From the NCBI GenBank assembly GCA_947474565.1, contig CANJIS010000010.1, positions 1 through 64,000 of the forward strand: a stretch of DNA of 64,000 nucleotides. The letters are read 5' to 3'. This DNA is from Alphaproteobacteria bacterium. Lineage in GTDB: Bacteria > Pseudomonadota > Alphaproteobacteria > Micropepsales > Micropepsaceae. Under the pieces are notes generated by a model. It ran no database searches, was not told the origin of the DNA, and was given only the letters and a program-made list of their open reading frames with translations. The translations under genes and the position numbers were made by a program. Shown here piece by piece: positions 1 through 64,000 of the stretch. Numbering within the stretch: position 1 is the stretch's first letter; every line of letters begins with the position of its first letter.

Positions 1-330
1 GGTGAACGCAACCGCGTGCACCTCGCCAAGATGCTGAAGGAAGACCACAACGTCATCCTGCTCGACGAGCCGACGAACGACCTGGACGTCGATACGCTGC
101 GCGCCCTTGAACTGGCACTGCTCGAATTCGCCGGCTGCGCCATGATCATCAGCCATGATCGCTGGTTCCTGGACCGCATCGCCACGCACATGCTGGCCTT
201 TGAAGGCGACAGCCATGTCGAATGGTTTGAAGGCAATTTCCAGGATTATGAGGCCGACAAGAAGCGCCGCCTGGGCGTGGATGCCGATCAGCCGCACAAG
301 CTGAAATACAAGCGCTTCACCCGCGCTTAG
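1..330 (+). CDS. ettA: EttA, energy-dependent translational throttle ABC-F ATPase (C-terminal fragment)
   Basis: The 3' end of an ABC-F protein, open from base 1, so the gene is cut by the window edge and only the last 109 residues are present. Visible are the end of the second ABC signature ([12 protein letters not shown]), the Walker B motif ([12 protein letters not shown]) and the switch histidine ([12 protein letters not shown]). The tail ending in LKYKRFTRA is characteristic of EttA rather than Uup or other ABC-F members. EttA binds the ribosomal E site and gates entry into elongation according to the ATP/ADP ratio. Its TAG stop overlaps the TAA stop of the convergent mlaC. Confidence 0.93.
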
Positions 331-971
331 TTTTTGAATTGCTTGGCGAGGTCGTTCAGGTGGGTAATCAGAAGGCGGACATTGCCGCCATTCTGGCCCA
401 GGAACGACGTGAACTGGTCGCGTTCTTCCAGCGCCAAAAAGATGCCTGAGACCGAGAAGTCCGTCACGGTCGGCTTGCCGGTGTCGGTGCGCACCCGGAA
501 GTCCACCTGCAAGGGCGGCTGGCCGGAACGGTCGCCGGGATTAATCAGGACGGTTTGAACAATGAAATCGTCGGCAGAACGTGCCTGGCTGCCGGTCACT
601 TTCAGCGTCTGCCCGGCATAATTGGCGAAATAGGATTGATAGACCGCCACGGCGTAATTCTGGAACGCGGCCTCGAATGCCGCCACATCGGCCGGGCTGG
701 CGGTACGGCGATACTGGCCCAGCGTGAAATCGGCGATGCGCTTCAGATCGGTGAGGCCGAGCAGCAGGGTTTCGAACTGGGTGCGCCGTTGCTCGGTTGA
801 GAGCGATTTGTTGTTCAGGACCGCCAGACCCTTCTGGACGTTTTTCTCGACGAAATTTTCGGCGACGCTGCCCGCCGCAAAAGCGGGCAGGCCCATCCAG
901 GACATTGCGCCCAGAGCCAGGCCCAGAGCCAACACGCCGCGCCGCGGAAGATTCTTGTTCATCGAAGCCAT
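327..971 (-). CDS. mlaC: MlaC-family phospholipid-binding periplasmic protein
   Basis: A 214-residue exported protein of the MlaC/Ttg2D family, the periplasmic carrier that shuttles phospholipid between the MlaA-porin complex in the outer membrane and the MlaFEDB transporter in the inner membrane. The N terminus has a signal peptide with two arginines ([12 protein letters not shown]) ending near AFA. The body has the family pattern of a helical first half ([21 protein letters not shown]) and a beta-rich second half ([21 protein letters not shown]). It lies just downstream of mlaA, probably in one transcript. The frame is open to 1004; the start at 971 is chosen because it leaves a normal-length signal peptide, and 962 is also possible. 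The stop overlaps that of ettA. Confidence 0.85.
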
Positions 972-1035
972 GGCTAATCTTTCGGCCATATTTTTGCGGA
1001 ACAATTTAAAGAAGAAAAGGTGTCAAGATAACGGC

Positions 1036-1767
1036 TCAGAAGTCAGGCAGATCCTGGGATGTGTCGGGATGGCCGTTGCGAATGTCGTTATTTCTCAATT
1101 GGCGGTACAGGCTGCGCAGACTGGAATAATAATCCACCGAACTGCGCTGGACACCCTGAATCGTCTGATAGGTCTGCCCCCGAAGGTCCAGATAGGTGAA
1201 ATACTCCCGGGTGCCGGCCCACCATAGATGCTGCTTGAAGCGGATGAAATTGGTGGGATCGATCAAGGCGTCCGTTACCAGCCCTGACGTATCGCGGGGA
1301 TTGGACGGACCGAAAAAGGGCAGAATCAGGTAGGGGCCTTCGCCCGCACCCCAAACGCTCAAGGTCTGGCCGAAATCCTCGCCATGCCCCGGAATACCCA
1401 TTTTGCGGGCCGGATCGAAAAAGCCGCCAAAACCAAAGCCGGTGTTGATGACCAGGCGCGCCGCCGATTGGCCGGCCCGTTTGACCTCACCCTGCAGCAG
1501 GTCATTCACGAAAATGGTGGGCAGGCTGAGGTTGCCCAGGAAGTTATGCACGCCGCGGCGGCCACCCTCCGGCACCAGCAGGAAATAGACGCCAACGGTC
1601 GGGATCACGACATAGCGGTCGATCTTGCCGTTGAAGACCATGGTCTGCCGGTTGGTCGCCTCATAGGGGTCGTTGTTGGCGATCTGTTCCGGGGTCGGCG
1701 GCGTGGAGGCACAGCCGGCCAGAACTAAGCCGCACAACCCCGCTATCAGCGCCTTGAACCCGCGCAT
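1036..1767 (-). CDS. mlaA: MlaA/VacJ-family outer-membrane lipoprotein
   Basis: A 243-residue lipoprotein of the MlaA (VacJ) family, which removes mislocalised phospholipid from the outer leaflet of the outer membrane. A short signal peptide ends in the lipobox LAGC, with the acylated Cys near residue 19. Family hallmarks follow: DPYEATNRQTMVFN, GRRGVHNFLGNLSLP, the glycine-rich membrane segment around NTGFGFGGFFDPA, and PYLILPFFGPSNPRDTSG. The frame is open to 1827, which would add 20 residues; 1767 gives a canonical lipoprotein signal. It precedes mlaC by about 65 bases and is divergent from the sahR-metF-metH operon, so its promoter shares the intergenic region holding the palindrome at 1854-1875. 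Confidence 0.88.
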   Translation of the reverse strand: MRGFKALIAGLCGLVLAGCASTPPTPEQIANNDPYEATNRQTMVFNGKIDRYVVIPTVGVYFLLVPEGGRRGVHNFLGNLSLPTIFVNDLLQGEVKRAGQSAARLVINTGFGFGGFFDPARKMGIPGHGEDFGQTLSVWGAGEGPYLILPFFGPSNPRDTSGLVTDALIDPTNFIRFKQHLWWAGTREYFTYLDLRGQTYQTIQGVQRSSVDYYSSLRSLYRQLRNNDIRNGHPDTSQDLPDF

Positions 1768-1853
1768 TGCTGCTCGATTCCCCAAAGATTTGCCCGGGTT
1801 TTCGGTTTTTTTGCGGGAGCTGTCCATAGGCCTTGTGGCCGCTCCCGCGGGAT

Positions 1854-1875
1854 CATATAAAGATATCTTTATATG
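1854..1875. promoter_or_regulatory. Probable SahR operator (22-bp perfect palindrome)
   Basis: Two exact 11-bp half-sites, CATATAAAGAT and its complement, meet with no spacer, 14 bases before the chosen sahR start. Perfect AT-rich dyads of this kind are typical ArsR-family operators. Because the downstream gene is a SahR-type regulator in an operon with metF and metH, the simplest reading is autoregulatory control of the SAM-cycle operon, with release when S-adenosylhomocysteine accumulates. The assignment to SahR is inference from position and family; the palindrome itself is directly visible. Confidence 0.75.
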
Positions 1876-1889
1876 TGATAAGAGCTTTT

Positions 1890-2867
1890 ATGGACAAGCT
1901 TGTCAGCATGCTGCGCGCCGCTGGAGACCCCACCCGTCTCCGGTTGCTGCTGCTTTTGCGGGAAGCGGAGCTGGCGGTGAGCGAGCTTATCGAAATTGTC
2001 GGCCAGTCCCAGCCGCGTGTTTCCCGGCATCTGAAATTGCTGGGGGAGGCTGGGCTGCTGGAAAGATTCAAGGAAGGAAGCTGGGTGTTCTATCGCGCTG
2101 CGGACCAGGGCAAGGGCGCCGACTTGAGCCGGGCGCTGGCGGCGCTGGCCGATCCCGCCCTGATCGCCACCGATCGCGCCCACCTGACACATGTGCGTGA
2201 AAGCCGCGCCGCCGCCGCTGCTGCCTATTTCAAGGCCAACGCAGCGCAATGGGAACGCATCCGCGCCCTGCACGCACCGGAGAAAGACGTGGAAGCGGCG
2301 ATTGTTCGCCGCCTGACTGCAAAACCGATCGAGGAATTGCTCGATGCCGGCACCGGCACGGGACGGATGCTGGAATTGCTGGCGCCGCACGCCAAGCGGG
2401 CGGTGGGCCTCGATGTCAGTCCCGAAATGCTGGCGATCGCGCGCGACCGCTTGACCAAAGACAATCTTTCCCGCGTTCAGGTGCGGCTGGGCGACATCTA
2501 CCGTTTGCCCTTCAACGCCGGCGCGCGCGACACGGGCTTTGATACCGTACTGTTTCATCAGGTCTTGCATTATCTGGACGATCCCGGTGCGGCGGTAGCG
2601 GAAGCGGCGCGGGTGATGCGTCCCGGCGGCCGTTTGGCGATTGCCGATTTCGCGCCCCATGGCCTGGAATTTCTGCGCGACGATTACGCTCATCGCCGGC
2701 TTGGTTTTTCCGACCGCGAGGTCAAAGGCTGGTTTGAGGCGGCGTATTTGAAGCCGGGTGAAACCGAAACCATTGCACCGGTTGAAGACAAGAGCGGGCG
2801 TCCTGCGCCAGACAAGCTGACCGTCAAGCTGTGGTTCGCCACCGCCCGCGCGAAGGAGGCGGCATGA
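1890..2867 (+). CDS. sahR: SahR-type ArsR repressor fused to a SAM-methyltransferase-fold domain
   Basis: A 325-residue protein with an N-terminal ArsR winged helix-turn-helix (about residues 1-95: DPTRLRLLLLL, ISELxE-like segment, SQPRVSRHLKLLGEAGL, and the wing GSWVFYRA) and a C-terminal class I methyltransferase fold (about 150-270: LLDAGTGTGRMLELLAPHA, VGLDVSPEMLAIARDR, FDTVLFHQVLHYLDDP). Known SahR proteins use the methylase-like domain to sense S-adenosylhomocysteine and repress SAM-cycle genes. Gene order here (regulator, metF, metH) matches that role. The start at 1890 is chosen because it opens directly with the ArsR helix; upstream in-frame codons would place the operator inside the gene. 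The stop overlaps the metF start (ATGA). Methyltransferase activity cannot be excluded. Confidence 0.85.
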   Translation: MDKLVSMLRAAGDPTRLRLLLLLREAELAVSELIEIVGQSQPRVSRHLKLLGEAGLLERFKEGSWVFYRAADQGKGADLSRALAALADPALIATDRAHLTHVRESRAAAAAAYFKANAAQWERIRALHAPEKDVEAAIVRRLTAKPIEELLDAGTGTGRMLELLAPHAKRAVGLDVSPEMLAIARDRLTKDNLSRVQVRLGDIYRLPFNAGARDTGFDTVLFHQVLHYLDDPGAAVAEAARVMRPGGRLAIADFAPHGLEFLRDDYAHRRLGFSDREVKGWFEAAYLKPGETETIAPVEDKSGRPAPDKLTVKLWFATARAKEAA

Positions 2868-3744
2868 GCCTGGAACGCATGATCGCCGACAAATCGCCGA
2901 TTGCGGTGTCGTTTGAATTTTCGCCGCCCAAGACGGAAGAGGCGGAAGCCGCGCTGTGGGGCACCGTCAAACGGCTGGAGCCGCTGCAGCCGGATTTCGT
3001 CTCGGTCACCTATGGCGCGGGCGGATCGACCCGGGAACGCACCCACGCCACCGTCAAGCGGATCGTGGAAGAAACGTCGATGAAGGCGGCGGCGCATCTG
3101 ACCTGCGTCGGTCACCCCCGCGAAGAAATTGACCAGATCGTGCGCAATTACTGGGACGCCGGCATTCGCCATATCGTGGCGTTGCGCGGCGACATGCCCG
3201 GAATGGAAGGGCCCTATCGCGCCCATCCGGACGGCTATGCCTCAACGCCGGACCTGATCGCAGGCATCCGCAAGATTGCGCCGTTCGAAATCAGCGTGTC
3301 TTTTTATCCGGAACGTCATCCGGATTCCCCCAGCCATGGCCATGATATCGAGCTGCTGAAGCGCAAGATGGATTCCGGCGCGACGCGCGCCCTGGGCCAA
3401 TTCTGCTTTGACAATGACGCCACCGCGCGCTTCCGCGACGATGCCGCGCGCGCCGGCATTACAATTCCCGTCGTTCCCGGCATCATGCCCACCACCAATT
3501 TTCGCGGCGTTGCGCGGATGGCGGCCAAGACCGATTCCTCCATTCCGGACTGGCTCTCCAGAGCCTATGACGGGCTGGATGACGATGTGGAAAGCCGCCG
3601 CATCATCTCCGCCGCGGTGCTCGCCGATCAGGTGCAGCAATTGCGTGTGCGGGGCTTCGACCGGTTTCATTTCTATACTCTCAATCAGGCCAATCTCAGC
3701 TATGCCGCCTGCCGCTTGCTGGGATTGCGACCGAAGGATTTGGC

Positions 3745-3748
<4 letters not shown>
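2864..3748 (+). CDS. metF: 5,10-methylenetetrahydrofolate reductase
   Basis: A 294-residue FAD-dependent reductase that makes 5-methyltetrahydrofolate, the methyl donor used by MetH encoded immediately downstream. Family motifs are clear: [18 protein letters not shown] at the N terminus, [48 protein letters not shown] and [10 protein letters not shown]. Length matches single-domain bacterial MetF. A good Shine-Dalgarno (GAAGGAGG) sits inside the end of sahR, and the ATGA overlaps on both sides imply translational coupling in the sahR-metF-metH operon. Confidence 0.96.
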
Positions 3749-7458
<3,710 letters not shown>

Positions 7459-7460
7459 GC

Positions 7461-8165
7461 ATGTCCATCTGGGGAAAAGTGAGTGTTGGCGCTGCCGGTT
7501 TTCTGGCCGGCGGACCGATTGGTGCGGTGCTGGGCGCTATCGCCGGGCACTTCATCTTTGACCGTGAAGGCGATCCGGGCCTGATTTTCACCATCGCGAT
7601 GATCGCGCTGGCGGGCAAAATGTCAAAGGCCGACGGCAACGCCACCGACGAAGAATTTTCCGTCTTTCTGCGCGTCTTTAAAGTGCCGGGGCAGGAAGAG
7701 GGCAATGTACGGCGCATCTTCAATCTCGCGCGTCAGGACATGGCCGGCTACGAAGCCTATGCCGGTCAGATCGCCAAATTGTTTGTCGGCAACCCCGCCA
7801 TCCTGGAAGACGTGCTGGATGGGTTGTTTGAAATCGCCAAGGCTGATGGCGTGCTGCATCCCGCCGAATCCCAGTTTCTGGAACGGGTGGCGGAGATTTT
7901 CGGTTTTGCACCGAATGAGTTTCGCCGTATCCGCGCCAGCCATTTCGCCCCGGAGCTGACCGACCCTTATGTGATTTTGGGTGTCTCTTATGTCGTCGGT
8001 GAAGAGGAACTGCGCCAGACCTATCGCCGGCTGGTGAAGGAAAACCATCCCGACAGCCTGATCGCCCGCGGCGTGCCGCCGGAATTCATCCAGCTTGCCA
8101 ATGACAAGCTGGCGGCGATCAATGGCGCCTATGACAAGATCCGGCTGGAGCGGGGTCTGAAATGA
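7461..8165 (+). CDS. DjlA-like membrane-anchored J-domain co-chaperone with TerB-like domain
   Basis: A 234-residue protein with a glycine-rich N-terminal hydrophobic segment (GKVSVGAAGFLAGGPIGAVL, about residues 5-30), a central TerB-like helical domain rich in acidic residues (about 45-150), and a C-terminal J domain (about 168-232) containing the essential HPD tripeptide in VKENHPDSLIARG. This is the DjlA architecture: a membrane-tethered partner that stimulates DnaK ATPase. The hydrophobic segment at the very N terminus fits a type III anchor. The stop overlaps the start of the downstream amidase by four bases. The exact client pathway cannot be read from sequence. Confidence 0.85.
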   Translation: MSIWGKVSVGAAGFLAGGPIGAVLGAIAGHFIFDREGDPGLIFTIAMIALAGKMSKADGNATDEEFSVFLRVFKVPGQEEGNVRRIFNLARQDMAGYEAYAGQIAKLFVGNPAILEDVLDGLFEIAKADGVLHPAESQFLERVAEIFGFAPNEFRRIRASHFAPELTDPYVILGVSYVVGEEELRQTYRRLVKENHPDSLIARGVPPEFIQLANDKLAAINGAYDKIRLERGLK

Positions 8166-8833
8166 AGTCCTTGCCGTCGCCCAATCATGATTCACGGAAC
8201 GGTGTACCGGTCTCCATGCTGGTGCTGCACTATACCGGCATGACATCGGGGCAGGCGGCGCTGTCGCGGCTGTGCGATCCCGCCGCCAAGGTCTCGGCCC
8301 ATTACCTGATCGATGAAAACGGCACCGTGTATGCGCTGGTGCCGGAGGATCGCCGCGCCTGGCATGCCGGGCTGTCTTTCTGGGCCGGCAGCCGCGATGT
8401 GAATGCCCAATCCATCGGCATCGAGCTGGTCAATCCCGGTCACGAATTCGGCTATCGCGCGTTTCCGTCGGCGCAGATCGCGGCGCTGAAGGAATTGGTG
8501 CAAGGCATTCTGAAGCGCCATCCCATTCCGGCCTGGAATGTGGTAGGGCACAGTGATGTTGCGCCGGCGCGCAAGGACGATCCGGGCGAGCTGTTTCCAT
8601 GGGAAGCCTTGGCCCAGGACGGCATCGGGCTTTGGCCTCAGACCAGCGACTCTGTGATCGGCGCCGAAGCCCTGCTGTGGCTGGGATATGATCCGGAATC
8701 CCCTTCGGAAAAGCGCATTCTGGCTTTCCAGCGCCATTTCCGGCCGGAAAAGCTGACCGGCGTGTGGGACGAAGAATGCGGCCGGCGTCTTTCCGGCCTG
8801 CTGCTGGCGAAACGGGCTGCTTCTACGCTATAA
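8162..8833 (+). CDS. N-acetylmuramoyl-L-alanine amidase (Amidase_2, AmiD/AmpD-like)
   Basis: A 223-residue zinc amidase cleaving the lactyl-amide bond between MurNAc and the stem peptide. Zinc ligands are visible as the His of LVLHYTGM near the N terminus and the His and Asp of VVGHSDVAPARKDDPG. The catalytic-region motif AHYLIDENGTVYALV and the WHAG motif are also present. After about residue 160 a small helical region resembles a peptidoglycan-binding domain (SEKRILAFQRHFRPEKLTGVWD). No signal peptide is obvious, so it could be a cytoplasmic AmpD-type recycling enzyme or use a non-classical route; the C-terminal binding domain favours AmiD. Its TAA stop forms part of the likely -10 element of rnpB. 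Confidence 0.85.
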   Translation: MKSLPSPNHDSRNGVPVSMLVLHYTGMTSGQAALSRLCDPAAKVSAHYLIDENGTVYALVPEDRRAWHAGLSFWAGSRDVNAQSIGIELVNPGHEFGYRAFPSAQIAALKELVQGILKRHPIPAWNVVGHSDVAPARKDDPGELFPWEALAQDGIGLWPQTSDSVIGAEALLWLGYDPESPSEKRILAFQRHFRPEKLTGVWDEECGRRLSGLLLAKRAASTL

Positions 8834-8834
8834 C
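8829..8834 (+). promoter_or_regulatory. Candidate -10 element of rnpB
   Basis: TATAAC lies six bases before the first base of the P1 helix of RNase P RNA, the spacing expected between a -10 hexamer and +1. Its third to fifth bases are the TAA stop codon of the upstream amidase. No convincing -35 is visible at the expected distance, so this is an inference from spacing alone. Confidence 0.4.
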
Positions 8835-8840
8835 GCCGCC

Positions 8841-9219
8841 GTCAGATGGCCGGGTGACCGCGGGCAGGCCCAACTTCAAAGTTGTGTTTGTTCGAGGAAA
8901 GTCCGGGCTCCACGGAAAGACGGTGCCGGTTAACGGCCGGCGGGGGCGACCCCAGGGATAGCGCCACAGAAATGACACCGCCTAAGACCCTAAAGGTCCG
9001 GCAAGGTTGAAATGGTGCGGTAAGAGCGCACCGCGTTCCTGGTAACAGGAGCGGCTAGGCAAGCCCCACCGGGAGCAAGACCAAATAGGGACGGCACGTG
9101 ATGTTTTCCGCATCGCCGTCCGGGTCGGTCGCGTGAGGTGTGGGGTAACTCACATCCCAGAGGAATGGTCATCCAGTCGCGCAAGCGATGGACAGAACCC
9201 GGCTTACAGGCCATCTGAC
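8841..9219 (+). ncRNA. rnpB: RNase P RNA (bacterial type A)
   Basis: The catalytic RNA that matures the 5' ends of tRNA. An 11-bp perfect P1 helix joins 8841-8851 (GTCAGATGGCC) with 9209-9219. The conserved CR-I segment GAGGAAAGTCCGGGCTCC follows the 5' part, the GGTAACAGGAGCGGC region and AGGGACGGCAC are in the middle, and the 3' conserved block GACAGAACCCGGCTTACAGG precedes the closing helix. The length of about 380 nt is typical. It sits eight bases after the amidase stop codon and is followed by a GC-rich hairpin at 9236-9273. Confidence 0.96.
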
Positions 9220-9235
9220 ACTTTTAAACCCGTCA

Positions 9236-9273
9236 TGGCCGGGCAGCGAACGAAGTGAAGCGCGACCCGGCCA
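9236..9273. repeat. GC-rich inverted repeat downstream of rnpB
   Basis: TGGCCGGG at 9236-9243 pairs perfectly with CCCGGCCA at 9266-9273 across a 22-base loop. It lies 17 bases after the rnpB P1 helix and lacks a U-run, so it may be a processing or transcript-stabilising hairpin, or a dispersed intergenic palindrome, rather than a classical terminator. Confidence 0.5.
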
Positions 9274-9308
9274 ACCATCTTTGCAACGGACTGGCCGGAG
9301 ATAGAATA

Positions 9309-9851
9309 ATGCAGAGATTTAAAGGTTTTCTGGGTTTTTCAATCATCGCCTGGTGCGGCGCAGCCCAGGCCGATCCCGTCACCGTCAAATTCGACGATTG
9401 CGATTTTGGTTTTACATTTCCCGCCGCGCCCAGCCAAAGCCAGACCAAATCCAGAACCAGCCGCGGCGACGATGTGATCACCAACCGCGCCGATCTCAAG
9501 CTGGACATCAGCGGCAAGACCAATTTCTTCCGGGTCGAATGCACCAGGATCCGGCGCCAGGGCCAGATGGACGAAACGATCCTGAAGCAGAACATGAAGG
9601 ATCTGGCGGAGACCTATAAAATCCAGGCGGCGCTGGTTTCGGTGGATCAGAACCGGGCCGCCGGTTCGGTGGGTCATATCCAGGGACGCGCCACATTGGG
9701 CGGCAAACCGATCACGCTGAAGATCGACCGCTACACCAGCGCCAACAACATCGCGGATGTCTGGACCGGGGCGGAGCCGGAGGTTTTTCCGTCCGAGGCG
9801 GATGCCCAATTCCTGAAGGCCATCACCTTCAATGGCGAGCCGTTGCCGTAA
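9309..9851 (+). CDS. Exported protein of unknown function
   Basis: A 180-residue protein with a signal peptide (MQRFKGFLGFSIIAWCGAAQA) and no family I recognise. The mature part has two conserved-looking cysteines (near CDFGF and VECTR), basic segments, and a beta-rich C-terminal half (GSVGHIQGRATLGGKPITLK). The frame is open from 9255, but 9309 is preferred because it begins directly with the signal peptide and has a GGAG about nine bases upstream. It stands alone between rnpB and the mra promoter region, so context gives no functional hint. Confidence 0.7.
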   Translation: MQRFKGFLGFSIIAWCGAAQADPVTVKFDDCDFGFTFPAAPSQSQTKSRTSRGDDVITNRADLKLDISGKTNFFRVECTRIRRQGQMDETILKQNMKDLAETYKIQAALVSVDQNRAAGSVGHIQGRATLGGKPITLKIDRYTSANNIADVWTGAEPEVFPSEADAQFLKAITFNGEPLP

Positions 9852-9879
9852 TCCCGCAGAGGTCGCTTCTCCGAATCAT

Positions 9880-9910
9880 CCCCGGCTTGCGCCCGCCGCT
9901 TTCGCCGGGG
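9880..9910. repeat. Inverted repeat after the exported protein gene
   Basis: CCCCGGC at 9880-9886 pairs with GCCGGGG at 9904-9910. It marks the boundary between the GC-rich upstream gene and the AT-rich mra leader and may terminate or stabilise the upstream transcript. No U-run follows. Confidence 0.4.
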
Positions 9911-10222
9911 CCATGGTATGAATTACAACTTAAACGAGTATATTTTACATATACCAATCAAAGCGGGAAATCAGATTAAGCTTTCATTTACCGAGTTCAT
10001 CACACTCTTTACCTGTTTAGCATTTGTTCTCATCGCCACTACCGGTGGGGTCTGCCGGAGGGTCTATAACTATCCAAGCCCCTCAAAAACCTATACTTTT
10101 CGTTTGACCCTAAATCTTATCCCATGATATCCCATACTGTCCCATGGGCCTTTTTCAAGGCCCGCCCAGCAGCGGCCGACTGATCGGCCGACCGGGCTCC
10201 GGGACCAGGGGGTTCAAGCGCG
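9911..10222 (+). promoter_or_regulatory. AT-rich leader/promoter region of the dcw cluster
   Basis: About 310 bases without a convincing gene. Bases 9915-10140 are markedly AT-rich against a GC-rich surrounding. A -35-like TTGACC at 10104-10109 is followed 16-17 bases later by GATATC/ATATCC, a weak -10, which would place the core promoter across the MraZ boxes at 10121-10145. That overlap would suit repression by MraZ. From 10146 to the mraZ start the sequence returns to high GC. The promoter call is inference. Confidence 0.5.
10121..10145. promoter_or_regulatory. Three MraZ boxes (10-bp-spaced CCCAT repeats)
   Basis: CCCAT begins at 10121, 10131 and 10141, an exact 10-bp period. Read on the minus strand these are ATGGG repeats with five-base spacers. 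MraZ is known to bind TGGG-type repeats with five-base spacers upstream of its own gene, so this is very probably the autoregulatory site of mraZ and the dcw cluster. The site ends 77 bases before the mraZ start. Confidence 0.85.
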
Positions 10223-10690
10223 ATGTCTGGGTTGGTCCAGCCGTTTATTTCGACGGTCATCGGCTCGCTCGACAGCAAGGGGCGGGTCTGCATCCCGGCC
10301 ACCTATCGCCACATCCTGTCCGCCCAGAACACCGCCGGCGTTTATGTCTGCCCCAGCTTTTCCGAAACCGCGCTGGAAGCTTTCGGCCAGAGCTTGCTGG
10401 AAAGCGTCGCGGCGCGGCTGCAGAACCAGGATCCGTTTTTCTCGCCATCGCATGACGACCAGGCCACGGCGATCATCGCCCGCACGCAATTGCTGGTGGC
10501 CGATGACCAGGGCCGCGTGCGTTTGCCCGATGCCATGATCGCGCATGCCAAGCTGAAAGACCGTGTCGCCTTTGTCGGCAAGTCGGCGAAATTCCAGATC
10601 TGGGATTGGGACACTTACGGCCCGGTGGAAGCCGAAGCTGTGGCGCGCATGAAGGCAAAGCTTGAGCGCGCCCGCGAGGAAAATTCATGA
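10223..10690 (+). CDS. mraZ: Transcriptional regulator MraZ
   Basis: A 155-residue MraZ with two SpoVT/AbrB-like swapped-hairpin repeats, each with the characteristic DxKGRxxxP-type motif: LDSKGRVCIPATYR (about 17-30) and DDQGRVRLPDAMI (about 93-105). MraZ forms a ring-shaped oligomer in the cytoplasm that binds direct repeats ahead of its own operon and represses the dcw genes. The matching boxes are at 10121-10145. The last codons overlap the rsmH start (ATGA), coupling the regulator to the first enzyme of the cluster. Confidence 0.95.
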   Translation: MSGLVQPFISTVIGSLDSKGRVCIPATYRHILSAQNTAGVYVCPSFSETALEAFGQSLLESVAARLQNQDPFFSPSHDDQATAIIARTQLLVADDQGRVRLPDAMIAHAKLKDRVAFVGKSAKFQIWDWDTYGPVEAEAVARMKAKLERAREENS

Positions 10691-11595
10691 GCGGTCACTT
10701 GCCCGTCATGCTGTCGGAAGTGATCGCGGGCTTAAGCCCCAAAGACGGCGCCCGCTATATCGACGGCACCTTCGGCGGCGGTGGTTATGCCAAGGCCATT
10801 CTGGAAGCGGCCGATTGCCAGGTTCTGGGCATTGACCGCGATCCGGAGGCCATTGCCCGCGGCCAGGCGCTGGTGGAGCGTTTCGCCGGCCGGTTGACGC
10901 TGGTCTTGGGCGAATTCTCGCGCATGGATCATATCGATGCCCAAGGCGTGGATGGCGTCGTGCTGGATCTGGGCGTTTCCTCCTTCCAGTTCGACACGCC
11001 ATCGCGCGGTTTTTCTTTCCGCGCCGACGGCCCGCTCGACATGCGCATGAGCCTGAGCGGTGAAAGCGCCGCCGACTTCGTCAATCATGCCGATCATCCC
11101 ACCCTGGCATCGGTGATTGCGCGGCTGGGCGAGGAAAAAAATGCCCGCCGCATCGCCAGCGCCATCATCGAAAATCGTCCCATCACCGGCACCATGCAGC
11201 TGGCTGAGATCGTCACCACGGCCCAGGGCCCTGCGGCTTTGCGCCATGCCATTCATCCCGCCACCCGTACCTTCCAGGCGCTTCGTATCCATGTGAATGA
11301 CGAACTGGGTGAACTCGAGCGCGGCCTTGCCGCAGCCGTGGCAGTGATGAAGCCCCAGGCGCGCCTGGCGGTGGTTTCTTTTCACAGCCTGGAAGACCGG
11401 CTGGTGAAGCAATTCATGGCGGGCATCGGCAGCGACCGGCCGCGTGGTTCGCGCCATCTGCCCGAAGCCGCGGCAGCCAAACCGCTTTTGCGCGTCATCA
11501 CATCCCGTCCGCAAACCCCCACGCCAACGGAGATCGCGGACAATGTCCGTGCCCGCTCCGCCAAGCTGCGGATTGCGGAAAAACTGGCGGCATAG
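10687..11595 (+). CDS. rsmH: 16S rRNA (cytosine-1402-N4)-methyltransferase
   Basis: A 302-residue MraW/RsmH that methylates N4 of C1402 in the ribosomal P site using SAM. Seen motifs: HLPVMLSEVIAGL at the N terminus, the SAM-binding GTFGGGGYAKAIL, GIDRDPEAIARG, VVLDLGVSSFQFD and the family hallmark RGFSFRADGPLDMRM, then AVVSFHSLEDRLVKQF. Length is normal. It is second in the dcw cluster, overlapping mraZ by four bases and followed after eight bases by ftsL with an AGGAGG ribosome site. Confidence 0.97.
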   Translation: MSGHLPVMLSEVIAGLSPKDGARYIDGTFGGGGYAKAILEAADCQVLGIDRDPEAIARGQALVERFAGRLTLVLGEFSRMDHIDAQGVDGVVLDLGVSSFQFDTPSRGFSFRADGPLDMRMSLSGESAADFVNHADHPTLASVIARLGEEKNARRIASAIIENRPITGTMQLAEIVTTAQGPAALRHAIHPATRTFQALRIHVNDELGELERGLAAAVAVMKPQARLAVVSFHSLEDRLVKQFMAGIGSDRPRGSRHLPEAAAAKPLLRVITSRPQTPTPTEIADNVRARSAKLRIAEKLAA

Positions 11596-11603
11596 GAGGC
11601 ATC

Positions 11604-11966
11604 ATGGTCCGTGTGCTCAACTTCGTGTGTGTCGCCCTGATGGGCCTGGCCATTCTGGGCCTCTATCACGTCTCCGAAGCCACCCGCGTCGCCCGCGTTG
11701 AGTTGAGCCGCGTCAGCAGCAAGATCACCGATACCAAAGGCCAGATCGGCGTGCTCGAGATGGAATGGGAGCATGTTGCCGGTCCGGCCCGCATTCAGGC
11801 GCTGGCCGAACAGCAGGGCATGAGCGACACAACTTCGGTACGCCTGTCGTCCTTCCAGCAATTGCCGCGCCGTGGCGAAGGCCAGGCTTTGGGCAATACG
11901 CCCGTGCATAAAGCCAGCGCCGTGGTGCCTGACGCCGCGGCATCTCCATCTGTCCCGGGAATGTGA
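11604..11966 (+). CDS. ftsL: Cell division protein FtsL
   Basis: A 120-residue bitopic protein: a short cytoplasmic start, one transmembrane helix (about residues 4-22, VLNFVCVALMGLAILGLYHV), then a leucine-zipper-like periplasmic coiled coil (SRVSSKITDTKGQIGVLEMEWEHVA kept here to its key heptads) and a C-terminal tail rich in Ala, Pro and Ser. FtsL forms the FtsQLB complex that activates septal FtsW-FtsI synthesis. Identity rests on topology and on its invariant position between rsmH and ftsI rather than sequence, as is usual for FtsL. An AGGAGG ribosome site precedes the ATG. Confidence 0.88.
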   Translation: MVRVLNFVCVALMGLAILGLYHVSEATRVARVELSRVSSKITDTKGQIGVLEMEWEHVAGPARIQALAEQQGMSDTTSVRLSSFQQLPRRGEGQALGNTPVHKASAVVPDAAASPSVPGM

Positions 11967-11970
11967 GGCG

Positions 11971-13590
11971 ATGGCGCAACGGACGATCGGTCAACTTCAG
12001 CGGCGCATTGTTATCGGGGCGGGATTCTGCATTGTCGCCTTCGCGCTGGTTGGCCTTCGTCTGGTGCATGTGACGCTAATGAGCGGCCCGGTGACGGCCG
12101 GCTTTTCCGATCATGTCGAAATCGCCCGCGCCGATCTCACCGACCGCAATGGCGAATTGCTGGCCCGCGATCTGCCGGTGAAAGATCTCTATGCCCGCCC
12201 GCACGTCTTCTGGGACAAGGAACAGGCAGCGCGCGAACTTGCCGCCGCCACCGGCGCCGATCAGCATCGGCTGGATTTTGGATTCAAGAACGCTAAGCAT
12301 CCTTATGTGCTGGTGGCGCGGCAATTGACGCCGGAGAGCCAAGTCAAGGTGATGCATTTGGGCCTGCCGGGACTGGAATTCGAACCCAGCGCCAAGCGTT
12401 TCTATCCCGGCGCCCGCACCTCGGCGCAGATTGTGGGCATCACCGATCCCGACAATAACGGTTTGTCGGGGCTGGAGCTGGGGCTGGAGAAACAGATTCA
12501 CGCCAATGCCGGCGGCCAGCTTGCCACCTCCATCGACAGCCGCGTGCAGTACATCCTGGCGCATGAAGCTGAGGCCGCGCGCCAGACCTTCAGCGCCAAA
12601 GCGGCTGGCGGTGTTGTGATGGATGTGAACAGCGGTGAAGTGCTGGCTATGATTTCCACGCCAGACTTCGATCCCAATGCGCGTCGCCTGACCGCGGGAG
12701 ACTCCACCCGCAACATGATGGCCCAGGATGTTTATGAACTGGGTTCGGTATTCAAGATTTTCTCATTCGCCTTGGCGTTCGAGGATCACACCATCCGCGA
12801 CCTGGACGAAGTTTTTCCCATCGGCCAAGGTTACAAGATCGGCAAATACACCATCCATGAAGCCGAACACATGCCGGCCACGTTGCTGGCGCGCGATATC
12901 CTGGCACAGTCCTCCAATATCGGCACGGCTCAGATCGCCTTGCGCTCCGGCAGCACGCGGCAAGCGGCCTTCCTGGCCAATCTTGGTCTGCTCAAGCCGG
13001 TGAAAAGCGAATTGCCGGAAACCGCCCGCCCGCTTTATCCCCGCAGCAACTGGGGCACGATCGAAACTGCCACCATCGGTTTTGGCCAGGGCATTTCGGT
13101 CAGCCCGCTCAGCTTCGTCGCCGCTGCCGCCACGGTGGTGAATGGCGGGCGCCGCATCCAGCCGACGTTCGTCAAACAGGCGCCGGGTACCGACAATCGC
13201 GGCGAGCAAGTGCTGAAGCCGGAAACAAGCCAGGCGATGCGCGATCTGCTGCGCTATGTCGTTACCAACGGCACCGGCCGCAAAGCCGATATCGCGGGCT
13301 ATGATGTCGGCGGCAAGACCGGCTCGGCCCAGGTGCCGGGACCGGGCGGCCGCTATATCCCGCATGCTCTGCGCACGTCGTTCTATGCCGTCTTCCCGGT
13401 GCGCAATCCGCGCTACATCGTTTTTGTGCTGCTCGACCAGCCGCATGGCACCAAGGAAACCGGCGGCTTCGCGCTGGCCAGCTATACCGCCGTGCCCATC
13501 GTCGCGAAGGTCATCTCACGCATCGCGCCCTTGTTGGGCGTTCCGAATAACGCGCCTGATCCCGTGGTTCTGGCGCGCAGCAATTCATAA
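11971..13590 (+). CDS. ftsI: Peptidoglycan D,D-transpeptidase FtsI (PBP3)
   Basis: A 539-residue class B penicillin-binding protein: N-terminal transmembrane helix (about 10-32), dimerisation domain with R-x-G-like DRNGELLARDLPV, and the transpeptidase domain with the three active-site motifs Ser259-Val-Phe-Lys (GSVFK), SSN (AQSSNIGT) and KTG (GGKTGSAQ). It crosslinks septal peptidoglycan together with FtsW. The frame is open upstream into ftsL; 11971 is chosen because it starts just before the transmembrane helix and four bases after the ftsL stop. Its TAA stop shares a base with the murE ATG. Confidence 0.96.
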   Translation: MAQRTIGQLQRRIVIGAGFCIVAFALVGLRLVHVTLMSGPVTAGFSDHVEIARADLTDRNGELLARDLPVKDLYARPHVFWDKEQAARELAAATGADQHRLDFGFKNAKHPYVLVARQLTPESQVKVMHLGLPGLEFEPSAKRFYPGARTSAQIVGITDPDNNGLSGLELGLEKQIHANAGGQLATSIDSRVQYILAHEAEAARQTFSAKAAGGVVMDVNSGEVLAMISTPDFDPNARRLTAGDSTRNMMAQDVYELGSVFKIFSFALAFEDHTIRDLDEVFPIGQGYKIGKYTIHEAEHMPATLLARDILAQSSNIGTAQIALRSGSTRQAAFLANLGLLKPVKSELPETARPLYPRSNWGTIETATIGFGQGISVSPLSFVAAAATVVNGGRRIQPTFVKQAPGTDNRGEQVLKPETSQAMRDLLRYVVTNGTGRKADIAGYDVGGKTGSAQVPGPGGRYIPHALRTSFYAVFPVRNPRYIVFVLLDQPHGTKETGGFALASYTAVPIVAKVISRIAPLLGVPNNAPDPVVLARSNS

Positions 13591-15080
13591 TGGCACCACA
13601 ATCTTTCGAGATGGTGGCGCCTAAGAAAGACAACAACGCCATGGTGGCGGAGAAGCGTATCACGGGCCGTGATTTCACGGGCCTGACCAGCGACAGCCGC
13701 AAGGCTGCGCCGGGCTTTCTGTTCGCCGCGCTGGCGGGCAGCAAGATGGATGGCGCGCGCTTCGTCGCCGATGCGGTGGGCCGCGGCGCCAGTGCGGTGC
13801 TGGGCAAGCCCGAACTGGCCGATGAAGCCAAGGCGCTGGGCGTCACCTTCATCGCCGATGAAAATCCTCGCCTGGGTCTGGCCCGGATGGCGGCGGAATT
13901 TTACGCCGCGCAGCCCAGCATGGTTGCTGCTGTTACCGGCACCAAGGGCAAATCCTCTATCGTCGCCTTTCTGCGAGAAATCTGGACGGCGCTGGGCAAG
14001 CCGGCGGCCAGTCTGGGTACGGTCGGTGTTATCTCGCCCAAGGGCGCCACGCCGCTCAATCACACCACGCCCGATCCGGTGGAAATTCACGCGCTGCTGG
14101 CGCAGTTGAAAATGGATGGCGTGGATCATCTTGCCATCGAAGCCTCCAGCCATGGCCTGGACCAGTTCCGGCTGGATGGCGTGAAGATTGCCGCCGCGGG
14201 CTTTACCAACATCACCCGCGATCACATGGATTATCACACCAGCTTTGAGCATTACATGTCCGCCAAGCTTCGGCTGGTGGATGAAGTGGTGGCGCCGGAT
14301 GGCGTGGCGGTGATCAATGCCGATGCCGATCACGCTGAGCAATTCATCTTCGCTGCCAAGCGCCGTGGGTTGCGGCTGATTACGACCGGTGAAAAGGGCG
14401 ACACCATCAGGCTGGCCCGCCGTGACAGCCAGGGTGACGCCCAGGCCTTGACGATTCAGTACGGGGACAAGAATTACGATGTGCTGTTGCCGCTGGCTGG
14501 CGCATTCCAGGCTTCCAATGCTTTGGTCGCGGCAGGTCTTGCCATCGGCCTGGGTGAAGACGCGGCCAAAGTGTTTGCCACACTGGCGCATCTGAAAGGT
14601 GCGCCGGGCCGGATGGAAAAGGTCGCTTTCGCCAAGTCCGGCGCGCCCATCTATGTCGATTACGCCCATACGCCCGACTCTTTGGAAAAAGTACTGCAGG
14701 CGCTCCGCCCCCACACCACGAACAAGCTTCATGTGGTGTTCGGCTGCGGCGGCGACCGCGACAAGGGCAAGCGCCCCTTGATGGGCCAGATCGCTTCTGC
14801 CCTGGCAGATGACGTGATCGTCACTGACGACAATCCTCGCACCGAAAGCGCCGACGCCATACGCGCCGCCATCCTGGCCGAAGCCAAAGGTGCGCGCGAA
14901 ATCGGCGACCGCCATGACGCAATCAAAACCGCCATCGCCGCACTGAAAGCGGGCGATGTGCTGGTGATTGTCGGCAAGGGCCATGAGACCGGGCAATATG
15001 TGAAGGGCCAGGTCATTCCCTTCTCTGACCGCGAGGAAGCGCTGAAAGCGGCTTTGGCTTTGGGAGGGCGCGCGGCATGA
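13590..15080 (+). CDS. murE: UDP-N-acetylmuramoyl-L-alanyl-D-glutamate--2,6-diaminopimelate ligase
   Basis: A 496-residue Mur ligase adding the third stem residue. The ATP-binding motif TGTKGKSS is at about residue 113, the central HNxxN-like region and the DHMDYH segment follow, and the C-terminal DNPR motif (TDDNPRTESA) identifies meso-diaminopimelate rather than lysine as substrate. The first ATG overlaps the ftsI stop (TAATG); an in-frame ATG at 13641 would remove 17 residues that are poorly conserved-looking and is an alternative start. It overlaps murF by four bases. Confidence 0.95.
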   Translation: MAPQSFEMVAPKKDNNAMVAEKRITGRDFTGLTSDSRKAAPGFLFAALAGSKMDGARFVADAVGRGASAVLGKPELADEAKALGVTFIADENPRLGLARMAAEFYAAQPSMVAAVTGTKGKSSIVAFLREIWTALGKPAASLGTVGVISPKGATPLNHTTPDPVEIHALLAQLKMDGVDHLAIEASSHGLDQFRLDGVKIAAAGFTNITRDHMDYHTSFEHYMSAKLRLVDEVVAPDGVAVINADADHAEQFIFAAKRRGLRLITTGEKGDTIRLARRDSQGDAQALTIQYGDKNYDVLLPLAGAFQASNALVAAGLAIGLGEDAAKVFATLAHLKGAPGRMEKVAFAKSGAPIYVDYAHTPDSLEKVLQALRPHTTNKLHVVFGCGGDRDKGKRPLMGQIASALADDVIVTDDNPRTESADAIRAAILAEAKGAREIGDRHDAIKTAIAALKAGDVLVIVGKGHETGQYVKGQVIPFSDREEALKAALALGGRAA

Positions 15081-16441
15081 CGCTGTGGTCTTCCACCGAG
15101 GCTGAAACCGCCACCCTGGGCAAGGCCACCGGGCGCTTTGCCGTGAACGGGCTTTCCATTGATACGCGCACCCTCAAAGAAGGCGATCTGTTCGTGGCGC
15201 TGAAGGGCGATGCGCGCGATGGCCATGACTTCGTCCGCGCCGCTTTCGCTGCCAAAGCCGGTGCCGCTTTGGTGACGCACAAGCCGGAGGGCGACTCAAA
15301 TGGAGAAGTGGGGGGCCCGCTGCTCACCGTTTCCAACACCCAGCGCGGTCTTGAAGATCTGGCCCGCGCCGCCCGCGCCCGCAGCAATGCCAAAATCCTG
15401 GCCGTCACCGGCAGCGCCGGAAAGACCACCACCAAAGAGATTTTGCGTCATGCCCTGAACGGGCTGGGCCGCACCCATGTTTCGGCGGCGTCGTATAACA
15501 ATCAATGGGGCGTGCCCCTGTCTCTGGCCTCGCTCCCCGCCGATGCCGAGTATGGCGTGTTTGAAGTCGGGATGAATCATTTCGGCGAGATCCGCAATCT
15601 GGTCTCGTTTGTCCGCCCGCATGTGGCGATGATCACCACCATCGCCCCGGCGCATCTGGAATTCTTCGGCAATTGCGAATCCATCGCCGATGCCAAGTCC
15701 GAAATCTTTGAAGGCCTGGTGCCGGGCGGCGCAGCCTTGATCCCCGCCGACAGTCCTTATGCCGAGCGCCTGGCGGCGCGGGCGAAGCAGGTCAAGGTCA
15801 GCCAGCTGGTGCGGTTCGGCAAAAGCGGCGAAGCCAAACTGATTTCCATCACGCCGGACGGCGAAGGCATGCGCCTCAAGGCCGATATTCTGGGTCATGC
15901 GGTGGATTGCTTTGTCGGCGCGCCTGGCGCGCACATCGCGGCCAACGCGGTGGGCGCCCTGGCGGCGGTGGCGCTGGCCGATGGCGATGTGTTGAACGCC
16001 GCAGCCGGGCTGAAGGATTTCACCGCCCTGAAGGGCCGTGGCGCGCGCTTCCAAAGCGGTGATGTCACCGTGATCGACGAAAGCTACAACGCCAATCCCG
16101 CTTCCATGGCGGCGGCGCTGGCGCTTTTGGGCGAGTCCAAAGGCCGTAAGCTTGCGGTACTGGGCGACATGCTGGAAATGGGCCCCGGCGATCATCACGC
16201 CGCGCTGATCGCGCCGATAGACGCCGCGCGCACCGATCTGGTGTTTGCCGCCGGCCGCGAGATGAAAGCCTTGTGGGATGCATTGCCGCAAACGCGGCGC
16301 GGCGCCTATGCGGAGAATTCTGCGGCGCTGGCGCCGCAACTTCTCAACGCGCTCAAGGCCGGTGACACCGTGCTGGTGAAGGGATCGTTCGGCAGCAAAA
16401 TGGGTTTGATCGTGGACGCGCTGAAGGCGAGGGCCGGCTGA
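15077..16441 (+). CDS. murF: UDP-N-acetylmuramoyl-tripeptide--D-alanyl-D-alanine ligase
   Basis: A 454-residue Mur ligase that attaches D-Ala-D-Ala to complete the cytoplasmic UDP-MurNAc-pentapeptide. Motifs: N-terminal substrate domain with [16 protein letters not shown], the P-loop [12 protein letters not shown] (about residue 112-123), [21 protein letters not shown], and C-terminal [11 protein letters not shown] and LGDMLEMG, all typical of MurF. It lies between murE and mraY, with ATGA and TGATG overlaps at its two ends. Confidence 0.96.
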
Positions 16442-17532
16442 TGCTTTATTATCTCTCGCTTCTCACACACACCGACCAGCTCGCCTTCTTCCGGCTGTTC
16501 CGCTACCTGACTTTCCGCTCCGGCGCGGCGGTGATGACGGCGCTGGCCATCGCCTTTTTCATCAATCCGCTTCTGATACGCTGGCTCAAAGTAAAGCAGG
16601 GCAAAGGCCAGCCCATTCGCAGTGATGGCCCGCAGCGCCATATCGTGGAAAAAGCCGGCACCCCGACCATGGGCGGCATTCTTATCCTTATTCCCTGGCT
16701 GATTTCGACCTTGCTGTGGGCGCAGCTTTCCAATCGCTATGTCTGGGTTGTGCTGATGGTGACGGCGGGCTTCGGCCTGCTGGGCTTCCTGGATGACTAT
16801 TACAAGGTGACGAAGCGCACCGCTGACGGCCTTTCCGGCCGCACCCGTCTGGCGATTGAGTTCGGCCTCGCCTTTCTTGCCACCTGGTTCATCATGCGGC
16901 TTGAAGCGCCGGAGCTGTCCGGATCGCTGGCCATTCCCTTCATCAAAACCGCCCTGGTGCCGTTGGGCCTGTTCTTTATCGTGGTCGGCGGTTTTGTAAT
17001 TACCGGCGCCGCCAATGCGGTGAATTTCACCGACGGGCTGGATGGCCTTGCCATCGTGCCGGTGATGATCGCTGCCGCCACCTTCACCTTGATCGTCTAT
17101 CTGGTCGGCAATGAGCGGTTCGCCGCTTACCTGCAGCTTCCCTACATTGTGGCGTCTGGCGAGCTGGCTGTTTTCCTGGCCGCGCTGGTTGGGGCTGGTT
17201 TGGGCTTCCTTTGGTACAACGCTCCGCCGGCCGCCATTTTCATGGGCGATACCGGTTCGCTGTCCTTGGGCGGTGCGTTGGGCGCGGTGGCGGTGGTGGC
17301 CAAACATGAGATCGTGCTGGCAATTGTCGGCGGCCTGTTTGTGCTGGAAACCGTCTCGGTGATTGTGCAGGTGGTCAGCTTCAAGCTCACGGGAAAGCGC
17401 GTCTTTCGCATGGCGCCGATCCATCATCATTACGAGCAGTTGGGGTGGAGCGAATCCACCATCGTGATCCGCTTCTGGATCGTTGCCGTGGTGCTGGCCC
17501 TGGCCGGCCTCGCCACCTTGAAACTGCGGTGA
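16441..17532 (+). CDS. mraY: Phospho-N-acetylmuramoyl-pentapeptide-transferase
   Basis: A 363-residue polytopic inner-membrane enzyme that transfers phospho-MurNAc-pentapeptide to undecaprenyl phosphate, making lipid I. About ten hydrophobic helices are visible. Signature motifs include KAGTPTMGG, the catalytic aspartates of FLDDYYK and [29 protein letters not shown], and the C-terminal [10 protein letters not shown] loop. Length is normal. The ATG overlaps the murF stop and murD begins four bases after its stop. Confidence 0.98.
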
Positions 17533-17536
17533 GAGA

Positions 17537-18964
17537 ATGATCGCCGCCCACGCCTTTACTGGCCGCACCGTCGCCGTCTTCGGACTGGCCCGGACAGGCT
17601 TGGGCGCGGTGCGATCGCTGATCGCGGGCGGGGCGCAGGTGATTGCCTGGGACGATAACAGCGCAGCGCGCGATGCCGGCGGCGTTGAAGGCGCCGAGAT
17701 CATGCCCTGGCGGGAATGGCCCTGGGAAACCATCGCGGCTCTTATACTAAGCCCCGGCGTGCCGCTGACCCATCCCAAGCCCCATGAAGTTGTTGTGCAT
17801 GCCAATCGCGCCGGTGTGGCGGTGATTGGCGATGTCGAATTGTTCGCCCGCGAAATCCGCGCCGATGCCAGCAAGCCTGGCCGCGCCCCCGTCATCGCCA
17901 TCACTGGCACCAATGGCAAATCCACCACCACGGCGCTGATCGGGCACATTCTTTCCACCAACGGTTTCGATGCGCAGATTGGCGGCAATATCGGCAAGTC
18001 GGTGCTGGAACTGGCTTCGCCTTCGGCCCGCAGCGTCTATGTGCTGGAAATGTCCAGCTTCCAGATCGATCTCACGCCGGGTCTGAAGCCCGATATCGCG
18101 GTGCTGTCCAATCTCAGCGCCGATCATCTTGACCGCCATGGCAGCATGGAGAATTACACCGCCATCAAGCAGCGTCTCCTTAATCAGGTTCCCAAGGATG
18201 GCCAGGCCATTGTCGGCGTGGATGACGCGTTCGGCGCCGCCATTTTTACCCAGCTGCAAGGCCCAAACATTGCCGCCACCGCCGTGTCGGTGGGCAAGGT
18301 TCTGGGCCGCGGCATCTTTGCGGTGGATGGCGCGCTCTATGATGCCCAGAACGGCCAGGCCGAAAAGGTCATGACGCTCAGCGACGCGGCGCATCTTCCG
18401 GGCGCGCATAACTGGCAGAACGCAGCATTGGCTTTCGCCGCCACCAAACCCTTTGTGAAAGACAATCGCGCCATCGCCACCGCCATCGCCAGCTTCCCGG
18501 GCCTGGCGCACCGCATGGAAGATGTCGGCCATATCGGCAAAACCGCCTTCATCAATGACTCCAAGGCGACCAATGCCGACGCGACCGCGCGGGCGCTGGC
18601 GGTCTATCCCGATATTTTCTGGATTGCCGGCGGCAAGCCAAAATCCGGCGGCATTGATGAACTGACGTCTTATTTTTCCCGCATCCGGCGCGCCTATCTG
18701 ATCGGCGAAGCGGCGCACGCCTTTGCCCGCACGTTGGACGGCAAGGCGCCCTATGAAATGTCCGGCACCCTGGATGCGGCCGTGGTCTCGGCGGCGCGCG
18801 ATGCCGCCGCTTCCAATCTGCCCCAGCCGGTGGTGCTGTTGTCGCCGGCCTGCGCGTCTTATGACCAGTTCAAGGATTTCGAACAGCGCGGCGATGCTTT
18901 CCGCGCCGCGGTGGCCCGTCTGCCGCAAGATGCTCATCTCCTGAAGTCGGGGGCGGCGTCATGA
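17537..18964 (+). CDS. murD: UDP-N-acetylmuramoylalanine--D-glutamate ligase
   Basis: A 475-residue Mur ligase adding D-glutamate to UDP-MurNAc-L-Ala. It has an N-terminal Rossmann-like domain (VAVFGLARTGLGAVRSL), the P-loop ITGTNGKSTTTALI (about residue 120-133), the SSFQID motif typical of MurD, DHLDRHGS, NDSKATN, and the glycine-rich C-terminal LLSPACASYDQFKDFEQRGD, which is a strong MurD signature. It overlaps ftsW by four bases. Confidence 0.97.
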   Translation: MIAAHAFTGRTVAVFGLARTGLGAVRSLIAGGAQVIAWDDNSAARDAGGVEGAEIMPWREWPWETIAALILSPGVPLTHPKPHEVVVHANRAGVAVIGDVELFAREIRADASKPGRAPVIAITGTNGKSTTTALIGHILSTNGFDAQIGGNIGKSVLELASPSARSVYVLEMSSFQIDLTPGLKPDIAVLSNLSADHLDRHGSMENYTAIKQRLLNQVPKDGQAIVGVDDAFGAAIFTQLQGPNIAATAVSVGKVLGRGIFAVDGALYDAQNGQAEKVMTLSDAAHLPGAHNWQNAALAFAATKPFVKDNRAIATAIASFPGLAHRMEDVGHIGKTAFINDSKATNADATARALAVYPDIFWIAGGKPKSGGIDELTSYFSRIRRAYLIGEAAHAFARTLDGKAPYEMSGTLDAAVVSAARDAAASNLPQPVVLLSPACASYDQFKDFEQRGDAFRAAVARLPQDAHLLKSGAAS

Positions 18965-20127
18965 GTATTTCGCGCGCCGACAAGGGCAGCTTCGCCAATT
19001 GGTGGTTCACCGTGGACAAGGTGGCGCTCACCGGCATGGCGCTGCTGGCCGGTATCGGCCTGATGCTGGCCTTTGCCGCCAGCCCCGCGATCACCGGCGG
19101 GCCGATCACTGCGGGCGACTTCCGCTATGCCGCCCGCCAGCTGCTCTATTTCTCGCTGGCGCTCGGCATCATGGGCGGCGCATCGCTGCTGTCGCTGCGC
19201 CAGGTCAAGATTGCCGCCGCTTTTGTGTTTGCGCTTTCCCTGATCGGCGCCTTTCTGGTTCTGTTCGTGGGCGCCGATGTGCTGGGCGCCCGCCGCGAAC
19301 TGGATTTTGGCCCTGTCAGCCTGCAACCGTCCGAATTCCTCAAGCCGAGCTTTGCTATCTTGGCGGCGGCGGTGCTGTCTGATCGTGCACCGCTGTCGAT
19401 GCCCAAGCCGGCGCTCACCTTCCTGCTGATTGCGCCCGCCATTGTGATCCTGTTGCTGCAACCCGATGTCGGTCAGACCGGATTGCTGTTGTCCCTGTGG
19501 GGCGCGATGCTGTTTTTCGCCGGCCTGCCACTGTTCTGGGTTGCATTGCTGGCGGCGATATCGGGTGTGCTGGGCTTCACCGCCTACACGATTTTCCCCC
19601 ATGTCCATCACCGGGTGGATCAATTCCTCAGCGAGTCCGATATCGGCTATCAGGCCGGATTGGCGCTGAAGGCTTTCGCCCATGGCGGCCTGGCAGGCGT
19701 TGGCCCGGGCGCCGGCACCATCAAATACCGCCTGCCCGACGCCCATTCCGATTACATTTTCGCGGTGGCGGGGGAAGAATTCGGCCTGGTCCTGTGCTTG
19801 GGGATCGCCATTCTGTTTGGTGTCCTGACCGTGCGGCTGCTGCTGCGCGCCGCCGCCGCCCGCGATGCCTTCAGCCAGCTGGCAGGCGCAGGTCTGGCGG
19901 TCGTTACGGCGGTGCAGGCTTTCATCAATATGGGTGTGGCGGTGTCGCTGCTGCCCGCCAAGGGCATGACGCTGCCGTTCATCTCCTATGGCGGCTCGTC
20001 GCTTTTCTCGATCGCACTGACCATGGGTTTTGCTTTGGCAGTGACACGCCAGCGGCCCAAGATCGTTGCGCGCGATGAATCTCTGCTGCAGGCCTTGGGC
20101 GCGCAAAAACGGGGCAGGCTGGCATGA
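18961..20127 (+). CDS. ftsW: Septal peptidoglycan glycosyltransferase FtsW (SEDS family)
   Basis: A 388-residue SEDS protein with about ten transmembrane helices. It polymerises lipid II at the septum as partner of FtsI. SEDS hallmarks seen: LDFGPVSLQPSEFLKPSF, LLQPDVGQTGLL, the conserved YQAGLALKAFAHGGLAGVGPG loop bearing the catalytic aspartate region (KYRLPDAHSDYIFAV), GEEFGLV and PFISYGGSSL near the C terminus. Its position between murD and murG is the standard dcw order, which separates it from the elongation paralogue RodA. Confidence 0.96.
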   Translation: MSISRADKGSFANWWFTVDKVALTGMALLAGIGLMLAFAASPAITGGPITAGDFRYAARQLLYFSLALGIMGGASLLSLRQVKIAAAFVFALSLIGAFLVLFVGADVLGARRELDFGPVSLQPSEFLKPSFAILAAAVLSDRAPLSMPKPALTFLLIAPAIVILLLQPDVGQTGLLLSLWGAMLFFAGLPLFWVALLAAISGVLGFTAYTIFPHVHHRVDQFLSESDIGYQAGLALKAFAHGGLAGVGPGAGTIKYRLPDAHSDYIFAVAGEEFGLVLCLGIAILFGVLTVRLLLRAAAARDAFSQLAGAGLAVVTAVQAFINMGVAVSLLPAKGMTLPFISYGGSSLFSIALTMGFALAVTRQRPKIVARDESLLQALGAQKRGRLA

Positions 20128-21209
20128 GCACCATCGTGCTATCGGCAGGCGGTACCGGCGGGCATCTGTTTCCTGCCCAGGCCCTGGCGGGTGAACTTTC
20201 GCGGCGCGGCCGCAAGATTGTGGTGATGACCGATTCACGTTTCGCCAATTACGCCACCCATTTCCCAGGCGCGGTGATTGCCACGGTGCCATCCTCGCCT
20301 TTCAACGCCATCAGCGCACCGTTCAAGATCGCCGCCGGCGTTCTGATCGCGTTCGCCAAGCTGGTCCGTCTCAAGCCCGCCGCCGTGATCGGATTTGGCG
20401 GCTATCCTTCGGTGCCGGTGATGCTGGCGGCGTGGCTGGCCAATCGCCCCACGGCCATTCTGGAACAGAATGCCGTGGTCGGCCGCGCCAACCGGCTGGT
20501 GATGAATAAAGTGAAGATGGTGGCTGCGGCTTTCCCCATCGCCCGTTTTGCGCCCAGCGATGCCTCCAAGGTCGTTCTCACCGGCAATCCGCTGCGGCCT
20601 GAAGTCATGGCATTATGGGGCGAACCCTATTGCGTGCCGCAAGCCGATGGCGCTGTCCGCATTCTGGTGTTCGGCGGCAGTCAGGGCGCGCGCGCTTTCA
20701 GCAAGATCGTGCCTGCTGCTCTCACGCGCCTGCCGCATGGCTTGAAGCATCGGCTGCACCTGATCCAACAGTGCCGCCCCGAAGACATCGAATCCGTGCG
20801 TCAGATTTACGCCAATGCCGAAATTCGCGCCGAGCTGGCGCCGTTTTTCCCAGACCTGCCCCAGCGCATGGCGGATGCCCATCTGGTGATCGGCCGTTCC
20901 GGCGCCGGCACGGTGGCGGAGTTGATGGCCATCGGCCGCCCCGCCATTCTGGTGCCTTTGCCCTATGCGATGGACGACCATCAGACCGCCAACGCCGACA
21001 TCCTGGCCGATGCCGGGGCGGGATGGCGGGTACGGGAGAGCGATTTAAGCCTGGATTTGTTGACGCAAATGCTGATCGGGATTTTCGCCGATCCGCAAGA
21101 TCTCAAAAGCCGGGCCGATCAAGCCCATGCCCTGGCGGTGCCGAATGCCACAAGCAAATTGGCCGATCTGGTGGAAAGATTGGCCGTATGCCCCGGACAA
21201 CAATCATGA
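20124..21209 (+). CDS. murG: Lipid II synthase MurG (UDP-GlcNAc transferase)
   Basis: A 361-residue GT28 glycosyltransferase that adds GlcNAc to lipid I on the cytoplasmic membrane face. Motifs: the N-terminal glycine loop [16 protein letters not shown], a second glycine loop [38 protein letters not shown], and the donor-binding [25 protein letters not shown] written here across its key residues. Length is normal. ATGA overlaps link it to ftsW and murC. Confidence 0.97.
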
Positions 21210-22618
21210 AGGTCACGACCCGCGTTCCTCTGGATATCGGCGCCATCCATTTCATCGGCATTGGCGGCATCGGCATGAGCGGCATCGCCGAGATCATGCA
21301 CAATCTCGGTTACAAGGTTCAGGGCTCGGATGTTTACGAAAGCGCCAATGTCAAACGCCTCAAGGCGATGGGCATTCCGGTGGCGATCGGCCACAGCGCA
21401 GACAATCTGAAAGACGCGCATGCGGTGGTTTATTCGTCGGCGGTGAAGGCCGGCAATGTCGAATTCGATGCTGCCCGCGCCCAAAGTCTTCCTTTGGTGC
21501 GCCGCGCCGAGATGCTGGCCGAGATCATGCGCTTGCGGTCCTGCGTCGCCATCGCCGGCACCAATGGCAAGACCACGACCACGACGCTGGTCGCGGCGCT
21601 GCTGGATGCCGGCGGCATGGACCCCACTGTGGTCAATGGCGGCATCATCAACGCTTACGGCACCAACGCGCGTCTGGGCGCGGGCGAATGGGTGGTGGTG
21701 GAAGCCGATGAAAGCGACGGCACGTTCCTGCGCCTGCCCGCCACCATTGCGGTGGTGACCAATGCCGATCCGGATCACCTCGATTTCTACGGCACCTTCG
21801 ACAACATGCGCGACGCCTTCCAGCGCTTTATCGAAAATGTGCCCTTCTATGGCTTCGCGGTGCTGTGCCTGGATCATCCGGAAGTGCAGGCCATGGTTGG
21901 CCGCATCACCGACCGCCGCCTGATCACGTATGGTTTCAGCCCCCAAGCCGATGCGCGCGCCGTCAATGTGCGCTTTGCCGAAGGTGTGTCGCATTTCGAT
22001 GTTGTCTTTACTGATCGCCGCAAAGGCAGTGAGACCCGCTGGAACGATCTGTGCTTGCCCATGCCGGGCGAACACAATGTCCAGAACGCCATGGCCGCCA
22101 TTGTGGTGGCGCGCGAGTTGGGCGTGGGCGAAGCGGTGTTGCGCAAGGGCCTCAGTGAATTCAAAGGTGTGGGCCGCCGGTTCTCCAAAATCGGGGAATT
22201 CAAAGGCACCGCGCTGATCGACGATTACGCCCATAATCCTTTCAAGATCGCCGCCGCGCTCAAAGCCGCGCGCCAGGCCTATAGCGGCCCGGTGGTCGCG
22301 GTGGTACAGCCGCATCGCTACACGCGGTTGCGCGATACCTTCGAACAATTCGCCAAATGCCTGAACGATGCCGATGTGGCGGTTATCGCGCCGGTCTATG
22401 CCGCCGGTGAACAGCCGATTGAAGGCTTTGACCGCGATTCCTATGCCGAGGCGCTGCGCGCCCATGGCCATCGCAATGTCGTGACGATTGACGGCGAAGC
22501 CGATCTTGCCGCAGCGGTGGCGCCGTATCTCAAGCCCGGCGGCGCCGTGGTGGGACTGGGCGCCGGTTCGATCAGCGCCTGGATGCACGGCCTTCAGAAA
22601 AAGCTGGAGGCGCGATGA
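21206..22618 (+). CDS. murC: UDP-N-acetylmuramate--L-alanine ligase
   Basis: A 470-residue Mur ligase catalysing the first amino-acid addition. It begins with the nucleotide-binding [19 protein letters not shown], has the P-loop [13 protein letters not shown] (about residue 115-127), [13 protein letters not shown], the [10 protein letters not shown] segment, [10 protein letters not shown] and [10 protein letters not shown] in the C-terminal domain. The frame is open upstream through murG; the ATG at 21206 overlaps the murG stop as ATGA and starts just before the Rossmann motif, while 21188 is a weaker alternative. Confidence 0.97.
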
Positions 22619-23544
22619 GCCCCGAGATTGGCGGCCATAAGGTCTGCGACGCGCTTCCTCCCGTGCGCGGCTCTTATACGTACGATGCGGCGCTGAAGGA
22701 TCTGGTGTGGTTCCGGGCCGGTGGCGCGGCGGAAATTCTGTTCCGGCCGGCCGATGCCGAAGACCTGGCCACCTTCCTGGCGGCACGGCCCGCTGATTTG
22801 CGCATCAATGTCATTGGCGTCGGCTCCAATCTTCTGGTGCGTGACGGCGGTATTCCCGGCGTCACCATCCGGCTCTCGTCCGGCTTCGGCAAGGTTGAGA
22901 CCAAAGGCACGCGGGTGCGGGCCGGTGCGGCAGCGCTGGATGCCCAGGTGGCGCGGTTTGCGGCGGATGCCGGCATCGCCGGGCTGGAGTTTTTGCGGGG
23001 CGTGCCCGGCACCATTGGTGGCGCGTTGAAAATGAATGCCGGCTGCTATGGCCGTGAGATCAAGGACGTCTTTGTGGAAGCGGTGGCGCTGGATACCAGC
23101 GGCAATCGCGTCACGCTCACGCCTTCCGACATGAATTTCGTCTATCGCAAAAGCCAGGCGCGCGTCGAACTGATTTTCATCGAGGCCGTCTTTCAAGGCG
23201 CGCTGGGTACGCCGGACGCGATCCGCGCCCGCATGGAAGAACTGAACGCTACCCGCGAAGCCAGCCAGCCCATTCGTTCCAAGACCGGCGGTTCGACCTT
23301 CAAGAATCCGGAAGGTCAGAAAGCGTGGCAACTGATCGATCAGGCGGGCTGCCGCGGCCTCAAGCTCGGCGATGCCCAGGTGAGCGAGAAACACGCCAAT
23401 TTCCTGATCAATCTGGGCGAAGCCAAAGCCGCCGACATCGAAAATCTGGGTGAAGAAGTGCGCAAGCGCGTGCAAGCCAAATCCGGCATTTCGCTGGAAT
23501 GGGAAATCAAGCGGGTGGGGCTTACGAAGGTGGAAGAGGCATGA
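22615..23544 (+). CDS. murB: UDP-N-acetylenolpyruvoylglucosamine reductase
   Basis: A 309-residue FAD enzyme that reduces UDP-GlcNAc-enolpyruvate to UDP-MurNAc with NADPH. FAD-binding motifs [17 protein letters not shown] and [20 protein letters not shown] are clear, as is the C-terminal substrate motif [17 protein letters not shown] with its catalytic serine, and the [23 protein letters not shown] segment (key residues [16 protein letters not shown]). This pattern is of the type IIa-like MurB found in alphaproteobacteria. It overlaps murC and ddl by four bases each. Confidence 0.97.
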
Positions 23545-24464
23545 GCCAGTACCACCGCATTGCCGTGTTGATGGGCGGCCGTTCCGCCGAACGCGAAGTC
23601 TCGCTGTCTTCGGGCCGTGGCGTGATGAAGGCCTTGAAGGAAGAAGGCTTCGATCCGGTGATGGTCGATCCCGGCGACAATCCAGGCCAGCAGCTGTTTG
23701 AAGCCAAGCCCGATGCCGTGTTCAACGCCCTGCATGGCCGCTTCGGTGAGGACGGCACGGTGCAAGGCCTGCTGGAATTGATGCGTCTGCCTTACACCCA
23801 TTCTGGTGTGCTGGCGTCGGCGCTGGCGATGCACAAGGAACGCACCAAGGATATTTACCGCGCCGCCGGTCTGCCGGTGGTGCGCTCCTTTGTGGTGGAC
23901 CGGCGTGAAGCGGCGTCACGGCATTTGATGGAGCCGCCTTATGTGGTCAAGCCGGTGAATGAAGGCTCATCGGTCGGCGTCTTTATCATCCGCAAGGGCG
24001 ACAACCGTCCGCCCGCGGCGCTGGGCGCTGAGGACTGGAATCTTTCCAGCGAAATGATGGTCGAAGAATATGTCCCCGGCCGCGAGCTCACGGTCAGCGT
24101 GATGGGCAACCGTCCGCTTTGCGTTACCGAAATCACCACCGATCTGGAATTCTACGATTACGAAGCCAAGTATGCGCCGGGTGGGTCCAAGCACGTGCTG
24201 CCCGCCAAAATTCCCGCCAATGTCACGGAAGAAGCGCTGGCGCTGGCGCTGAAGGCGCATCAGGTACTGGGTTGCCAAGGGCTCACCCGCACCGATTTCC
24301 GTTATGACGACACGGGCGCCAAATCGCGCCTGATCCTGATTGAAACCAATACCCAGCCGGGCATGACGCCCACATCCTTGTCGCCCGAACAGGCGGCCTA
24401 TGTGGGTATTTCCTACGCAAAATTGTGCCGCTGGATGGTGGAGGACGCTTCATGCGATCGCTGA
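23541..24464 (+). CDS. ddl: D-alanine--D-alanine ligase
   Basis: A 307-residue ATP-grasp ligase making the D-Ala-D-Ala dipeptide used by MurF. Motifs: [19 protein letters not shown] at the N terminus, [41 protein letters not shown], and the metal-binding [18 protein letters not shown] near the C terminus. The frame extends upstream to 23499, but 23541 overlaps the murB stop as ATGA and opens on the conserved strand. Its last 13 bases overlap the likely ftsQ start. Confidence 0.97.
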
Positions 24465-25387
24465 AAATCGAGCGCAAGCTGCGCAACAATCCCGGCGCCA
24501 AGACGGTGCGCCATGCCGCGCGCAGCCCGCGTGAAACGGCCAAAGTGCAGCCAGGTTCGGCGCGCCGGGATGAGAAGTCTTCCCTGTCGCAGCGCCTGGG
24601 GTTTGTCCTCAAGCGTCCCATGCTGGCGATGAGCATCCTGCTACTTGTTCTTGCGCTGCTCGCCGGGTTGGCGATCAGCGGCGCTCGTACCTTCAAGGGC
24701 GCCAAGACTGTGGTTTCGGGCGTGGCTGCCGATGCCGGTTTCGGCGTTTATGAAATCCGCATCACCGGCAACCGCCGTGTGCCCACCAGCACGATTTTCG
24801 CGGCCCTGAGCTTGAAGCCCGGCCAATCCATTTTCTCGGTCGATCTGCCGTCGGCCCGGGCCCGGATCATGGCGCTGGACTGGATTGCCTCTGCTGATGT
24901 GGTGCGCCGCTATCCCGGCGCCGTCACCGTTACGGTGTTGGAAAAGCGGCCTTTCGCCCTGTGGCAGACGCCGCCCGACAAGAACGGTCAGGCGCATTTG
25001 ACCGTGGTGGAACGTTCCGGTGGCGTGATCACCACCCGCGATGTGGAAAAATTCGCAAAGCTGCCCAAGCTGGTTGGCCAGGGTGCGCCCGAAGCTGCCG
25101 GCGCGCTGGTGGATGCCGTGCTCAATCATCGCGCCGTCTCCGCCCGGGTTGCCGCCTATGAGCGCGTATCCGTCCGGCGCTGGAACCTGATCCTGAATGA
25201 CGGCGTGGTGGTGAAGCTGCCAGAGACCAAATGGAGCCGCGAACTGGATGCGCTGGAGCACCTGATCGTGGATAGCGGCATTCTGGAACGGGATGTCACC
25301 GAAATAGACCTTCGCTCGCCTAGCCAATATTTCTTTGTTCTCAAGGGCGGCGAGAAGAAGGACGTGGAGCGAGGAAAAGAGACGTAA
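24452..25387 (+). CDS. ftsQ: Cell division protein FtsQ
   Basis: A 311-residue bitopic division protein: a long basic cytoplasmic tail (about 1-50), one transmembrane helix (about 53-75, PMLAMSILLLVLALLAGLAI), a POTRA domain (YEIRITGNRRVPTSTIFAAL) and a beta domain with RRYPGAVTVTVLEKRPFALW, typical of FtsQ. It recruits FtsL and FtsB to the septum. The ATG at 24452 is preferred; a GTG at 24425 would extend it further into ddl. The TAA stop overlaps the ftsA start. Confidence 0.94.
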   Translation: MRSLKIERKLRNNPGAKTVRHAARSPRETAKVQPGSARRDEKSSLSQRLGFVLKRPMLAMSILLLVLALLAGLAISGARTFKGAKTVVSGVAADAGFGVYEIRITGNRRVPTSTIFAALSLKPGQSIFSVDLPSARARIMALDWIASADVVRRYPGAVTVTVLEKRPFALWQTPPDKNGQAHLTVVERSGGVITTRDVEKFAKLPKLVGQGAPEAAGALVDAVLNHRAVSARVAAYERVSVRRWNLILNDGVVVKLPETKWSRELDALEHLIVDSGILERDVTEIDLRSPSQYFFVLKGGEKKDVERGKET

Positions 25388-26667
25388 TGGGCGAGACCTT
25401 AAAATTGCGCGTCAACAACCAAATTCCCGCTTACCGCACCGGCCTGGTGGCCGCGCTGGATGTCGGCACATCGAAAGTCGCCTGCGTCATTGGCCGCGCC
25501 GAACAGGGCACGCTCAAGGTGCTGGGCAGCGCGCTGCGCGAAGCTGCGGGCCTGAAGGCCGGCACCGTCACAAGTCTGGACCTGGCCGAGGAAAGCATCC
25601 GCGATTGCGTGGCCGCCGCGGAAAATCACGCCGATGCCCGCATCCAGAATGTGCTGATCTCGGTCAATTGCGGCGCGCCCGTCAGCGTCACCTCCCGCGC
25701 TGTGATGGCGCTGGATGGCGCCTTGGTGTCCGATGGCCATTTGCGTCAGTTGCTGTCCGAAGGCCGCGTCAAATGCCGGCTGGAAGGCCATGAAATCATC
25801 CAGAGCGCGCCCACCGCCTATGTGGTGGATGAAGCGCGCGGTGTGCGCGATCCCTCCGGCATGTTCTGCCAGCGTATTGGCGTGGCCATGCATGCTGTGG
25901 CGGTGAAACCGTCACCGCTCGCCAATCTCCGGCTGGCGGTGGAGCGTTGTCATCTGAACGTGGTGGGCTCGCTGTTCGGCGCCTATGCCAGCGGCCTTGC
26001 CGTGCTCACCGAAGACGAAAAGCAGGTCGGCGCCACCGTGATCGAAATGGGCGGCGGCTGCACCTCCATCGCTGTGTTTGTGGAAGGCCATCTGGTGCAT
26101 GCCGATGTCGTGCCGCTGGGCGGTTTTTCCGTCACCCATGACATTTCGCTGGGCCTGTCGGCGCCGCTCTCTGCCGCCGAGCGCATCAAGACCCTGTTCG
26201 GCGCGGCGCTGGGCGACATGGAAGCCGGGTCTGATGTCATCAGCGTGCCGCAGATGGGCGAGGAGGGGGAAAGCAGCGCCTTGCGCGTGCCCCGCTCCAT
26301 GCTCACCCGCATCATCCAGGCCCGCCTGACCGAGATTTTCGAAGAGGTGCAGAAGCGGCTTCAGGCGTCGGGTTATGACGCCGTGGCGGGCCGCAGAGCG
26401 GTCCTGACCGGCGGGGCCTGCCAGCTGGCGGGAACCCGCGAACTGGCGGCGCGCGTCTTGAACAAGCAGGTGCGAATTGGCCGGCCCCAGCCTTTCCCGG
26501 GTCTGGCCGCTGCCTCGGCGGGGCCCGATTATGCCACCGCCATCGGCCTTCTGATGGCGGGCGCGATGCTGCCGCCGGAGATTTTGAATCCCGAACTGGC
26601 CCTCCAACCGGCGGTCCGTGAAGGCAAAAGCTGGCTCAGCCGGTTGACCGGCCGGTGGCTGGAGTGA
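25387..26667 (+). CDS. ftsA: Cell division protein FtsA (actin-like FtsZ membrane tether)
   Basis: A 426-residue actin-fold ATPase that anchors FtsZ filaments to the membrane. Visible are the phosphate-1 motif ALDVGTSKVACVIG, the SHS2-like insertion domain (about 95-180), the phosphate-2 region VIEMGGGCTSIAVF, the adenosine motif VLTGGACQLAGTRELA, and a C-terminal amphipathic tail (GKSWLSRLTGRWLE), the membrane-targeting sequence. It starts on the ftsQ stop (TAATG) and is followed by an 84-base gap before ftsZ. Confidence 0.97.
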   Translation: MGETLKLRVNNQIPAYRTGLVAALDVGTSKVACVIGRAEQGTLKVLGSALREAAGLKAGTVTSLDLAEESIRDCVAAAENHADARIQNVLISVNCGAPVSVTSRAVMALDGALVSDGHLRQLLSEGRVKCRLEGHEIIQSAPTAYVVDEARGVRDPSGMFCQRIGVAMHAVAVKPSPLANLRLAVERCHLNVVGSLFGAYASGLAVLTEDEKQVGATVIEMGGGCTSIAVFVEGHLVHADVVPLGGFSVTHDISLGLSAPLSAAERIKTLFGAALGDMEAGSDVISVPQMGEEGESSALRVPRSMLTRIIQARLTEIFEEVQKRLQASGYDAVAGRRAVLTGGACQLAGTRELAARVLNKQVRIGRPQPFPGLAAASAGPDYATAIGLLMAGAMLPPEILNPELALQPAVREGKSWLSRLTGRWLE

Positions 26668-26751
26668 TTCAACAATAGTAGTGCGAATCAGTTGGGCGAT
26701 TCTGGCGTGCGCAAGAGGGTGACGGGCAAAAGTCACTGAGGAGAATCTAAG

Positions 26752-28224
26752 ATGGCGATCAACCTGCAAGTACCCCCGACCAAGGAATTGCGTCCCCGCA
26801 TCACCGTTCTCGGTGTCGGCGGCGCCGGCGGCAATGCCGTCAACAACATGATCGAGGCCGGCCTCGAGGGCGTGGACTTTGTGGTGGCCAACACCGACGC
26901 CCAGGCCCTGGCGCAATCCAAATGCGAACGCCGCATACAGCTTGGCGCGGCCACCACCGAAGGGTTGGGCGCAGGCGCCCAGCCTGAAGTCGGCCGGGCC
27001 GGTGCCGAAGAATCCATGCCCGAGATCATGGAGCAGCTTCAGGGCTCGCACATGGTGTTCATCGCCGCCGGCATGGGCGGCGGCACCGGGACCGGTGCTG
27101 CCCCCGTCATCGCCCGCGCGGTGCGGGATGCCGGCATCCTGGTGGTCGGCGTCGTGACCAAACCGTTCGCGCTGGAAGGCGACCGCCGCATGCGGGTGGC
27201 CGAACGCGGCATCACCGATCTTCAGTCCTTCGTCCACACCCTGATCGTGATCCCCAACCAGAATCTGTTCCGCGTCTCCAATGACCGCACCACCATGTCC
27301 CAGGCGTTCGCCATGGCCGATGAAGTGCTGCATGCCGGCGTGCGCGGCGTTACCGATCTGATCGTGATGCCGGGCTTGATCAATCTGGATTTCGCCGACA
27401 TCAAGTCGGTGATCTCGGAAATGGGCAAGGCAGTGATGGGTACCGGCGAAGCCGAAGGCGAAGACCGCGCCCAGCGCGCCGCCGACATGGCGATCTCCAA
27501 CCCGCTGCTGGACGATGTCAGCATGAAGGGCGCCAAGGGAGTTCTGATCAACATTACGGGCGGTCCCGACCTGATGCTGTTCGAAGTGGAACAGGCCGCC
27601 AACCGCATCCGCGCGGAAGTCGATCCTGACGCCAACATCATCTTCGGCAACACCATCCTGGACGATATGGAAGGCCGTATCCGGGTATCGGTGGTGGCCA
27701 CCGGCATTGATGCTGAGCTTATGAAGATGCCGGAAAAGAAGATCACCCCCATCCGCGCGAACGTCCGGCCCGCCTTCACGGTGGAAACGCAGCGCCCTGT
27801 GTCTGCGCAGACCACCGTCAATCCGGTTGCCCGCCAGGTCGAACAGCTTGCCAACGAACTGAACGCCACCCCGGCGATAAACGCGGACGAGGCCTATATT
27901 CTGGGCGGCGAGGATGCGCCGATCGTGGGTGCTTCCTATTCGGCTACGGAGACCGTCCGCGCCACGTCCGAAATGCCGCTGGCGCCGCAGAACCTGCAAA
28001 AGGAAGAAAAGAAGAGCAGCGGCTGGGGCTTCTTTGGGCGCAAGAAACCGGCCCATGACCTTCGCCAGGAACCGCGTCCTGTGGCCCAGGCCACCCGCGC
28101 TCCGGCACCCCGTCCCACTGTGGAAGAACAGCCAGCTCCCCCCAATGGTGAGGATCTGTTCCCCGAGCATAGCCGCGACGAACAGTTCGAAATCCCGGCC
28201 TTTCTCCGCAGGCAATCGAATTAA
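26752..28224 (+). CDS. ftsZ: Cell division GTPase FtsZ
   Basis: A 490-residue tubulin homologue forming the Z ring. The GTPase domain shows [13 protein letters not shown], the tubulin signature [13 protein letters not shown] (about 107-119), the T7-loop region [11 protein letters not shown], and [17 protein letters not shown]. After about residue 320 there is a long variable linker, then the conserved C-terminal peptide EIPAFLRRQ that binds FtsA and other tethers. A GAGGAGAA ribosome site precedes the ATG. The 84-base ftsA-ftsZ gap may hold an extra promoter, as often found, but no clear one was seen. Transcription probably ends at the hairpins 28267-28384. Confidence 0.98.
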
Positions 28225-28237
28225 GCGGTAACAACCT

Positions 28238-28264
28238 GTCATTCCCGCGATAGCGGAAATCCAG
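28238..28264. repeat. Degenerate copy of the dispersed TGTCATTCCCG palindrome
   Basis: TGTCATTCCCGCGATAGCGG followed by AAATCCAG is an imperfect version of the hairpin repeat found intact at 34333 and 57632. It lies 14 bases after the ftsZ stop and directly precedes the first terminator hairpin. Confidence 0.6.
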
Positions 28265-28266
28265 CA

Positions 28267-28296
28267 AAAAGGGCGGCCTTGGCCGCCCTTTTCTTT
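28267..28296 (+). terminator. Rho-independent terminator after ftsZ
   Basis: AAAAGGGCGGCC pairs with GGCCGCCCTTTT around a TT centre, followed by CTTTT. The A-rich 5' side makes it potentially bidirectional. It probably ends the long dcw transcript. Confidence 0.8.
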
Positions 28297-28315
28297 TGAC
28301 AAGCGAAGCTTGTCA
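28297..28315. repeat. Short perfect hairpin between the two terminators
   Basis: TGACAAGC, loop GAA, then GCTTGTCA: an eight-base perfect stem joining terminator one to the second repeat module (which begins GTCATCCCC). It looks like the junction of two abutting copies of the intergenic element. Confidence 0.55.
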
Positions 28316-28358
28316 TCCCCGGCGAGCAGCGCAGCCGCGAGGAAAGGGGATCCAGCAG

Positions 28359-28384
28359 AAAAGGACGGCTGTGGCCGTCCTTTT
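28359..28384 (+). terminator. Second terminator-like hairpin, 16 bases before lpxC
   Basis: AAAAGGACGGC pairs with GCCGTCCTTTT across a short loop. It resembles the terminator at 28267 and follows a second GATCCAGCA-ending repeat segment. It ends only 16 bases before the lpxC start codon, leaving no room for a promoter, so it may act as an attenuator or be read through. Confidence 0.7.
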
Positions 28385-28400
28385 CGCATATAAAAAGCCC

Positions 28401-29252
28401 ATGAACCGCCACACCATCGCCCGTGACGCATCCGCCTCCGGCATCTGTCTGCATGCCGGCAGCGTGGTGACCATGACATTGTCACCGGCGCCGCCCGGGC
28501 AGGGCGTGGTGTTTGTGCGCGCCGATCTGGAGGGTGTTCGGATTCCCGCCCGCTATGACCTGGTGGGGGAAACAAAGCTGGGCACAGTGCTGCAAAAAGA
28601 TGGCGCCAGCGTGGGCGTGGTCGAACATCTGATGGCGGCGGTGGCGGGCGCGGGGCTTGATGATCTCACCGTCACGCTGGACGGGCCGGAGCCGCCTATT
28701 CTGGACGGCGATGCGCTGTCCTATCTCACGTTAATTCAGCAGGCGGGTCTGAAAGATCAGAACACGCCGCGCGACGTCATCGAAGTTCTCAAGCCGGTGC
28801 GCGTCACCCAGAAGAATGCCACCGCCAGCCTGATGCCGGCGGACGCTTCCACCTATGATTTCGAAATCGAGTTTCCAGCGCCCGCCATCGGGCGGCAGGT
28901 TTTTCATCTGGATTTTTCGCCCGCGAATTTTGCGGCGGCCATCGCGCCCGCCCGCACGTTCGGGTTTCTCAAGGAACTGGAGGGCTTGCGTGCCCTCAAT
29001 CTGGCGCGCGGCGCTTCGCTGGAAAACACCCTGGCGCTGGACGAGTGCGGGGTGGTGAATGCCGGGCTGATGCGCTTTCCCGACGAATTCGTCCGCCACA
29101 AAATCCTGGACGCCATCGGCGACATGGCGCTGGCGGGCAGCCCCCTGAAGGCCCGGTTCCATGGCGTCCGATCCGGCCATGCCACCAATAACGCCTTGCT
29201 GCGTGCGCTTTTTTCCGATCCCACGGCCTTCCGCCGGATCACCCTTTCCTGA
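28401..29252 (+). CDS. lpxC: UDP-3-O-acyl-N-acetylglucosamine deacetylase
   Basis: A 283-residue zinc deacetylase, the committed step of lipid A synthesis. Motifs: HTIARDASASGICLHAG at the start, the zinc histidine in VEHLMAAVAGAGLDDL, LDGPEPPILDGDA, FARTFGFLKELE-like PARTFGFLKELEGL, and the C-terminal zinc site RHKILDAIGDMALAG plus the catalytic HGVRSGHATNNALL. The frame is open from 28296, but that would run through both hairpins; 28401 matches the family start. No strong ribosome site is visible. It follows ftsZ as in many proteobacteria. Confidence 0.96.
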   Translation: MNRHTIARDASASGICLHAGSVVTMTLSPAPPGQGVVFVRADLEGVRIPARYDLVGETKLGTVLQKDGASVGVVEHLMAAVAGAGLDDLTVTLDGPEPPILDGDALSYLTLIQQAGLKDQNTPRDVIEVLKPVRVTQKNATASLMPADASTYDFEIEFPAPAIGRQVFHLDFSPANFAAAIAPARTFGFLKELEGLRALNLARGASLENTLALDECGVVNAGLMRFPDEFVRHKILDAIGDMALAGSPLKARFHGVRSGHATNNALLRALFSDPTAFRRITLS

Positions 29253-29349
29253 CCCCATGTCAGGCGTGTATAAAGGCGGTGCTTGGACGGCTTGGGCCTA
29301 AGCCCCTGTCCTGCATGGCGAAAATGCCCAATTAGATGAAAGATCGTTT

Positions 29350-30201
29350 ATGAATCTCGGCGGCAAATTCCGCACCTTTCTGCTGGTGTCCGTGGCGGCG
29401 CTGAGCCTGTGCGGCTGCAGCCTGTTCGGGACCGACGACGCCACCAACGATCTGAACAAGGACGCTGCCGCCTATAACGAGCGCCCGATTGACCAGATTT
29501 ATGCCGACGCCTGGAAAGAGATAAACCGGGGCAATTGGGATCAGGCCGCCACACAGTTCAATGAAGTGGACCGTCAGCATCCCTATTCGGTGTGGGCGCG
29601 CCGGGCGCAGCTGATGAGCGCCTTCTGCTCCTATCAGGCCAACAAATACGACGAAGCGGTCTCTACCTCCGACCAGTATATCGCGCTTCATCCCGGCAGC
29701 CCGGAAGTCTCCTACGCCTTCTATCTCAAGGCGATCTCGCTTTATGAGCAGATCGTGGATGTGGGCCGCGACCAATCCAAGACGCAAGGCGCGCTCGTGG
29801 CATTGCAGGACGTGGTGCAGCGATTCCCGGATACCGAGTATGCCCGCGACGCCAGCCTGAAGGTTGACCTGACCCGGGACCATCTGGCGGGCAAGGAAAT
29901 GGAAATCGGCCGCTATTACCTGTCCCGCGGAAACTATATCGGCGCCATCAATCGCTTCCGGTCGGTGGTGGACAATTACCAGACCACGCCCCAGATCGGT
30001 GAAGCGCTGGAACGGCTGACCGAGTCTTATTATTCTCTGGGGCTGGACAGTGAGGCGCAGACCGCCGCCGCGGTGCTGGGCGCCAATTATCCCGGCACGG
30101 TCTGGTATCAGAATTCCTATAACATCCTGAAAGGGCGCAATCTTACGGCCAAGGCCGATGCGCAATCGTGGATATACAAAGCCTTCCACAAAATGCTTTA
30201 G
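29350..30201 (+). CDS. bamD: Outer-membrane assembly lipoprotein BamD
   Basis: A 283-residue lipoprotein of the BamD/ComL family, the essential partner of BamA in outer-membrane beta-barrel insertion. A signal peptide ends in the lipobox LCGC (Cys near residue 24). Five TPR-like helical repeats follow, with typical segments YADAWKEINRGNWDQAATQF, HPYSVWARRAQLMSAFCSY, PGSPEVSYAFYLKAISLY and FPDTEYARDASLKV. It sits 97 bases after lpxC, in the usual lpxC-bamD-recN-ligA order of alphaproteobacteria. Confidence 0.95.
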   Translation: MNLGGKFRTFLLVSVAALSLCGCSLFGTDDATNDLNKDAAAYNERPIDQIYADAWKEINRGNWDQAATQFNEVDRQHPYSVWARRAQLMSAFCSYQANKYDEAVSTSDQYIALHPGSPEVSYAFYLKAISLYEQIVDVGRDQSKTQGALVALQDVVQRFPDTEYARDASLKVDLTRDHLAGKEMEIGRYYLSRGNYIGAINRFRSVVDNYQTTPQIGEALERLTESYYSLGLDSEAQTAAAVLGANYPGTVWYQNSYNILKGRNLTAKADAQSWIYKAFHKML

Positions 30202-30390
30202 GCGCGGTGCCTGTCGCGCGCCCATACGCTGCCGCTATGGGCCTCATGGCCGTCGTGGCCACATCGCTAGGCGCTCCTGCTCGCGCCACAAAATCCTGCG
30301 CGCCCGGCTTCGAGCCGAATCACCCGATGGATTTTTTGTTCGCTTTTTGTCCCAAAAAATGGTCACATTTTTCGGTGATTTGAGGGCGCC

Positions 30391-32067
30391 ATGCTCGCCG
30401 CGCTGACTGTCCGTGACATTGTCCTGATCGAACAGGCGGCCCTGGAATTCGGCCCCGGCCTGAATGTGCTGACGGGTGAAACCGGCGCCGGCAAATCGAT
30501 CCTGCTCGACTCGCTGGGCTTCGCCGTTGGCGGCCGTGGGCGCGCGGGGGTGCGTGCCGGGGCCTCGCAAGGCTCTGCCACCGCCGTGTTCGATCCCGCC
30601 CCACGCCATCCTTCACGAGCGTTGCTGTCCGCCCAGGCGATGACGTCAGAGGGCGAGATTGTCCTTCGCCGCAGCCTGTCCGCCGACGGCAAATCCCGCG
30701 CCTTTATCAATGACGAAGCGGTGGGGGTGGGGCTGCTGAAGGAATTGGGCGGCTTACTGCTGGAAGTGCATGGCCAAAGTGATGACCGTGGTCTGTTCGA
30801 CAATGCTACGCATCGCGGGCTTCTGGATTCTTTTGGCGGGCTTGAGAGCGATGTCCGCGCCGTGGCGGAAAAATACGCCGCCTGGGACGCCACCCGCGCC
30901 GCGCTGAACGCTCTGAAGGCGCAAGCGGCAGAGGCGCAGCGCAATGCCGATTACGTCCGTGCCGCCGCTGCCGAATTGTCCGATTTTGCGCCGGAAGCCG
31001 GCGAAGAGCAAAAGCTGGCGGGTGAGCGTGCCCTGATGATGAACGCCGCGCGCATCGCCGAAGACCTCAGCGCCGCCAGCCAGGCCTTGTCGGGCGAACG
31101 TGGTGCGGAAGCGGGGTTGGCTTCGGCGTTGAAGAAACTGTCCCGCATGCAGGAAGAGGCGCGCAAGCGCGTTGCCGCCGCCGAAAGCGCCCTCGAGCAG
31201 GCCTATGCCCAGACCGAGGAAGCGCGCCGTGAACTGGACGGGCTGCTCGCCAGCCTGGATAGCGACAGCGCCAGCCTGGAAAAGAAGGAAGAGCGGCTGT
31301 TCGCGCTGCGGGCTTTGGCGCGCAAATATACCTGCACACCCGATGAGCTTGTGCGCGTCGCCGCCGATTTCCAGATCCAGCGTGAAGCCCTGGAAGGCAA
31401 TGGCCAGTCCGTGAAAAGCGCCGAAGCCGCTGTCGCGTCTGCGCGCGCCGGATTTGTAAATTTGGCCAAGAAGCTTTCTGCGGCCCGCGCTACTGCTGCC
31501 AAAAAACTGGAAGCCGCCGTGGCAGAGGAACTGGAGCCCCTGAAGCTGGGCCATGCCCGCTTCCGCGTGGCGCTGGTGCCGGACGAAGATGGCAACGCCG
31601 CCGGTCTGGAGCGTATCGCGTTCGAAGTCGCCACCGTGGAAGGCGCCGCCTTCGGCAGCCTGGCCAAGATCGCTTCGGGCGGCGAGTTGGCGCGCTTCTC
31701 ACTGGCCCTGAAAGTCTCGCTGGCCCAGGCCGCGCCGCCCGCTGCGTTGGTGTTCGACGAAGTGGATCGCGGCGTGGGCGGGGCGGTGGCCGACGCGGTG
31801 GGCCTGCGCCTGCAGCGGCTGGCCGAAACCACCCAGGTTCTGCTGGTGACGCATTCGCCCCAGGTGGCGGCCCGCGCCAGCCGCCATTTCCGCATTTCGC
31901 GGGTGGGCGACAAGACCCGTATCGTTCTCCTGGAAGACGAGGCCAGGCTGGAAGAAATCGCCCGCATGCTCTCGGGCGCCACCGTCACCGAAGAGGCCCG
32001 CGCTGCGGCCAAGCGTCTGGTGGCCGAAGCCGCGACGCCAGCAAAGAAGTCGCGTAAAAGAGCCTGA
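30391..32067 (+). CDS. recN: DNA repair ATPase RecN
   Basis: A 558-residue SMC-like protein acting in double-strand break repair. The Walker A motif is in LTGETGAGKSILLDSLGFA (about residue 28-46), two coiled-coil arms flank a central region (about 150-370, with many Ala/Glu heptads), and the C-terminal ATPase half carries the signature KIASGGELARFSLALK and the Walker B ALVFDEVDRGVGGAVADAVG (key residues VFDEVDRG). The ATG at 30391 follows a 189-base gap in which nothing else was recognised. Confidence 0.96.
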   Translation: MLAALTVRDIVLIEQAALEFGPGLNVLTGETGAGKSILLDSLGFAVGGRGRAGVRAGASQGSATAVFDPAPRHPSRALLSAQAMTSEGEIVLRRSLSADGKSRAFINDEAVGVGLLKELGGLLLEVHGQSDDRGLFDNATHRGLLDSFGGLESDVRAVAEKYAAWDATRAALNALKAQAAEAQRNADYVRAAAAELSDFAPEAGEEQKLAGERALMMNAARIAEDLSAASQALSGERGAEAGLASALKKLSRMQEEARKRVAAAESALEQAYAQTEEARRELDGLLASLDSDSASLEKKEERLFALRALARKYTCTPDELVRVAADFQIQREALEGNGQSVKSAEAAVASARAGFVNLAKKLSAARATAAKKLEAAVAEELEPLKLGHARFRVALVPDEDGNAAGLERIAFEVATVEGAAFGSLAKIASGGELARFSLALKVSLAQAAPPAALVFDEVDRGVGGAVADAVGLRLQRLAETTQVLLVTHSPQVAARASRHFRISRVGDKTRIVLLEDEARLEEIARMLSGATVTEEARAAAKRLVAEAATPAKKSRKRA

Positions 32068-32080
32068 TGAGTGAGGAGCG

Positions 32081-34321
<2,241 letters not shown>

Positions 34322-34332
34322 TCTTCACCCAA

Positions 34333-34426
34333 TTGTCATTCCCGCGAAAGCGGGAATCCCGCAGGCGCGTCCGCGAGCCAATGGGTTTTTTTCATCTGGA
34401 TGCCCGCTCTCCGGCGGGCATGACAA
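34333..34426. repeat. 94-bp intergenic element bounded by TTGTCAT/ATGACAA inverted ends
   Basis: The left end carries the hairpin ATTCCCGC-GAAA-GCGGGAAT (34338-34357) and the right end ATGCCCGC-tctcc-GGCGGGCAT (34400-34421). The extreme ends TTGTCAT (34333-34339) and ATGACAA (34420-34426) are exact inverted repeats. It lies 12 bases after ligA and may contribute to ending that transcript. The left hairpin recurs at 57632 and, degenerate, at 28238, so this is a dispersed genomic repeat. Confidence 0.75.
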
Positions 34427-34493
34427 GTGCAGCAGCCTTGACAGCCTCCGTCCAGAGTCCTCTCCTTTGGCGAAATAATCAGGGAGACGACCC

Positions 34494-35360
34494 ATGTGCG
34501 ATGAATTCATTCATCCCGGTCTGGTGACGGACGACAGGCTTTCCCGCCGCAGCTTCGGATTTTTGACCGGGGCTGTGGCCGTGGCGGCGGCAGCACCGGC
34601 CCTGGCCCAATCCAATGTCACCGAAACCGATGTGACGGTGAAGACCGCCGACGGCAATTGCGATGCGGTGCTGTTTCATCCGCAAGGGCAGGGCAATTGG
34701 CCTGCCGTGCTGATCTGGCCTGATATCATGGGTCTGCGCCCGGCCTACCGCGACATGGGCCGCCGTCTGGCCGCGCAGGGCTACACAGTCTTGATACCCA
34801 ATCCCTTCTATCGCTCGGCCAAGGCACCGGTGATCGGCGACAATTTCGATTTCAGCAATCCGGAACAGCGCGCCCGGCTGACCGGGTATCGCAACGCCAT
34901 GTCGAATGACGGCATCGATCATGATGCCCAGGCCTATCTGGCGTTTCTGGATGCGCAAGCACAGACCAACAAGGCCAAAAAGGCCGGCGTGCAGGGTTAC
35001 TGCATGGGCGGCGCGCTTTCTTTCCGTACGGCGGCAGCGGTGCCGAACCGCATCGGCGCGGTGGGCAGCTTCCATGGCGGCAACGGCATGGTGACCAAGA
35101 ATCCGGACAGCCCGCATTTGCTGATCGCCAAGACCAACGCCGCCTATGTGGTCGGCCAAGCCAAGAACGATGACGCCCAGGCCCCCACGGTGAAGGATGA
35201 TCTCAAAGCCGCTTTCGCCGCCGCCAAAAAGACGGCGACGGTCGAAGTCTATCAGGCCGATCATGGCTGGTGCGTCAAAGGCAGCGCGGTTTACAACGAA
35301 GGCGAAGCCGAACGGGCCTGGACGGCGCTGAGCGCGATGTACAAGGCGAACTTGGCCTAA
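34494..35360 (+). CDS. Exported dienelactone hydrolase family protein
   Basis: A 288-residue alpha/beta hydrolase. The N terminus has a twin-arginine-type signal (LSRRSFGFLTGAVAVAAAAP) ending near ALAQ, so the enzyme is likely exported folded. The nucleophile is the Cys of GYCMGG (about residue 167), as in dienelactone hydrolases; the catalytic His is in QADHGW near residue 262, with an acidic residue in the KNDDAQAP segment between them. The substrate is unknown: family members hydrolyse lactones and small esters. It is preceded by a good ribosome site (GGGAGAC) and convergent with pepP. Confidence 0.85.
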   Translation: MCDEFIHPGLVTDDRLSRRSFGFLTGAVAVAAAAPALAQSNVTETDVTVKTADGNCDAVLFHPQGQGNWPAVLIWPDIMGLRPAYRDMGRRLAAQGYTVLIPNPFYRSAKAPVIGDNFDFSNPEQRARLTGYRNAMSNDGIDHDAQAYLAFLDAQAQTNKAKKAGVQGYCMGGALSFRTAAAVPNRIGAVGSFHGGNGMVTKNPDSPHLLIAKTNAAYVVGQAKNDDAQAPTVKDDLKAAFAAAKKTATVEVYQADHGWCVKGSAVYNEGEAERAWTALSAMYKANLA

Positions 35361-35380
35361 ACGGGCGCGTCGTGCGACAA

Positions 35381-37207
35381 TTAAACAGCCCGCGTGGCTT
35401 TTTCGAGCCAGATGCGGACGTCTTCGTCCACCAGCGGGCGGATCACATCCTGCACGCGGACGTGATAGGCATTCAGCCAGTCGCGTTCGCTTGCCGTCAG
35501 CAATCCGGGCTCGACCAGATTGATGTCCAGCGGCACCAAGGTGATGGTCTCGAACCCCATCATCTTGCGCTCGCCGCCAGGCAGATCTTCGCCCTTGGTC
35601 ACCACCACAAGATTTTCGAGGCGGATGCCGTAAGCGCCCGTCTTGTAGGAGCCCGGTTCATTGGAACAGATCATGCCGGGCATCAGCTTCTGGCTGACCG
35701 GCCGCTTGGAAATATTCTGCGGCCCTTCATGCACCGAGAGGTATGAGCCAACGCCATGGCCGGTGCCATGGTCGTAATCGAGCCCCGCTTCCCATAACGG
35801 CCGGCGCGCAAAGGAATCCAGCTGCATGCCGATGGTGCCGTCAGGAAAACGCGCCGTGGCGAGCGCGATATGACCCTTGAGCACACGGGTGAAGCGATCT
35901 TTCATTTCCACCGTGGGCGTGCCCACCATCACGGTGCGGGTGATGTCGGTGGTGCCGTCGGGATATTGCGCCCCGGAATCGATCAGGAAAATTTCGTCCT
36001 TGTTGATCGTGCGGTTGGTGGAGCGGGTGACGCGGTAATGCACAATCGCGCCATTGCTGCCGGCGCCCGAAATGGAATCGAAGGAGAGATCGGATAGGCA
36101 CCCGGTGGCGCGGCGGAAGCCTTCCAGCGCTTCGGCGGCGGCGATTTCGGTCAGGCTGCCATCGGCAGCGGCCGTCTCAAACCAGCAAAGGAACCGCGCC
36201 ATCGCCACGCCGTCGCGGATATGGGCCTTGCGCATCCCTTCCACTTCCAGCGGGTTCTTGCACGCCTTGGGCAACTGGCAGGGATCGGGCTGATGCTTGA
36301 TGGTGGCCCCCGCCCGGTGCAGCCGGTCCAGCACCGCGGCGGCGGCCGTGGCGGGATCGGCGATGACTTTCTTTCCCTTCATCGCGTCCAGGGCGCTGGG
36401 AAACTCCGCCGGTGCATGCAGTCGCACGCCGGGGCCCAGATGCTCGGCCAATCCCGCGCTGCGCTTTTTTTCGTCCAGATACAGATCCACTGTGGCGTCG
36501 GCGTTCAGGATGGCAAAAGCCAGGGCGAAAGGCGTATGCGGCACGTCATGGCCGCGAATGTTCAAGAGCCAGCAGACGGAATCCGCCAACGTGATCACGG
36601 CCGCGTCGGCGCCGGCCTTCTTCAGTTCGGCCGCCAGCTTGGCGCGTTTGTCTTCGCTCTTTTCGCCCGCCAGGTTGAGCGGGTGCGGCACGGCCGCCTC
36701 CGTGGGCGGCGGCGGCTGGTCCTTCCAGATCGCGTCGATGGGGTTGGTGTCACAAGCCTCCAGCGTGCCGCCGGCCTTTTCCGCTGCTTGCCGTATACCC
36801 GCCACGGCGTTGGCGGTGGAAAGCCAGGGGTCGTAACCCAGCTTGGCGCCGCGCGGCAGATGATCGGGAATCCAGCCGCGCGGTCCTTCTTCGACCAGAT
36901 CGCGGGGATCGAACAGCTTGGTGTCGGTCTGGGCCTGCACCTGGAGTGTATAACGCCCATCGGTGAACACGGCGGCCTTGTCCATCAGCACGACAGCCGC
37001 GCCCGCCGAACCGGTAAAGGCGGTCAGCCAGGCCAATCGCTCAGCGCGGGCGGGAAGATATTCACTCTGATGTTCATCGGAATGGGGAATCAGAAATCCG
37101 TCCAGCCCGCGGCGCTTCAGTTCGTCGCGCAACGCTTTAAGCCGCGGCGCGCACTGGGCCGCATCGCTGACATCATCATAGCTCTGGAAGGGCGTGTTTT
37201 TATCCAT
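35381..37207 (-). CDS. Xaa-Pro aminopeptidase (M24B, long form)
   Basis: A 608-residue metallopeptidase removing N-terminal residues before proline. Two creatinase-like N-terminal domains (DGFLIPHSDEHQSEYLP; FTDGRYTLQVQAQ) precede the pita-bread catalytic domain with metal ligands in FLIDSGAQYPDGTTDITRT (two Asp), GTGHGVGSYLSVHEGP (His) and CSNEPGSY and GIRLENLVVV (two Glu). The length and three-domain form match the APP1-type long aminopeptidases common in alphaproteobacteria. The frame is open to 37363; 37207 begins with MDKNTPFQSYDD and leaves nine bases after the prmA stop. Confidence 0.93.
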   Translation of the reverse strand: MDKNTPFQSYDDVSDAAQCAPRLKALRDELKRRGLDGFLIPHSDEHQSEYLPARAERLAWLTAFTGSAGAAVVLMDKAAVFTDGRYTLQVQAQTDTKLFDPRDLVEEGPRGWIPDHLPRGAKLGYDPWLSTANAVAGIRQAAEKAGGTLEACDTNPIDAIWKDQPPPPTEAAVPHPLNLAGEKSEDKRAKLAAELKKAGADAAVITLADSVCWLLNIRGHDVPHTPFALAFAILNADATVDLYLDEKKRSAGLAEHLGPGVRLHAPAEFPSALDAMKGKKVIADPATAAAAVLDRLHRAGATIKHQPDPCQLPKACKNPLEVEGMRKAHIRDGVAMARFLCWFETAAADGSLTEIAAAEALEGFRRATGCLSDLSFDSISGAGSNGAIVHYRVTRSTNRTINKDEIFLIDSGAQYPDGTTDITRTVMVGTPTVEMKDRFTRVLKGHIALATARFPDGTIGMQLDSFARRPLWEAGLDYDHGTGHGVGSYLSVHEGPQNISKRPVSQKLMPGMICSNEPGSYKTGAYGIRLENLVVVTKGEDLPGGERKMMGFETITLVPLDINLVEPGLLTASERDWLNAYHVRVQDVIRPLVDEDVRIWLEKATRAV

Positions 37208-37217
37208 GCCCGTCAGG

Positions 37218-38072
37218 TTAGCGTCTCGGCTTCTCCAGCACCAGCGCGCTCCAGGGCCCGTCGCGGCGGATTCCGGCAAGCCGCAAGCGATGATAAAAAG
37301 AGATGACCATCTTTTCCTGATTGTGCAGCAGGCCCGACAGCACCAGCGTTCCGCCCGGCGCAACTGCCGCGCCGATATCCCGCGCCAGCCTTGTCAGCGG
37401 CCCGGCCAATATATTGGCGACGATCAGGTCATAGGGCGCGCCCCGCGCCAGCGCCGGATTGCTCATGCCATCCGCCACCACACCCGTTACCCACGGTCCC
37501 ACGCCATTCAGCCAGGCATTTTCATCGGTCACTTCCACCGCCACCGGATCGATGTCGGAAGCCAGGACTTTGCGCTTCCACAATTTGGCGGCGCCGATGG
37601 CGATCAGCCCGGTGCCGCAGCCCAGATCCAGAACATGCGTAAAGCGCCGCTTGCGCGCCAGGTCGCTCAGCACCGCAAGGCAAAGCGCAGTGGTCTCGTG
37701 GTGCCCGGTGCCGAAGGCCAGCCCGGCCTCGATCCGGATCGGGATCACGCCATCGGGCACCCGGCCCTGGTCGTGCGCGCCATAGACGAAGAAGCGTCCG
37801 GCCCGGACCGGCGGCAGGCCTTCCTGGGACAGGGCAATCCAGTCCTGGTCGGGCAGGGGCTCCACGGTCACCGTCTGGCCTGCCAGGCGAGTCAGGAAGG
37901 CGGCGTCCGGCTCTTCCACATACAGCGCTTCCACCACCGCGCCGGGGCCGAACGGCTCCTCCACGATCAGGACGGCCTGGGGCTCAGACGCCAGCTCCAG
38001 CAGCGACGCCATGTCGGGCGCGGCCTGTTTCACAAGGGCGACAGAGGCTTTCCACAGAGGCGGGGCGGGCAT
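37218..38072 (-). CDS. prmA: Ribosomal protein L11 methyltransferase
   Basis: A 284-residue SAM-dependent methyltransferase that trimethylates ribosomal protein L11. An N-terminal substrate-recognition domain (about 1-90) is followed by the catalytic domain with GLAFGTGHHETTALCLAVL, the SAM motif VLDLGCGTGLIAIGAAKL, ASDIDPVAVEV, and the substrate-binding IVANILAGPL. These are diagnostic for PrmA. The frame is open to 38177, which would overlap the divergent cupin gene; 38072 is the better start. It is probably co-transcribed with pepP. Confidence 0.93.
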   Translation of the reverse strand: MPAPPLWKASVALVKQAAPDMASLLELASEPQAVLIVEEPFGPGAVVEALYVEEPDAAFLTRLAGQTVTVEPLPDQDWIALSQEGLPPVRAGRFFVYGAHDQGRVPDGVIPIRIEAGLAFGTGHHETTALCLAVLSDLARKRRFTHVLDLGCGTGLIAIGAAKLWKRKVLASDIDPVAVEVTDENAWLNGVGPWVTGVVADGMSNPALARGAPYDLIVANILAGPLTRLARDIGAAVAPGGTLVLSGLLHNQEKMVISFYHRLRLAGIRRDGPWSALVLEKPRR

Positions 38073-38114
38073 AGGCTTGGGTTCCGGATTTCCCGCCACC
38101 CATAGAGGAACGCC

Positions 38115-38606
38115 ATGAAGCCCGCCATCCTTCTTGTTGCCGCTGTTTTGAGTTTCCCGTCCCTGGCGTTCGCGCAAGGCGCGGCCCCCGCGCCCGACAT
38201 CAAGGCGCTGGCGACTTCGGCCCAGGTTCAGGAGTTGATCGCCAAGGCCAAGGCGATGCCGCCAAAGCCCCTGATCTCCCAGCCCATCGTTGGCACCGGG
38301 GCTGCGCGCGCCAATCTGGAATACCGGTCAGGCCCGGCCAACCCGGCTTCGATCCATGACAATGAGCATGAGCTTTTCTATGTGATTGAAGGTTCGGGCA
38401 CCCTGACCAGCGGCGGCACGCTGGTAAACGGCAAGCGCAGCAATCCCGCCAACCAGTCCGGCGACTCCATCACCGGCGGTACCGATACCCATCTCGCCAA
38501 GGGTGATTTCATGATTGTGCCGGCAGGTGCAGCGCACCAGATCACGGCGGATGCGGGCGGCGCCATTGCGCTGATGACCTTCCACGCCGCAGCGACCGCG
38601 CCGTAA
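38115..38606 (+). CDS. Exported cupin-domain protein
   Basis: A 163-residue secreted protein. Signal peptide residues 1-20 (MKPAILLVAAVLSFPSLAFA). The mature part holds one cupin barrel: the first motif is around HDNEHELFYVIEGSGTLTSG with candidate metal ligands His and Glu, and the second around KGDFMIVPAGAAHQITAD with a His. The fold covers sugar isomerases, oxygenases and non-enzymatic binders, so no reaction can be assigned. It is divergent from prmA and convergent with uvrD (2 bases between stops). Confidence 0.8.
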   Translation: MKPAILLVAAVLSFPSLAFAQGAAPAPDIKALATSAQVQELIAKAKAMPPKPLISQPIVGTGAARANLEYRSGPANPASIHDNEHELFYVIEGSGTLTSGGTLVNGKRSNPANQSGDSITGGTDTHLAKGDFMIVPAGAAHQITADAGGAIALMTFHAAATAP

Positions 38607-38608
38607 AC

Positions 38609-40933
38609 TCAGGCGCTTTGCACGAACTGGTCGATGACTTTCTTTTCGCCGGCCTTGTCGAAATCCACCGTCAGCTTGTTGCCTTCGACAAAGCTGACGC
38701 GGCCATAGCCGAACTTCTGGTGAAACACGCGATCACCTTTTGAATAATGCGAAGCGCTGGGATCGGACGTCTGCGCGCTCCAGGCCTGCGCCTCGATCAT
38801 GGGCGGGCGCTGGCGCACGCCGGATGCGGCGGCGCGATTGGCCTGGGCCCGCTTCCAGCCCGGTGAGTTATAGGTGCTGGCGAAAGCCGCGCCGCCGGCA
38901 TTGTCGCGAAAGCCGGTGGCGCCGCCGTAAAAGCCTTCATCCATCACGGCGTCGATATTCTCTTCTGGAATTTCTTTCAGAAAGCGCGAGGGCAGGGCGC
39001 TTTGCCAGCTGCCATGCACACGGCGATTGGCGGCAAAGGACATGCGAATGCGCTGGCGCGCCCGCGTCAGGCCGACATAGGCCAGCCGCCGTTCTTCTTC
39101 CAGGCCCGCCAAACCATTTTCGTCCATGGTGCGCTGGGAGGGAAACAGGCCTTCTTCCCAACCGGGCAGGAACACGGTGTTGAATTCCAGTCCTTTGGCG
39201 GCATGCAGGGTCATCAGGTTGATGCGGTCGCCGCTTTCGTCCTGGGCGATCTCCATCACCAGCGAGACATGCTCCAGGAACGCCGCCAGCGATTCAAAGC
39301 TTTCCATCGAGCGGACGAATTCTTTTAAATTGTCCAGCCTTCCTGGCGCTTCCGCCGACTTGTCGGCCTTGAGCATTTCGGTATAGCCGCTTTCATCCAG
39401 AACCATTTCCGCCAGTTCGGGATGGGGTAGAACCTTGGCGGTGTCGCTCCAGCGGGAAAAATTTGCGCTCAGCTCGGCCAGCGCTTTGCGCGCCTTGGGC
39501 GGCAACTCGTCGGTATCGGCAATGTCGCGCGCTGCCGCCAAAAGCGGCATCTGCCGGGCCCTGGCATAGGCATGCAGCGATGCAACGCTGGCATCGCCGA
39601 TGCCGCGCTTGGGCTTGTTGACGATGCGCTCGAATGCCAGGTCATCATCGCCCTGCGCAATTAGTCGCAGATAGGCCATGGCGTCTCGCACTTCGGCGCG
39701 TTCATAAAAACGAGGCCCGCCGATTACGCGATAGGGCAGGCCAAGCGCAATAAAGCGGTCTTCGAATTCGCGCATCTGGAAAGAGGCGCGCACCAGAATT
39801 GCCATCTCGGCGAACTTCTGGCCCTGGCGATGCAAATCTTCGGCTTCGGCCGCGACATTGCGGGCTTCTTCTTCCGCATCCCACACGCCCTGCACTTTGA
39901 TCTTTTCGCCGGCATCGCCTTCGGTCCACAGCGTCTTGCCAAGCCGGCCCTTGTTGGCGGCGATCAGACCCGAGGCAGCGCCCAGAATTATCGGCGTCGA
40001 ACGGTAATTGCGCTCCAGCCGTATGACTTTGGCGCCGGGGAAGTCGCGCTCGAAGCGCAAAATGTTTTCCACTTCCGCGCCCCGCCAGCCGTAAATGCTT
40101 TGATCGTCATCACCGACGACGCAGACATTGCCGCTCTGGCTGGCCAGCAGTTTTAGCCACAGATACTGAACCACATTGGTGTCCTGATATTCGTCCACCA
40201 GCATGTAGCGAAAGCGGTCGCGATAATCGGCCAGGATATCGGGATGGCTGCGCAGGATGGTCAGCACTTCCAGCAACAGGTCGCCGAAGTCGGCGGCATT
40301 CAGCGCTTTCAGCCGGTCCTGATACTGGCGATAGAGCAGCTTGCCCTTGCCGAAGGCGTAGCCTTGCGCTTCCGCCTCCGAAACGTCTTCGGGCCGCTGC
40401 CCCTTGTTCTTCCAGCCGTCGATCATCGAGGCCAGCGCGCGCGCCGGCCAGCGTTTCTCGTCAATGCCTTCGGCCTCGATCAACTGCTTCATCAGGCGCA
40501 ACTGATCGTCGGCATCCAGGATGGTGAAGTTCGATTTCAGTCCTGCCAGTTCGGCATGGCGGCGCAGCATCTTGGCGCCGATGGAATGGAAGGTGCCCAG
40601 CCATTGCATCCCTTCCACCACGCCGCCGATCAGGGCGCCGATGCGCTCCTTCATTTCGCGCGCGGCTTTGTTGGTGAAGGTGACGGCCAGGATTTGCCCC
40701 GGCCAGGCCCGCCGCGTCGCCAGGATATGCGCCAGCCGCGTCGTCAGCACCCGCGTCTTGCCTGTGCCCGCGCCGGCCAGCACCAGCACCGCGCCATCCG
40801 CCGCCTCCACCGCCTCGCGCTGTTCCTTGTTCAGGCCCGCCAGATAGGGCGGATCGCGCAGAACAGGCGCAGCTTCGCCCTCGTTGAACGCAGCGTCCAA
40901 CGGGTCGGAATAGCGGTCGCCATAGCCGCTCAA
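38609..40933 (-). CDS. uvrD: UvrD/PcrA-family DNA helicase II
   Basis: A 774-residue SF1A helicase for nucleotide excision and mismatch repair. Motifs: Q motif region LNKEQREAVEAADG, Walker A AGAGTGKTRVLT, motif II VDEYQDTN, motif III GDDDQSIYGWRGAE, motif IV region IRLERNYRST, motif V LMTLHAAKGLEFNTVF and motif VI VGLTRARQRIRM. The C terminus has a Tudor-like SKGDRVFHQKFGYGRV domain that binds RNA polymerase in UvrD/PcrA proteins. Length is slightly above E. coli UvrD. It lies 63 bases downstream of the DUF4169 gene and may be expressed with it. Confidence 0.95.
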   Translation of the reverse strand: MSGYGDRYSDPLDAAFNEGEAAPVLRDPPYLAGLNKEQREAVEAADGAVLVLAGAGTGKTRVLTTRLAHILATRRAWPGQILAVTFTNKAAREMKERIGALIGGVVEGMQWLGTFHSIGAKMLRRHAELAGLKSNFTILDADDQLRLMKQLIEAEGIDEKRWPARALASMIDGWKNKGQRPEDVSEAEAQGYAFGKGKLLYRQYQDRLKALNAADFGDLLLEVLTILRSHPDILADYRDRFRYMLVDEYQDTNVVQYLWLKLLASQSGNVCVVGDDDQSIYGWRGAEVENILRFERDFPGAKVIRLERNYRSTPIILGAASGLIAANKGRLGKTLWTEGDAGEKIKVQGVWDAEEEARNVAAEAEDLHRQGQKFAEMAILVRASFQMREFEDRFIALGLPYRVIGGPRFYERAEVRDAMAYLRLIAQGDDDLAFERIVNKPKRGIGDASVASLHAYARARQMPLLAAARDIADTDELPPKARKALAELSANFSRWSDTAKVLPHPELAEMVLDESGYTEMLKADKSAEAPGRLDNLKEFVRSMESFESLAAFLEHVSLVMEIAQDESGDRINLMTLHAAKGLEFNTVFLPGWEEGLFPSQRTMDENGLAGLEEERRLAYVGLTRARQRIRMSFAANRRVHGSWQSALPSRFLKEIPEENIDAVMDEGFYGGATGFRDNAGGAAFASTYNSPGWKRAQANRAAASGVRQRPPMIEAQAWSAQTSDPSASHYSKGDRVFHQKFGYGRVSFVEGNKLTVDFDKAGEKKVIDQFVQSA

Positions 40934-40996
40934 GGAAGAAAACGGGAATCTGGAGGCATGAGAACGATATTAGAACGAAGGGGCAAAAAAGCCCAA

Positions 40997-41194
40997 CTAT
41001 TTGTCCTGATCTATATCGTCATCGAGGCGGCTATTTTCCAGTCTCTGCGTGCTCAGTTCCGAGCGCACCCTGGCCAGATCGCGCAGCTTTTTGGGGGTGC
41101 CATGAACCACCCGGTTGGCCTGCGCGGTCTTATCTTTTTCAGCCTTTGCCTTCACCTTTCGGGCCCGGCGCAGATTGATGATCTCAGTCCCCAT
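40997..41194 (-). CDS. DUF4169 family small protein
   Basis: A 65-residue very basic and helical protein starting MGTEIINLRRARKVKAKAEK, matching the short DUF4169 family of alphaproteobacteria (N-terminal EIVNLRRARKAKAR-like motif followed by a charged helix and a conserved ANRxxHG segment). Function is unknown. It starts five bases after the GST stop, in the fumC run of genes, where such proteins commonly sit. Confidence 0.8.
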   Translation of the reverse strand: MGTEIINLRRARKVKAKAEKDKTAQANRVVHGTPKKLRDLARVRSELSTQRLENSRLDDDIDQDK

Positions 41195-41199
41195 CTTCC

Positions 41200-41799
41200 C
41201 TAGTCGTTTTCTTTCGCCTGCGCCCGGGCATAGGCGGGCCGATCTGTGATGCGCTTCACATAGGCTTCCAGCAGCGGCGTGGGTTCCAGAAGCGGGCTGC
41301 CCATGAACATTTTGAAGGTGGTGCCCACCAATATGTCGGCGGCAGAGAATTTCTCGCCCAGAAGATAAGGGCCTTTGGCCAGGGTGGCGTTGATGAAAGC
41401 CATCACGTCATCGGTCTTGACCCAGCCGGCCATGCCGCGCGGGACTTCCCATTTCATGTAAGCGCTCATCCAGGCCGGCTCCATCACACCGGCGTAATAG
41501 GAAAGCCACGACACATACGCGCCACGCAGGGGATCGCCCACCACGGGCCCGATACCATTCTGCACAAAGCGGTCGGTCAGATAGAGCGCGATGGCCGAAG
41601 ATTCCCAGACCAGCGTGTCGCCGTCCTTCAGAGCGGGTGATTTGCCGTGGGGATGGGGATTGCCGGGATCAACCTCGCCGCTGCCATCGGGCCGGCGGAT
41701 ATTGGTGATGCGATGGATTTCGTAGGGCGTGCCCAGCTCTTCCAGAAGGAAAATGAAGCGCGAAGAACGCGTGCGAGGGTGATGATAAAGTGTGATCAT
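41200..41799 (-). CDS. Glutathione S-transferase family protein
   Basis: A 199-residue GST-like protein with an N-terminal thioredoxin fold (ITLYHHPRTRSSRFIFLLEE, with Arg/Ser residues where the catalytic Ser/Tyr lies, then GKSPALKDGDTLVWESSAIALYL with the cis-Pro and the glutathione-contacting E-S pair) and a C-terminal helical domain (about 85-195, LLGEKFSAADILVG carrying the N-capping Asp). It probably conjugates or reduces small electrophiles with glutathione. It is in a tight minus-strand gene run (10 bases after the RHH stop). Confidence 0.85.
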   Translation of the reverse strand: MITLYHHPRTRSSRFIFLLEELGTPYEIHRITNIRRPDGSGEVDPGNPHPHGKSPALKDGDTLVWESSAIALYLTDRFVQNGIGPVVGDPLRGAYVSWLSYYAGVMEPAWMSAYMKWEVPRGMAGWVKTDDVMAFINATLAKGPYLLGEKFSAADILVGTTFKMFMGSPLLEPTPLLEAYVKRITDRPAYARAQAKEND

Positions 41800-41809
41800 A
41801 GGCGAAAGC

Positions 41810-42022
41810 CTAGATATTGTTCCGTCTCACGGCAAGCGCATGCAGCCGAAGCGCGCTGGCCAGGGGTTTTTCCCCGCGTGTCAGGTCTATGCGTCCCACC
41901 AGCGCCGCAAGGGCCTGGCCGGTATCTTCGGCTTCCTGGTCCAACACCGCCCAGAATTCCTCTTCCAGCGCCACCGATGTGCGATGACCCGAAAGGGAGA
42001 AGGAGCGTTTCTTGAGGCTCAT
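41810..42022 (-). CDS. Ribbon-helix-helix domain protein
   Basis: A 70-residue protein with the compact RHH fold: a strand (KKRSFSLSGHRTSVAL) and two helices (EEEFWAVLDQEAEDTG; QALAALVGRIDLTR). The RTSVxLE-x-xFW pattern matches the small alphaproteobacterial ribbon-helix-helix family found next to fumC. Such proteins bind DNA as dimers, but no target is known. Its ATG overlaps the stop of the upstream methyltransferase-like gene, so it is translationally coupled. Confidence 0.85.
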   Translation of the reverse strand: MSLKKRSFSLSGHRTSVALEEEFWAVLDQEAEDTGQALAALVGRIDLTRGEKPLASALRLHALAVRRNNI

Positions 42023-42738
42023 GGTTTGCGGAATTTCATGGCTGCCAGTTCCCGCTTCATCTTGGCCCCGCCGGGGCGCGGCGGCATCAGGACTTTTGGC
42101 TTTTTCAGGTTTTTCACGGCGCCTGCTGCCAGCACAGCATTGCGGTCTGTCCAGCCGGGCAGGTCCAGCAGCTTTACTGTGCCGAAAGCGGTCTTCAGAA
42201 GCTTTTCCATATCGCCCGGCACCGGATCGTCATCGTCGGTGACGATGACATTCATCAGGAAAAGCCCGCCACGCTTCTTCAGGCGCGATTTTGCCAGCCG
42301 GAAAAAACCGGCTGTCTGGAATTTCTCCGGCATGCCTTCTGCACCGAAGGCGTCCAGCACCAGCGCGTCATGCCGCACGGGGTGTTTCTTCAGATAGGCC
42401 AGCCCGTCCGCAACCCGGCAGGGAATCTCTGGTGGCATATGGAAATAGCCTTTGGCGATATCGAAGGAGAGGCGGTACCTGTCCACCACCGTCACGGCCA
42501 CGCCGGAACGGTGCAGCATGGTGGCGAGCGTGCCGCCGCCGCAGCCGATCATCAGGACATCCTTGGCGCCTGCCTGATGCAGGAAGCTGTAAATCACATG
42601 GATGTAATCGGCGGTGGAGACGCCGGTGCGGTCCGAAGCGCTCTGGTGATATTCCTGCTGCCAATAGGAAACATGGCCGCTGCGATTGTCATGAACAATG
42701 GCATGGCCGGGCGCTACGGTCCTGCGTTTGCCGGTCAC
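42019..42738 (-). CDS. Spermidine synthase-like class I SAM-fold protein
   Basis: A 239-residue Rossmann-fold protein resembling the spermidine synthase superfamily without the N-terminal tetramerisation domain. Seen: [29 protein letters not shown], here only key residues being the upstream YWQ and YIH motifs, the nucleotide loop [33 protein letters not shown], and [17 protein letters not shown]. The position equivalent to the acidic residue after the second strand is Asp-Arg, as in SAM binders. Whether it makes polyamine or methylates something is open. It overlaps fumC upstream and the RHH gene downstream by four bases each. Confidence 0.65.
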
Positions 42739-44129
42739 TTCGGCGCGATCATGTCTTCGGGCCGCACGATGGCGTCGAATTCCGCATCGGTGACATAGCC
42801 GCCGCCCACCGCTTCTTCGCGCAAGGTGGTGCCCTTCTTGTGCGCGGTCTTGGCGATCTTGGCGGCATTGTCATAGCCGATCTTGGGCGCCAGCGCCGTC
42901 ACCAGCATCAGGGAGCGGTTCAGGCCCGCCTGGATATTGTCCAGGCGCGGCTCGATGCCCACCACGCAATTGTCGGTGAAGCTGATCGCGGCGTCGGCCA
43001 TCAGCCGCACGCTCTGCAGGAAGTTATAGGCCATGACCGGATTGTAGACGTTGAGTTCGAAATGACCCTGGCTGCCGGCAAAGGTCAGCGCCGCATTGTT
43101 GCCGAAGATCTGCACACAGACCTGGGTCAAGGCTTCGCACTGGGTGGGATTGACCTTGCCCGGCATGATGGAAGAACCGGGCTCATTTTCCGGCAGCGAC
43201 AGTTCACCAAGGCCAGAGCGCGGCCCCGAACCCAGCAGGCGGATATCGTTGGCGATCTTGAACAGGCTCGCCGCCACCGTGTTGATCGCGCCGTGGCTGA
43301 ACACCATGGCATCATGGGCCGCCAGGGCTTCGAATTTGTTGGGGGCGGTGGTGAAGATCATGCCGGTGATGCGGGCGATGCGTTCGGCCACCATCTTGTC
43401 GAAACCAATAGGGGCGTTCAGACCCGTGCCCACCGCGGTGCCGCCCTGGGCCAATTCCATCAGCTTGGGCATGGTCTGCCCGATGCGCTCAATGCCGTTG
43501 CCGACCTGCTGGGCATAGCCGGAAAATTCCTGGCCCAGCGTGACAGGTGTGGCGTCCTGGGTATGGGTGCGGCCGATCTTGATGATGTCTTTCCAGGCCA
43601 CCGACTTTTCCTTCAGCGCCTTGTGCAGATGATGCAGCGCCGGGATCAGTCTTTTCTCGATCTCTTCCGCCGCCGCGATATGCATGGCGGTGGGATAGGT
43701 GTCGTTGGACGACTGGCTCATATTGACGTGATCGTTGGGATGAACCGGCTTCTTGGAGCCCATCACGCCGCCCAGAATTTCTATGGCGCGGTTGGAGATC
43801 ACTTCGTTGGCGTTCATGTTGCTTTGGGTGCCGGAACCGGTCTGCCACACCACCAGCGGGAAATGATCGTCCAGCTTGCCGTCGATCACTTCCTGGGCGG
43901 CGGCGACAATGGTGTCACCGATCTTCTTGTCCAGTCCGCCCAGCGCCATGTTGGTTTCAGCGGCGGCGCGCTTGACGATGCCCAAGGCGCGGACCACCGG
44001 CTGTGGCTGCTTCTCCCAGCCGATCTTGAAGTTGCCAAGGGAGCGTTGCGCTTGCGCGCCCCAATAGCGGTCGGAGGCGACCTCTACGGGTCCGAACGTG
44101 TCGGTCTCGGTGCGGGTTTTGTCAGCCAT
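42735..44129 (-). CDS. fumC: Class II fumarate hydratase
   Basis: A 464-residue iron-independent fumarase converting fumarate to malate in the TCA cycle. Motifs: [21 protein letters not shown] at the N terminus, [32 protein letters not shown], the catalytic region [15 protein letters not shown] and the superfamily signature [15 protein letters not shown] with its mobile-loop serine. Length matches the family. It is in a minus-strand run after sspB and before the spermidine synthase-like gene (ATGA overlap). Confidence 0.97.
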
Positions 44130-44158
44130 GAAACGTCCCCTTCAAAGGAGACCGGCTA

Positions 44159-44674
44159 CTATTTCTTGCGGAAAGAGTCGAGGCTGACGACTTCCCCGGC
44201 TTGTGGGGCGGGCTTTTCGGCCACCGGCGCTTCTGCTTCCGGCTGGGGCTCGGGGGCAGGGGCGGCTTCGGGGGTGGACGGTACCATCACCGGTCCCGTC
44301 TTGGCGGCGCCCGTTTCGCCTTCGCTGCGGAACTGCAGGCCGAACTGCACGCCCGGGTCAAAAAAGGCGGTCAGGGCATTGAAGGGAATGTGCAGGGGCG
44401 CAGGCAGTTTTTTGAAGGTCAGCGTTACTTCGAAATAATCATCCTTCACCTTCAGCGCCCAATATTGGTGCTGGATGATGATGGTCATTTCATCCGGATA
44501 TTGCTCCTTCAGGAAATCGGGAATGTCCACACCTTCACCATGGGTCTTGAAGGTGAGGTAGAAATGATGGGCTCCAATCAGGCCGGATTTTTCAATCCGC
44601 CGCAGTGCGTCGCGCACAACCCCGCGCAACGCGGAGTCGGTTAAAGCCTGATATCCGATGAAATCTTTCGCCAT
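44159..44674 (-). CDS. sspB: SspB-family ClpXP adaptor (alphaproteobacterial type)
   Basis: A 171-residue adaptor that delivers ssrA-tagged proteins to ClpXP. The folded domain (about 1-115) has the alphaproteobacterial SspB pattern IGYQALTDSALRGVVRDAL, GAHHFYLTFKTHGEGVDIP and IIIQHQYWALKVKDDYFEV. A Pro/Ala/Glu-rich linker (about 130-160) leads to a short C-terminal segment VVSLDSFRKK, the ClpX-binding peptide. The tmRNA whose tag it would recognise is in the same window at 49530-49868. fumC starts 29 bases downstream. Confidence 0.93.
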   Translation of the reverse strand: MAKDFIGYQALTDSALRGVVRDALRRIEKSGLIGAHHFYLTFKTHGEGVDIPDFLKEQYPDEMTIIIQHQYWALKVKDDYFEVTLTFKKLPAPLHIPFNALTAFFDPGVQFGLQFRSEGETGAAKTGPVMVPSTPEAAPAPEPQPEAEAPVAEKPAPQAGEVVSLDSFRKK

Positions 44675-44819
44675 GAAACCGGAAGACTATGCACCGTCTT
44701 GACGGAGTCAATCGATGTTGACGCCCCAAAAGCCTATTTTTGCCGCAGTGCCGCAAAATGCTGGAACCAGAGCCGGATAGGGCCGTTTGCGAATTGTATC
44801 TTCAGCAGAGCCGGGCCCC

Positions 44820-45866
44820 GTGAAAATCGCACAAATTGCACCTTTGGTCGAAAGTGTCCCGCCGCGCCTCTATGGCGGTACGGAACGTGTCGTATCATGG
44901 TTGACGGAAGAACTTGTGGCCCAGGGCCATGACGTGACGCTGTTCGCCAGCGGCGATTCGCGCACAGCGGCCGAGCTGCACCCCATTGTGCCCCGCTCGC
45001 TGCGGCTGGAAGGCATTCGCAACTCCCTGCCTTACAACATCATCATGCTGGATCAAGTCGCGAGCCGGATGAATGAGTTCGATGTGCTGCATTTCCACAT
45101 CGACTTTTTCCACTACCCGCTTTTCCGCAGCATGGCACACAAAACGCTGACCACATTGCATGGCCGCCAGGACTTGCCGGAATTGCCCGACATTTACCGC
45201 GCCTTTCCGCATATGCCGCTGGTGTCCATTTCCAACCATCAGCGTTTGCCGGTGCCGCCGGTCAATTGGATGGCGACAGTCTATCACGGCTTGCCGGAAA
45301 AGCAGTTCCGGCTGGGTGCGGGCGAGGGCGGCTATCTGGCGTTCCTGGGCCGCATCTGTCCCGACAAGGGGCCGGTGGAAGCGATTGAGATCGCGCGCCA
45401 GGCTGGCATGCCTCTCAAGATGGCTGCCAAGGTCGATCCCGCCGATCAGGAATATTATGACGATGTGGTCGCGCCGCTGATCGCGCGCAGTCCGCATGTC
45501 AAATTCATCGGCGAAATTCATGACGGCCAGAAGCAGGAATTTCTGGGCAAGGCCCGCGCGCTTCTGTTCCCCATTGGCTGGCCGGAGCCGTTCGGCCTGG
45601 TGATGATCGAAGTCATGGCTTGCGGCACGCCGGTGGTGGCGTTCCGCTGCGGCTCGGTGCCGGAAATCATGGAAGACGGATTGACCGGCTATGTCGTGTC
45701 CGATGTGCCCGCCGCGGTGAAGGCCGTTGGCCTGCTCGATCGGCTTTATCGTCCCTCTATCCGCGCCCGCTTTGAAGAGCGGTTCAGTTCGCGCGCCATG
45801 GCCCGGGATTATCTCAAGATTTATGCGCGTCTGGCGGACTGTCAAAGCCCCGCCGCCGCGGCCTGA
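44820..45866 (+). CDS. Family 4 glycosyltransferase
   Basis: A 348-residue GT-B enzyme. The N-terminal half has the acceptor-side motif RLYGGTERVVSWLTEELVAQGH and FHIDFFHYP; the C-terminal half has the donor site FLGRICPDKGPVEAIEIARQ, VKFIGEIHDGQKQEFL, and the E-x7-E motif PIGWPEPFGLVMIEVMACGTPVV (key EPFGLVMIE). The acceptor and sugar are unknown. The GTG at 44820 begins VKIAQIAPL, the usual family start; a TTG at 44787 is less likely. A 26-base gap leads to the glucosidase gene, so the two probably work together in glucan or trehalose-type metabolism. Confidence 0.85.
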   Translation: MKIAQIAPLVESVPPRLYGGTERVVSWLTEELVAQGHDVTLFASGDSRTAAELHPIVPRSLRLEGIRNSLPYNIIMLDQVASRMNEFDVLHFHIDFFHYPLFRSMAHKTLTTLHGRQDLPELPDIYRAFPHMPLVSISNHQRLPVPPVNWMATVYHGLPEKQFRLGAGEGGYLAFLGRICPDKGPVEAIEIARQAGMPLKMAAKVDPADQEYYDDVVAPLIARSPHVKFIGEIHDGQKQEFLGKARALLFPIGWPEPFGLVMIEVMACGTPVVAFRCGSVPEIMEDGLTGYVVSDVPAAVKAVGLLDRLYRPSIRARFEERFSSRAMARDYLKIYARLADCQSPAAAA

Positions 45867-45892
45867 TTTTTATTAAGCGGATAAAAAAGATC

Positions 45893-48103
45893 ATGGAGGC
45901 GAAGTCCCTCCCCGGCTTGATCCCTGACCCCGGCTCGATTGGCGATGGGCCGCAGGCGAATGACGAGCTTGCGTCCTTTTACATTCAGGCCACGGAATCG
46001 ATTCAGGAGCGCTGGTCGCGCACGCTCAAACAGGGCGATACCTTCGCTTTGTTCAACACGCTGGGCGATATCATCGAGCCAGGCGCCACGCCGGGCGGAT
46101 TGTTTTACAACGACACGCGCCATCTTTCCGGACTGCAGCTGCTGATCGACGGCCAGCGGCCGCTGCTTCTGTCTTCGGCGGTAGAGAATGACAATGTCGT
46201 TCTCACCGTCGATCTGGCCAATCCTGATATCTACCAGGACGGCAAAATGGTGCTGCCGCGCGAGACGCTGCATGTGCGCCGTTCCAAATTTCTCTGGGAC
46301 GGTACCTGCTATGAGCGCGTTGCGATCCATAATTTCGGGCCTGAGCCGCAGAGATGCTTTATCTCGCTTGGCTTTGCCGCGGATTTCGCGGATCTGTTTG
46401 AAGTGCGCGGGCTGACCCGCCCGCATCGCGGCGCTGAAAGCGTTGAGCGCGACACTCAAAGCATTACCTTCCGTTATCAGGGGCTGGACGGCATTCAGCG
46501 CTGCACCCGCATCCATTTCGATGCCGTGCCGGCGCGGTTGTCCGAAAGCGAGGCGATCTTCCGCTTTGACCTGAAAGCAGGCGAGCGCAAGGCGCTGGTG
46601 ATGACGGTATGCTGCACCCAGCATCAGACTTGCGGCGAGAATTTTTCCGAGCCCTATCGCGCCGCCAGCCGGGCCGCCCAGCGCGCCGCCAGTCTGGGCG
46701 GCAATGTCACGAGTTCGAATGTGCTGGCCAACCGCATGCTGCATCGGGCCGGCGCCGATCTCACCATGCTGATCAACGAGACCGACAAGGGCCCTTATCC
46801 TTATGCCGGCACGCCTTGGTTCTCCACGCCCTTCGGCCGGGACGGCATCGTGACCGCGCTGGAAATGCTCTGGATTGATCCTTCCGTAGCCCAGGGCGTG
46901 CTGCAATTCCTCGCCGCCACCCAGGCGACGCAGAAGGATAACACCGCGGACGCTGAGCCCGGAAAGATTCTGCATGAGATGCGCCGCTGCGAGATGGCCA
47001 ATCTGGGCGAGGTGCCGTTCGGCCGCTATTACGGCAGCATCGATTCCACGCCTTTGTTCGTGTTGCTGGCGGCGCGTTACTACGACCGCACCGGCGACCA
47101 GAAAATCATCCGCGCCCTGTGGCCCAACATCCAGGCGGCGCTGAATTGGATCGACCAGTATGGCGACCGCGACGGCGACGGCTTTGTCGAATATTACCGG
47201 GAAAGCGAAAACGGCCTGACCAATCAGGGCTGGAAAGACAGCCAGGATTCCATCTTTCACGCCGATGGCAGGCTGGCGCCGGGCGCCATCGCTTTGTGCG
47301 AAGTCCAGGCCTATGTCTATGCCGCCAAGCAGGGCGCCGCCGGGCTGGCGCGCATGCTGGGTGATCACGCCCATGCCGATGCGCTGGCCGATGCTGCCGA
47401 AAAGCTGCGCCAGCGTTTCGAGGATAAATTCTGGTGCGAAGAAATCGGCACCTATGCCGTTGCGCTGGATGGCGACAAGAACCCCTGCCGGATTCGCACA
47501 TCCAATGCCGGCCAGGTGCTGTTCTGCGGCATCGCCAGCGCCGATCGCGCGGCGCGAGTTGCGGAATGCCTGATGACGCCGGAAATGTTTTCGGGCTGGG
47601 GCGTGCGCACGGTGGCCGCTGATAGTCCGCGCTTTAATCCTATGTCCTATCACAATGGCTCGATCTGGCCGCACGACAACGCCCTGATCGCGCTAGGCCT
47701 GGGCCGTTACGGCTTCAAGCGCGCCGCCGGGGCCATCTTCTCCGGCCTGTTCGACGCAGCGGGCCATATGGATCTGATGCGCTTCCCCGAATTGTTCTGC
47801 GGCTTCCCCCGCCGCCGTGGCGCTGCCCCGACACTGTATCCGGTGGCTTGTGCGCCCCAGGCCTGGGCCAGCGCGGCGCCCTTTGCGCTGCTGGAAGCCT
47901 GTCTGGGCATCGTCTACGACCATCAGCGCCGGGAATTGCGCTTCCACAATCCGGTGCTGCCCCGCTTTCTGGAGGAAATCCGCATCCGCAACCTGTCGCT
48001 GGACGGGGCTTCGGCGGATTTGCGCTTGCGCCGCAACGGCTCCGGCACCGAAGTGGCGATCCTGGCCCAGCAGGGCGACATCTCCATTCGGATCGCCCAA
48101 TAG
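45893..48103 (+). CDS. Amylo-alpha-1,6-glucosidase / glycogen-debranching-type protein
   Basis: A 736-residue protein with an N-terminal beta-sandwich (about 35-230, [28 protein letters not shown]) and a C-terminal (alpha/alpha)6 barrel (about 270-700) with [58 protein letters not shown], and [22 protein letters not shown]. The acidic pair in the GWKDSQDS and WPHDNALIA regions are candidate catalytic residues. This two-domain form is found in bacterial GDE_N_bis/GDE_C proteins, usually called amylo-alpha-1,6-glucosidases. Substrate is not proven. It has no signal peptide, so acts in the cytoplasm. It follows the glycosyltransferase closely. Confidence 0.85.
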
Positions 48104-48144
48104 CATTGCAAAGATGTGGGTTGTGGCTGTGATCGGCAGCCGCT

Positions 48145-49497
48145 ATGCCGGACGCAATGAGCGCAGAAAATCCCAACCGCGCCGTCGAAACGGTCTTGCC
48201 CGAAGACCTGGAACTGACTCCGCAGCCGGTCGAAGCGCCGCCGCCGGACGTCTTGCCGGAACAGGCCGCTGAAGACCGCTCTGCCTTCGCTTTCCTGACT
48301 GTTTTCCGTCACCGCAATTACCGGCTGTTCTTCACCGGCCAGCTTATCTCGCTGATGGGCACCTGGATCACCAGCGTCACCCAGGGCTATCTGGTCTACA
48401 GTCTCACCCAGTCGCCCTTTCTGCTGGGCGTGGTGGCCTTCGCCGGCTCTGTGCCGGTGTTCTTCTTCTCAGCCTTCGGCGGCATGATCTCGGACCGCTT
48501 TGATCGCCGCCGCCTGCTGCTGCTTACACAATCGCTTTCCTGCGTGGAATCGGCGGTGCTGGCGATCCTGACTCTCACCCATACGATCCAGGTCTGGATG
48601 GTGGTGGCGCTGGCGTTGTTTCAGGGGTTCGTCAACGCCTTCGACGTGCCCATCCGCCAGGCCATGACGGTTGAGATGGTGGGACGGCAGGATTTGCGCC
48701 ACGCCATCTCGCTCAATTCCATGATGTTCAACCTGGCGCGCGTTATCGGGCCGCCGGTGGCCGGCATCCTGATCGCGCTGGTGGGCATCGGCATCTGCTT
48801 CGCGCTGGACGCACTGTCTTATGGTGCGGTGATCATCTGTCTTGGCTTGATGGCGTTTGCGCCCCGTCCGGTTGTGAAACACGCACAACCGCTGCAAGCG
48901 GTGCTGCAAGGCTTTGTCTATGTCTGGCAGACGCGGGAGATAAGGCTGTCGATTTTCCTGATCGCCTGCTGTTCGGCGTTCGGCGCGGCCTACCTCACCT
49001 TGCTGCCGGCGGTGGCGCGCGACATCCTGCACCAGGGCAGCGAAGGGTTGGGCTTTCTGTATGGCGCGGTGGGCGCCGGCGCGCTCCTGGGCGCCTATGT
49101 CCTGGCGCGGGTGCCGGACCGGCATTTGCTGGCGACGCCGGTGATTGCCGCTTCAAGTTTTGGTCTGTCGCTGCTGGCTTTTTCCCAGAGCCAGGTCTTC
49201 TGGCTGTCATTCATTCTGCTGATGCCCTGCGCCTTCAGCCTGATGCTGCTGGGCGGCTCGACCAATTCCATCATCCAGCTTCTGTCACGTGACGATATGC
49301 GCGGCCGGGTGGTGGCGCTCTATGCCATGGGCTTTCTGGGCATGATGCCCTGGGGCTCGCTTGTCCTGGGCTTTATCGCCGAGCATCTGGGCACCGGCAG
49401 CGCGGTCGCCATCGGCGGCGGCGTCTGTATCCTGGCGGCGCTGCTGGTATGGCTGGCCCGGCGCGATGCGCACGGGGAATTGGAAAGTATGGGATAA
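48145..49497 (+). CDS. MFS transporter (MFS_3/EntS-like)
   Basis: A 450-residue major facilitator with a roughly 50-residue acidic N-terminal tail followed by 12 predicted transmembrane helices. The first core segment is FRHRNYRLFFTGQLISLMGTW, typical of the MFS_3 subfamily, and the loop 2-3 motif GGMISDRFDRRRLLL matches motif A. Later segments include VGRQDLRHAISLNSMMFNLARVIGPP. Relatives export siderophores or drugs, but no substrate can be assigned. An in-frame ATG at 48157 is an alternative start. It lies 41 bases after the glucosidase and may be in the same transcript; its end is convergent with ssrA. Confidence 0.85.
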   Translation: MPDAMSAENPNRAVETVLPEDLELTPQPVEAPPPDVLPEQAAEDRSAFAFLTVFRHRNYRLFFTGQLISLMGTWITSVTQGYLVYSLTQSPFLLGVVAFAGSVPVFFFSAFGGMISDRFDRRRLLLLTQSLSCVESAVLAILTLTHTIQVWMVVALALFQGFVNAFDVPIRQAMTVEMVGRQDLRHAISLNSMMFNLARVIGPPVAGILIALVGIGICFALDALSYGAVIICLGLMAFAPRPVVKHAQPLQAVLQGFVYVWQTREIRLSIFLIACCSAFGAAYLTLLPAVARDILHQGSEGLGFLYGAVGAGALLGAYVLARVPDRHLLATPVIAASSFGLSLLAFSQSQVFWLSFILLMPCAFSLMLLGGSTNSIIQLLSRDDMRGRVVALYAMGFLGMMPWGSLVLGFIAEHLGTGSAVAIGGGVCILAALLVWLARRDAHGELESMG

Positions 49498-49529
49498 GGA
49501 AGGCGGTGGGGGTTCGTACGCTGTCGCTA

Positions 49530-49868
49530 CGGACCTATTGCCCGGCGCCACACTGACTTCAGCGCCGGCATATAAGTGGGGAGTTTCTGTTGCCCGGTAC
49601 TCCCCGAACCGCGCTTGACTAACCGTAGTTAGGCAGCGAGGGCCATTTCATTATCGTTGGCACCTAAACAATAGTCCGATGACGGCGGGACCATACCGGG
49701 CAAAAGAACAGTCTTTACACGTCCGTCGATCCTGTTTCGCCCCCACAAAAACCCACTTGGTAATGGGCTTATGGTGGAGGCGCCGGGTACTGCCCCCGGG
49801 TCCGGGCCGCTTATTACACAGTCGTTTATCGCCATAGCCGGTTGCCCGGCTCGACTAATATAGGTCCG
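49530..49868 (-). ncRNA. ssrA: tmRNA, circularly permuted two-piece gene
   Basis: Read on the minus strand, the acceptor piece comes first and ends in GCGCCTCCACCA (3' end at 49772), then a 27-base intervening loop (49771-49745), then the coding piece from 49744 starting GGGGGCGAAACAGGATCGAC. The seven-base acceptor stem GGGGGCG/CGCCTCC pairs the two pieces. The tag reading frame at 49661-49629 is GCC AAC GAT AAT GAA ATG GCC CTC GCT GCC TAA, giving ANDNEMALAA. A pseudoknot-like GGGGAGT/ACTCCCC follows, and a nine-base helix CGGACCTAT (49868-49860)/ATAGGTCCG (49538-49530) closes the whole. This permuted arrangement is the known alphaproteobacterial form. Outer ends are estimated from the closing helix. 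Confidence 0.93.
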
Positions 49869-49905
49869 ACGCGTTAATTTTCCAAATCTCGGAATCGCGG
49901 AAATC

Positions 49906-50700
49906 ATGAAGCAATATCTTGAGTTGATGGAACTGGCCCTGGAAAAGGGCGTCGAAAAGCATGACCGCACCGGCACCGGTACGCGGTCCATTTTCGGCCA
50001 CCAGATGCGCTTCGACCTTTCGCAAGGCTTTCCGCTGGTCACCACCAAGAAGGTGCACCTGAAATCCATCATCATTGAGCTGCTCTGGTTCCTGCGCGGC
50101 GAAACCAATGTCCATTGGCTGCAAGAGCGCGGTGTCACCATCTGGAATGAATGGGCCGATGCCAATGGCGAGCTGGGGCCGGTCTATGGCGCGCAATGGC
50201 GCTCCTGGCCGGGTGAACGCGATGGCACTATCGACCAGATCAGTCATCTGATCCGCGATATCAAAACCAATCCGGATTCGCGCCGGCTGATCGTTACGGC
50301 CTGGAACCCGGCCGACATTCCCAAAATGGCGCTGGCGCCGTGCCATTGCCTGTTCCAGTTCTATGTCGCGGACGGCAAACTGTCCTGCCAGCTCTATCAG
50401 CGTTCGGCGGATATCTTTTTGGGCGTGCCTTTCAATATCGCGTCGTATGCGCTGCTCACCATGATGGTGGCGCAGGTAACGGGATTAAAGCCCGGCGATT
50501 TTGTCCATTCCTTCGGCGACGCCCATCTTTATCTCAATCATCTCGATCAGGCGCGCGAACAACTCAGCCGTAAGCCTTTTGCGTTGCCGCGGATGAAATT
50601 GAATCCGGCGGTGAAGGATATCTTCGAATTCAAGTTCGAGGATTTCACGCTGGAGGGCTATCAAGCCCACCCAGCCATCAAGGCGCCTATCGCCGTTTAG
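49906..50700 (+). CDS. thyA: Thymidylate synthase
   Basis: A 264-residue enzyme converting dUMP to dTMP with methylene-THF, the same length as E. coli ThyA. Motifs: [39 protein letters not shown] in its key TTKKVH residues, [11 protein letters not shown], the nucleophile Cys146 in [11 protein letters not shown], the dUMP-binding [20 protein letters not shown] and [15 protein letters not shown]. It is divergent from ssrA, with only 37 bases between the closing helix of the tmRNA and its ATG. It consumes methylene-THF, the same cofactor pool used by MetF. Confidence 0.98.
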
Positions 50701-50773
50701 GCTTTATTTACCAGGAACTCCGCTACCCATTACGGAACCGCAACCTTGGTCACGTGCCGGGTGTTGTGCTGTT

Positions 50774-50995
50774 ATGGCCTTTGACGCTCAAAACCTTCGA
50801 GACCTTCTTTCCCTGGCGCGAATGCTTCGTCACTTCGCCGACGAGCATAAATACGACGCCAACCGGGAGCTGTTTCTTGCCACGGCTATGGCGCTGGAGG
50901 CGCGGGCGCATTTCATCACCACGGTGCCGGATGGCGAGACGGCGGCGCTGGAGCGCGATATGGCGCTCCATGCCCCCGTCAATCAGCTGGTGTGA
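50774..50995 (+). CDS. Small helical protein of unknown function
   Basis: A 73-residue predicted all-helical, mildly acidic protein (MAFDAQNLRDLLSLARMLRH, then ANRELFLATAMALEARAHFI and ERDMALHAPVNQLV). No family is recognised with confidence. Codon use and composition fit the neighbours better than the overlapping frame that starts at 50754. It is 73 bases after thyA and convergent with the asparagine-synthase-like gene. Confidence 0.55.
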   Translation: MAFDAQNLRDLLSLARMLRHFADEHKYDANRELFLATAMALEARAHFITTVPDGETAALERDMALHAPVNQLV

Positions 50996-50998
50996 GCG

Positions 50999-52551
50999 TT
51001 AAGCCGCGGCTTCTTTTTGCGCCGCCGGCATCCATACGCGCAGCCGGGCCTTCAGGTGCGGCACGCGGCTGATATCCATGGTCTTGGATAGTGCGCGCAG
51101 ACAGAACAGTTCTTCCTTGCCGGCGATTTCATAGTCCGCGAATTGGCGTTTTCCGTCCGCCAATTCCGCGTCTGAAATTGCGGCCTCGAACAAATCGCGC
51201 CAGCCGCCATCGTCCTTGAGGCCTGCGCCTTCGTCAAAACCGATCTTGCGGCGGTCGCGGATCATCACCGGCAATTCGCCGGGGTAAAGATCATAAAGCG
51301 CTCGCAGCGGTTCCTTGCCGCGCAAAGCGCCGTTCACCGTCCGCAGCATCTGTCCGCCGGTTAGTCCCATGGCATGGGCGGCAAGCTGGCCGTCCAGGAA
51401 GGGTTCGCGAATTTCCACCGCAAAGCGCATGCCGCAGCGGTCCAGCCGCTGCAGATTGGCCCTGTGCATCAAGTCCAGACATTGCTGGCGCACGCCCTGA
51501 CCGGCTTCCTCGCTGTGCGAGAAGGCGCGCTCCAGATGGCTATAACCGGCAAACAATTCATCCGCGCCTTCGCCGGACAGAGCCACGCGGAAGCCGTCGC
51601 GATGGATGCGTTCGCACGCCTGCCAGGCATAAAGGGCCGGGCGGATCGTGACCGGTTCGAAGGATTCCACGCCGCTGACCACCGCTTCCAGCAGTGCCAG
51701 CGTTTCAGGCCCGGTGACGCAATCCACCTTGCGCATGTCCAGGCCCGTGGCCTCGGCATAGGCGGCAGCGAAAATTGCGTCCGGCGCATCCGGCGTGCCC
51801 GCGAAGTAAACCGGCATATCGGGGCGATGGCGGCGCGCATAATGCACCATCAAGGTGCTGTCGATGCCGCCACTGAAAAGACTGGTGACGGCCAAGTCGT
51901 CGGGCAATCGGCTGGCCACCGCGTCTTCCAGAATGCGGTCCAGGATTTTTGGCGAAGTCTCCTGGCGAGCACCGGGTACGGTGTGAAAACGGTCGCAGCC
52001 CTGGTTGGTCAGGAAATGACCGGGCGGCACCAGTAGCACATCGCCTTGCGGGGCTGCGTCCAGCAGCGGCCGTATTTCCGAGCAGAACAGAAAGCCTTCG
52101 CCTGATTGAATCACATAGAGCGGCTTGACGCCGAACGGGTCGCGCGCCGCCAGAAATTCGCCGTTGCGCAGGTCCAGCGCCACGAAGGCGAACATGCCGG
52201 AGAGGCGCGATAACGCCGCGCCGCCCCAGGCGCGCAAGGCATTGGCCAGAACTTCGGTGTCTGAGCCGGTGCGGAAGGTCATGCCTAAGCCTTCCAGTTC
52301 GGCCCGCAGAATTTTGTGATTGTAGATTTCACCGTTGAACGAAACCAAAATCTGTCCGTCGAACGAAGACTGGGGCTGCTGGCCCAGCGCGGGATCGACA
52401 ATGCGCAGCCTTCTTGTCGCCATGGCGGTCTTGGCGCGGGGGGGCAGGTGATGGGATCGGTGATATCGCCGCGATGCAGGATGCCGCCCGTCATGCGCGT
52501 GACGGCTTCCTCGGCATTGTCCCAATTGATCGCGACGGCAATTCCGCACAT
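50999..52551 (-). pseudogene. Asparagine-synthase-like amidotransferase, frameshifted in a C7 tract
   Basis: The intact reading would be about 517 residues: an N-terminal class II glutaminase starting MCGIAVAINWDNAEEAVTRM (Cys2 nucleophile) and HRGDITDP, then LVSFNGEIYNHKILRAELEG, RDPFGVKPLYV, and a synthetase domain with the ATP-pyrophosphatase loop SLFSGGIDSTLMVHYA. The first 36 or so codons are in one frame and the rest in another. The change falls at seven G on the plus strand (52438-52444, C7 on the coding strand); one extra C restores TCPPRAKTAMATRRLRIVD, as expected for the family. Either the gene is broken, it is slippage-prone, or this is a sequencing error. Without the N terminus the glutaminase would be dead. 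Confidence 0.85.
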
Positions 52552-52643
52552 CGGCAGCGCTCCCTTAAGGGGGGCTACCTTGGCTTTTTATGCTTAATAA
52601 GTGCTGAAAATGGCGGTTTTCCGGCCTTAACCGGCGCTATTGG

Positions 52644-53212
52644 CTACCAATTATAGGCCAGATGAATATAGGCCCCGCCCGGCATGGGGGTGATCTCGGT
52701 GCTGATATTGTAGCGGCGCTGGTACGGCGTGGTCACGATATAGCCGTAGAGGGCCGAGATCCCGATGCTGGCCAAGGTGTCGGTCAAGTGATGGTCGCGC
52801 GCCTCGACACGGCTATAGGCGACAAAGCCGGTGACCACGGTAGCCGGCAGGCCATATCGCCAGCCATAACGTCCCCACAGGAAGGACGAGCCCGAGGCCG
52901 CCAGCGCCGTGGTGTTGGACGGGAAGGAACTGTCGTCCACGCCGTTGGGCCGGCCTTCATGCACGACCTGCTTCAGCGCATAAGCGGTGCCTACCGTCAG
53001 TGCGGTTTCTGCAAAAAGCTGCGCCCATCCCAGCCTTGTGTCGTCTTTCGCCCAGACGATGCCGGCCGCCGCGATCGGCAAGGCGATGGCAAGCCCGGTA
53101 CCGGCGCGCTCGATATTTTTTGCGTGGAGGTGAGCGGCGTGGTGTTGGGTGTGAAAGCCTCAGCGCTTTGCGTGAGCAGCAACAGCGCAACACAGGCAAC
53201 AGCATTCCGCAC
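52644..53212 (-). pseudogene. PAP2-family exported protein, frameshifted in an A6 tract
   Basis: The first part, from an ATG at 53212, is a signal peptide (MRNAVACVALLLLTQSAEAF) and TPNTTPLTSTQ. After AAAAAA on the coding strand (plus-strand T6 at 53116-53121) the frame changes; one extra A joins it to KNIERAGTGLAIALPIAAAG and the PAP2 domain. That domain has K-x6-RP (KQVVHEGRP), then PSNT in place of the usual PSGH, and SR-x5-H-x3-D (SRVEARDHHLTD). The missing histidine of motif two suggests altered or lost phosphatase activity. As with the neighbouring gene, a homopolymer sequencing error is possible. About 189 residues if repaired. Confidence 0.75.
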
Positions 53213-53298
53213 GATAATTCCCCTTTAGCCGGAATATCTACAGGTGCTGCCGCCGGTGCAACCGGAATTCTTAAGACCGAGACTTAAAAGCTTTTTGT

Positions 53299-54036
53299 TT
53301 AGGACTTCTTCAGCCGCAGCATGAAGCGGTCGGTGACGAAATGGCCGGTTTCGGAATTGCTGCCGGCCTTGTTGTCCGCCGGATTGCGCAGCAAATTGCC
53401 TTCGCCATCCACCTTGAAGCCGGCCGCGGTCAGTTCGCTTTTGGCCACGTCTTCGTCCATGCGATGGACTTTCGACGCCGCTTCAAGTCCGGCGCCCTTC
53501 GTGGCGCTGTGATCTTCGACATAGAAGACGCCGCCCGGCTTCAGGTTTTCGAACACGGCCTTGTCCAGCCCGGCGATGTTGGCGGTCGGACCATTATGGA
53601 AGTCGTGATAATTCTCGGTGGTCCAGAACAGGTCCGCCTTTTCCGGCAGGGTGATGCTCGCCAGATCAGGCACCACGACGATCTGGACATTGGGATAGGC
53701 CGTCTTGATGGCGTTGAGGCCATCCAGCCCGCCCGGGCGATCTGCCTGGCCCTTGGTCGCGACCGCCAGTACTTTGCCGTTGGGACCGACTGCCTTGGCC
53801 AGCAGACGGGTGTAATAGCCGCCGCCTGAACCCAGTTCGGCCACCACCATGCCCGGCTTCACACCGGCGAACGCCAGCACTTCCCCCGGCTTGCGATTGG
53901 CATCGCGTTCCTTGTCGGCCGGCGGACGGCCGGAATCGTTCACCGCCGCCGTGATTTCCGCCGAAGGCGCCTGGGCCATCGCGGCCGGAACACAGAAGAA
54001 GGCAGTGGCGAGCAAAGCAGCGGTGAAGCGATTCAT
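53299..54036 (-). CDS. Exported class I SAM-dependent methyltransferase-like protein
   Basis: A 245-residue protein with a clear signal peptide (residues 1-21, ending AAMAQA) followed by a methyltransferase fold: DANRKPGEVLAFAGVKPG, the SAM loop VVAELGSGGGYYTRLLA, PNVQIVVVPDLASI, FWTTENYHDFHNG and a C-terminal HFVTDRFMLRLKK. This is a known group of predicted periplasmic methyltransferase-fold proteins, odd because SAM is cytoplasmic. The real substrate and even the activity are unknown. It lies downstream of a dienelactone hydrolase gene on the same strand (39-base gap) and may share its transcript. Confidence 0.75.
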   Translation of the reverse strand: MNRFTAALLATAFFCVPAAMAQAPSAEITAAVNDSGRPPADKERDANRKPGEVLAFAGVKPGMVVAELGSGGGYYTRLLAKAVGPNGKVLAVATKGQADRPGGLDGLNAIKTAYPNVQIVVVPDLASITLPEKADLFWTTENYHDFHNGPTANIAGLDKAVFENLKPGGVFYVEDHSATKGAGLEAASKVHRMDEDVAKSELTAAGFKVDGEGNLLRNPADNKAGSNSETGHFVTDRFMLRLKKS

Positions 54037-54075
54037 GAGGTATCTCCCGTTTATGTTGTTAAGGGCAGTGAAGGA

Positions 54076-54990
54076 TCACGCCCTGGCGTATTGATTGAAC
54101 CATTCGATGGTGCGGTCCCAGGCCTGGGTTGCCGTGGCCTTGTTATAGCGTTCCGGCGTGGCGTCATTGAAGAAGCCGTGCACCGAGTTGGGCCAGACAT
54201 GACCTTCATGGGTGATATTGTTCTTTTTAAGTTCAGCTTCCTGCGCCGGATAGCCTTCCGACAAAGCCTTATCGAGCGCGCCATGATGGATGAGGATCGC
54301 CGCCTTGATCTTCGGCACATCCTCCGGCTTGGTCGGGGTGCCATAGAAAGGCGCCGCCGCCTTCAAATCCACGCCCATCATCATCGCCAGGCTGTTGGAT
54401 ACGCCGCCGCCATAGCAGAAGCCGGTGGCGCAGATATTGCCGGTGCAGTCGGGCCGCGCCTTCAGCCATTGCGCCGCCGCCAGAAAATCCTGCATGCGCT
54501 TGTTGGCGTCCAGCTTGGAGAAGAGAAGTCCGCCCTTATAGTCGTCGCCCGGATAGCCGCCGACAGAAGTCAGCGCATCCGGCGCAAAGGCGATGAAATT
54601 CTGCAGGGCGAAACGGCGCGCCACATCTTCGGTGTGCGGGTTCAGGCCGCGGTTTTCGTGAACCACAATGACGCCCGGCAATTTCGTGGGCTTCTCGTCG
54701 CGGGTGTATTGGCTGAAGGGCCGCACGAAATAGCCCTTGATGCTGCCATAGCCGTTGGGCGAGGGGATGGTGATGTATTCCGAATGGATGCGTTCGTCAT
54801 TTTTGGCGATCTGCTGGCCCATCGCATAGTTGGGCATCAGGCCGTCAATCATCGCGTTGACAGTCAGTCCCGCCACCGCGAAGCGCTTCAGCCCGTTGGA
54901 GAAGGCGCGGCGGCTGATCTCGCCATGAATGAACTTGCTGTAAAGCTCCACCGCTTCCGGCGGAAATTTCCTGGATTCCTTGCCGTCCAT
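54076..54990 (-). CDS. Dienelactone hydrolase family protein (YghX-like)
   Basis: A 304-residue alpha/beta hydrolase. The N terminus has a helical segment with a twin-arginine-like motif (GEISRRAFSNGLKRFAVAG) rather than a standard signal peptide. The catalytic domain shows LPGVIVVHENRGLNPH, the nucleophile elbow ATGFCYGGG with Cys near residue 191, an Asp in HHGALDKALSE and the His of WPNSVHGFFND. That triad matches dienelactone hydrolases, and the longer N terminus matches the YghX group. Substrate is unknown. A GGGAGGA ribosome site precedes the ATG. It probably leads the two-gene transcript with the methyltransferase-like gene. Confidence 0.85.
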   Translation of the reverse strand: MDGKESRKFPPEAVELYSKFIHGEISRRAFSNGLKRFAVAGLTVNAMIDGLMPNYAMGQQIAKNDERIHSEYITIPSPNGYGSIKGYFVRPFSQYTRDEKPTKLPGVIVVHENRGLNPHTEDVARRFALQNFIAFAPDALTSVGGYPGDDYKGGLLFSKLDANKRMQDFLAAAQWLKARPDCTGNICATGFCYGGGVSNSLAMMMGVDLKAAAPFYGTPTKPEDVPKIKAAILIHHGALDKALSEGYPAQEAELKKNNITHEGHVWPNSVHGFFNDATPERYNKATATQAWDRTIEWFNQYARA

Positions 54991-55180
54991 GCTGTCCTCC
55001 CATTTCCCTTAGTTTTTCGGGCCGGTTGTTTCTAAGCCCGTTATTTTGCGGAATTCAGACATATCCGGAGAGGACTGGCAACTTGGGCCAGAATTAAGCC
55101 GAATCAATGGTTTTGGGCGGCGGAAATCTTCCCGCCTTTTCCCGAAACCCTGTTGAATCAACGCGCCCGCAAACCCGCCG

Positions 55181-55861
55181 TCAGCGGCACTCCAGCGTCA
55201 CGCTCTGGCGGTCTGCTTCCGGTGCGACCCGGCTTTGGCGAATCGAGCGGTCCCGGCCACAGGTCCATTCCGCGACATAATCCTTGGCGCAGCCGAAGGC
55301 AGGATCGCCGATCACACGGGTATCGATGGTGTAGCGGCAGCTGTTCCTGCCGTCGCAGGTAGAGGCCAGATCGGCGGTACGATTGCCCTGCGGCTGGCGG
55401 CAGGTACCGCCATAGGTGCCGGAGACGACCCGGATACCGTCGTCACCGCCGCCGCCATGGCCGAAGCGATCATCGCCTCTGTCACGATCGCGAGAACGGT
55501 CGCGGGAATCATTGCGCCTGTCATCCGGCCGGTCGCTGACAGGACGCAAGGAGGAAAGCCGGTCGTCGAAACCCAGCCGGTCCAGCTTGGGCACATCCTG
55601 GTTCACGATGATGCAGCGGCCCCGGAAATTGTCATCCTCGCAAAGCTCCCAGGTGCCGATCACGCGCACGCTGGACGTGCGATCATCGAAGCGCAGCTTT
55701 GCCGTGGCGCCATCGACGGGCCATTGGTTGCCGCGATAATTGTCGTCCTGGAAAAGAATGATTTGCGGGCGGTTCTGCGCCTGCACGCTCGCACCGATTG
55801 TCACAACCGCGGCTGCCAGAAGGGTGCCCAGCACAAAGATGCGACGTATGTTTTTCTCCAA
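55181..55861 (-). CDS. Secreted beta/gamma-crystallin domain protein with lectin-like C-terminal domain
   Basis: A 226-residue exported protein. After the signal peptide (ends near QAQ, residue 29), residues about 33-110 form two Greek-key motifs (IILFQDDNYRGNQWPV; WELCEDDNFRGRCIIV), each ending in a calcium-binding-type triplet (FDDRTSSVR and FDDRLSSLR). A linker of about 30 residues made almost only of Asp and Arg follows (key repeats DRSRDRDRGDD), then a cysteine-rich domain (GTYGGTCRQPQGNRTADL, TCDGRNSCRYTI, FGCAKDYVAEWTCG) that resembles galactose/rhamnose-binding SUEL lectins. It is probably a calcium-dependent carbohydrate binder on the cell surface or outside. Confidence 0.8.
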   Translation of the reverse strand: MEKNIRRIFVLGTLLAAAVVTIGASVQAQNRPQIILFQDDNYRGNQWPVDGATAKLRFDDRTSSVRVIGTWELCEDDNFRGRCIIVNQDVPKLDRLGFDDRLSSLRPVSDRPDDRRNDSRDRSRDRDRGDDRFGHGGGGDDGIRVVSGTYGGTCRQPQGNRTADLASTCDGRNSCRYTIDTRVIGDPAFGCAKDYVAEWTCGRDRSIRQSRVAPEADRQSVTLECR

Positions 55862-56016
55862 ATGCTTTTTGAATATGAATCGAATGATTATCGCCGGATG
55901 TTACCGCCGGCATCGGCAATCGCAAAGGCCCCCAATCAACCAGCAATCTGGCTCAAGTCTGCCATTCGGGTGGAACCGCGCATGACAAACATCGTTTCCT
56001 CCAAGCGAGGTGTGTC

Positions 56017-56505
56017 ATGCAAACTGTTACCAAATGTGGCCTGATCTTGGCGCTGGGTTTACTCGGAAGTTCCGCCCTGGCGGCAGAAGTACCCGCTGCC
56101 AATGAATCCGTGACCGTTCCAGGCGAGCGTCCTGTGCTGCCGGAACTGAAAGAGGATCTGGATCCCACCAAGGACAATTACAGCGGCGCCACGGGGCGCA
56201 CGATTGCCCGCGATATTCGGCCGGAAGACCGCACGGTTGCCTTCCAGGAACTGGCGCGCAGCCTTTCGGGCCCGCTGGATGAAAATTATTCCTGGCACGG
56301 CGCCTATGACGAGGGTGTGTTCACGCCCACCCGCGAATATGTGAAAGCCGGTTTGCTATGCCGTGACTTCTGGCAGCAGACAGATCATCGCGGCTCGGAA
56401 GGTTATAACACGCGTGATACGCGCGAAGGGTTCAATCTCAGCGGTCCTTCGCCGGTTACCCCTGGCAGCGCCTGCCGGGAAAGCGATGGCTGGCACTTCC
56501 GGTAA
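56017..56505 (+). CDS. Exported surface-antigen-like protein
   Basis: A 162-residue protein with signal peptide 1-22 (ending ALAA). The C-terminal half (YSWHGAYDEGVFTPTREY, then LLCRDFWQQT and GSACRESDGWHF) resembles the RT0821/17-kDa surface antigen C-terminal domain, where a beta pair carries TPTRxY and CRxF motifs and a final CRxxDGxW. The N-terminal half is acidic and of unknown fold. It is likely periplasmic or surface exposed. It is divergent from the crystallin gene; its stop codon lies in a short tandem repeat (56501-56537). Confidence 0.6.
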   Translation: MQTVTKCGLILALGLLGSSALAAEVPAANESVTVPGERPVLPELKEDLDPTKDNYSGATGRTIARDIRPEDRTVAFQELARSLSGPLDENYSWHGAYDEGVFTPTREYVKAGLLCRDFWQQTDHRGSEGYNTRDTREGFNLSGPSPVTPGSACRESDGWHFR

Positions 56506-56537
56506 CCCTTGGTGGTAACCTTGGCGGTAACCCTGCT
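56501..56537. repeat. Three imperfect 12-13 bp tandem repeats
   Basis: GGTAACCCTTGGT (56501-56513), GGTAACCTTGGC (56514-56525) and GGTAACCCTGCT (56526-56537) are adjacent. The first includes the TAA stop of the surface-antigen-like gene. No coding role is likely. Confidence 0.7.
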
Positions 56538-56623
56538 GGCACCCCGCTGGAGGGGTAAAAAGGCATATGGAGTTTCCTGACCCGAGATGATAGGCATCCG
56601 CCGCTTTCGTACAAATCGGCAAG

Positions 56624-57616
56624 ATGCTTCACCCCTCTGATCTGTCACGTTCATTACTGCGTTATTGCCAACCCGACATGCGGCACGCCGTGTTCGAGGT
56701 GGCGATTACCCTGATCCCGCTGCTCCTTCTGTGGGGCCTGATGTGGTTATCGCTGGATGTGAGCTATTGGCTGACGCTTCTGCTGGCGGTACCGGCGGCC
56801 GGATTCATGGTGCGCCTGTTCATTATTCAGCATGACTGCGGACATGGCGCGTTCTTCCGCCAGCGCGCCGCCAACAGCTGGTTGGGCCGCGCACTCGGGG
56901 TGCTCACCCTGACGCCCTATGATTACTGGAAGCACAACCATGCCATCCACCACACCACATCCAGCAATCTGGACCGCCGCGGTATCGGCGATATCGATCT
57001 GCTGACGGTGGATGAGTACAAGCGCAAATCCTGGTGGGGCCGTCTGGCCTATCGCTGCTATCGCAGCCCGCCGGTAATGTTCGTGATCGGTCCCGCCTAT
57101 ATGTTCTTCGTGCAGCACCGGCTTCCCGTGCATCAGATGCGCGATGGCTGGAAGCCCTGGATCAGCACAATGGCGACCAATGCCGGCATCGTGCTTGTGG
57201 TGGTTGGAATGTCCTGGCTTGTCGGGATTGGGCCCTTCCTGAAAGTGCATGTGCCGATCATGATGCTGTCGGCCTCGATGGGTGTGTGGCTGTTCTATGT
57301 GCAGCACCAGTTTGAAGGCGTTGAATGGGCGCGCGCGCCGGGCTGGTCGCATCACGATGCCGCGCTCAAGGGCGGCTCCTTTTACGACTTGCCGGCCTTG
57401 TTGCGCTGGTTCAGCGGCAATATCGGCATTCATCACATCCACCATCTCAACAGCCGGATTCCCTATTACCGGCTGCCCAGCGCATTGCGGGATCATCCCG
57501 AACTGCATGCCGTGGGCAGGCTGACCCTTTGGGACAGCCTGAAAAGCGTGAAGCTGTCGCTGTGGTGCGAAAACAGCGGAAAGCTGGTTTCGTTCAAGGC
57601 CGCGCGTCGCGGGTAA
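56624..57616 (+). CDS. Membrane fatty acid desaturase
   Basis: A 330-residue integral membrane di-iron enzyme that introduces a double bond into acyl chains. The three histidine boxes are all present: HDCGH (about residue 70), HNHAIHH (about 105) and HIHHL (about 270, GIHHIHHLNSRIPYY), separated by four to five membrane helices. The pattern and length match the omega-6/delta-12-type desaturases of proteobacteria. It stands alone, with a TTG or ATG start at the given position (MLHPSDLSRSLLRY), and is followed by a dispersed repeat hairpin. It probably tunes membrane fluidity. Confidence 0.9.
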   Translation: MLHPSDLSRSLLRYCQPDMRHAVFEVAITLIPLLLLWGLMWLSLDVSYWLTLLLAVPAAGFMVRLFIIQHDCGHGAFFRQRAANSWLGRALGVLTLTPYDYWKHNHAIHHTTSSNLDRRGIGDIDLLTVDEYKRKSWWGRLAYRCYRSPPVMFVIGPAYMFFVQHRLPVHQMRDGWKPWISTMATNAGIVLVVVGMSWLVGIGPFLKVHVPIMMLSASMGVWLFYVQHQFEGVEWARAPGWSHHDAALKGGSFYDLPALLRWFSGNIGIHHIHHLNSRIPYYRLPSALRDHPELHAVGRLTLWDSLKSVKLSLWCENSGKLVSFKAARRG

Positions 57617-57631
57617 TTGCTGGGTGCTCTT

Positions 57632-57658
57632 GTCATTCCCGCGAAAGCGGGAATCCAG
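57632..57658. repeat. Dispersed TGTCATTCCCG hairpin repeat
   Basis: TGTCATTCCCGCGAAAGCGG and GAATCC, an eight-base perfect stem with a GAAA loop (57635-57654), is identical to the left end of the 34333 element. It lies 15 bases after the desaturase gene, in the gap before the convergent lipoprotein gene, and may act as a transcript end. Confidence 0.75.
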
Positions 57659-57696
57659 GACACGTCCGATAACCTAGAGCGGGTGATGACGCTCGG

Positions 57697-58257
57697 TTAT
57701 GGAGCAATGAGTCGTTGTTTGAGATCGCGGACTACATCATCGACGGCCAGTTTTACCTCGCCCACGATGGAGTCATCGCCGTAATCGCGATGAACCGCGA
57801 CGCCCAGCAGCAACTCGTCATCCTTAGCTTTTTGCAGGCCAACGTCGGTAGTGACTTTGCCAGCTATCGTTGTCGGTTTTTCGCCGCGACGAAATTTGAC
57901 TGCATACGAACTTATACAAATGACATTCGGAAGGAAAAGTCGTCCGGGGTTGCATTCAGAGTTAAACGCATCAAGCCGCACGTCCGAGACTCCCGCTGGG
58001 AGACTGTTTAGAACATTGAGAAGCAGATAGTTGCCCACAGGCACCGTATGATGTCCTCCGTTTGCCAGGTATTTTGTTATCGCGGTAGTGAATGAGAACT
58101 TATCGGCTTGGGCATAAAGAGGGTGGCTTGTGATTTCCGTCGTAAAGCCGTCCACGGCAATGGAATTCAGAGTCATCGGCTGGTTTGCGGTGCATCCAGT
58201 AAGCGCGAGGGTGATTGCTACACCAACCAACTGTAGAGGTTTAAGCCTCATGGTCAC
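57697..58257 (-). CDS. Lipoprotein of unknown function
   Basis: A 186-residue protein with a lipoprotein signal (PLQLVGVAITLALTGC), the acylated Cys being residue 22 from the GTG at 58257. Its GC content is visibly lower than that of its neighbours, which may indicate acquisition. The mature part has no family I recognise; it includes GFTTEITSHPLYAQADKFSF and a C-terminal region of alternating charged residues. The GTG is five bases after GGAGG; the ATG at 58251 is also possible. It is convergent with the desaturase gene and followed by tRNA-Gly upstream on the same strand. Confidence 0.65.
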   Translation of the reverse strand: MTMRLKPLQLVGVAITLALTGCTANQPMTLNSIAVDGFTTEITSHPLYAQADKFSFTTAITKYLANGGHHTVPVGNYLLLNVLNSLPAGVSDVRLDAFNSECNPGRLFLPNVICISSYAVKFRRGEKPTTIAGKVTTDVGLQKAKDDELLLGVAVHRDYGDDSIVGEVKLAVDDVVRDLKQRLIAP

Positions 58258-58293
58258 GAAAGCCTCCGGGCCTTGCTAGTTTGGGAGGATCAC

Positions 58294-58367
58294 TGGAGCG
58301 GGTGATGGGAATCGAACCCACGTATGCAGCTTGGGAAGCTGCCGTTCTACCATTGAACTACACCCGC
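58294..58367 (-). tRNA. tRNA-Gly (anticodon CCC)
   Basis: On the minus strand the sequence folds as a cloverleaf: acceptor GCGGGTG/CACCCGC, D arm GTTC-AATGGTA-GAAC, anticodon arm GCAGC-TTCCCAA-GCTGC (anticodon CCC), T arm GTGGG-TTCGATT-CCCAT, discriminator T and an encoded CCA. It is 74 nt. The anticodon reads GGG glycine codons. It is isolated, between the lipoprotein gene and a divergently oriented exported-protein gene. Confidence 0.96.
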
Positions 58368-58449
58368 ATCCCTTGGCGCTTTATACCACACGTCCGGTGA
58401 TGACAACGGCCCGTCCCGCGTGCCAAATTTGGGCTAGGAAAATGCCGTG

Positions 58450-58833
58450 ATGCAAAAGATATTTATTTCGCTCTTCGCCTTGGCCCTGTCCGCCGCCCCG
58501 GCCTTCGCCGCTTCGGTGGAAGTGGATATCAATGACGTCGCCTATACCGGGCCTTCCAATCCCAAGGGCGTGCGGCTGGTGGCCGGGCAGCCTTTCACCG
58601 TGACCATCAAGACGATCGGCGGCAAAGTCGCCGATCCCGTCTGGCTGGAGCATCCCGATACTGTGCGCATGAATGGCGCTGCTGTCGATCCCAAGCCCGA
58701 CTCCGACAGTTTCAGTTTTTATTATACAGCCGTAACCCCGGGCCCGGTTTCGTTTCCGGGGCTTGATGTCGCCATTGCGGGCGGCCCGGCGCTGCACGTC
58801 AATCCCATCAAGCTGGTGGTCTATCCCAACTAG
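58450..58833 (+). CDS. Small exported protein of unknown function
   Basis: A 127-residue protein with a signal peptide (MQKIFISLFALALSAAPAFA) and a beta-rich mature part (SVEVDINDVAYTGPSNPKG, VTIKTIGGKVADPVWLEHP, FSFYYTAVTPGPVSFPG), consistent with an immunoglobulin-like or cupredoxin-like sandwich. No metal-site pattern is evident. A GTG three bases upstream is an alternative start. It is followed after 23 bases by the YwaF-like gene. Confidence 0.6.
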   Translation: MQKIFISLFALALSAAPAFAASVEVDINDVAYTGPSNPKGVRLVAGQPFTVTIKTIGGKVADPVWLEHPDTVRMNGAAVDPKPDSDSFSFYYTAVTPGPVSFPGLDVAIAGGPALHVNPIKLVVYPN

Positions 58834-58856
58834 CCCGCATTGCGCGGAGGCAGACG

Positions 58857-59555
58857 ATGCGTCCGGCTTTTGTGATGTTCGGCCTGGCGCATCTGGTGAT
58901 GCTGGCGCTTGCCTTTGCCGCGCCGGTGGCTCTGGCCTTCGCCGCGCGCAATTCTCCGTCGCTTGACCGGCCCATCCGCATCATCCTGGCGGCTTTGCTG
59001 TTGGGCGGCTGGATCTGCTGGCTTCTGCTGTTCTGGCAACGCGGCTGGCTGACGCTTGGCAATGGGTTGCCGCTCAATCTGTGCGACTGGGCGGCTGCGG
59101 CGCTGATCGTGGCCCTGATCACCAAACGCCCTTTCGCTTATGCGCTGGGATATTTCTGGGGTCTGGGCGGTTCGCTGCAAGGCCTGATCACGCCCGATAT
59201 CGGTTACGACTTTCCCGACCCGCAATTCATTTTCTTCGCCATCAATCACGCTGGCATCATCACCGCGCTTCTGTATTTGAGTTTCATGGGTCTGCGGCCA
59301 ACGCTGGCTGTCCTGCCGAAAGTGGCAGCCGCCACCATTGGCTATGCCATCGTGGCCGCCGTCGCTGACGCCGCGCTGCACGTCAATTACGGCTTCCTGG
59401 CCGCCAAGCCGGTCAACGCCAGTGTGCTGGATTTCCTGTCACCCTGGCCCTGGTACATTCCTGAGCTGGTGGCGATCGGGTTGGTGTCGCTGCTGGTTTA
59501 TTACTTGCCGTTCCTGGGCATCGATATATGGAAGCGCCGCGCCCTTCAGGGGTGA
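58857..59555 (+). CDS. YwaF/TIGR02206-family membrane protein
   Basis: A 232-residue protein with about six to seven transmembrane helices. It has the family pattern of LNLCDWAAAALIVALITKR after the second helix, FWGLGGSLQGLITPDIGYDFP and FFAINHAGIITALL, seen in the TIGR02206/YwaF family of unknown function. Its last 10 bases overlap the 3' end of the convergent acetyltransferase remnant. Confidence 0.8.
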   Translation: MRPAFVMFGLAHLVMLALAFAAPVALAFAARNSPSLDRPIRIILAALLLGGWICWLLLFWQRGWLTLGNGLPLNLCDWAAAALIVALITKRPFAYALGYFWGLGGSLQGLITPDIGYDFPDPQFIFFAINHAGIITALLYLSFMGLRPTLAVLPKVAAATIGYAIVAAVADAALHVNYGFLAAKPVNASVLDFLSPWPWYIPELVAIGLVSLLVYYLPFLGIDIWKRRALQG

Positions 59556-59978
59556 CCCAGATAAACCGCGATCCTCATCGGGATGCCCGGCGCATCGCTT
59601 TCTTCGGTGCGGTCCAGCACAAACCCCAACCGCTCCAATAGCCGCCGCGCCCGCAGATTTTCCACATGGGTCCGGGCCGTGATCAGGCTCAATCCCAACG
59701 GCCCGAAAGCGTGCGCTATCACCGCCGCCATCGCCTCGCCGGCGAAGCCCTGTCCCCATTGATCGCGCCGGAACAGAAATCCCGTCTGGGCCTGGCCGTC
59801 CTCAGGGCTGATGAAGGACAGATCGCAGCTGCCGATGGCGTCCCCGTCCCGCCAGACGCGTGACAGGCGGCCGCTGCCAGAAGCGCATGGCGTCGGCATC
59901 GCCCAGAATGGCGAACAGCGCCGGCGCATCGCTTTGCGCCATGGGCTTCAGGCTCAGTCTTTTGGTGGTTAAATTCAT
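59546..59978 (-). pseudogene. GNAT acetyltransferase remnant with internal deletion
   Basis: From the ATG at 59978 the N terminus reads as a typical RimJ-type GNAT (MNLTTKRLSLKPMAQSDAPA, then ILGDADAMRFWQRPP). The C-terminal core (VWRDGDAIGSCDLSFISPED, QWGQGFAGEAMAAV, LRARRLLERLGFVLDR) is in another frame. Between MRFW and VWRDGD families normally have roughly 30-40 residues, but here only a few codons remain, so about 90 bases appear lost and the frame shifted. The acetyl-CoA loop Q-x-x-G-x-G/A is partly kept (QWGQGFAGEA). The gene is probably inactive. The missing stretch is judged from memory of the family, not alignment. Confidence 0.7.
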
Positions 59979-60100
59979 GAGGGTGCCGGAAAAAACATGA
60001 GGCGGCCGGCTGCTTTTTAGCGCCGTAACCGCCTCAGACTGCCCCCTTCAAAAAGGACCCTTGATCCAGCGCCTTTTTATGTCCCCTCGCGCGGGTATCA

Positions 60101-60230
60101 AATATTGCGGGGTTTCCCCAAACCGTCCGTCCGCAATGGCGTAACTGTGCCGGACAGGGCCTCCGACGCAACGGCCTTGCGAACGCTGCCATTGTTTTCA
60201 GGGCCCCATGTGGACTTTGGGCAACAATTG
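60101..60230. other. Structured intergenic segment, possible small RNA (6S-like fold)
   Basis: The 271-base gap 59979-60249 has no gene. Within it CCCAAA (60117-60122) pairs with TTTGGG (60216-60221), GTCC (60125-60128) with GGAC (60212-60215), CAATGGC (60134-60140) with GCCATTG (60188-60194), and GCAA/TTGC closes an apical loop near 60168-60180. ATTGC (60104-60108) can extend the outer stem. A long stem with a central bubble is the plan of 6S RNA, but length is short and no conserved sequence was confirmed on either strand. Confidence 0.25.
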
Positions 60231-60249
60231 TTAGCAGTTCCGGCGCGCC

Positions 60250-61380
60250 CTACGGCGTTTTGAAATGCTTCGAAAGTTTCAAGCTCTGGTTCTGGTAATT
60301 GGAGCCCAGTCCTGAACCATAGGCTTCCGGCGGCGGATCGGTGAGGCGCTCAAAAATAAGCCTGCCTACGATTTGGCCATGCTCCAGAATGAACGGAACT
60401 TCGCGGGAGCGGACTTCCAGCACGGCGCGGGCTGTAGGCGGCTTGCCTTTTTCATAACCGAAGCCGGGATCGAAGAAGCCGGCATAATGAACACGGAACT
60501 CGCCCACCAGGGGATTGAACGGCACCATTTCGGCGGCGTGATCCAGCGGAATGGCGACCCGCTCGCGGCTGGCCAGGATGTAGAATTCGTCCGGGTCCAG
60601 CACCAGGTGACCGGCGGAATTGGCTTCCACCGGATCCCAGAAATCATACGGCGAAAGCGCGTCGGTCTTGTCCAGGTCAATCAGGCCTGTATGACGCTTG
60701 GCCCGCCAGCCGATCCGTCCGGTGCTTTTCAGATCGATGGAGAAGCCCAACCCGTTATCGATATCCGGATCGCTGTCCACCAGCGCCTGTTCCGCATGCA
60801 GGCGGCGAAGCTGGGTGTCGCCAAATTGGGGTGAGCCGCGCCGGATGCGCAACTGATTCAGTCGTGATCCCTTGCGCACCAGGATGGGGAAAGTCTGCGG
60901 ACTGATCTCGGCATAGAGCGGGCCGCGATATCCGGCTTCGATGCGGTCGAACGCTTCGCCTCTATCGGTGATCAGCCGGGTGAATACGTCAATGCGGCCG
61001 GTTGAGCTTTTGGGATTGGCGGCGCCGGAAATGCGTGGCGAGAATTCCGCCCGCTCCATCAGCTTGACGATATAGACACAGCCCGCTTCCAGCACCGCGC
61101 CGTTCGAAATGTCGATCTCGTGCATGAAGACATGCGCCAGCTTTTCTTCCACGGTGGAATTTTTGCCGGGCAGGAAACTGGCGCGCACCCGCATCGCCAC
61201 CGGGCCCAGCCGCAGGTCGATGCTGGCGGGTTGAATCTGCGCGCCGGTGAAGGGTTCTGCGGCCTGGATTTCCTGGCCCTGGGCGATCAGCCGCTTGAGC
61301 ACATGACTGGGCAGGATGCCGGTGGAATAGCGGCCATAGAAATCGTCTTCTCCGGCCTGGATTTCGCTCATCTCGCCCAT
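60250..61380 (-). CDS. dcd: Double-length 2'-deoxycytidine 5'-triphosphate deaminase
   Basis: A 376-residue protein, about twice the usual Dcd, built of two dUTPase-like halves. The first half has GILPSHVLKRLIAQGQEIQ and the Dcd signature QIQPASIDLRLGPVAMRVR (residues PASIDLRLG), with ANPKSSTGRIDVFTRLI, where SSTGR matches the nucleotide-binding motif. The second half has LVLDPDEFYILASRERVAIP and YAGFFDPGFGYEKGKP. This long form is typical of alphaproteobacteria. It makes dUTP from dCTP, feeding dUMP to ThyA in the same window. The frame is open to 61449; 61380 is preferred. It follows the helicase gene by 40 bases. Confidence 0.85.
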   Translation of the reverse strand: MGEMSEIQAGEDDFYGRYSTGILPSHVLKRLIAQGQEIQAAEPFTGAQIQPASIDLRLGPVAMRVRASFLPGKNSTVEEKLAHVFMHEIDISNGAVLEAGCVYIVKLMERAEFSPRISGAANPKSSTGRIDVFTRLITDRGEAFDRIEAGYRGPLYAEISPQTFPILVRKGSRLNQLRIRRGSPQFGDTQLRRLHAEQALVDSDPDIDNGLGFSIDLKSTGRIGWRAKRHTGLIDLDKTDALSPYDFWDPVEANSAGHLVLDPDEFYILASRERVAIPLDHAAEMVPFNPLVGEFRVHYAGFFDPGFGYEKGKPPTARAVLEVRSREVPFILEHGQIVGRLIFERLTDPPPEAYGSGLGSNYQNQSLKLSKHFKTP

Positions 61381-61420
61381 GCCTGGGTTTATAGGCGGCC
61401 CCGCCCGGCGGGTCATCTCT

Positions 61421-64000
61421 TCAGGCCAAAAACGCCCTGATATCCCCAAGCGCCTCGGCCAAACCGCAGCGTTTTACCGGGGCGCCTTCCGGAAAGGCGG
61501 CCAGAAGCCGCGACGGCGTGGCGGATTCCAGGATTACAAAGCAGCCTTTGTCTTCAGGCCCCCGTATCAGCCGCCCAAACGCCTGTTTCAGCCGGAAGCG
61601 GGTGAGGAGGTCGTCATAGCCCTTGCCGAACCGGGCGCGCCGCGCCTTGTGCAGGATGGTGGGCTTGGGCCAGGGCACTTTGTCGAACGCCACCAGCCTC
61701 AGCGAGCGGCCCGGTACGTCCACGCCATCACGCAGGGCATCGGTGCCCAGCAGGCAGGCATTTTCTTCGGCCCGGAACAGGTCGATGAGTGCGCCGGTGT
61801 CCAGCCGGTCGACATGCTGGGCGTAGAGTGAAATCCCCGCATCGGCGAGCGGCTGGGCGATGCGGCTTTCGGTATCGCGCAAGGCTCGTACTGCCGTGAA
61901 CAATCCCAGGCCGCCGCCGCCGCTGGCCAGGAACAATTCGCGCATCGCGCCCGCCAGCGCCGCCGCATCGCGCCGCGCCACATCGGTGACAATGAAAATC
62001 CGCGACTGGTTTTCGAATTTGAAGGGCGAACCGAAACTCGCGCGGCGCGGCGGCAGCGGTAGATGCAGCGCCCCGGTGCGCACTTCGGCGCTTTGCCAAT
62101 GGGCGTCCGGATTGTCTGCGCCGGTGTCGCGCAAGGTCGCCGATGTGATCAAGGCGCCATGCGCCGGCTCCAATATCTCATTCGCCAGCGGGATGGTGGG
62201 ATCGACCCAATGGCGTTCAAAGCCGACATCGAAATCCCGGCCATCCGCGCGCGCGATCTCGAACCAGTCGGTGAAATTATCGTTGATCTCGCCGGTCTCC
62301 AGCGTTTCCAGCATTTGCCGCCAGGCCGGCAGCACCAGCTTGGCGCGCCGCTCCAGCCCGCGCGCCGCCGCTTCCAGCCGGGCCCGGGTATAAGGTTCAA
62401 TAGTGGCGCTCTTCTCGTCCATCTTCTCGCGCAACAGCCGCGCCAGCTTGGACAGCGGCAACCGGATGCGCTCCAGCGCCCGTGACAATTCCATCGCCGC
62501 GCGCAACGCGTCTTCGCCCAAGGGGTGGGGTTCTGCTTCCAGCGTATAGAACGCATCGCGGTCGTCGCTGCGGGCGCGGACATGGCGATGAACTTCGGCA
62601 AGAAAAATTTCACCCGGGCCGCGCGCACCGCCGCCGGTGATGCGGCTCATCCAGCCGTCACCCGTCAAGGCGCTTGCCGCCTGTACCGCTTCATCCAGGG
62701 CTTCCAGCGCGTCGTCGCTGTCCGCCACCAGATCCTTCAGCCGTTCTTCCACCCCGCGCATGCGGGTACGGGCGCGCCCTTCCGGTCCTCTGATCCAGCG
62801 GCGCAGCTCCGCCATCTCCCGCCCCGACAAATGAGCGGCAAAACCGCTATCGGCGGCATCGAACAGATGATGGCCTTCATCGAAGACATAACGCAGCCGC
62901 CGCTCGGGCGGGGTGTCCGTGGTCTGGTCTGTCGCCAGCCAGTCTGCGGCCGCTTGCGAGATCACCAGCGCATGATTGGCGACCACGATGGGCGCGTGGC
63001 GGGCCCGGCGGATGGCGCGCTCGATGAAACAGGTGCGGTAATGCGGGCAGGCGGCATAGATGCATTCGCCGCGCCGGTCGGTGACTTCCGACAAGGGCAG
63101 GGACGCCGCCAGGAAAGCGGGAAAGCCCGCGCCGGAAATATCGCCATCGGTGTTTGAGCTGATCCAGCGCGCGATCAGCCCCAGCGCCACGCTTCGTTGG
63201 CCCGGCGCCAGGGCCGTGCGCTTGGCGGCTTCTTCGAAATTCAAAAGGCAGAGATAATTTTCGCGGCCCTTGCGCACCACCGCCTTTTCCGCGCGCTCGA
63301 CGGGATCGGGGTACAGATGCGCCAACTCCTGCACGATCTGGCGCTGCAGGTTGCGGGTGTAGGTTGAGATCCAAAGTCCCGGCCCGTTCTTCTCCGCCCA
63401 CAAACTGGCGGGGGCCAGATAGCCCAGCGTCTTGCCGGTGCCGGTGCCCGCTTCCACCAAGGCGATGCGGGGCGCCCCGGAATCCTCGCGCGGGCCGAAG
63501 GCATAGGCCGCCGCTTCGGCATAGGCTGCCTGTTCGACGCGTGGTGTGACGGTCAGCTGTGTGAGCCGCGCCTTGGCTTCTTCCGGTGTCACGGCTTGCG
63601 AACCCGGTATGCCCACCGGCGCTTCGTCTTCCCATTGCGGCAAGCCGCGCCAGGTTTCCATGCCCGCGATGGGCGAGCCCTGTTGCACCTCTTCCTTGAT
63701 GGCGGCCTTGAGCGGCGCTGCCCAGCGCCAGCCCGCCCGGCCCATCGTGTCCAGCAGCGGCGCCAGACGCTGGCGCGTTTCGAGCGGCCAGTCCGCGGCT
63801 TCTTTCAGCAATCCTTCGGCTATATCCAGTAGCGCCCGCGCCGCTGCTTCCGGACTGTCCGGTGTCTCAATCCCTGTCAGCCGCGCCAGTCCCAACGCGC
63901 TGGGCACCATGGGTTGGCCGGGCCGCACAAAGGCGAACAGCTCCAGCACATCGAAGAGGGGTTTCAAGGGTGCGGCTTTCAGCCGGCCGGCGGCAAAACC
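61421..64000 (-). CDS. DinG/XPD-type ATP-dependent helicase (5' end beyond window)
   Basis: At least 859 residues of an SF2 iron-sulfur helicase; the frame is open to the window end, so the N terminus is missing. Seen: Walker A VEAGTGTGKTLGYLAPA, motif Ia WISTYTRNLQRQIVQEL, the four-cysteine Fe-S cluster region (Cys in NYLCLLNFEE, then ECIYAACPHYRTCF), the DEGH box YVFDEGHHLFDAAD, and C-terminal motifs LITSATLRD, GTDALRDGVDVPG and RLKQAFGRLIRGPEDKG. DinG/YoaA-like enzymes unwind damaged or structured DNA and R-loops. A long N-terminal extension of unknown function precedes the helicase core. Confidence 0.9.
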   Translation of the reverse strand, partial: GFAAGRLKAAPLKPLFDVLELFAFVRPGQPMVPSALGLARLTGIETPDSPEAAARALLDIAEGLLKEAADWPLETRQRLAPLLDTMGRAGWRWAAPLKAAIKEEVQQGSPIAGMETWRGLPQWEDEAPVGIPGSQAVTPEEAKARLTQLTVTPRVEQAAYAEAAAYAFGPREDSGAPRIALVEAGTGTGKTLGYLAPASLWAEKNGPGLWISTYTRNLQRQIVQELAHLYPDPVERAEKAVVRKGRENYLCLLNFEEAAKRTALAPGQRSVALGLIARWISSNTDGDISGAGFPAFLAASLPLSEVTDRRGECIYAACPHYRTCFIERAIRRARHAPIVVANHALVISQAAADWLATDQTTDTPPERRLRYVFDEGHHLFDAADSGFAAHLSGREMAELRRWIRGPEGRARTRMRGVEERLKDLVADSDDALEALDEAVQAASALTGDGWMSRITGGGARGPGEIFLAEVHRHVRARSDDRDAFYTLEAEPHPLGEDALRAAMELSRALERIRLPLSKLARLLREKMDEKSATIEPYTRARLEAAARGLERRAKLVLPAWRQMLETLETGEINDNFTDWFEIARADGRDFDVGFERHWVDPTIPLANEILEPAHGALITSATLRDTGADNPDAHWQSAEVRTGALHLPLPPRRASFGSPFKFENQSRIFIVTDVARRDAAALAGAMRELFLASGGGGLGLFTAVRALRDTESRIAQPLADAGISLYAQHVDRLDTGALIDLFRAEENACLLGTDALRDGVDVPGRSLRLVAFDKVPWPKPTILHKARRARFGKGYDDLLTRFRLKQAFGRLIRGPEDKGCFVILESATPSRLLAAFPEGAPVKRCGLAEALGDIRAFLA

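Follow-up and report, generated by a model that had tools for sequence, protein, structure and literature searches.

The window, by which we mean the whole stretch of 64,000 nucleotides that was analysed, carries a gene (ssrA) for a circularly permuted tmRNA on its minus strand. We consider it nearly certain that this locus is the one detected ssrA of the source genome, that it is orthologous to the permuted tmRNA gene of alphaproteobacteria, and that it is complete and ordinary. An Rfam covariance search with the alphaproteobacterial tmRNA model, which the initial annotation had proposed as a check, matched RF01849 over the full model length at 49889-49575 (minus strand) with 255.1 bits and an E-value of 5.6e-73, compared with a curated cut-off of 50 bits. 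The general permuted tmRNA model, RF04321, matched at 49833-49629 on the same strand with 141.8 bits. Independently, ARAGORN called the permuted form 'tmRNA*' at 49866-49538 (minus strand) with the tag ANDNEMALAA. A single RF01849 match was detected in the source genome (2.18 Mb in 39 contigs, 99.84% complete), and the 20 plasmid records searched contained only partial tmRNA matches.

Both ARAGORN and the RF01849 alignment with its structure place the acceptor part, including its CCA, ahead of the coding part (Table 1), as had been read initially from the letters. Other anatomical details of that reading were borne out as well: the CCA is encoded, exactly 27 bases separate it from the G with which the coding piece opens, and a seven-pair acceptor stem spans the break by pairing of 49782-49776 with 49738-49744. 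This stem includes the pair G3-U70 (49742/49778); a G-U third acceptor-stem pair is the one used by alanyl-tRNA synthetase. The 54-base stretch around the cut (49790-49737) folds better than its own shuffles (z = −3.86), with a nine-pair outer stem, consisting of the acceptor stem plus two pairs, and a nine-pair inner stem within the segment expected to be excised. The initial annotation had also mentioned a nine-base closing helix, which it left undefined, and either of these stems may have been meant. No intrinsic terminator was found in 49480-49960.

Table 1. Coordinates of ssrA, its parts and the neighbouring genes in the window
Feature	Position	Strand	Evidence and remarks
sspB, ClpXP adaptor, 171 aa	44159-44674	−	PF04386, 138.7 bits (cut-off 27); PDB matches 2nys, 2qaz, 2qas
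Glycosyltransferase	44787-45866	+	Pfam; between sspB and ssrA
Glycogen-debranching-type enzyme	45893-48103	+	Pfam; between sspB and ssrA
MFS transporter	48145-49497	+	Pfam; between sspB and ssrA
Coding piece	49538-49744	−	3' end (49538) from ARAGORN, RF01849 match stops at 49575; first G at 49744
Possible 3' hairpin	49539-49570	−	Fold no stabler than shuffles (z = −0.66)
Tag reading frame ANDNEMALAA with TAA	49629-49661	−	ARAGORN, RF01849 alignment
Segment between CCA and coding piece, 27 bases, expected to be removed	49745-49771	−	Coordinates from RF01849 alignment; removal expected from the family
Acceptor piece	49772-49850	−	RF01849 alignment and structure; encoded CCA at 49774-49772; 5' end putative
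Promoter-like TTGGAA-17-TATATT	49857-49885	−	Consensus scan; overlaps the 5' end of the RF01849 and ARAGORN spans; putative role
thyA, divergent from ssrA	49906-50700	+	PF00303, 422.9 bits

The predicted structure was examined in an alignment of 58 sequences, consisting of the window and 57 of 84 located loci; 11 of 95 loci had not been located by the pattern, and 27 were manually omitted so that the alignment stayed small. The pairs counted were those of RF01849 placed on the window, a set that contains no pseudoknots. Overall, 91.5% of the paired cells could pair, compared with 43-50% after a shift of the partners by one to three columns; both members had changed in 18 of the 34 pairs. All 58 sequences have a paired acceptor stem, with its G-U pair, and a paired T arm. 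The two pieces are joined by helix 2, with 99% of cells paired and both-sided changes in four of five pairs, and by helix 3, with 84.5% of cells paired and both-sided changes in all six. The structure is weaker in helix 1, where 75% of cells can pair, and at columns 56/178 of helix 4, a pair that forms in 19 sequences and is lacking in 39.

Partners of the tmRNA are encoded in the same genome: SmpB on contig 25 (194.7 bits against a cut-off of 27) and ClpX (650.8 bits). A decayed or non-functional tmRNA remnant is an extremely improbable reading of the locus: nothing was found in its favour, and against it stand the facts that smpB is present, that the gene is the only copy found, that its tag frame and acceptor stem are intact, and that its pairs covary in relatives. 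Direct results are the gene and its order, a structure that pairs and covaries, the tag, and the finding that the genome encodes smpB, clpX and sspB. For transcription, cutting, charging, tagging and degradation, the family suggests the following course. One precursor would be transcribed from the minus strand, from which tRNA-processing enzymes would excise the 27 bases that follow the encoded CCA; the resulting acceptor RNA and coding RNA would stay together by base pairing. The tmRNA would be charged with alanine via the G3-U70 pair and enter stalled ribosomes together with SmpB, where alanine plus ANDNEMALAA would be appended to the unfinished protein. The tagged protein would then be degraded by ClpXP, aided by SspB. 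The window also contains a full-length RNase P RNA of bacterial class A at 8842-9222 (RF00010, 329 bits); RNase P is the enzyme expected to trim tmRNA.

The RF01849 and ARAGORN spans both take in sequence upstream of the first hairpin. All 32 same-genus loci measured had a TATAT/TATAA box at the corresponding interval, where letter shuffles would give 1.6; among 106 loci from the class, 93 had one, against 11.7 expected. A CCTT-like box at a fitting distance upstream was less regular, with 22 of 32 same-genus and 49 of 106 class loci, and the ssrA of the window has TTGGAA in its place. These sequence patterns suggest that RF01849 opens with ~35 positions that mostly represent promoter and not RNA, which annotators using the alphaproteobacterial tmRNA model may wish to consider. 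Because 49885-49857 resembles a promoter, the 5' end of the tmRNA probably lies near 49850, inside the bound of 49868 given by the initial annotation.

The encoded tag begins with ANDN and ends with the hydrophobic tripeptide LAA, followed by a TAA stop. We compared it with the tags of 37 same-genus genomes, the source genome included, of which 33 had an RF01849 match. All 33 loci were readable with ARAGORN and a pattern search, and all encode ten residues: ANDNEMALAA in 26, ANDNAMALAA in three, and ANDNEMVLAA and ANDNQMALAA in two each. A class sample of 124 loci comprised the best-scoring matches listed from 370 matching genomes plus 17 class members and leans to high scores. In this sample, the tag had 12 residues in 71 loci, ten in 28, 13 in 12, 11 in eight, and 15 to 25 in four; the 124th locus (L212) was unread by a stricter pattern script and gave 14 residues in the other pattern search. 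The stricter pattern also left nine same-genus loci unread, and the same-genus tally uses ARAGORN and the looser search. According to the 2025 tmRNA database paper, which counts 11,946 unique permuted tmRNA sequences, ten is the commonest tag length over all bacteria (PMC11915505).

Thus, the hint that the tag is unusually short was right only in a weak sense: 12 residues is the commonest length in the class sample, but ten is the second commonest, is the rule in the genus and leads over all bacteria. The remark that methionine stands where aromatic residues are common fared similarly. Methionine is the sixth residue in 33/33 same-genus tags and in 10 of 28 tags of ten residues from the rest of the class, and an aromatic residue directly follows ANDN in only 33 of 114 class tags with this start (28 Tyr, five Phe), so that its absence is common. 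We also rejected the idea that the tag is an oddity, since such a tag is standard in the genus and 8 of the 124 class loci outside it encode exactly ANDNEMALAA. The string had no match in the main texts of the papers searched. ARAGORN made no call in 18 of the 33 loci from the genus and in 12 of the 124 from the class. An odd gene form was dismissed as the cause, since the pattern search reads a tag in all 30; the misses are a matter of the detector.

Four of the 37 same-genus genomes had no RF01849 match, either in the main search or in a repeat with laxer filters; smpB is present in all four. A DNA search revealed a partial ssrA running into a contig end in two of them (G029 and G026). In the other two (G002 and G031), neither ssrA nor sspB was found, the ssrA matches of the DNA search being at chance level. 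For both, the likely explanation is an assembly gap that covers the linked genes. G002, with about 10 contigs and 95% completeness, may instead have undergone a real loss.

The initial annotation had placed the SspB gene about 5 kb away, and sspB indeed lies 4.86 kb from the ARAGORN end of ssrA, on the same strand (Table 1). Within the lineage, the gap between the two genes ranges from almost nothing to 7.5 kb inside a kept thyA-ssrA-sspB-fumC frame. Its contents vary among relatives, with opposite-strand genes present alone or in combination: the MFS transporter, the debranching enzyme with the glycosyltransferase, all three, or none. The gap in the window measures 4.9 kb because all three opposite-strand genes are present. 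We considered and rejected a mobile insertion at ssrA, the intervening genes being metabolic and transport genes and the repeats of at least 18 bases around the region looking, among the matches listed, like chance. Elsewhere in the window, the protein encoded at 55181-55861 (226 residues) has a beta/gamma-crystallin domain (PF00030, 42 bits), and an 887-residue frame at 25912-28575 (minus strand), which had no Pfam match at E 0.001, may encode a large secreted protein or be a wrong frame.

To the extent of the stretch fetched, the tmRNA lay upstream of sspB on the same strand in all 96 loci in which both were found, the window included; these 96 contain at least two duplicates (L007/L057 and L024/L075) and two loci with a wrong ARAGORN tag (L084 and L107). 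Fetching the tmRNA with flanks of about 1.5 kb gave 56 loci, eight of them shorter, and 30 of the 56 contained sspB. Conversely, a tmRNA was not found in 15 of 80 loci fetched around sspB, 12 of which held less than 3.7 kb upstream, while L060, L063 and L083 held 7.2-10 kb. All 28 class genomes with ten-residue tags have sspB, in 25 of them no more than about 2.5 kb from the tmRNA; in G076 it is about 460 kb away, and in G138 and G183 it is on another contig. Linkage of ssrA and sspB is common, yet not universal, and can help annotators to find either gene. We found no paper on this linkage in the literature searched, of which coverage was partial; PMC4131195 treats the neighbours of smpB, and SspB does not occur in its text.

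The proximity of adaptor and tag had led the initial annotation to propose comparing the two for co-variation. We aligned 115 SspB sequences with known tags and built a tree from 82 of them, comprising 13 of the 46 lineage sequences, 29 others with ten-residue tags and 40 with tags of 11 or more residues. A genuine permuted tmRNA could still have undergone a functional shift, in which the ten-residue tag with its methionine brings the SspB and ClpX sites nearer to each other and SspB has adapted accordingly. Several columns differ in the lineage SspB: residue 33 is Ile or Val in all 46 lineage sequences and Pro in 37 of the 40 with longer tags, and in 15 of the 29 other ten-residue-tag sequences. 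Tag length, moreover, changed at least seven times on the tree. Only one independent pair, however, falls on supported branches of the 82-sequence tree, so an association of any SspB column with tag length cannot be told apart from shared ancestry, and E. coli works with the same total tag length (PMC8512704). We therefore regard such a shift as unlikely. It is equally doubtful, in our estimate, that alphaproteobacterial tag length switched several times between 10 and 12-13 residues and that SspB adapted at every switch. If it were so, the lineage would offer a natural test of the minimum spacing of the SspB and ClpX sites on the tag. An ordinary permuted tmRNA is thus the reading that we retain. 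On its own, the finding is minor: an uncultured lineage has a complete copy of a well-known rescue RNA.

Keiler, Shapiro and Williams are said to have described a two-piece tmRNA in Caulobacter in 2000. The gene in the window resembles this alphaproteobacterial permuted form (RF01849) in gene order, the G3-U70 acceptor stem, the encoded CCA, the segment expected to be removed, the predicted pairing between the pieces, and a tag that starts with ANDN and ends with LAA. The Caulobacter tag is longer than the ten residues encoded here, and the E. coli tmRNA gene is not permuted. In the E. coli tag AANDENYALAA, AANDENY binds SspB and ALAA binds ClpX (PMC8512704). With its uncoded alanine, the window tag likewise has 11 residues and shares the ALAA end with that E. 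coli sequence; residues 5-7 are NEM instead of ENY. The SspB of the window matches the PDB entries 2nys, 2qaz and 2qas, three distinct sequences, over 171, 115 and 139 residues, respectively, and the alphaproteobacterial proteins have a C-terminal VVSLD-FRKK tail that is common to the aligned set. The gene order differs in that sspB lies three genes from ssrA in the window, whereas it is closer in most other genomes of the class that were checked.
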